A program made the position numbers and the translations under genes. From the IMG/VR virus record IMGVR_UViG_3300042401_000523, positions 1 to 23,601 of that record: a DNA stretch of 23,601 bases; one strand, 5' to 3'. Each line of letters opens with the position of its first letter. Within the stretch, counting starts at the first letter, position 1. This document shows positions 1-23,601 of the stretch, one piece after another. This stretch comes from a virus. The notes under the pieces are model-generated. The model was not told where the DNA came from. It saw only the letters and a program-made list of their open reading frames with translations, and did not search any database.

Positions 1-1326
1 CGTGAGAAGCTGGCAGAGGCTCTTGGCAGAGATGCTAGAGGCACATTAGCACAGACTCCGGGTGCTTTAACCAATGCTACAGACATGGCTGCTCGTAGAA
101 TGCAGAAGCTAGGCCCAGAAGCTACGATAGCTGATGCTGGTGGCGCTAGTTCAAGACAGTTACTCGATACTCTGGCTACATTGCCGGGCAGAACAAAGCA
201 ACTTGTAGAGGGACTTATTAGAGAGCGTCAGTCTGGTCGTGCTGGTAGATTATCTGCTGCCGCTGACGAATCTCTAGGTACTAAGGGTGCTGAATACCAA
301 AACACCATACAGAGCTTAATTGATAGAAAGGCTACTGAAGCCGCTCCGCTATACAAGCAGCTAGAAGGAATGAGCGTAAGAGTAGACAATGAGTTAAATA
401 GTCTATTGAAGGCTTCTGATAGCGCACATGGAAGCGCAGAATTATCAGCAAAACTTAGACGAGAAGTGCCAATTAACATATCTGCTCTGAAGGCTGGAGA
501 TGATATACCTTTTGCTGCGCTAGATAGCATTAAGAGAAGTCTATATGACTTAGGTAAGGATGCCAAAATAAATAACCCTAATATAAGCAATGATTACAAT
601 AGCTTGCGCGTTGCTCTTATTAACAAGATGGATGACCTATCTCCTAAGAACGAGGCTGGCTCTATCTACAAACAAGCTAGAAACGCCTTCTCAAGCCCAG
701 CTCAACTACAGGATGCAGTAGAATCAGGGCGTGGCGCGATGAAAACAGACGCTATTGGCGTATCTGATATGATGAAGGGAATGACTCAAGACCAAGTAGA
801 CGCCTTCAAGGTCGGAGCGTTACAGTCTCTCAGAGACAAGGTAGGCACTGAGTCTGGTCAGACATCTCTCCTTAAAATGTGGAAAGAACCTGCTACTAGC
901 GGAAAACTCAAAGAGATATTTGGCAACGACTACAAGAAGTTTGCAGCAGATGTGGCTAGAGAGGCTAGGTTAAAAGAGTTAGAGTCTGTAGGCAGAGGTA
1001 GTCAGACAGCATCAAGACTATATGCCGCTGGTGACTTAGACGCGCAACCAATATCTAACGCCGCTCAAGTAGCTACAAGTATTGGCTCAGGTCAGGCTCT
1101 ACCTGCCATAGCTGGAAGCGCAAGAGGCATAGCTGGGATGTGGAACAAGGTACGGATGCCAGAAGCTACTAGAGACGAGATGGCTAGACTGCTTATGATG
1201 CGTGGTCAGGGCGGTCAGCAAGAGTTACAGAACCTAAAGCCTATGATGGATAGATTAGCGGCAGAGCGTTTGCGTAGAGCAAGTGCTACTGGTATTGGAG
1301 CTGGACAAATTCAAGGAGGTGAGTAA
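1..1326 (+). CDS. Large virion-type protein, C-terminal part (5' end outside window)
   Basis: The frame is open from the first base, so this is the last ~441 residues of a longer protein; the first internal ATG (85) is not a likely start. The visible part is soluble and rich in Ala, Gly, Arg and Lys, with long predicted helices and no transmembrane segment or catalytic motif I can name. Such proteins usually lie just before tail-fibre genes in podovirus-like genomes, where internal virion or ejection proteins are encoded, so a virion or ejection role is inferred from position and composition only. The stop TAA (1324-1326) shares its last base with an ATG preceded by AAGGAGG (1313-1319). That ATG begins the stranded start of the next gene, now displaced by an HNH cassette. 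Confidence 0.75.
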   Translation, partial: REKLAEALGRDARGTLAQTPGALTNATDMAARRMQKLGPEATIADAGGASSRQLLDTLATLPGRTKQLVEGLIRERQSGRAGRLSAAADESLGTKGAEYQNTIQSLIDRKATEAAPLYKQLEGMSVRVDNELNSLLKASDSAHGSAELSAKLRREVPINISALKAGDDIPFAALDSIKRSLYDLGKDAKINNPNISNDYNSLRVALINKMDDLSPKNEAGSIYKQARNAFSSPAQLQDAVESGRGAMKTDAIGVSDMMKGMTQDQVDAFKVGALQSLRDKVGTESGQTSLLKMWKEPATSGKLKEIFGNDYKKFAADVAREARLKELESVGRGSQTASRLYAAGDLDAQPISNAAQVATSIGSGQALPAIAGSARGIAGMWNKVRMPEATRDEMARLLMMRGQGGQQELQNLKPMMDRLAAERLRRASATGIGAGQIQGGE

Positions 1327-1330
1327 TGTC

Positions 1331-1888
1331 TTACCTTCTGTTTAGATTATTTCTAATTCTTGAAATATGAGAGGGATCAACACTATATTTTTTGGCAATG
1401 ACACAGTATTTTTCTGTGCTTGCTCTAATCGCAACAATATCTTCATTGGTAAGCCTACCATTCCAATGATCGGTTCCATAATTGTGACGGCGTTTGGTTG
1501 CTGCATCAGCATTGTTTTGAGCTTTTGTTCCTATTTCAAGATGCTCTGGATTAACGCACTGAGGATTGTCACATTTGTGCATAATTATTTTGCCATCTGG
1601 TATTTTACTTACATAAAGCTCGTAGGAGTATCTGTGCGCTCTAACAGTCTTTCCACCAACAATCATAAAGATTCCGTAACCATACGAGTTTCTTGTTCCA
1701 ATCCAATGCCAGCAACTCGCAAGTTTTTGAATTTTTGCTTCAAACCCTTGTTGTTCAGTAATGATAGAATGTTGATTCAAGGTTTTAGACTTCCACGCGA
1801 TCTGATAGTGTCTGCGGCACAATTGACGCGCAACTGCTGGCTTAGAACAAATAGTACATTCAACAGTTTTGTTTACTTGATGGCCCAT
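1331..1888 (-). CDS. HNH homing endonuclease with N-terminal zinc knuckle and C-terminal HTH
   Basis: The 185-residue protein reads against its neighbours. Residues 11-27 hold a C-x2-C-x9-C-x2-H zinc knuckle. Residues ~56-125 form an HNH_3-type nuclease: a CWHW...GYG strand, AHRYSYEL with the first His, then [14 protein letters not shown] containing the central Asn and final His. The last ~40 residues (GRLTNEDI...ISRIRNN) look like a helix-turn-helix that would bind the target. The start at 1888 has a perfect AGGAGG ribosome site. Free-standing HNH genes of this type nick or cut alleles lacking them and spread by repair. The gene is visibly more A+T-rich than its neighbours, consistent with transfer. 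Its stop codon overlaps the last bases of the direct repeat at 1326-1332. Confidence 0.93.
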
Positions 1889-1936
1889 AAATCCTCCTGT
1901 AAAATTTAATTATATTCCTTTTTCATGGAGTAGGCT
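1333..1936. mobile_element. HNH cassette 1, inserted at the start of the tail-fibre gene
   Basis: The ~600-bp insert consists almost wholly of the antisense HNH gene. It is bounded by ATGTCTT at 1326-1332 and ATGTCTT at 1937-1943. The right copy is the working start of the tail-fibre gene (Met-Ser-Phe). The left copy is an orphan ATG overlapping the previous gene's stop with an ideal AAGGAGG site six bases before it; it now runs into a short dead frame. Removing one repeat and the insert restores a normal TAATG stop/start overlap, so the boundaries are inferred from that reconstruction. Confidence 0.6.
1909..1914 (-). promoter_or_regulatory. Possible -10 box of the HNH-1 gene
   Basis: Read on the minus strand this is TATAAT, about 20 bases before the HNH start codon and just upstream of its AGGAGG ribosome site. 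No good -35 hexamer lies at 16-18 bases. The gene may have its own weak promoter, as an antisense gene in a late operon would need. Confidence 0.3.
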
Positions 1937-3241
1937 ATGTCTTTCAATGGTTCCGGGGTATTCACAATAAACACGGCTGGGCAACCAGTCATTACTGGTA
2001 CAACCATCTCCAGTACAACATTCAACAATCTAACGGCAGATCTAGCGACTGGTCTGACTACAGCGCTGACTAAAGACGGTCAGTCTACTCCTACCGCCAA
2101 CATTGGTATGGGCGCGTTCAAGATCACGAATCTTGCCGCTGGTACTGTTGCCTCTGATGCTGCTAGGCTCGATCAGGTACAGGGTGGCGCTGCTACATTC
2201 ATCACAGTGGCTGGCACTGATACCCTGACTGGTACTGTAGTTCCTGCTCTGTCTGCTTATGCTACAGGCAATCAGTTCTCATTCTTAGTTGCTAACACAA
2301 ACACTGGCGCTGTAACGCTGAATGTAGACGGTATTGGCGCTAAAGCAATTACAAGGACTGGTACTACTGCTCTGGTTGCTGGAGACATGGTTGCAGGTCA
2401 GGCAGTCGAGATTATCTATGATGGTACTAGATTCCAATTGGTTAACGGCAACTCATTTACCAATCTTAAAGTCTCAGGAACTCTAGGTGTAACTGGTGTA
2501 GCTACTTTCACAGCACAGCCAATAGTATCTAGTTTGACCGCTTCACTACCTGTATTTACAGACGCTTCTAAGGGTCTAGTAAGCAACACAATGACTGGTA
2601 CGGGCAACGTAGTTATGTCTACGAGTCCTACTCTGGTAACACCAGCACTAGGAACTCCTGCAAGCGGAGTAGCCACTAACCTCACAGGGCTACCGCTAAC
2701 TACTGGTGTAACTGGCACACTGCCAATAGCCAATGGTGGTACGAATGCGGTAACGGCTGCTGCTGCTAAAGTCAGTTTAGAAGTAATTAGTGCTGCTACA
2801 GGCTCAGAGATTCTACCTACTGGAACGACAGGACAGAGAGATGCAAGTCCGTCAGCAGGGTATCTGCGGTTTAATACTACAAGCACAGAGTTTGAAGGAT
2901 ATAATGGCACAGCATGGTCAAGCGTTGGCGGGTCAGCGATCACGAACGATACGACCACAGCGACTAACCTATACCCAGCGTTCTTAGGCGCTACAACTGG
3001 TACTGCTACAGCGATATACACAGGCAATGCTAATCTACTCTACAAGCCTAGTACGGGGGAATTGCAAGCGAGAGTGCCAGTAGCATTGAACGGATTGTTT
3101 GTAAATGCAACCACATTGGTGTCAAGTTATACTATTGCTTCTGGTCAAAGTGCAAGCAGTGTTGGTGGATCAGGTGGCTTCACAATACCGGGTGGCCTAA
3201 GCGTAACAGTTTCCAGCGGCTCACGTTGGGTTATCTTGTGA
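1937..3241 (+). CDS. Tail fibre-like protein 1
   Basis: The 434-residue protein is dominated by Thr, Gly, Ala, Ser and Val in short beta-type repeats, as in phage fibres. Residues ~245-275 carry the TGLPLTTGVTGTLPIANGGT motif, frequent in fibre and collar proteins, and residues ~300-325 have the QRDASPSAGYLRFNT...FEGYNGTAW pattern also common there. It is the longest of four fibre-like proteins in this block and likely the structural fibre or its virion-proximal part. The start has GGAG six bases upstream. No peptidase, lyase or chaperone domain is visible. Binding specificity cannot be read from the sequence. Confidence 0.85.
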   Translation: MSFNGSGVFTINTAGQPVITGTTISSTTFNNLTADLATGLTTALTKDGQSTPTANIGMGAFKITNLAAGTVASDAARLDQVQGGAATFITVAGTDTLTGTVVPALSAYATGNQFSFLVANTNTGAVTLNVDGIGAKAITRTGTTALVAGDMVAGQAVEIIYDGTRFQLVNGNSFTNLKVSGTLGVTGVATFTAQPIVSSLTASLPVFTDASKGLVSNTMTGTGNVVMSTSPTLVTPALGTPASGVATNLTGLPLTTGVTGTLPIANGGTNAVTAAAAKVSLEVISAATGSEILPTGTTGQRDASPSAGYLRFNTTSTEFEGYNGTAWSSVGGSAITNDTTTATNLYPAFLGATTGTATAIYTGNANLLYKPSTGELQARVPVALNGLFVNATTLVSSYTIASGQSASSVGGSGGFTIPGGLSVTVSSGSRWVIL

Positions 3242-3261
3242 ACATTAAGGGAGATATATAA

Positions 3262-3936
3262 ATGGCCTCAGTAATTTCAGCCCTGACGAGCGGTGGTGGT
3301 GGCATCTCGATGACGGGTGATGCCTCTGGCATTCTCAACTTAAATAGTAATGGAACTACAGTAGTTGCTGTGACCTCTACTTCTGTGGCTGTAACTGGTA
3401 CTCTGGCGGCTACTGGTGCTATCACAGGCTCAAGCACTGTCGCTGGCTCTACAGGGATACTCTATCCTTTGACAAGTGGAACAGCAGTAGCTAGTACATC
3501 AGGTACAAGTATTGACTTCACAAGCATACCTAGCTGGGTAAAGAAAATTACGTTTATGTTTAAAGCGGTTTCTACTAATGGAAGCGGTAATTGGCTTGTT
3601 AGGCTTGGTACTTCTGGCGGCATAGTAACTACAGGGTACTTAGGCTCGGGTGTATATGCTGGTGCTACTCCCGGCGGGGTTAATAGTACGGCTGGGTTCA
3701 TTTTTCCTATTGGCGGGGCAGCTCAATCAATGCACGGGTCAATGATTATCACTTTAGAAGATTCTGCGACAAACGCATGGGTACAGCAAGGAGTTTTAGG
3801 TGATTCATCTCAGCAATATATGTTTTTTAGCGGAGGAAGTTTAGCTCTTTCTGGAGTTCTCGACCGCATCCGTCTAACTACAGTGGCTGGCACAGACACC
3901 TTCGATGCTGGTTCAGTAAATATCTTGTACGAATAG
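3262..3936 (+). CDS. Tail fibre-like protein 2 (receptor-binding candidate)
   Basis: The 224-residue protein has a low-complexity Gly/Ser/Thr N-terminus with the GDASG element (compare GDTSG in the third fibre and GDTG in the fourth). A compact beta-rich C-terminal part follows (WVKKITFMFKAVSTNGSGNW onward) with a jelly-roll-like composition. The short shaft plus globular end suggests a fibre tip or alternative receptor-binding subunit; this is inferred. The start has an AAGGGAG ribosome site. It is followed within 10 bp by a small chaperone-like gene, a pairing that recurs twice more downstream. Confidence 0.8.
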   Translation: MASVISALTSGGGGISMTGDASGILNLNSNGTTVVAVTSTSVAVTGTLAATGAITGSSTVAGSTGILYPLTSGTAVASTSGTSIDFTSIPSWVKKITFMFKAVSTNGSGNWLVRLGTSGGIVTTGYLGSGVYAGATPGGVNSTAGFIFPIGGAAQSMHGSMIITLEDSATNAWVQQGVLGDSSQQYMFFSGGSLALSGVLDRIRLTTVAGTDTFDAGSVNILYE

Positions 3937-3945
3937 GAGTAAATA

Positions 3946-4176
3946 ATGGAACGCACAGAAGTAAATTGCCTAACAGGTGAGATAAAAGTAATCCAACTGA
4001 CAGCAGAAGAGATTGCTGCATTGCCGATTCCAGTACCACCAACATACTCTGAGCTACGCGCTGCTGCCTATCCACCAATAGTAGACCAGCTAGACACCAT
4101 CTTTCACGGTGGTCTTGATGCTTGGAAAGCTGAGATACAGGTCACTAAGAATAAGTATCCAAAGGAGGTAGCATAA
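3946..4176 (+). CDS. XkdW-like small tail protein / fibre-assembly helper
   Basis: This is a 76-residue acidic protein. Its second half, with the pattern R-x-A-A-YPPI-x-DQLD-x-I-x-HGG-x-D-x-W and a basic KNKYPKE end, matches the short XkdW-type domain found after phage tail-fibre genes. Family members are linked to tail or fibre assembly mainly by position; no biochemistry is implied here. It has a GGAG site before the ATG, and its last codons carry the AAGGAGGT ribosome site of the next gene, so the two are likely translated in concert. Confidence 0.75.
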   Translation: MERTEVNCLTGEIKVIQLTAEEIAALPIPVPPTYSELRAAAYPPIVDQLDTIFHGGLDAWKAEIQVTKNKYPKEVA

Positions 4177-4177
4177 T

Positions 4178-4822
4178 ATGGCGAGTATCGGATTTTCCGG
4201 GGACACTAGCGGTTTGATTTCAGTCACAGCGCCACTGGTTGCAGGCTCAGGAGTTTTAACACTACCAACTGGAACCGACACACTAATCGGGAAAGCCACG
4301 ACTGATACGCTGACGAATAAGAGCATAGCAGCTACTCAGCTAACTGGAACTATTGCAGCAGCAGCATTGCCAGCGGGGAGTGTAATCCAAGTTGTTAACT
4401 CTCAAACGGGCGCGGTGGCTACTGGTACAACACTCATACCTAATGACGATACCATCCCTCAAATCACAGAGGGCAATGAATATATGACGTTGGCAATTAC
4501 CCCTACAAGCGCGACCAGCTTGTTAGAGGTTACTGTGACTACCATCTACGGCAGTAATGTCAATAATTATATGTGCGTGGCACTGTTTAGAGATGCCGGA
4601 GCTAATGCCCTTGCTACCGGGTTTTGTTTTGTGTATGGAGATATGTACAACACAACTACATACTCATACCGAGTGGTAGCTGGCTCTGTTTCGGCTACTA
4701 CTTTCAGAGTAAGGATAGGCGGTAACAATGCGGGGACTACTACTTTCAATGGACGGAATGGAGCCAGACTCTTTGGTGGCACTATGGCATCATCCATTAC
4801 AATCAAGGAGTATGTAGCATGA
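4178..4822 (+). CDS. Tail fibre-like protein 3
   Basis: The 214-residue protein begins MASIGFSGDTSG, parallel to the MAS...GD-SG start of fibre 2. A fibre-type Thr/Gly/Ala shaft follows (TDTLTNKSI, QLTGTIAAAALPAGSV, the latter a common fibre element). Residues ~90-214 make a globular beta-rich C-terminal domain with several Cys, Tyr and Phe, probably the tip. The N-terminal similarity suggests the fibres attach to the same partner. The next gene overlaps its stop (ATGA, 4819-4822). Strong AAGGAGGT site. Confidence 0.8.
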   Translation: MASIGFSGDTSGLISVTAPLVAGSGVLTLPTGTDTLIGKATTDTLTNKSIAATQLTGTIAAAALPAGSVIQVVNSQTGAVATGTTLIPNDDTIPQITEGNEYMTLAITPTSATSLLEVTVTTIYGSNVNNYMCVALFRDAGANALATGFCFVYGDMYNTTTYSYRVVAGSVSATTFRVRIGGNNAGTTTFNGRNGARLFGGTMASSITIKEYVA

Positions 4823-5190
4823 TTAACTATACTTTGATACTTCAAGCGTTCTATCCCGGCACTCAGTGGGCTTTATACGGTGAGGAATACTCTGGTCTGG
4901 AATGGTACGACTCCACTCCAAAGCCAACACAAGCTGAACTTGATGCTCTATGGATACCTACGCAAGAAGCCGATAGTAAAGCAGCTAACAAAGCCACAGC
5001 ATCATCACTACTAGCTGGCACTGACTGGACAACCATCGCAGACATAGGGCTACCAACAGCTAATCCTAGACTATCCAATCAAAGTGAGTTCATTGCTTAT
5101 CGCCAAGTGATTCGTCAGATTGCTGTCTACCCACCCGCTGGTGAAGTGGTCTGGCCTACACCGCCAACAGAAGTTTGGAAAGGAGAATAA
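4819..5190 (+). CDS. Phage tail assembly chaperone-like protein (Phage_tail_APC type)
   Basis: This 123-residue protein has the hallmarks of the small tail-assembly chaperone family found beside fibre genes. An N-terminal part is rich in aromatic and acidic residues (WALYGEEYSGLEW). The C-terminal signature is DWTTIADIGL...NQSEFIAYRQVIRQI followed by Pro/Trp-rich PAGEVVWPTPP. The family is thought to assist tail or fibre assembly. The start overlaps the previous stop, so translation is probably coupled. Together with fibre 3 it forms the second fibre/helper pair. Confidence 0.78.
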   Translation: MINYTLILQAFYPGTQWALYGEEYSGLEWYDSTPKPTQAELDALWIPTQEADSKAANKATASSLLAGTDWTTIADIGLPTANPRLSNQSEFIAYRQVIRQIAVYPPAGEVVWPTPPTEVWKGE

Positions 5191-5191
5191 T

Positions 5192-5896
5192 ATGTCGGTA
5201 ATTATTGATGGCGATACGGGAATCACTACACCTGCTGAGACAGTACAGGGCGCTCTAACAACCACTGGTAACACTATACTGGGTGATGCAACTACAGATA
5301 CACTGAATGTTGGCGCTGGTGGATTGGTAAAAGATGCTAGTGGTAATGTGGGGATTGGGACTGCAACACCTGTAAGTAAATTAAATATAGTCGATGCTTC
5401 TGCTACTGTTAATGTTCGGCTAGAAAGTGGCTCTGTAATAGGACAATATTTTGCTTCATCGACTGGCGGTGGTGTATTTTTAGACACTGCTAGTTCGCAC
5501 CCCTTGGTATTTAGAACTAACTCCACAGAACAAGCTCGTATCGACTCTGCTGGTCTATTCAAATTCAACTCTGGTTACGGTTCTGTTGCCACTGCATACG
5601 GATGTCGTGCATGGGTAAACTTCAACGGCACTGGTACTGTGGCTATTCGTGCAAGCGGTAATGTGAGTAGTATTACTGATCTTGGTACAGGTAGTTACAG
5701 GGTTAACTTTACTACTGCTATGGTGGATGTAAATTATTGCGTAGTTTCTGGAAGATCTTCAAGTGGGTCTGGAGGAACCTCCCCATGCGTTGATGGTAGC
5801 GCAGGTCAATTAGTCGGGTCTGTTGCTATTGTTAGTGTGCAAGGGAATAACACTGTATCGGATCAGGAATATCTTACTTTAGGAATCTTCCGCTAA
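5192..5896 (+). CDS. Tail fibre-like protein 4
   Basis: The start chosen is the ATG at 5192, which has AAAGGAG before it and yields the fibre-type N-terminus MSVIIDGDTGITTP. The ATG at 5120 in the same frame would overlap the previous gene by ~70 bases and is rejected. The 234 residues comprise an N-terminal shaft with TTDTLNVG and the DASGNVGIGTATP motif, the latter common in fibre and tailspike knob regions. A C-terminal domain starts near GCRAWVNFNGTGTVAIR and contains several Cys. A fibre or receptor-binding role is well supported by family style; specificity is unknown. Confidence 0.8.
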   Translation: MSVIIDGDTGITTPAETVQGALTTTGNTILGDATTDTLNVGAGGLVKDASGNVGIGTATPVSKLNIVDASATVNVRLESGSVIGQYFASSTGGGVFLDTASSHPLVFRTNSTEQARIDSAGLFKFNSGYGSVATAYGCRAWVNFNGTGTVAIRASGNVSSITDLGTGSYRVNFTTAMVDVNYCVVSGRSSSGSGGTSPCVDGSAGQLVGSVAIVSVQGNNTVSDQEYLTLGIFR

Positions 5897-5908
5897 AAGG
5901 ACAAACAA

Positions 5909-6103
5909 ATGAAAAGAATAATATACAAACAAGAAGATGGCGGCGTAGCAGTTCTAGTCCCATCACCAGAATACCTACAAGATCACACTATCGAGGAACT
6001 TGCTGCCAAAGATGTACCAGAGGGCGCAGAGTTTATGATTGTAGACACAGTAGATGTTCCAACTGACAGAACTTGGAGGGCAGCATGGCAATATCCAGCA
6101 TGA
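5909..6103 (+). CDS. Small conserved phage protein after fibre gene
   Basis: The 64-residue acidic protein has the pattern MKRIIYKQEDGGVAVLVPSP...FMIVDTVDVPTDRTWRAAW. Proteins of this pattern are common as small genes next to tail fibres, and their function is not established. The position after fibre 4 makes it a candidate helper, like the two small proteins upstream. It has a good AAAGGA site, and its stop overlaps the next coding region. Confidence 0.7.
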   Translation: MKRIIYKQEDGGVAVLVPSPEYLQDHTIEELAAKDVPEGAEFMIVDTVDVPTDRTWRAAWQYPA

Positions 6104-6321
6104 TTACTATTAATTTCACCAAAGCACAGACCATCACTAAAGAACGCCTACGCCAAGAACGCGCTCCACTGCTAACAGCATTAGACGTACAGTACCAACG
6201 CGCTCAAGAAGATGGCAGAGATACCACCATTATCATCAGTGAGAAACAGCGTCTCCGTGATGTTACTAAGCTGGCAGATAAGGCTACAACGCTGGATGAA
6301 CTGAAGGCTCTGTCAGCATGA
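6085..6321 (+). CDS. Small helical phage protein, possible tail helper
   Basis: The ATG at 6085 was chosen because GGAGGG lies five bases upstream; a TTG at 6073 and an ATG at 6100 (ATGA overlap with the previous stop) are in the same frame. The 78-residue product is helical and charged, with TKAQTITKERLRQERAPLL, a central IIISEKQRLRDVT and a final TTLDELKAL. Similar short proteins occur at the distal end of fibre operons in many phages, without known function. It closes the tail block, and the following gene starts inside its stop codon. Confidence 0.72.
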   Translation: MAISSMITINFTKAQTITKERLRQERAPLLTALDVQYQRAQEDGRDTTIIISEKQRLRDVTKLADKATTLDELKALSA

Positions 6322-6473
6322 CCATTAAAGCTAAGAAGATAGTGGGCAAGGTTGATGAGGTTATTATCAAGACTGACTCCACCGTAGACCATGCACTTGA
6401 CCTTATCAAGAACTCAAAGAGAACTATTCTCATTATTATCTTAATCGTTGGACTCATTATTTGGATGGTATAA
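6318..6473 (+). CDS. Small single-pass membrane protein
   Basis: The 51-codon gene is translationally coupled at both ends: it starts in ATGA overlapping the previous stop, and its TAA is followed immediately by the next ATG. Residues 1-35 are charged and soluble. Residues ~36-51 are almost purely Ile/Leu/Val plus Gly and Trp, forming a C-terminal membrane anchor. Position at the head of the lysis block makes a holin accessory or antiholin role possible, but there is no family evidence. Confidence 0.65.
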   Translation: MTIKAKKIVGKVDEVIIKTDSTVDHALDLIKNSKRTILIIILIVGLIIWMV

Positions 6474-6728
6474 ATGGACGGTCAGATGATAATCAATCTG
6501 TTGGCGGGGTCTGCACTGGCTGTAATAGGCTGGTTCGCTCGTCAACTTTGGGATGCAGTGGAGAGATTAAAGTCTGACGTTAAGGATATCGAGATCTGCC
6601 TACCTTCTAACTATGTTCGAAAACAGGATATGCAAGATCTCAAACATGATATGGAAGTTAGGTTCGACAAATTAGAAGCGATGCTGGCTAGAATTTTCGA
6701 GAAGCTCGACCAGAAGCAAGATAAATGA
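6474..6728 (+). CDS. Membrane-anchored coiled-coil protein of the lysis block
   Basis: This 84-residue protein has an N-terminal hydrophobic segment (residues ~5-22, IINLLAGSALAVIGWFARQLW). A long charged amphipathic helix follows, with heptad-like Leu/Val spacing, ending in EKLDQKQDK. A single N-terminal membrane segment plus cytoplasmic coiled coil is typical of unnamed proteins next to phage holins. It directly follows the previous gene and overlaps the next start by four bases. Holin or antiholin function is a guess from context. Confidence 0.7.
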   Translation: MDGQMIINLLAGSALAVIGWFARQLWDAVERLKSDVKDIEICLPSNYVRKQDMQDLKHDMEVRFDKLEAMLARIFEKLDQKQDK

Positions 6729-6907
6729 AGCAGAAGCGCAAGTCTAAGACTCTGTGGCTGAACGGGCTATTAGTCTTAATACTAGGATTGATTCAACTAG
6801 CAGCTACTACCTTTCCTGTACCTCCTATTGTCTACTCAACTATGATATTCATATCTAGTGCTGGAAACATGATTCTCAGGTTTTACACCTCAGAGGCCAT
6901 TAAATGA
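6725..6907 (+). CDS. Candidate holin (two-TM small membrane protein)
   Basis: The 60-residue protein has a basic N-terminus (KQKRKSKTLW), a first hydrophobic helix (~12-29), a short Pro-containing turn (FPVPP) and a second hydrophobic helix (~35-50), then FYTSEAIK. Size, charge and two-helix layout fit class II-type holins, which form membrane lesions that release or activate the endolysin. It lies immediately upstream of the peptidase gene (4-bp ATGA overlap), the classical holin-endolysin order. No sequence family can be asserted by eye. Confidence 0.65.
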   Translation: MKQKRKSKTLWLNGLLVLILGLIQLAATTFPVPPIVYSTMIFISSAGNMILRFYTSEAIK

Positions 6908-7314
6908 TTACGCTACAAGACTACTTTAGCGACAAGCCTCACCCTAATGAATACAATCTTAATGCGCTGACGTTGTTGTACCGAGTGAATAACTTACTAG
7001 CTGCGTACGCTACTGATACTAAAGAAATCTTAGAGAATAATCCTAAGACTGGCACTCAAATATCTGGCAATAAAGGTGGTGATGGAGGATTCAGACTTCC
7101 AACATCTCTAACTGGATCATCCAAGTCAGCGCACAAGACCGCACAAGCTGTTGATATTTATGATAAAGGCGATCATCTTGACCTCTGGATTGATAAAAAT
7201 CCTGACTCTTTAATCAAGTACGATCTGTACCGAGAGCAAGCAGCATCTACAAAATCTTGGACACATCTCTCATCTAGAAAACCAATTTCTGGATTACGCA
7301 CATTTTTTCCATGA
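6904..7314 (+). CDS. M15-like peptidase, probable endolysin
   Basis: The 136-residue protein resembles peptidase M15 / D-Ala-D-Ala carboxypeptidase-type phage endolysins, zinc enzymes that cut peptidoglycan peptides. Visible elements are GGFRLP, the zinc-binding stretch S-x-H-x4-A-V-D (SAHKTAQAVD), a central Asp-rich segment and a final W-x-H (SWTHL) that would give the last zinc ligand, with a typical end SGLRTFFP. The small residue after the first His is Ala where Gly is usual. No signal peptide is visible, so export through a holin is expected. An antisense HNH gene overlaps its last 21 bases. In the reconstructed ancestor its TGA overlapped the spanin start. Confidence 0.83.
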   Translation: MITLQDYFSDKPHPNEYNLNALTLLYRVNNLLAAYATDTKEILENNPKTGTQISGNKGGDGGFRLPTSLTGSSKSAHKTAQAVDIYDKGDHLDLWIDKNPDSLIKYDLYREQAASTKSWTHLSSRKPISGLRTFFP

Positions 7315-7830
7315 TTTATATCTAACTATCACAGATACTGTTTGCTGAATAATCCCATAATTGTTTGCTATTTTTTTCTGAGAAACCCCGTTTGCATATA
7401 GCTTTCTTATTTCTGCAATACTTTCAATATTTAGCTTTGCGTTTCCACATCTCTCTCCTTCTGCCACAAGACCGTTAATTACCGCATGAGTTCTATTTTC
7501 CATATTAGTAACCCATTCAAGATTGTCTGCCCTATTGTCAGTTTTTATCCCATTTTTATGATTAACTTGCGGGGCATTTTTTACGTTTTCTATAAATGTA
7601 ATAGCAATTAGTCTATGGGCAAAATGTGTTTTATGATTGATACGATGCCTTAAATACCCTTTTTTTGATGGTTTTTGACATACCAAAACTTTTTTTGGAT
7701 ATCTTTTACAAATAATATGCCCACCCCATCTAGAGATAAGAGGCCTTGTATTTTGCAACCTCCGTATCTTTCCTTCAGAAGATGCTTCATATATACTTGG
7801 CAATCCGGGTATTTTTTTCCATATTTCCAT
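7294..7830 (-). CDS. NUMOD4-HNH homing endonuclease with C-terminal HTH
   Basis: The start is set at the ATG at 7830, giving MEIWKKIPGLPSIYEASSEG, the usual beginning of a NUMOD4 domain; a TTG 36 bases earlier adds residues foreign to the family. The 178 residues contain NUMOD4 (~1-45), an HNH_3 core (~75-120: AHRLIAITFI, QVNHKNGIKTDNRADNLEW with paired His/Asn positions) and a C-terminal HTH (~130-178: SVSQKK-like ANNYGIIQQTVSVIV ending KSWKKCA). It is an intergenic mobile endonuclease. The gene is visibly A+T-rich and runs against the lysis operon. Its last seven codons lie on the endolysin's 3' end. No clear ribosome site precedes it. Confidence 0.9.
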   Translation of the reverse strand: MEIWKKIPGLPSIYEASSEGKIRRLQNTRPLISRWGGHIICKRYPKKVLVCQKPSKKGYLRHRINHKTHFAHRLIAITFIENVKNAPQVNHKNGIKTDNRADNLEWVTNMENRTHAVINGLVAEGERCGNAKLNIESIAEIRKLYANGVSQKKIANNYGIIQQTVSVIVRYKSWKKCA

Positions 7831-7901
7831 ATGCACAATAATACAGGAACATTTAACTAGTGTCAAAGCACCTTACCATTAAGAAATTACTCTTAAAAAA
7901 G
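7316..7901. mobile_element. HNH cassette 2, inserted between endolysin and spanin
   Basis: The insert is bounded by an imperfect direct repeat: CGCACATT-nnnn-CCATGAT at 7297-7315 and again at 7902-7920 (15 of 19 positions fixed, with four differing bases between the two blocks). In the left copy CCATGA is the endolysin's last codons and an orphan ATG (7311). In the right copy the same ATG starts the i-spanin. Deleting the insert with one copy restores an ATGA stop/start overlap between endolysin and spanin. Boundaries are inferred from this. Confidence 0.62.
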
Positions 7902-7915
7902 CGCACATTCAAACC

Positions 7916-8407
7916 ATGATATGGGCTGGATTACAGGCACTATCTCTAAGTAGTAAAATTGCTATCTGTACAACGCTCTGTGCTGCGTTATTTTCTGCTG
8001 GTCTATACGTTGGTCACAAATGGGGAGTATCGTCTTGCTATGAGGCTACAATCGAGGCGCAGAGGCATACCATTGAGACAGGGATCAAACAGGCTGTGGT
8101 TTCAGATCAAACGGTCACAAAGTATGTGGACAGAGTACAGATTGTGCAAGGAAAGAGCAGAACGATCATAAAGGAGATACCAATCTATGTACAAGATACT
8201 GTTAATTTGTCTGGCGGTTGGAGGATGCTCCACAACAATGCCGTCTACAATGCGGTTTCCGACACCACCAGAGATTCTGATGAGGCCACCGTTACCGCTA
8301 CAGACGCTCTCGAAACAGTCATCAGGAATTACGGTATCTGCCACGAAAACTCTACCACCCTCTCAGCTCTCCAAGAATGGGTCAGAGAGCAGTCGCTAAT
8401 TAGGTAG
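7916..8407 (+). CDS. Rz: i-spanin (Rz-like)
   Basis: The 163-residue protein has an N-terminal signal-anchor helix (residues ~13-33, SKIAICTTLCAALFSAGLYV). A periplasmic charged helical domain follows (EATIEAQRHTIETGIKQ...), then a region ending in a Cys-containing tail. Topology, length and position after the endolysin, with a lipoprotein gene nested in the +1 frame, identify an inner-membrane spanin. It joins the o-spanin to fuse inner and outer membranes at lysis of a Gram-negative host. The ATG has no recognisable ribosome site: before the HNH insertion it probably overlapped the endolysin stop and was translated by coupling, so its expression may now be reduced. Confidence 0.85.
   Translation: MIWAGLQALSLSSKIAICTTLCAALFSAGLYVGHKWGVSSCYEATIEAQRHTIETGIKQAVVSDQTVTKYVDRVQIVQGKSRTIIKEIPIYVQDTVNLSGGWRMLHNNAVYNAVSDTTRDSDEATVTATDALETVIRNYGICHENSTTLSALQEWVREQSLIR
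8187..8399 (+). CDS. Rz1: o-spanin lipoprotein (Rz1-like), nested in Rz
   Basis: The 70-residue protein lies wholly within the i-spanin gene in the +1 frame. It starts MYKILLICLAVGGCST: a hydrophobic signal with a lipobox (LAVGGC) placing the lipidated Cys at residue 14. A Pro-rich mature part follows (FPTPPEIL...RPPLPLQ), the usual makeup of Rz1. AAGGAG lies at 8171-8176, ten bases before the ATG. Lipidation would take it to the outer membrane, where it meets the i-spanin. The fully embedded arrangement is that of lambda Rz/Rz1. Confidence 0.85.
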   Translation: MYKILLICLAVGGCSTTMPSTMRFPTPPEILMRPPLPLQTLSKQSSGITVSATKTLPPSQLSKNGSESSR

Positions 8408-8445
8408 TTATACCTGTTTTAGTATATAAATTGCTATAACTACTT
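8402..8445. terminator. Inverted repeat between convergent operons, weak bidirectional terminator candidate
   Basis: GTAGTTATA (8404-8412) and TATAACTAC (8435-8443) are perfect complements, extended two pairs outward with one wobble, around a 22-nt loop. The stop codon of each convergent gene (8405-8407 plus, 8440-8442 minus) lies inside an arm. The stem is A+T-rich and there is no clean T tract, so it is not a classical intrinsic terminator; it may slow readthrough or protect 3' ends. Confidence 0.35.
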
Positions 8446-8607
8446 CTTGTACACGCCTGTAGAGTCAAACTTCTTTTTGCCAGCAGCACAGGCAGGACAA
8501 ATCCTTCTCGTTACCTTACCCAGTTTATTGTAGATAGCCTTCCATGCGCTAACATCTCCGTCAGGCACATAGATAGACTTCTGGCACTGCATACAAAATT
8601 TGGTCAT
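8440..8607 (-). CDS. Small zinc-ribbon protein
   Basis: The 55-residue protein begins MTKFCMQCQKSIYV and ends in Lys-rich CPACAAGKKKFDSTG. Two CxxC pairs (C5/C8 and C37/C40) about 30 residues apart form a rubredoxin-like zinc ribbon. Its ATG is nested in the stop of the SleB-like gene (ATGA), so it is the last gene of the minus-strand operon and translationally coupled. Function unknown; small zinc ribbons in phage early regions may bind nucleic acid or host proteins. Confidence 0.7.
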   Translation of the reverse strand: MTKFCMQCQKSIYVPDGDVSAWKAIYNKLGKVTRRICPACAAGKKKFDSTGVYKK

Positions 8608-8972
8608 AGATAGAAGTGATGATTTCCACAGGTCTTATAGAACGGTCTGCCCCACTTGGGATTGACTGTTATAGCGTGGAAATGAGTAGCTGGGAATGTA
8701 CCGTCTGAGTATATCGCAGTCCTAGCAGACTCTTCTGCTCTCTTCCATGCTACTGACTCAATATTTGGTCTATGCTCAGGCTTCAGTACGCCATTATTCA
8801 TCTTCTCAGGAACCCATGAGAACTGGTATGGAGCTAAGATAACCTTCTTTATATCGCCGTCTGGCCCCATGCGATTTAAGGCTACGCTGGCTATTTTTTG
8901 CTGACAAATACTAGGCTCACTCCGACCTTCAAAGTACACCGTCATGGTTAACCAAAGTAGTAACTCAGTCAT
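8604..8972 (-). CDS. SleB-type cell wall hydrolase
   Basis: The 122-residue protein matches the Hydrolase_2 (SleB catalytic) fold. It has an N-terminal T-x-Y-FEGRSEP with the expected catalytic Glu, then QQKIASVALNR, a central YQFSWVP and a final ATHFHAITVNPKWGR. SleB-type enzymes are lytic transglycosylases acting on glycan strands. There is no signal peptide beyond a mildly hydrophobic start (LLLWLTMTVYF). Its place in the replication/early operon on the strand opposite the lysis block is unusual for a second lysin. It could act in lysis, in wall remodelling or, if packaged, in entry. Its stop overlaps the next start; its own start overlaps the upstream stop. Confidence 0.85.
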   Translation of the reverse strand: MTELLLWLTMTVYFEGRSEPSICQQKIASVALNRMGPDGDIKKVILAPYQFSWVPEKMNNGVLKPEHRPNIESVAWKRAEESARTAIYSDGTFPATHFHAITVNPKWGRPFYKTCGNHHFYL

Positions 8973-9151
8973 TTAACCTCCGGCTTAGGCCAACCCTTTT
9001 TGCAAGCTATCATTGCATCAGCTATTCTGTAAGCAGAATTTGCAGTCATAGTGCAGTCTGTACTATTAAAAACAACCCTTCCTATACCACTTACAATTCC
9101 TACCATTGCCATTGCTGCTAATTCATCTCTGTTATCACTGTTGTTATTCAT
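8969..9151 (-). CDS. Small conserved phage protein
   Basis: The start is set at the ATG at 9151 (AGGA eight bases upstream, and overlapping the stop of the preceding small membrane gene). The in-frame extension to 9229 would overlap that gene completely. The 60-residue product has the arrangement DELAAMAMVGIVSG...ADAMIACKKGWPKP, which resembles a widespread group of short phage proteins (AAMAMQG...ADALIA pattern) of unknown function. The helical composition with an internal Cys pair gives no mechanistic clue. Confidence 0.68.
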   Translation of the reverse strand: MNNNSDNRDELAAMAMVGIVSGIGRVVFNSTDCTMTANSAYRIADAMIACKKGWPKPEVK

Positions 9152-9267
9152 AATATCAATCCTATGAGATACCCAATTATGACTAGAATCACGACTATCG
9201 GAGTAACAGCTATGCCGATCATCAGCCATTCGTGGTAGCTAAAACGTCTCATAAATTTATTATTCAT
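9148..9267 (-). CDS. Very small single-pass membrane protein
   Basis: The 39-codon gene starts at 9267 with AGGAT five to six bases upstream. Its TGA overlaps the next ATG. Residues ~16-39 (IGIAVTPIVVILVIIGYLIG) form a strong membrane helix after a basic N-terminus (NNKFMRRFSYHEW). Exact fit between neighbours, a ribosome site and stop/start coupling argue it is real. No family recognised. Confidence 0.6.
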   Translation of the reverse strand: MNNKFMRRFSYHEWLMIGIAVTPIVVILVIIGYLIGLIL

Positions 9268-9269
9268 AT

Positions 9270-9530
9270 TTATCCTATAAGAAAGATTAGATCGCTTAAT
9301 AGTTCTTCTTCACTAATGCCATGTACTCTGACAAAGCCACGAGAACCTAGATTATGCACTCCTGTAGCACCCCGGTGATGCTCTGGGCATAGCGGTATAA
9401 CAGGCGCATTCTCACGCTTACCGCCGTTCCTGATATGGTGTAGCTCTGCCGGAGTATCATACACCCCGCGATGTCGGCATAAGATACAGCCAAACTCAGC
9501 TACCCTTGCGTAGTCTTTTTTCTTGCTCAC
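9270..9530 (-). CDS. Ref-like RecA-dependent nuclease (HNH)
   Basis: The 86-residue protein has the compact HNH layout of the P1 Ref / RecA-dependent nuclease family: GCILCRHRG, AELHHIRNGG with the HH pair, VIPLCPEHHRGATGVHNLG with CxxHH, and a final helix EEELLSDLIFLI. P1 Ref cuts DNA within a RecA-made D-loop. This protein is shorter than P1 Ref and holds essentially only the nuclease domain. Presence in an operon with RusA and replication genes fits a role in recombination or DNA processing. Start overlaps the previous stop (ATGA). Confidence 0.8.
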   Translation of the reverse strand: MSKKKDYARVAEFGCILCRHRGVYDTPAELHHIRNGGKRENAPVIPLCPEHHRGATGVHNLGSRGFVRVHGISEEELLSDLIFLIG

Positions 9531-9859
9531 TGAGTAGACTTCATCTCTAGTCGTGCAGAAGCCTCTAGGCTTCTAAAAACCTCTATCTTAGCCTCTGCCC
9601 CTACCATGAGCCAACGCAGCCTCTCAGACTCTTGTAGGGCCATTGCTAGGGCTTTTAGATGTTCGATGTATTCCTCATGTGCGTAGGCATAGCTTTCTTT
9701 GGCACTTTCTGTCTTTGCATCTGACTCGATCATGAGTAACGCTTTTTTAGTTTTACGGTACTCTGTCAGGTACAGCAGGTTAGCTTTTGCCTGAGCATAG
9801 GCTTCTGCATTGTCGCGTATGAAGTCTAGGGCTTTGAATATGTTAATAGTCTCAGTCAT
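9527..9859 (-). CDS. Conserved phage coiled-coil protein of unknown function
   Basis: The 110-residue protein is almost entirely helical: IFKALDFIRDNAEAYAQAKA, YRKTKKALLMIESDAKTES, AHEEYIEHLKALAMALQESE, RLRWLMVGAEAKIEVFRS. The central KKALLM, the AHEEY and the RLRWLMVGA blocks recall a protein common in replication regions of Gram-negative phages, with no known activity. It overlaps both operon neighbours by 4-8 bp, consistent with coupling. Confidence 0.75.
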   Translation of the reverse strand: MTETINIFKALDFIRDNAEAYAQAKANLLYLTEYRKTKKALLMIESDAKTESAKESYAYAHEEYIEHLKALAMALQESERLRWLMVGAEAKIEVFRSLEASARLEMKSTQ

Positions 9860-10256
9860 TTTCTGCCTCTATTACATAAAATTTACGTTTAGTAGTACGT
9901 CCGTTACTGGTAATTATCTTCTGAGCAATCAGAGAGTTAAGGTTACTGCCTAAGCTGGACGGAGATATAACGCTAAAGTTAAAGACAACTTTTAAGATTT
10001 CGGCACGTTCTACACCGGGATTGGCTTTGATGTATTTAACGATAGACTTCATGGCCTCTGTCATACGCTTAGTAGGACGCTCTCTACTCTCTCGTTTGTA
10101 GTCACGCATCTCGACCGTTCGCATGATTCTCTGCATACTTTCGGACTGCTTTTTCTTTAGGTTGAGTGTCGTAATCTTAAATATCTCATCAGCTATACCA
10201 ACAAACGACCCTTTGCCAGTCAGATCTGAGTACTGTGAACCTACAGGCCAGTTCAT
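9852..10256 (-). CDS. Winged-helix-like DNA-binding protein
   Basis: The 134-residue protein has a basic middle (KRESRERPTKRMTE) followed by a winged-helix-like C-terminal region (~67-130). There AMKSIVKYIKANPGVERAEI would be the first helices, SPSSLGSNLNSLIAQKII the recognition helix, and TKRKFYVIE the wing. The pattern suggests a regulator or a replication accessory factor. The assignment rests on secondary-structure style rather than a named family. The start (10256) overlaps the previous stop (ATGA). Confidence 0.68.
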   Translation of the reverse strand: MNWPVGSQYSDLTGKGSFVGIADEIFKITTLNLKKKQSESMQRIMRTVEMRDYKRESRERPTKRMTEAMKSIVKYIKANPGVERAEILKVVFNFSVISPSSLGSNLNSLIAQKIITSNGRTTKRKFYVIEAEND

Positions 10257-10816
10257 GACAACCTCATCAATTCAGTCCAGTTTGTAATATGTGGTAGCAT
10301 TTTCTTACCGTGTTCCTCAGTTATACGACCAAGCCTGATAGCTTCTGTAATGACTGACTCTCGACCATTCTTGTCATCGCCAAGACTAGGAAACCACGCT
10401 ATAGGGGTACATTTATTACGAGCTTCGTTTACCAGATTGTTGTATGAATCCTTAAAAGCCATCCTAGCTGCAACCTGATCGCCTTCATTCAGCAAGGGCT
10501 GGGCTGCTGCCATAGCTGTAAGCATATCCTGAGTTAGTACGGCACTAACATACTCGTTTCTAGGAATCATTGACCACGCTACGTCTGCACTAGGTCTGCC
10601 ATCCTGATCTTTAATAAAATTAATCATGTCGGCAGGTTTAGGTGCAAATACTGAGTGTTGAACGTGGTTAAGAAGTGCGTCTTTAACACTGCTGAACGGG
10701 TAGCCATTCATCAAGTTAGACCAGATCATGATAGAAGCTGGCGTTATCTTCATGCTGTATATCTCAAATATATTGATTATCAGGTCAGTAAACTGTTCTT
10801 TTTCACTCGTGTTCAT
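10253..10816 (-). CDS. Helicase-loader-like replication protein
   Basis: The 187-residue protein begins with a helical module (FTDLIINIFEIYSMKITPAS, MIWSNLMNGYPFSSVKDALL) ending in FAPKPADMINFI. This is the pattern of the N-terminal domain of G39P/DnaI-type helicase loaders and of replication proteins that bring DnaB-type helicase to an origin. The C-terminal part lacks Walker motifs, so it would be a non-ATPase loader or inhibitor. It follows the DUF1376 replication protein with a 14-bp overlap, the initiator-then-loader order seen in lambda O/P. AAGGAG lies six bases before the start. Function inferred from pattern and position. Confidence 0.65.
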   Translation of the reverse strand: MNTSEKEQFTDLIINIFEIYSMKITPASIMIWSNLMNGYPFSSVKDALLNHVQHSVFAPKPADMINFIKDQDGRPSADVAWSMIPRNEYVSAVLTQDMLTAMAAAQPLLNEGDQVAARMAFKDSYNNLVNEARNKCTPIAWFPSLGDDKNGRESVITEAIRLGRITEEHGKKMLPHITNWTELMRLS

Positions 10817-11609
10817 AGGTTTCTCCTTGTGATTGCTGGTCTTGTTGACGTAGTTTTAATTTAAATGCTTCTCCAACGGCCCGGTTCTGGTCTGTAATTG
10901 ACTGCTTACCCTTGTTGACAGGAAACAGACCACTGTAACCACTCAGGATTGATTGCTCAATAACTTCTTTAGGATCGTTGCCTTCAGACTTTAGTTTGCT
11001 CAGAGTAGAGATGGCAAGTTTGATAGCACCTTGAGTAAGAGGCTTCCTAAGTTTCTTCCTAGAAACTACAAAGTCATTCCATGCGTCTACAGGAATCCAG
11101 TCAGGAATCTGGATGGGTGGGATAATTAAGCGCGTTTCGCGCAATTCTTTTGACTTAGATTCTTTTGATTCTGACTTCTGATCTATAGCTTCTAACTTCT
11201 TACTTCTAACATCTAACTTCTGACTTCTGGTATTGCGATCGTTTAGCGAGTCGCTTTCAGTATCGCTTTGCGATGACCCCCATCTGATTTCATTGCCTAA
11301 TTTACCTGCTTTGCTTTTTTTCGTGTGTTCTGACCCTCTAACTAGTAATTCCTTCTCGCAACGAGAATTAAGCCAAACATCAGTTATCTCAAAATACTGA
11401 GCAATCGCTTTGCGTATCGCTAACCACTCGCTTTGCGTATCGCACAGCGTAAGCCTAGCAAGAAGCAAATCGTCATTAGGAGGAGCTTCTCCAGTAGCAA
11501 AATAGTCTATTAAAATTAATAGATATGCTCCATGCTGACTTCTGGTAAGCCTTCTAGTATCGGCAAGATAATCGCCGGGATAAAACTTAAACCACGGGGT
11601 TGAACTCAT
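10803..11609 (-). CDS. DUF1376 (YdaU-type) phage replication protein
   Basis: The 268-residue protein opens with the DUF1376 signature (residues ~4-95): WFKFYPGDYLADTRRLT, HGAYLLILIDYF, WLNSRCEKEL. Phage DUF1376 proteins sit at replication loci and are generally taken as initiator or primosome components. Residues ~112-160 are a charged linker rich in Ser, Lys and Glu. Its repeated Arg-Ser-Lys-Lys-Leu-type units are written by a 7-bp tandem DNA repeat. The C-terminal domain (~165-268: IPDWIPVDAWNDFV, LAISTLSKLKSEG) resembles the end of other phage replication proteins. The gene also contains 16-bp direct repeats and palindromes that may be the origin. AAAGGA precedes the ATG; upstream is a 168-nt untranslated, hairpin-rich leader. 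Confidence 0.85.
   Translation of the reverse strand: MSSTPWFKFYPGDYLADTRRLTRSQHGAYLLILIDYFATGEAPPNDDLLLARLTLCDTQSEWLAIRKAIAQYFEITDVWLNSRCEKELLVRGSEHTKKSKAGKLGNEIRWGSSQSDTESDSLNDRNTRSQKLDVRSKKLEAIDQKSESKESKSKELRETRLIIPPIQIPDWIPVDAWNDFVVSRKKLRKPLTQGAIKLAISTLSKLKSEGNDPKEVIEQSILSGYSGLFPVNKGKQSITDQNRAVGEAFKLKLRQQDQQSQGETYEHE
11130..11142. repeat. Perfect inverted repeat GCGCG-TTT-CGCGC
   Basis: A 5-3-5 palindrome next to the heptamer array. An identical pair of arms with a TTA centre occurs in the large terminase gene at 18450-18462. Confidence 0.7.
11169..11230. repeat. Heptamer tandem array (~9 units of TTCTRAC)
   Basis: Consecutive 7-base units read TTCTGAC, TTCTGAT, CTATAGC, TTCTAAC, TTCTTAC, TTCTAAC, ATCTAAC, TTCTGAC, TTCTGG. 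Because 7 is not a multiple of 3, the protein repeat is seven residues (SQKLDVR, SKKLEAI, DQKSESK). A change of one unit would shift the reading frame; three units would not. The strand read as mRNA is AGAAGTC-like. Confidence 0.85.
11245..11274. repeat. Clustered palindromes AGCGA-G-TCGCT and ATCGC-TTT-GCGAT
   Basis: Two perfect inverted repeats lie at 11245-11255 and 11262-11274. The second contains TCGCTTTGCG, the core of the 16-bp direct repeats at 11405 and 11428. Confidence 0.75.
11405..11443. repeat. Iteron-like 16-bp direct repeats
   Basis: TCGCTTTGCGTATCGC occurs exactly at 11405-11420 and 11428-11443, a 23-bp period (about two helical turns). Both copies are coding (Arg-Lys-Ala and Thr-Gln-Ser contexts), so exact identity is not demanded by the protein. 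Confidence 0.85.
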
Positions 11610-11777
11610 ATCAATATCCTTTGGGGTGAGAGCCGGGGATAAGCCGACAGCTTAAAACCATAGAAAGGGGTAGGCTAAAAGCCTTTGTCTCACCACAAAA
11701 GATACTGTATTGCATAACTGACTCCCTCTCTGTTGTCGGGGTTATCACTCCCGATGTAAGAAGCATAGATCAGATTC
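11610..11777 (-). promoter_or_regulatory. Untranslated, hairpin-rich leader of the replication gene
   Basis: This 168-nt gap is long for such a compact genome. Read on the minus strand, a 7-bp stem GGTGAGA/TCTCACC (arms at 11688-11694 and 11625-11631) encloses smaller hairpins. One is AGGCT-ttt-AGCCT (11672-11684). Two others are mutually exclusive: TAAGC/GCTTA (11640-11654), or GTCGG/CCGGC with a 7-nt loop (11632-11648) containing a G-U pair that only the minus strand can form. A separate TCGGG/CCCGA hairpin (11736-11754) lies upstream. The closing stem ends just before the AAAGGA ribosome site. A cis-regulatory RNA is plausible; no known riboswitch class is recognised. Confidence 0.4.
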
Positions 11778-12122
11778 CTACTCTTGTAAACTTTTTATTT
11801 TCACTAGGCACGAACCGCCTTTAATCACGCTGCCACGCGCTACCATCAACTGGTCTACCTGCGAGTCATCGTCAAATACGCCAGCAGCCTGTAGAGCGTC
11901 TATAAGCGGCTTTAGTACATTATCTATGTCCCTACGCCTTCTATCTGGTGCATGAAGCAGTATCTCCAGACCTACTTTATCGTCACCAAACCTAGCTCGT
12001 TTAGCGGCAAGGTTAACTATTAGCTTAAAGTCATTAGCTGTCTTAGTCAGAAACCGCCGCGATCCACGAAAACCCCAATAAGTATTTACGCTTGGTGGGT
12101 AGGGTAAATTTAGTTCTATCAT
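11778..12122 (-). CDS. rusA: RusA-type Holliday junction resolvase
   Basis: The 114-residue protein has the RusA signature: an N-terminal LPYPPSVNTYWG, a central basic-acidic RRRDIDNVLKPLIDAL, and FDDDSQVDQL supplying the acidic metal-binding residues. RusA dimers resolve four-way junctions that arise in phage recombination and replication. Length is normal for the family. It is the first gene of the minus-strand operon. It starts 59 bp from the divergent annealing-protein gene, placing resolution and annealing functions around one control region. The ribosome site is weak (GAG only). Confidence 0.93.
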   Translation of the reverse strand: MIELNLPYPPSVNTYWGFRGSRRFLTKTANDFKLIVNLAAKRARFGDDKVGLEILLHAPDRRRRDIDNVLKPLIDALQAAGVFDDDSQVDQLMVARGSVIKGGSCLVKIKSLQE

Positions 12123-12138
12123 AGTTCGTAATCTCAGT

Positions 12139-12162
12139 TATAATACAAGTGGCATTTTGCCA
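12139..12162 (+). promoter_or_regulatory. Divergent control region: TATAAT box plus operator-like palindrome
   Basis: The 59-bp gap between rusA and the annealing-protein gene contains TATAAT (12139-12144), which also reads ATTATA on the minus strand. TGGCA-TTT-TGCCA (12150-12162), a perfect 5-3-5 palindrome, lies about where transcription would start. No convincing -35 is visible in either direction. A regulator binding the palindrome could control both operons. Confidence 0.4.
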
Positions 12163-12181
12163 TATATGAAAGGAATATGAT

Positions 12182-12730
12182 ATGACTAAGTTACTCTACA
12201 GCGACCTCCGGCAAATCAATGTAAACGAACATACTGAGAAGAAAGGAAAATTAACATACCTCTCTTGGGCATGGGCTGTTCACTATCTGCTGGAAGATGA
12301 TCCGTCAGCAAATTGGAAGTATGGAGAGCCAAAGATGTTTGGCGAGACGATGATGGTCTTTTGCAGTGTCACAGCGTTTGGCAAAACAATGACTGCACAG
12401 CTTCCTGTTTTAGACTACCAAAACAAGGCAATTAAAAATCCTTCTGCAATGGATGTAAACACGGCAATGCAGAGATGTCTGGCTAAGGCTATTGCACTGC
12501 ATGGCATCGGCTTATATATCTACGCTGGTGAAGATTTGCCATTGATTGAGGTAGATGACGATGCTATAGAAGAGCAGGTATTAGTAGCGATACGAATGAT
12601 CGAGTCTAGCGAAACAATAGAAGAGCTAAAGACTAACTACTTTCCGGCTGCTGATACGTTTAAGGGCAATCCAGAAGCAACGATCCGTCTAGCTACCTCT
12701 AAAAACAAACGCAAAGGAGAATTAGCATGA
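12182..12730 (+). CDS. Sak-type single-strand annealing protein (formerly DUF1071)
   Basis: The 182-residue protein carries the family pattern: KLTYLSWAWAVHYL near the start, a beta stretch MMVFCSVTAFGKT, then LPVLDYQNKAIKNPSAMDVN and RCLAKAIALHGIGLYIYAGE. A variable acidic tail follows. Annealing proteins of this group coat single strands made by the phage exonuclease and pair them with complementary DNA. The exonuclease and SSB lie just downstream, forming a complete Red-like module. AAAGGAATATGAT precedes the ATG. The next gene starts in its stop (ATGA). Confidence 0.9.
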   Translation: MTKLLYSDLRQINVNEHTEKKGKLTYLSWAWAVHYLLEDDPSANWKYGEPKMFGETMMVFCSVTAFGKTMTAQLPVLDYQNKAIKNPSAMDVNTAMQRCLAKAIALHGIGLYIYAGEDLPLIEVDDDAIEEQVLVAIRMIESSETIEELKTNYFPAADTFKGNPEATIRLATSKNKRKGELA

Positions 12731-12930
12731 GTCCATCATCACAGAACTTCTGGCTACTAGGGCAACTAAAGAAGAGGCGGCGCTTAACATCTTTAGACGC
12801 AATGAAAGAGGCGCAATGTATGAGGCTGTCAGCTAGAGTTTATGATTTGCGCTGCATGGGCTATAACATACACACTGAGAATGTCTGGCTTGATAGCGGC
12901 AAGGTCATTGGGAGGTACTTTCTAAAATGA
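12727..12930 (+). CDS. Small helix-turn-helix protein (HTH_39-like)
   Basis: The 67-residue basic protein carries SQNFWLLGQLKKRRRLTSLDAM, then CMRLSARVYDLRCMGYNI and a short strand pair VIGRYFL, the typical small phage winged-HTH layout in which LSARVYDLR is the recognition helix. It is coupled to genes on both sides: its ATG overlaps the annealing-protein stop, and its TGA overlaps the orphan ATG (12927) of the displaced exonuclease start. It may regulate the module or assist recombination. Confidence 0.82.
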   Translation: MSPSSQNFWLLGQLKKRRRLTSLDAMKEAQCMRLSARVYDLRCMGYNIHTENVWLDSGKVIGRYFLK

Positions 12931-12971
12931 TAGCTCAAGGGACACCAGAATGGTTTATAATACGCTTTTAA
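12927..12971 (+). pseudogene. Stranded original start of the exonuclease gene
   Basis: The ATG in an ATGA overlap with the previous stop opens a 14-codon frame MIAQGTPEWFIIRF then TAA. QGTPEWF..R is the family-typical N-terminus of YqaJ/lambda-type phage exonucleases. It matches the beginning of the intact exonuclease 623 bp further on (MDIQGSEAWFKSRLG). Over 42 bases 27 are identical, including CAAGGG and TGGTTT. It is best read as the original gene start, cut off by the HNH cassette. Confidence 0.75.
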
Positions 12972-13549
12972 TCTATAACAAGGGTATTTGATGCCATCAC
13001 TTTCATTCGTATCTGTTTCTCCAAATAAATCAAAAGACGGACATATTATATGGATATGTAAATGTGCTTGCGGTGGTATTGGGGAATATCTTGCTACTAG
13101 AGTTCGTCTAAATCGGGTAAGTCGGTGTAGGAAATGCGTATCTCGACTTACTTCTAAAAGTAAGACAACTCATGGAATGAGGTATACAAAAGAATACACA
13201 ACATGGGTTGCCATAAAAGGCAGATGTCTGAACAAGAATTCAAAGGATTTTGAAAGATATGGGAATAAAGGCATAACCTTATTTAGTGGTTGGATAAGTA
13301 ATTTTCAGTCATTTTTCAATCATATTGGTTTTAGTCCATCGAAAGCACATTCAGTGGACAGAATTGATAATAAAAAAGGATATGAGCCGGGGAATGTTAG
13401 GTGGGCAACAAGTACACAACAAGGCAGGAATAAGAATAGCTCTGTTTTTGTTACTGATGGGGAAAGCGTAATTCATATTAACGATGCTGCTGTCATATTA
13501 ATGATAAGTCGTGGCGCAGCACACATGAGACTTAAACGAGGAAAATTAA
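12969..13549. mobile_element. HNH cassette 3, inserted in the N-terminal codons of the exonuclease
   Basis: The cassette lies between the stranded start (12927-12968) and its diverged second copy (13550-13591), and is filled by the endonuclease gene at 12991. The working exonuclease start and its AGGA ribosome site (13539-13542) are supplied from inside the 3' end of the endonuclease gene. There is too little non-coding space for a group I intron. Confidence 0.62.
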
Positions 13550-13581
13550 ATGGATATTCAAGGGTCAGAAGCTTGGTTTAA
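12991..13581 (+). CDS. HNH homing endonuclease with N-terminal zinc ribbon
   Basis: The ATG at 12991 has AAGGG six bases upstream (an adjacent TTG at 12988 is in frame but unnecessary). The 196 residues hold an N-terminal zinc-ribbon-like part (CKCACGG...CRKC). The nuclease core common in phages runs from TKEYTTWVAIKGRCLN through ERYGNKGITLFSGW to HSVDRIDNKKGYEPGNVRWA, with the HNH-type His-Asp-Asn residues in the last block. A C-terminal HTH-like segment follows (HINDAAVILMISRGAAHMRL). Orientation follows the operon. Its last 32 bases are also the first codons of the exonuclease in another frame, so its final residues (NGYSRVRSLV) are set by the duplicated target. Confidence 0.88.
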   Translation: MPSLSFVSVSPNKSKDGHIIWICKCACGGIGEYLATRVRLNRVSRCRKCVSRLTSKSKTTHGMRYTKEYTTWVAIKGRCLNKNSKDFERYGNKGITLFSGWISNFQSFFNHIGFSPSKAHSVDRIDNKKGYEPGNVRWATSTQQGRNKNSSVFVTDGESVIHINDAAVILMISRGAAHMRLKRGKLNGYSRVRSLV

Positions 13582-14161
13582 AAGCCGTCTTGGCTCAGTT
13601 ACCGCCAGCCGGATGAGCGATGTATTAGCAAAAGGTAAGGCAGGAGAAGCAGTAACCCGACAGAAGTACAGGATGCAGATCATTGCAGAACGTGTTTCTG
13701 GTCAAGTAGCTGACAGTTTTAACAATGCTGCGATGCAGTGGGGTACTGACCATGAACCTCTTGCCAGAATACGCTATGAGGCCGATACAGGCTATTTTGT
13801 AGACGAAGTAGGCTTCTGTAACCATCCTACGATAAAGTGGCTTGGAGCGTCTCCTGATGGCATTATCAGTGGTGTTAATGCGTTAATCGAGATCAAGTGT
13901 CCTAACACCCAGACGCATCTAGGATATAGGCTTGATAACAAGCCACCTGCGGTATATGTAAATCAGATGCAGTGTCAGATGTGGGTAACTGACGCAACTT
14001 ATTGCGACTTTGTAAGCTATGACCCACGAGTGCCTGAGCATCTACAGCTATTTGTCTCAAGACTGCGGAGAGATAACGATCTAATAGCTAAGATGGAAAC
14101 AGAAGTAGTTAAGTTTTTAGGTGAAGTAGATGACGCAATTAAACAACTGGAGAAAAAATAA
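13550..14161 (+). CDS. YqaJ/lambda-type recombination exonuclease
   Basis: The 203-residue protein follows the family order: WFKSRLGSVTASR (N-terminal conserved Arg/Ser), AAMQWGTDHEPLARIRYE (Glu), KWLGASPDGII (catalytic Asp) and ALIEIKCPN (E-x-K), then YVNQMQCQMWVT and CDFVSYDPR. Such enzymes digest one strand of duplex ends to give single-stranded tails for the annealing protein. The start is preceded by AGGA at seven bases and is newly created at the edge of the HNH cassette; the original start is stranded upstream. All catalytic motifs are intact, so the insertion appears tolerated. Confidence 0.93.
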   Translation: MDIQGSEAWFKSRLGSVTASRMSDVLAKGKAGEAVTRQKYRMQIIAERVSGQVADSFNNAAMQWGTDHEPLARIRYEADTGYFVDEVGFCNHPTIKWLGASPDGIISGVNALIEIKCPNTQTHLGYRLDNKPPAVYVNQMQCQMWVTDATYCDFVSYDPRVPEHLQLFVSRLRRDNDLIAKMETEVVKFLGEVDDAIKQLEKK

Positions 14162-14571
14162 TGTCGGATTTAAACCTTTGCAGTTTTATAGGCAGACTTG
14201 GGAAAGCACCAGAAACTCGTGTAACACCTAATGGAGATGCAGTTACAAACTTCTCTATAGCTTGTGGCTGGAAAACCAAAAGCAAAGAAGGTACGGAATG
14301 GGTCAACATATCTACCTTTGGCAAGCTGGCGGAAATCTGCGCTCAGTACCTAGATAAAGGCTCACAAGTCTATGTGCAGGGCAAAATGAAAACAGAAAAG
14401 TATGAGGATAAGTCTGGTGTAACAAAATACAGCACCAAGATTGCGGCAGATACGGTGCAGTTCTTAGGCAAGGGCAAGGAGTCTGAGCCTAAGCATGATT
14501 CACGAAATATGCCAGCTACAGACCCATACAAAACGCCTTTTGACGATATGCCAGACGAAACTCCCTTCTGA
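14161..14571 (+). CDS. ssb: Single-stranded DNA-binding protein
   Basis: The 136-residue protein is an OB-fold SSB: LCSFIGRLGKAPETR, a second strand AVTNFSIACGW, WVNISTFGKLAEICAQYL, and GSQVYVQGKMKTEKYEDKSG. A flexible tail ends in the acidic DDMPDETPF, equivalent to the bacterial DDDIPF tip that recruits partner proteins. It protects single strands and would work with the exonuclease and annealing protein. The ATG shares a base with the previous stop. A strong intrinsic terminator follows after ~40 bp, so it ends the operon. Confidence 0.95.
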   Translation: MSDLNLCSFIGRLGKAPETRVTPNGDAVTNFSIACGWKTKSKEGTEWVNISTFGKLAEICAQYLDKGSQVYVQGKMKTEKYEDKSGVTKYSTKIAADTVQFLGKGKESEPKHDSRNMPATDPYKTPFDDMPDETPF

Positions 14572-14609
14572 TGTACAATTAATTTGCGTGATTGGTAGTT
14601 GCGCTCTTT

Positions 14610-14638
14610 GGGCTGCGAGAAATCGTGGCCCTTTTTTT
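14610..14638 (+). terminator. Strong rho-independent terminator after ssb
   Basis: A nine-pair stem GGGCTGCGA/TCGTGGCCC (two G-U wobbles) closed by a GAAA tetraloop is followed directly by seven T. It would end the recombination operon and insulate the next promoter. Confidence 0.93.
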
Positions 14639-14650
14639 GTCTGTAAATAT

Positions 14651-14679
14651 AGTTGACAACTCTAATAGTTCTATATAAT
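14651..14679 (+). promoter_or_regulatory. Consensus-hexamer promoter of the small-gene cluster, short spacer
   Basis: Perfect TTGACA (14653-14658) and perfect TATAAT (14674-14679) are separated by only 15 bp instead of 17. The -35 box is the centre of the palindrome AGTTG-A-CAACT (14651-14661), a possible operator. It lies between the terminator and the first gene of the cluster. Confidence 0.7.
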
Positions 14680-14725
14680 ATCTCTACATCAGGTTCATTT
14701 TGAGTCTGACTACAGGAGATGCAAA

Positions 14726-14992
14726 ATGACTACATTAAAACAACTTCGCGATGCAGTTAGTTTAGAAGGCATTAACAAAATAAGCGAAATAGCGATGTCA
14801 GCAGAGGATAACGCTAGTGATACTCTAATAGAGAAAGGATGTGTAAAGGGAAACATCAGTTGGGGTGGCCCGTTCGATTACCACCCAGAATTTGTTGGAT
14901 ATTGGATTGGCTCAATAAGAAGTATTTTAAGTTCAGATACACATTCAGACGAGGTAGTCGAATACTTTGCTTCAATCGGAGTGTCAGCATGA
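14726..14992 (+). CDS. Hypothetical protein, first gene of the small-gene cluster
   Basis: This 88-residue acidic protein has no recognised family. It shows a helical start (LKQLRDAVSLEGINKISEIA), a middle containing NISWGGPFDYHPEFVGYW rich in aromatic residues, and a final helix. It is the first gene after the consensus promoter, with GGAG before the ATG, and so is likely expressed early and strongly. This suggests a host-interaction role but gives no mechanism. Confidence 0.72.
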   Translation: MTTLKQLRDAVSLEGINKISEIAMSAEDNASDTLIEKGCVKGNISWGGPFDYHPEFVGYWIGSIRSILSSDTHSDEVVEYFASIGVSA

Positions 14993-15117
14993 GCAAATAT
15001 GACGAGTTCTTCCCACGCCAAAAGCGCCCACCATTCGAGCCTACCCCGTGGTTTATAATAATTATTGTTGTAATGGCGATTGCCTTCACTTCCTACCTCT
15101 CACAATGCGGAGCATAA
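14989..15117 (+). CDS. Small single-pass membrane protein
   Basis: The true start is the ATG at 14989 (ATGA overlap with the previous stop); a longer frame from 14839 would lie inside that gene. The 42 residues have a cytoplasmic-type Pro/Arg-rich head (FFPRQKRPPFEPTP), a membrane helix WFIIIIVVMAIAFTSYL and a short Cys-containing end. Unknown function. Confidence 0.68.
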   Translation: MSKYDEFFPRQKRPPFEPTPWFIIIIVVMAIAFTSYLSQCGA

Positions 15118-15118
15118 A

Positions 15119-15343
15119 ATGATTACAGACTTCCAGTTAGCAGCAGCACGGCTAGTAATAAGTTTCTCAAGAGCAGATAACGAAACTAAAGCCAACCTAT
15201 TAGACTCATACTTTGCAATGGTCAGACAGTATGAGGAAGCTAAGTATCACAACCGAGAGCAAGAACAGAATCAGGGCTTGGACGAGGTGCTTGACGATCC
15301 ACGTCACGGGCAGGCTGAACCGCTAAACAGAGGTGACTTCTAA
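15119..15343 (+). CDS. Hypothetical small acidic protein
   Basis: The ATG at 15119 has GGAG seven bases upstream; the ATG at 15080 would overlap the preceding gene. The 74-residue product has a helical N-terminal half (FQLAAARLVISFSRADNETK...LLDSYFAMVRQYEEAK) and a disordered Glu/Gln/Asp-rich tail. The pattern is reminiscent of small helical phage early proteins, without a named family. The last base of its stop is the first of the next ATG. Confidence 0.7.
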   Translation: MITDFQLAAARLVISFSRADNETKANLLDSYFAMVRQYEEAKYHNREQEQNQGLDEVLDDPRHGQAEPLNRGDF

Positions 15344-15603
15344 TGAGTATTAAAGATACTGAGATTGACAAAGACCAAGAAGAATTGCGAGGTTTAAGGT
15401 CTATGGAAATGACTTTAAAGCTGCACAATATATTAATGAGCGGGTATTCAGATAGTTTAGTTGTAATTTTTACCCTACTCTCAATGCACCAGAAAACTTA
15501 CGATATGGAGGATGCGGAAATTATTTGTGATTATCTTGAATACAATAAAAAAATGATTGCCGGGGAAGTAATCTGTAGTCCTCTTCTTCCAGCAGATGAT
15601 TAA
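15343..15603 (+). CDS. Hypothetical small acidic helical protein
   Basis: The 86-residue protein starts with a charged segment (DTEIDKDQEELRGLRSME), followed by amphipathic helices (LKLHNILMSGYSDSLVVIFTLL, DAEIICDYLEYNKKMIAG). It overlaps its upstream neighbour by one base, and its stop lies just before the ribosome site of the next gene. No family or motif recognised. Confidence 0.7.
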   Translation: MSIKDTEIDKDQEELRGLRSMEMTLKLHNILMSGYSDSLVVIFTLLSMHQKTYDMEDAEIICDYLEYNKKMIAGEVICSPLLPADD

Positions 15604-15613
15604 AGGAGAACAC

Positions 15614-15844
15614 ATGAACTCAAATTACGATACCAGTCCTAGAACGATCAGAGAGGGCGCGGAGCGCAATAAGTCACACGATGGCTACCTGCCCTACCTA
15701 AACGCACCACGAGGCATGGGACAGGGCTACTCATCCGGCTCATGGGCTGAAGATGACAGAAGGCTCGTACTGTGGATTAAAGTGGCGTTTGTAGCTGCCA
15801 TAGGAGGTCTAATATGTATTTTTCGGACGATTATCGTCAGTTAG
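15614..15844 (+). CDS. Small protein with C-terminal membrane anchor
   Basis: The start at 15614 is set by AAAGGAG five bases upstream; an in-frame ATG at 15596 lacks such a site. The 76 residues have a polar N-terminus with Gly/Ser/Tyr (GYLPYLNAPRGMGQGYSSGS), then EDDRRLVLWIK and a membrane helix (VAFVAAIGGLICIFRTIIV). The next gene overlaps its last 31 bases. Function unknown. Confidence 0.65.
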   Translation: MNSNYDTSPRTIREGAERNKSHDGYLPYLNAPRGMGQGYSSGSWAEDDRRLVLWIKVAFVAAIGGLICIFRTIIVS

Positions 15845-16254
15845 CTTGGGATGCCTTATTAATTAAAGGATGGGGCAAAGATGTTCGTATGCAAAGTCTG
15901 ATAGATATGTACAAAAAGGACTTTACAGAGCAGCAGTCTCCATTCTCTGAGTTACGCCGATTTCCGTATATGTGGGACACCAGCCTGTCAGCTAGAGTAT
16001 TCGTAGCTCGATACATACCTAAGCTGTCAGCAAAGCTATGGGATAGTCCACAGGACGCGCAGTTCTGGTTAATGATAAACGGCGATAAGATAAACAGACA
16101 GGATAACCCGGCTGATGCAGAGTCTCGCAGAAAGGACATTAATCTAATACAGAAGTCTCTAAGAGATGATAAAAAAGCAATTGCTGGAAAGGCTGAACGT
16201 AAGGATTTGTATGCAGCACACAGACCCAGCGGTCAATGGAATGTATGTAAATAA
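15814..16254 (+). CDS. Hypothetical protein
   Basis: The 146-residue basic protein is mostly helical (YRQLAWDALLIKGWGKDVRMQSLIDMYKKDF; ARVFVARYIPKLSAKLW), with a Lys/Arg-rich C-terminal third ending in HRPSGQWNVCK. It overlaps the previous gene by 31 bp. The composition allows nucleic-acid binding but nothing specific is visible. Confidence 0.7.
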   Translation: MYFSDDYRQLAWDALLIKGWGKDVRMQSLIDMYKKDFTEQQSPFSELRRFPYMWDTSLSARVFVARYIPKLSAKLWDSPQDAQFWLMINGDKINRQDNPADAESRRKDINLIQKSLRDDKKAIAGKAERKDLYAAHRPSGQWNVCK

Positions 16255-16268
16255 GTATAATACTCTGG

Positions 16269-16274
16269 TATAAT
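16269..16274 (+). promoter_or_regulatory. Extended -10 promoter candidate
   Basis: TATAAT is preceded by TGG (extended -10), 24 bases before the ATG of the next gene. A second TATAAT lies 14 bases upstream (16256-16261). No good -35 is seen. It sits in one of the few gaps of the cluster. Confidence 0.45.
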
Positions 16275-16297
16275 TATGATATATATCAGGAGGAAGT

Positions 16298-16534
16298 ATG
16301 GCACGAGCAGTATCGACAATTCGGGCGCTGTTAAAGGACTATGTGGGCGAGATCACACTGGCTGAGATAGGCGCTAGATGTGACCTAAAGACCTGCGAAA
16401 TCTCAATGGCATTATGCTACTTACTAAAGCAGAGATATGTTACTAGAGTGCCTATAAAGTCTAATCTGATACTGGGCCGTAAAGAAGTCTGGCTGTATAC
16501 CTACTATACAAAGAGACAACCTATTGTGTCCTGA
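16298..16534 (+). CDS. Small winged-helix-like protein
   Basis: The 78-residue basic protein has the order helix (STIRALLKDYVGE), helix-turn-helix (ITLAEIGARCDLKTCEISMALCYLLKQRYVTRV) and a beta hairpin with aromatic residues (EVWLYTYYTK), fitting a winged-helix DNA-binding fold. A perfect AGGAGG lies five bases before the ATG, after a TATAAT-type promoter. A small regulator or replication accessory is possible. Confidence 0.7.
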   Translation: MARAVSTIRALLKDYVGEITLAEIGARCDLKTCEISMALCYLLKQRYVTRVPIKSNLILGRKEVWLYTYYTKRQPIVS

Positions 16535-16751
16535 GTGCCAGATAGCAGAGAAGAATCCTAACTCTGGATTATACCAATTCAATTGCCGCAGTTGCCGACA
16601 AAGACTAATATCTAAGAATAATTGCAGAGAATTACGCAAAAAGCTCGTTATTCAGTTCAGAAAGTGGGGTGAGAACGAGGCAACAGAAGAGGGAGTCTGC
16701 AAGTGTAAGGAGTTCTGTTATAGACAGAGGATGGTAGATGGACGAGGCTGA
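16524..16751 (+). CDS. Small zinc-binding protein with TTG start
   Basis: The only start-type codon between the upstream in-frame stop and the conserved part is TTG at 16524, directly before Cys-Pro-Glu-Cys. The 75 residues carry CPEC, CRSCRQRLI and CKCKEFC, enough Cys for one or two zinc sites. The order CP-x-C...YQFNCRSCR-x-RLI...LRKK recalls small phage zinc-ribbon proteins. It overlaps its neighbours by 11 and 14 bp. Unknown partner. Confidence 0.65.
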   Translation: MCPECQIAEKNPNSGLYQFNCRSCRQRLISKNNCRELRKKLVIQFRKWGENEATEEGVCKCKEFCYRQRMVDGRG

Positions 16752-16917
16752 CTACGCTAACGAGCAAGCAGAGAAGAGACTAGCAATCCTAATTAAACGG
16801 GCCAGCAAGCCATTAGTTAAAGGATCGCCGGGTGACTGCGACTTGTGTGGCGAGTGGTCAGGACGTTTAGTAGAGGGAGTATGCGCTCCATGTCGAGATC
16901 GTTACAAAATCAAATAG
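16738..16917 (+). CDS. DksA/TraR-type C4 zinc finger protein
   Basis: The 59-residue protein begins with an acidic helix (MDEADYANEQAEKRL), followed by a TraR-like C-terminal zinc finger C-x2-C-x15-C-x2-C (CDLCGEWSGRLVEGVCAPC) and a basic end RDRYKIK. Short TraR-type proteins bind the secondary channel of host RNA polymerase and alter promoter output without ppGpp; an N-terminal Asp near the tip is typical and D2/D5 are present. Whether this one does so is inferred. It overlaps the previous gene by 14 bp. Confidence 0.8.
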   Translation: MDEADYANEQAEKRLAILIKRASKPLVKGSPGDCDLCGEWSGRLVEGVCAPCRDRYKIK

Positions 16918-16926
16918 GAGAGATAA

Positions 16927-17286
16927 ATGAGTCATTCACCACAACAATTCGTACTAACACTACTACACAGCATTACTAACGCTCACATACTGCACTTCCA
17001 GACCAAAAGCTATAGCGAACACGTTGCGCTAGGTATGTACTATGAGGAACTAGAAGATCTAGTAGATTCATTCGTAGAGGCGTATCAAGGCTGCTACGGA
17101 ATCATAGATGATTATGAGAAGTATTACTTACTACCTACACCACCACTAAAGTATCTGACAAGTCTAAGTAAGTATGTAGAAGATGAAAGAAAGAAGCTAC
17201 CGCAAGACTCAGAGCTACAGAATATAATAGATGAGATAGCACAACTAATCGACAGCACCATCTACAAGCTGAAATTCCTAGCATGA
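16927..17286 (+). CDS. DUF5856 family protein (ferritin/Dps-like helical bundle)
   Basis: The 119-residue protein follows the family closely: FVLTLLHSITNAHILHFQTKSYSEHVALGMYYE, LVDSFVEAYQGCYGIIDDY, and DSELQNIIDEIAQLIDSTIYKLKFL. Four long helices with His and Glu residues suggest a Dps-like bundle; the function in phages is not established. GGAG lies six bases before the ATG. The next gene begins in its stop (ATGA). Confidence 0.82.
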   Translation: MSHSPQQFVLTLLHSITNAHILHFQTKSYSEHVALGMYYEELEDLVDSFVEAYQGCYGIIDDYEKYYLLPTPPLKYLTSLSKYVEDERKKLPQDSELQNIIDEIAQLIDSTIYKLKFLA

Positions 17287-17477
17287 TAAGAATGGTCAAG
17301 ACACATAACGGCTACGCAATGCACGAGATAGTCTGCGATGGAACAGGAGCGCCAGTAAGTAGTTTTCCAGCAGTAATTCAAGGTATGACAAGACTTGACG
17401 CTATAAAGTATCTGGAAGATGTAATAGATGCAGCCAAGCTACCAGCTATTAGACTCAACGAAAAGCGAGATATATGA
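17283..17477 (+). CDS. Hypothetical small protein
   Basis: The 64-residue protein has a strand-rich start (MVKTHNGYAMHEIVCDGTGAPV) and a helix (TRLDAIKYLEDVIDAAKLP). It is coupled to both neighbours by ATGA overlaps. It bridges the early cluster and the terminase genes, suggesting one transcript across the boundary. No family recognised. Confidence 0.68.
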   Translation: MIRMVKTHNGYAMHEIVCDGTGAPVSSFPAVIQGMTRLDAIKYLEDVIDAAKLPAIRLNEKRDI

Positions 17478-17767
17478 TGGCATTAAAAAAACACAAAATA
17501 GTAGGAGCTGGGCCGGGCAGACCTAAAGGGGCAGCTAACAAGGCCACAAGCAATGCTAGAGAGGCTATAGCTCGTTTTGTAGACGGTAATGCACATAGAG
17601 TACAACAATGGCTAGATGCGATAGCAGCAGAGAATGGGCCACTGATGGCGTTCCGATGCTATACAGACATGATTGAGTACCATGTACCAAAATTGAGCCG
17701 CACAGAACTGACAGGCAAGAACGATGGGCCAGTAGAAATCACGATAAAATGGAAAGCACCGAAATAG
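17474..17767 (+). CDS. Terminase small subunit-like protein
   Basis: The 97-residue basic protein has GPGRPKGAANKATSNAREA near the start (a GRPKG AT-hook-like element), a helix IARFVDGNAHRVQQWLDAIA, and the tail IEYHVPKLSRTELTGKNDGP. This layout is typical of small DNA-binding proteins immediately before phage large terminases, where they recognise the packaging site. It overlaps the large subunit by 19 bp. It is shorter than many small terminases, so a non-terminase DNA-binding role cannot be excluded. Confidence 0.75.
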   Translation: MMALKKHKIVGAGPGRPKGAANKATSNAREAIARFVDGNAHRVQQWLDAIAAENGPLMAFRCYTDMIEYHVPKLSRTELTGKNDGPVEITIKWKAPK

Positions 17768-19086
17768 AAATGGACTACCAGCCCCGGCTGGCGTTCATGC
17801 CGTTTCATGAGAGGACAGAGCGCTGGGCCTGTCTAGTAGCTCACAGACGCGCAGGTAAGACCGTAGCAGCTATCAATGACTTGATACGAGCAGCGGCTCT
17901 CTGTGCTAGTCCTATGCCCCTATTTGCCTACATAGCTCCATACCGCAGTCAGGCCAAGTCCGTAGCGTGGGAATACCTCAAGCACTACGCACGACCAATA
18001 CTCGCATCAGTCAATGAGTCTGACCTATATGTAGACCTAGTGAACGGAGCTAGGATAAGGCTATTTGGCGCCGATAATGCTGATGCCATGAGAGGTTTGG
18101 GATTTGATGGCCTTTTTCTGGACGAATACGCAGATTTTAAGCCTAGTGTATTTGGCAATATCCTAAGACCTGCTCTATCAGACAAGCAAGGTTGGTGCGT
18201 GTTTGCATCTACTCCAAAGGGTAAGAATGCCTTTTGGACTATCTACAGTACCGCCCTAAGAATACCTAGCGAGTGGTTTTGCCTTAACCTGCCTGCATCG
18301 GTCAGCAAGCTATTGCCAGAGGGTGAGCTGTCGGCTGCTAAGGCACAGTTATCCGAAGATCAATATATGCAAGAGTACGAATGCTCATTCGAGGCTGCGA
18401 TACTTGGCGCGTTCTACGGCACAGAGATGCGTGAGGCTACAGAGCAAGGGCGCGTTACGCGCGTGCATTACGATAATAACGTGCCTGTTCATACTGCATT
18501 CGACCTCGGTTATAGAGACGATACGGCGGTCTGGTTCTATCAGGTCATCAGAGATGAAGTACATATAATTGATTATTACGCCGTTTCTGGTGCAAATATT
18601 GATGAAATTGCTGCAAATATCCTGTCAAGGCCGTATAATTTCGGTAAGCACTATTTACCTCATGATGCTAGAGCTAAGACATTGGCGGCTGCTGGTAAGT
18701 CAGTAATCGAGCAGTTGGCGGTACATTTTGGCATCAATAGCCTAGCTATCGTGCCAGACCTGTCAGTACAAGACGGTATACAGGCTGTGCGTAAAGTCTT
18801 GCCGCAGTGCTGGTTTGATGCAGACAAGTGCAGTGAAGGTATTGAGGCTTTACGCCAGTACCAACGAGAGTATGATGAGGACAAGAAGGCTTTCCGGCAG
18901 ACGCCACGACATGACTGGTGTAGTCATCCGGCAGACGCTTTCCGAATGTTATCAATAGCATGGCGGTCAGAGCCGCGAGTCAGACAGCCTGATGCAGCTA
19001 AACCGCTGATGGTAGGAGAGCAAAACACAGCAACTTTGAATGATGTGTGGGCGCAAGCAAATCAACCTAAGAGAGGCAGAATATGA
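17749..19086 (+). CDS. terL: Terminase large subunit
   Basis: The 445-residue protein powers DNA packaging and cuts the concatemer. The ATPase half has Walker A-type VAHRRAGKTVAAI (~30-42) and Walker B GLFLDEYADF (~119-128), then CVFASTPKGKNAFW as the coupling motif. The nuclease half shows AFDLGYRDDTAVW (first acidic cluster), the middle YLPHDARAKTL, and HDWCSHPADAFRML with the last metal-binding Asp. The start at 17749 overlaps the small subunit gene; an ATG at 17770 is an alternative since the conserved part begins near DYQPR. Length and motif spacing are normal. Confidence 0.95.
   Translation: MESTEIEMDYQPRLAFMPFHERTERWACLVAHRRAGKTVAAINDLIRAAALCASPMPLFAYIAPYRSQAKSVAWEYLKHYARPILASVNESDLYVDLVNGARIRLFGADNADAMRGLGFDGLFLDEYADFKPSVFGNILRPALSDKQGWCVFASTPKGKNAFWTIYSTALRIPSEWFCLNLPASVSKLLPEGELSAAKAQLSEDQYMQEYECSFEAAILGAFYGTEMREATEQGRVTRVHYDNNVPVHTAFDLGYRDDTAVWFYQVIRDEVHIIDYYAVSGANIDEIAANILSRPYNFGKHYLPHDARAKTLAAAGKSVIEQLAVHFGINSLAIVPDLSVQDGIQAVRKVLPQCWFDADKCSEGIEALRQYQREYDEDKKAFRQTPRHDWCSHPADAFRMLSIAWRSEPRVRQPDAAKPLMVGEQNTATLNDVWAQANQPKRGRI
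18450..18462. repeat. Perfect inverted repeat GCGCG-TTA-CGCGC in terL
   Basis: A 5-3-5 palindrome with the same arms as the one at 11130-11142. Possible protein-binding site or chance. Confidence 0.6.
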
Positions 19087-19403
19087 GCATACAATCACCA
19101 TTTAGATACCAATCCGAACACGTTGCAGTCAGTCAAACAGCACAAGTCTTAGGCGGCACAGGCGCAATCGGTGACTACATCCACAGACTAATATGTACAG
19201 TCAGCACCGCTGCTACAGGCAATGTAGTTCTGGTAGATGGAACAGGCGTAGGCATATTGAGCCATACCATTCTTCCTGCATCATGCGGCACAGGTATCAA
19301 TGTCTACAATATCGAGATCAACGCTGCATCTACTACTGGTGCATGGAAAGTAACGACAGGAGCGGGTGTTGAGGTCATGGCTGTAGGTATATTCTCAGCA
19401 TAA
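19083..19403 (+). CDS. Small beta-rich protein between terminase and portal
   Basis: The 106-residue protein is rich in Gly, Thr, Val and Ala with alternating strands (GDYIHRLICTVSTAATGNVVLVDGTG; GINVYNIEINAASTTGAWKVTTGAGVEVM), like a small beta-sandwich. Similar proteins occur near head genes of related phages, without established function; a head decoration or virion accessory is possible. It overlaps terL by 4 bp, and its last base is shared with the next start. Confidence 0.72.
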   Translation: MSIQSPFRYQSEHVAVSQTAQVLGGTGAIGDYIHRLICTVSTAATGNVVLVDGTGVGILSHTILPASCGTGINVYNIEINAASTTGAWKVTTGAGVEVMAVGIFSA

Positions 19404-19774
19404 TGCCAAGTCCTAAGCAATATGCAGAAGGTCTGAGTGCTATGACTGACAAAAAAGAAGCCTTATTTCAGTCTGGCATTCGTGCTACTCCGTGGTTTAC
19501 TGAGTTTGTAGACACATACGGAGAAGAACCCGATCTTTCACCTAGCGCAGATTACAATTATCGCAAGGCTTGGGATGCTGGTCTAAGGCCATCACCTAAC
19601 GAATATGATAATAATAGGCATCATTGGCCCTCTGCACTACCTAATGGAGAGATGTTAAAAGAGCAAGGTCATCCGACTCTATGGAAAGAGCATTACATGA
19701 GAGCTACGGGAACAGACCCAGACTCTGTTGGAGCTACAGAACAGGATTATTTAAGGCTATATGCCAAGCCCTAA
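19403..19774 (+). CDS. Conserved small phage protein with MPSPK N-terminus
   Basis: The 123-residue protein starts MPSPKQYAEGL and then carries a compact module rich in Trp, Tyr, Pro and Asp: DYNYRKAWDAGLRPSPNEYD, HHWPSALPNGEMLKEQGHPT, WKEHYMRATGTDPDS. That module recurs in phage proteins near the head genes, with unknown role. The first eleven residues are nearly repeated at the start of the next protein (MPSPKELAAGL). It overlaps the next gene by 14 bp. Confidence 0.75.
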   Translation: MPSPKQYAEGLSAMTDKKEALFQSGIRATPWFTEFVDTYGEEPDLSPSADYNYRKAWDAGLRPSPNEYDNNRHHWPSALPNGEMLKEQGHPTLWKEHYMRATGTDPDSVGATEQDYLRLYAKP

Positions 19775-21575
19775 AGAACTAGCCGCTGGTCTTAGAAACC
19801 AAGAGGCAACATCACCTAATTCAAAAGTGATGTTTGTGGGGCAAGAACACGGAAAGAAAACGGCCTTGCCTGACAATGTTAAGAAGATGGTTGAGAAGTA
19901 TGGCGCGTACTATGAAGGCGCTGGAGGCGATAAGTCAGATGCAATCAAGTATCAAGGTTCATGGGATGACAAAGCTAGTAAGGAAGTAAAAGGCTACCCA
20001 AAGGAGTTTCTATACACCCTATTTACAAATAGCAATGTTAATAACCAGAAGAAAAACTTAACACAACCAGACAAGACTATCTTTGATAGCGCACTAGCGG
20101 CTCAAGGTAAATGGGGGTACTTCAAGGATCGTAAGTTTGACGCAGATACTCTTAAACAGTTTTTATCAGCATCAGGAATGCTGGATAAGAGTAAACAACC
20201 TGCTACTGAGAGTAACGTAAAGAAGTTTATTGACGAAGGGGAAGGGCTGATGTGGCCCAAGAATTGGGAGGAGTATCCCAACCCTGCTGGTAAACTAGCG
20301 CAAAAAGCTAGTGAATACAGAACAAACTGGCTTAAATCGCAAAAAGAAGGGGTCTATTTTGTTGGGTCAGACCACATGAAAGAATTAAATAAACCTAAAG
20401 ATAATGAGACTGCTCCATCACAACTAGCCAAAGCCTTAGCTAGGCAAGACTCAGTAACTAAACAGCCTCGTAATAGGTTTCTTGGCGCTGTTGCTGACGC
20501 TGCTGGCTATGTATCAGATCAAGCCGATAGGTATGTAGTACCCGAACGCGATCCCTTATTTGGAGGTATGCGTGGTGGTGATCTGCTGCCGCTAAGGAAC
20601 GTCAACAGACTGCTAGACGATCTAAGCTACGGTGGGCGCATAACTACAGGCAGAGGGCAGACTACAACGCTAAGGCCAGAAGTAGTTGATACTGTTGCGT
20701 TAGGCGGGGCAATGATGCCTGTTGCTAAGAGTCTAGGTAAGGCTGCGCTGAGAGAAGGCGCTAGGCAGATTGAGACTGGTACTGGTATTGGTAGGGCTGT
20801 AGTTGACCCTAGACAGCCAATAATTACTTATCACGGCTCACCTCATACCTTCCCACCAACAGCTAATAATCCGTTAGGTGAGTTTGACCCAATGAAGGTA
20901 GGAACAGGCGAGGGAGCGCAAGCCTATGGTACGGGTGCTGCATATTTAGCTGAAGCAAAGAAACTTGCAGAGGGTTACGCTGGTGCAAATGCAGGGAGGG
21001 CAGCGGCTTTTGACGGGTTGATTGATTTATTGCCAAAACCTGCTCAGATGGAAGTATACAAGGCAATGCAAATGACAGATGGGCCATTCAAAAAAGCAAA
21101 AATAGATGATATTGTTTCAAGATTTCCAGAATCATCACCAGTATTTCAAGCAAATACGGGCAATCTCTACAAAGTAGACCTACCAGACGAACACGTTGCA
21201 AAAATGCTCGATTGGGATAAGCCATTGAGTGAGCAGCATCCTAGTGTGCAATCAGCACTAGCAAAATTAGACCCAGATTTGTATCACCCGACAGGAAATG
21301 AATATTCTCCAGACGAGGTTGGAGCAGAGACTTATTTAAGAATGGCAAATAGTCCTCTAGCTAAAAACCAATCTGATGCTTCTGAAGTTATGCGTAACGC
21401 TGGCATTACAGGCATACGATACCTAGATGCTGCTAGTAGAGACGCTGCTGGCAAAGGTACATCTAATTTCGTAGTATTTGACCCTAAGCACATGAACATT
21501 CTCGAACGTAGCGGGGCAACACCAAGCGCAAGTAGGTTAGAAGCAAATAGACTTGCAGACGCACTTAAACAATAA
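19761..21575 (+). CDS. Large polyvalent-type protein with C-terminal ADP-ribosyltransferase-like domain
   Basis: The 604-residue protein begins MPSPKELAAGL, shared with the preceding gene. Residues ~15-215 form an unrecognised Lys/Tyr/Trp-rich region. Residues ~235-350 are the linker seen in phage polyvalent proteins (GDLLPLRNVNRLLDDLSYGG, RPEVVDTVALGGAMMP). Residues ~355-600 resemble the ART-PolyVal domain: TYHGSPHTF, GTGEGAQAYGTGAAYLAEA, LYKVDLPDEHVAKMLDWDKP, GITGIRYLDAASR, SNFVVFDPKHMNILER. Such domains are predicted to transfer ADP-ribose from NAD+ to host targets. Placement between terminase and portal, not among early genes, suggests a virion-carried protein released on entry; this is inference. 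Activity is untested, and the third catalytic residue cannot be fixed by eye. Confidence 0.8.
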   Translation: MPSPKELAAGLRNQEATSPNSKVMFVGQEHGKKTALPDNVKKMVEKYGAYYEGAGGDKSDAIKYQGSWDDKASKEVKGYPKEFLYTLFTNSNVNNQKKNLTQPDKTIFDSALAAQGKWGYFKDRKFDADTLKQFLSASGMLDKSKQPATESNVKKFIDEGEGLMWPKNWEEYPNPAGKLAQKASEYRTNWLKSQKEGVYFVGSDHMKELNKPKDNETAPSQLAKALARQDSVTKQPRNRFLGAVADAAGYVSDQADRYVVPERDPLFGGMRGGDLLPLRNVNRLLDDLSYGGRITTGRGQTTTLRPEVVDTVALGGAMMPVAKSLGKAALREGARQIETGTGIGRAVVDPRQPIITYHGSPHTFPPTANNPLGEFDPMKVGTGEGAQAYGTGAAYLAEAKKLAEGYAGANAGRAAAFDGLIDLLPKPAQMEVYKAMQMTDGPFKKAKIDDIVSRFPESSPVFQANTGNLYKVDLPDEHVAKMLDWDKPLSEQHPSVQSALAKLDPDLYHPTGNEYSPDEVGAETYLRMANSPLAKNQSDASEVMRNAGITGIRYLDAASRDAAGKGTSNFVVFDPKHMNILERSGATPSASRLEANRLADALKQ

Positions 21576-21583
21576 GGCACAAA

Positions 21584-23601
21584 ATGACCGAAACCCCAAT
21601 CGAGAAGTATCTAAACGTAATCGGCGCATACGACAACGAGTACAAGAAGTGGGAAGCTCGTTCTGCAAAGATCGTTAAGCGCTACAGAGATGATAACCGC
21701 AGCCAGAACTCTAACGAGACGGCAAAGTTTAATATTCTGTGGTCGAACGTACAGACCTTAATCCCAGCGGTCTATTCTAAGCTGCCTATGGCTGACGTAT
21801 CACGCCGCTTCGGAGACAATGACCAAGTAGGCCGTGTTGCCTCACAGATCATTCAGAGAGCGATTGACTACGAGATTGAGCATTACCCAGACTTCAGAGC
21901 GACTATGAAGAATGCGGTGCAGGATCGCTTTCTTGGTGGTCGTGGTGTTGCATGGGTACGCTACGAGCCACACTTAATCGAACGTGATATGCCAGAAGAT
22001 GGGCTACAGGTCACTGAGGACGCTGATGAGGTAGAGAACGATACAGCAGAGACATACGAAGAGATTGAGTACGAGTGCGCTCCTACCGATTACGTTCACT
22101 GGAAGGATTTTGGTCACTCAGTAGCTCGTACATGGGAAGAGGTTACGGTAGTATGGCGCTGGGCTTACATGACGCGCGAGGCGCTTATAGAGCGTTTTGG
22201 CGAGGAGTCTGCAAAGAAGATACCTCTGGACAGCGGCCCACAGACACTAACTTCCTATGGTCAGTCTAGCAAAGAGCATACACGCGCTAAGATATGTGAG
22301 CTATGGGATAAGGAAAGCGGCAAGGTCTACTGGTTTAGCAAGAACAGCAACTACATCATAGACGAGCGTGATGACCCTATCGAGGTAGAAGGCTTTTTCC
22401 CCTGCGGTAAGCCTTTGTACGCTACTTTAACCTCTGATTCTCTAGTACCTGTACCTGACTTTGTGCTATATCAAGATCAAGCTACTGAGCTGGACATTTT
22501 AAGCGACAGAATTGATGGTCTGGTCAAGGCTCTGAGGGTACGAGGAGTATATGACGCAAGCCAGCCAACGCTACAACGTCTACTGACAGAGGGAGACAAT
22601 AATACTCTGATACCTGTCGATAAGTGGATGGCATTCAGTGAAAAGGGTGGGCTGAAGGGTAGTATCGACATCCTACCGCTAGATGTCATAGCTGCTACGC
22701 TCATCAACTGCTACCGGGCAAGAGAGGACATAAAGAGCCAGATTTACGAGATTACAGGCATATCCGACATTATCAGGGGTCAGACCAGTGCAAGCGAGAC
22801 TGCAACTGCACAACAGATCAAAGGCCAGTATGCAGGGCTAAGATTAAGAGCAATGCAAGAAGAGGTGGCATTGTTTGCGTCTAGCCTGATTAAGCTCAAA
22901 GCGCAGATCATGTGTACCAAGTTCCAACCACAGACTCTATTGCAGTACGCTTCTGCACAGCAGATGTCTGAGGCAGATCAGCAATTGATACCACAAGCTA
23001 TAGAGCTTCTTAAAGACTCGCCACTAGCTAACTTTAGAATAGATGTCGAGGCTGACAGTCTGGTGCAGTTGGATGAAGATCAGAACAAGCGTAACCGTGT
23101 AGAGTTCTTAACAGCGTTTGGCGGCTTCTTAGGCCAAGCCTTACCTGTAGGCCGTGAGTCACCTGAGATGATACCAATGCTGGTAGAGGTCATGAAGTTC
23201 GGCATAGGAGCGTTTAAGCAAGCAGAACCTATCGAGGGTACTCTTGATACCGCACTGGAACAGATGAAGGCAGCATCACAACAGCCTAAACAGCCACAGC
23301 CCGACCCTGAGCAGATGAAGATGCAAGCCCAACAGCAGTCTGAACAGATGAAAATGCAAGCAGACGCACAAGCTGCTCAGATGAAGGCTCAGATTGACGT
23401 ACAGGCTCAACAGGCACGAGTACAGGCTGATATGCAGATCGAACAGATGAAGCTACAGGCAGACGCACAGCTAGAGCAGATGCGCCAACAGATGAAGATG
23501 CAGGAGCTACAGTACCTAGATCAGTTTAATCGCTACAAAGCACAACTAGACTCATCTACTCGCATCATGGTCGCAGAGATAGGTGCAAAGGCACAGGTAG
23601 A
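21584..23601 (+). CDS. Portal protein (P22-type), 3' end outside window
   Basis: The ATG at 21584 follows the previous stop by 8 bp, and the frame is open to the last base (672 codons visible). The N-terminal part carries the portal pattern: YLNVIGAYDNEYKKWEAR, KFNILWSNVQTLIPAVYSKL, FRATMKNAVQDRFLGGRGVA; the middle has YEITGISDIIRG and ETATAQQIKGQYAGLR. This layout matches P22-type portal proteins, the dodecameric gate through which DNA is packaged and ejected. From about residue 560 the sequence becomes Gln/Met-rich repeats (EQMKMQAQ, EQMKMQAD, EQMKLQAD), a long coiled coil likely equivalent to a helical barrel. Confidence 0.9.
   Translation, partial: MTETPIEKYLNVIGAYDNEYKKWEARSAKIVKRYRDDNRSQNSNETAKFNILWSNVQTLIPAVYSKLPMADVSRRFGDNDQVGRVASQIIQRAIDYEIEHYPDFRATMKNAVQDRFLGGRGVAWVRYEPHLIERDMPEDGLQVTEDADEVENDTAETYEEIEYECAPTDYVHWKDFGHSVARTWEEVTVVWRWAYMTREALIERFGEESAKKIPLDSGPQTLTSYGQSSKEHTRAKICELWDKESGKVYWFSKNSNYIIDERDDPIEVEGFFPCGKPLYATLTSDSLVPVPDFVLYQDQATELDILSDRIDGLVKALRVRGVYDASQPTLQRLLTEGDNNTLIPVDKWMAFSEKGGLKGSIDILPLDVIAATLINCYRAREDIKSQIYEITGISDIIRGQTSASETATAQQIKGQYAGLRLRAMQEEVALFASSLIKLKAQIMCTKFQPQTLLQYASAQQMSEADQQLIPQAIELLKDSPLANFRIDVEADSLVQLDEDQNKRNRVEFLTAFGGFLGQALPVGRESPEMIPMLVEVMKFGIGAFKQAEPIEGTLDTALEQMKAASQQPKQPQPDPEQMKMQAQQQSEQMKMQADAQAAQMKAQIDVQAQQARVQADMQIEQMKLQADAQLEQMRQQMKMQELQYLDQFNRYKAQLDSSTRIMVAEIGAKAQV

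Follow-up and report, generated by a model that had tools for sequence, protein, structure and literature searches.

A 604-residue protein encoded between the genes for the terminase large subunit (TerL) and the portal of an uncultured phage is probably a modular effector of the polyvalent type, carried as cargo in an accessory slot, loaded into the prohead by means of a short N-terminal tag and injected, with a C-terminal ADP-ribosyltransferase (ART) and a conserved N-terminal domain (N-domain) both acting in the host. According to this scheme, the protein would be made late, alongside the head proteins; the 12-residue tag, which is common to the neighbouring slot genes, would bring it into the prohead, and it would be injected together with the DNA. 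In the next host, the ART, which has the H-Y-D residues, would transfer ADP-ribose to a molecule of the host or of a defence, with the N-domain serving as a second effector, possibly a hydrolase of the TraB/TIKI type. Swaps of whole domains and of two segments within the ART would change the target or the specificity between close phages.

The gene and its neighbourhood

The window, i.e. the whole stretch of DNA analysed, comprises the 23,601 bases of a virus record. The open reading frame noted there by the first-pass annotation is real: it starts with ATG, is uninterrupted by internal stops and has relatives encoded in 48 viral loci, which is more than chance. Its start overlaps the end of the upstream 123-aa ORF, and 8 bases separate it from the downstream portal gene (Table 1). 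The same annotation had proposed a two-domain polyvalent-type protein with domains at residues 15-215 and 355-600; the architecture is borne out by the occurrence of the N-domain and ART both apart and combined in other arrangements, and the limits were good.

Table 1. Features of the TerL-portal slot and its walls in the window.
Feature	Position	Strand	Family match
TerL, terminase large subunit, left wall of the slot	17749..19086	+	PF03237 2e-8; phrog_2 1.6e-37
106-aa ORF at the slot start, present in most relatives, without tag and without family	19083..19403	+	
123-aa ORF with the same tag as the ART gene (MPSPKQYAEGL), without family	19403..19774	+	
Two-domain polyvalent-type protein, 604 aa	19761..21575	+	
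N-terminal tag MPSPKELAAGLRNQ, residues 1-14, candidate cargo address	19761..19802	+	
N-domain, residues 15-211, new conserved phage domain; GxxH 27-30, E52, R187, GxxH 202-205	19803..20393	+	
Middle region, residues 212-353, opening with a second tag copy	20394..20819	+	
ART domain, residues 354-592; H358 at 20832-20834, Y395 at 20943-20945, D574 at 21480-21482	20820..21536	+	
Variable segment V1, within the ART	20958..21158	+	
Variable segment V2, within the ART	21225..21401	+	
Portal, right wall of the slot, continuing past the window end	21584..23599	+	phrog_12082 1.2e-180

The TerL-portal interval is a variable slot, filled with accessory genes and exchanged domains. TerL lies upstream and the portal downstream of the related gene in 13 of the 48 loci, many of the other contigs being short. 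Within the close group, the portals are 95-100% and the TerL proteins 88-100% identical, and the gene between them varies. It encodes the N-domain with one ART in the window and L003, with two ARTs in L005 and with other C-terminal parts in L007 and L008/L009, whereas the slots lacking the N-domain hold one ART with a second ART-like part (L013, L018 and L023) or LPD23, ART and an ART-like part (L025). The first 354 residues of the L007 protein are 97% identical to those of the window protein and the remainder is unrelated. Both LPD23 (PF18838, 6e-14) and ParB-like modules are borne by slot relatives. TerL and portal are directly adjacent in Mx8, BUCT555 and ppBjS10J-1, all three of the cultured relatives (by portal) that were examined, the ppBjS10J-1 TerL being an unnamed gene of matching size.

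The first-pass annotation had regarded the position between terminase and portal as odd. This did not hold up: the position is not anomalous, because phage ARTs are already known to lie often near terminase, portal and capsid genes, with about 44% of the recovered ARTs found in contexts suggestive of head packaging, according to the part of a published survey used here (Iyer et al., 2022; PMC9503650).

Two further slot arrangements were recorded. At L007:1514-2500 and L008:2998-4194, the ART is replaced behind a near-identical front by sequences with no Pfam or PHROG match at E ≤ 1, and at L012:3-2570 a single polypeptide comprises an ART, a ParB-like module and an additional C-terminal part.

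A probable divergent, mosaic ADP-ribosyltransferase domain

Searches with the whole 604-aa protein yielded no Pfam family at E ≤ 1 and nothing of note in NCBIfam and PHROGs, and tblastn with the same query against phages matched the ART part alone, in 3 records. The ART was recognised via its relatives only, not by a family match of the whole protein. On its own, the piece comprising residues 354-592 matches PF18760 (ART-PolyVal) with an E-value of 0.26 and 12.5 bits, the curated Pfam cut-off being 31.2 bits; at E ≤ 1, this family was matched by 5 of the 18 aligned ART sequences (best, 0.018), and its cut-off was reached by none of 16 records. Nevertheless, Y395 and D574 are conserved in all 18 sequences and H358 in 17. 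In polyvalent ARTs of the ART-PolyVal/Tox-ART-HYD2 clade, the H is located on strand 1, the Y on strand 2 and the D on strand 5 (Iyer et al., 2017; PMC5512222, in the part drawn on), and the window ART displays this H-Y-D signature, with the residues assigned to strands by sequence order, given that the model is weak there. The match to ART-PolyVal reported by the first-pass annotation stands as far as the H-Y-D residues are concerned and falls as far as the PF18760 cut-off is. Judging from its conserved residues, the C-terminal part is likely to be a divergent H-Y-D ART, a predicted enzyme similar in its working to ART-PolyVal and lying outside PF18760. Structure prediction, which the same annotation had suggested for both parts, gave a low-confidence model here, with AlphaFold pLDDT values at the ART strands mostly <50 in the full-protein model, and values of 75-98 over most of residues 20-210, i.e. 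the N-domain. Among the BFVD matches of the model are two proteins named ART-PolyVal-like (E-values of 6.9e-9 and 3.1e-7, low TM). Some relatives contain further ART-like domains, with PF18760 matches that remain below the cut-off (L005, 2e-5; L025, 2.8e-5; L018, 7e-4).

Comparison of 17 ART sequences revealed a mosaic organization. Three conserved blocks have median DNA identities of 0.77-0.83, whereas the identities of V1 and V2, 0.57 and 0.56, are close to the shuffled baseline of 0.55. V1 is common to L001/L003, to L005/L011 and to L032/L036, and V2 is common to L001/L005/L012, to L018/L025 and to L040/L042. The two segments have been exchanged independently between close phages, with the surrounding blocks staying similar, which suggests exchange of specificity or of the attacked surfaces.

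A start shared by neighbouring slot genes

The 123-aa ORF and the 604-aa protein both begin with MPSPK, followed by [EQ][LY]Ax[GA]L. In the window, the 12-residue start MPS[PA]K[EQ][LY]Ax[GA]L occurs solely on the ORFs at 19403 and 19761. It is present on slot genes in 15 of the 18 close-group sequences (the window and 17 loci), the exceptions being L006 and the two loci that begin inside the gene (L012 and L019), and is carried by four kinds of ORF (88, 123 and 144 aa, and the large protein), which beyond residue 14 do not resemble one another. The tag was absent from the 102 control loci (8,335 Met starts) apart from L050/L051, duplicates of the L009/L010 contigs. This pattern and the N-terminus pattern discussed below were written after the sequences had been seen, so that the counts are descriptive; controls were run. 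In a second phage group, L038 and L040 each have two adjacent slot genes that carry MA[DE]xDR[IL]AAALRYQQ, the second copy in L040 starting with VAEAPRIAAAL. One tagged gene of this group, L040:4160-5050, is located between the ART gene and the portal, and its C-terminal part is no obvious ART.

A related string, LAxALxxQ, is found at residues 7, 222 (222-229, 20424-20447) and 598 (598-604, 21552-21572) of the window protein; three copies appeared in none of 2,000 shuffles of the 604-aa protein, for a pattern picked after inspection. The N-domain is thus flanked by two copies, those at residues 7 and 222, and the middle region is the N-terminus in relatives without the N-domain (L011, L013, L018, L023 and L025). 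The simplest reading is that a fusion joined two tagged genes, one for the N-domain and one for the ART.

By analogy with T4 (see below) and with DarB of phage P1, the first 30 residues of which suffice for head entry (PMC9024508, in the part used), we infer that the shared tag is a candidate cargo address. The main rival, that the 12-residue start anchors recombination or gene duplication at the DNA level rather than acting as a protein address, seems to us rather unlikely. It would fit the similarity of the DNA near the starts and the recombination of the ART itself at conserved DNA blocks, but synonymous positions differ between the starts while the protein string is kept, and a different although similar string is found on the slot genes of the second phage group.

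Distribution of the N-domain

A scan with nine sequences confirmed the N-domain in 105 viral stretches, of which 80 were kept. The approximately 200 N-terminal residues, which the first-pass annotation had set apart as unrecognised, form a separate, conserved domain. With the queries used, no relative was detected in the phage collection (at E ≤ 1 or 0.01) or in the plasmid collection, and searches of genome contigs by pattern and tblastn retained 0 of 203 and 0 of 51 candidates. Comparison of 34 members with Pfam and PHROGs gave noise only, there was no credible match among PDB sequences, and NCBIfam returned 0 matches for three N-domain proteins. A second AlphaFold model was built from an alignment of 16 N-domain rows rather than 34.

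The domain occurs alone (about 190-265 aa), before an ART as in the window, and within large proteins, such as those of L062 (at least 2,016 aa, with an ART), L070 (1,258 aa), L073 (1,890 aa) and L078 (2,085 aa); in L083 (1,821 aa) it is close to the C-terminus. Its gene lies downstream of the portal and major-capsid/protease genes in L110 and L090, and in the replication region in L053. In the large N-domain proteins of L069, L070, L072-L076 and L078, the interdomain regions repeatedly contain the string [QK]QG[VI][AST]E with G, N, D or A as the next residue; it may be a site at which a prohead protease cuts to release the modules.

The phages with T4-type gene order link this domain to internal head proteins. 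In L057, PHROGs identify the head closure protein Hc2, sheath stabiliser, TerS, TerL, sheath, tube and portal, with TerL assigned additionally by sequence and, in the overlapping loci L029 and L030, by tblastn. The N-domain gene and two other genes are located between TerS and TerL, and the three proteins begin alike, with MKSFKQFIKES, MKTFREFILEQ and MKTFRQFIREQ. Both IpII and IpIII of T4 begin with MKTYQEFIAEA, a start which constitutes the T4 capsid targeting sequence and is enough for a foreign protein to be taken into the head (Mullaney and Black, as cited in the part of PMC9024508 used). A pattern for IpII/IpIII starts, which matches both T4 proteins, is found on the N-domain gene in 7 of 11 T4-like loci, as well as in L080, L081 and L101; across 12 control loci it matched 0 of 1,180 starts. 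On visual inspection, L027, L031 and L033 begin with MKTFKQYIREQ, outside the pattern, and L063 and L082 begin otherwise. Because of this likeness to the T4 capsid targeting sequence, the N-domain protein is predicted to be packaged in those T4-like phages. Many stand-alone N-domain genes lack the T4-type N-terminus, and no IpII/IpIII-like start was found in the window, the 604-aa protein included.

The two other genes in L057 (L057:8916-9932) encode a family-less 177-aa protein and a 135-aa ParB-like protein (phrog_17560, phrog_33277), and a fourth IpII/IpIII-like start follows the portal gene of this locus.

Packaged cargo or late protein

An ART which is not packaged but acts in the producing cell, in late take-over, superinfection exclusion or lysis timing, and which is merely co-transcribed with the packaging genes, is in our estimate unlikely. 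Late co-expression alone would explain the place of a gene that starts within the upstream ORF and ends right before the portal gene, and packaging is not known for the ART of phiGT1, the gene for which is located between portal and scaffold, i.e. on the other side of the portal. A tag common to unrelated neighbours and IpII/IpIII-like starts on the N-domain relatives would not, however, be expected of such a protein, and the survey, in the part used, ties such contexts to packaging (PMC9503650). Virion delivery of the 604-aa protein is the more likely course. Nonetheless, the points against the effector-cargo explanation include L006, in which N-domain and ART are present but the first tag is missing, the ART falling short of the PF18760 cut-off, the low AlphaFold confidence over this domain and the lack of a T4-type start in the window protein.

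The N-domain could alternatively be a packaging or scaffold adaptor, docking to the prohead or binding DNA, which would leave the ART as the sole effector. We give this little credence, even though the domain is the N-terminal module of the window protein and has head and tail genes around it at most of the loci inspected: many phages encode it on its own, it is C-terminal or mid-protein in the giants (L083, L070 and L076) and occurs once in a replication region (L053), its conserved G, H, E, D and R residues look catalytic, and relatives in the same slot do without it (L011, L013, L018, L023 and L025). A toxin-immunity pair, in which a small slot ORF protects the producer from the ART toxin, is highly improbable, since the small ORFs, although they travel with the ART gene and although the MuF toxins of temperate phages usually precede small ORFs proposed as immunity genes (PMC5576092, in the part used), lie upstream, the 123-aa ORF is missing beside the ART genes of L011, L013, L018 and L025, and it has the tag of the ART gene, which better suits a second cargo.

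A possible TraB/TIKI-type hydrolase

In the 34-row alignment of the N-domain, G27, H30, E52, D69, R187, G202 and H205 are invariant wherever a row covers them (G27 and H30 in 33/33, with one row truncated; E52, R187, and G202 and H205 in 34/34). In the model, the first GxxH follows strand 1, the E follows strand 2, the R belongs to the final long helix and the last strand is followed by the second GxxH. A TraB/GumN set (9 and later 13 sequences, including Escherichia coli YbaP and plasmid relatives) shows no variation at the six equivalent positions, which come in the same order. With the conserved GxxH-E-R-GxxH residues as its basis, the N-domain is tentatively put forward as a candidate TraB/TIKI-type hydrolase, an assignment about which we are less than evenly convinced. 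The likeness to TraB/GumN proteins (TIKI superfamily; YbaP) consists in the order of the motifs and their placement after the first and last model strands. By contrast, the N-domain gives no significant profile match, measures about 200 aa compared with about 260, and contains no counterpart that we found of A148 and E159, which are invariant in TraB.

The profile comparison was weak. In hhalign, N-domain and TraB aligned with probabilities of only 5.9% and 2.3%, although the scores exceeded those of 120/120 and 100/100 column shuffles; when pieces were compared, the C-terminal score was reached by 1 and the N-terminal score by 8 of 100 shuffles. The TraB profile found nothing in PDB. Fold searches for the N-domain gave weak matches and nothing decisive. 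The only highly ranked match spanning the whole N-domain was chain DQ of Tetrahymena complex IV (Z 5.1, rmsd 7.8, 139 aligned residues; in the other search, Z 4.8, 3.8 Å, 115 aligned residues). A figure legend names a TraB-family subunit of the Tetrahymena supercomplex (PMC10060162); that chain DQ is this subunit is not established, and the match is a hint only. A literature search on phage TraB domains and virions found 0 papers, and the words TraB, TIKI and GumN are absent from PMC5512222.

Other identities for the domain were set aside. A second ART received an hhalign probability of 0.3% against the ART alignment; a histidine-phosphatase-like fold, considered on account of several phosphatases among the weak Foldseek matches, was dropped at TM values near 0.1; and the matches to KsgA/Dim1 and ABC ATPases covered only part of the N-domain, with Z at most 5.2.

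Relationship to known systems

Packaged phage ARTs and polyvalent proteins are already known. Like the polyvalent proteins with ART-PolyVal/Tox-ART-HYD2 domains (PMC5512222), the window protein is a phage-encoded, multi-domain chain with an H-Y-D ART; unlike them, it stays below the PF18760 cut-off, has an N-domain outside the families searched and an ART split by two exchangeable segments, and the part of that paper drawn on mentions neither tag nor slot. With the ARTs described beside terminase and portal genes (PMC9503650, in the part used), it shares the neighbourhood and the proposed head delivery, but it has no MuF or portal fusion, possesses the N-domain and is exchanged in a slot between near-identical phages. 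MuF polymorphic toxins likewise are encoded in the packaging module and combine a constant front with variable C-terminal parts, as in L007-L009 (Jamet et al., 2017; PMC5576092, in the part used); the window protein differs from them in lacking a MuF domain (no Pfam family at E ≤ 1 for the whole protein), in being encoded directly upstream rather than directly downstream of the portal, and in that its constant front is replaceable. As for T4 IpII and IpIII, the T4-like N-domain relatives start nearly identically to them and belong to clustered genes sharing that start. The slot genes of the window follow the same logic with another string, and the window protein differs from the T4 internal proteins in having no T4-type N-terminus.

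As far as the literature and databases were searched, what is new comprises the family of the N-domain, the occurrence of this domain both in proteins of the T4 internal type and as a module of polyvalent proteins, the tag, different from that of T4, which slot genes have in common, and the two-segment mosaic of the ART. A broader proposal, which we regard as speculative and on the doubtful side, is that the TerL-portal junction is a cargo dock, such that the product of any gene with the 12-residue start would be loaded and injected, the start doing for these phages what the capsid targeting sequence does for T4. The cargo would then consist of a widely shared effector domain, probably a TraB/TIKI-type hydrolase, which in T4-like phages is a separate internal protein, and an ART with cassette-shuffled specificity segments. 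If the reading of the gene as tagged effector cargo is right, a brief signal that can be put to the test would be available for bringing proteins into phage heads outside T4, short-tailed and T4-like phages would share a previously undescribed early effector domain, and the ART variants that nature has placed on a single phage backbone could serve to deduce which host targets are hit or which defences are evaded. The literatures on polyvalent proteins and on T4 internal proteins are joined here via one domain.

Elsewhere in the window, shortly upstream of the terminase genes, a 119-aa protein (16927-17286) belongs to DUF5856 (PF19174, 8.6e-26) and also to phrog_858, which is labelled as a starvation-inducible regulator.
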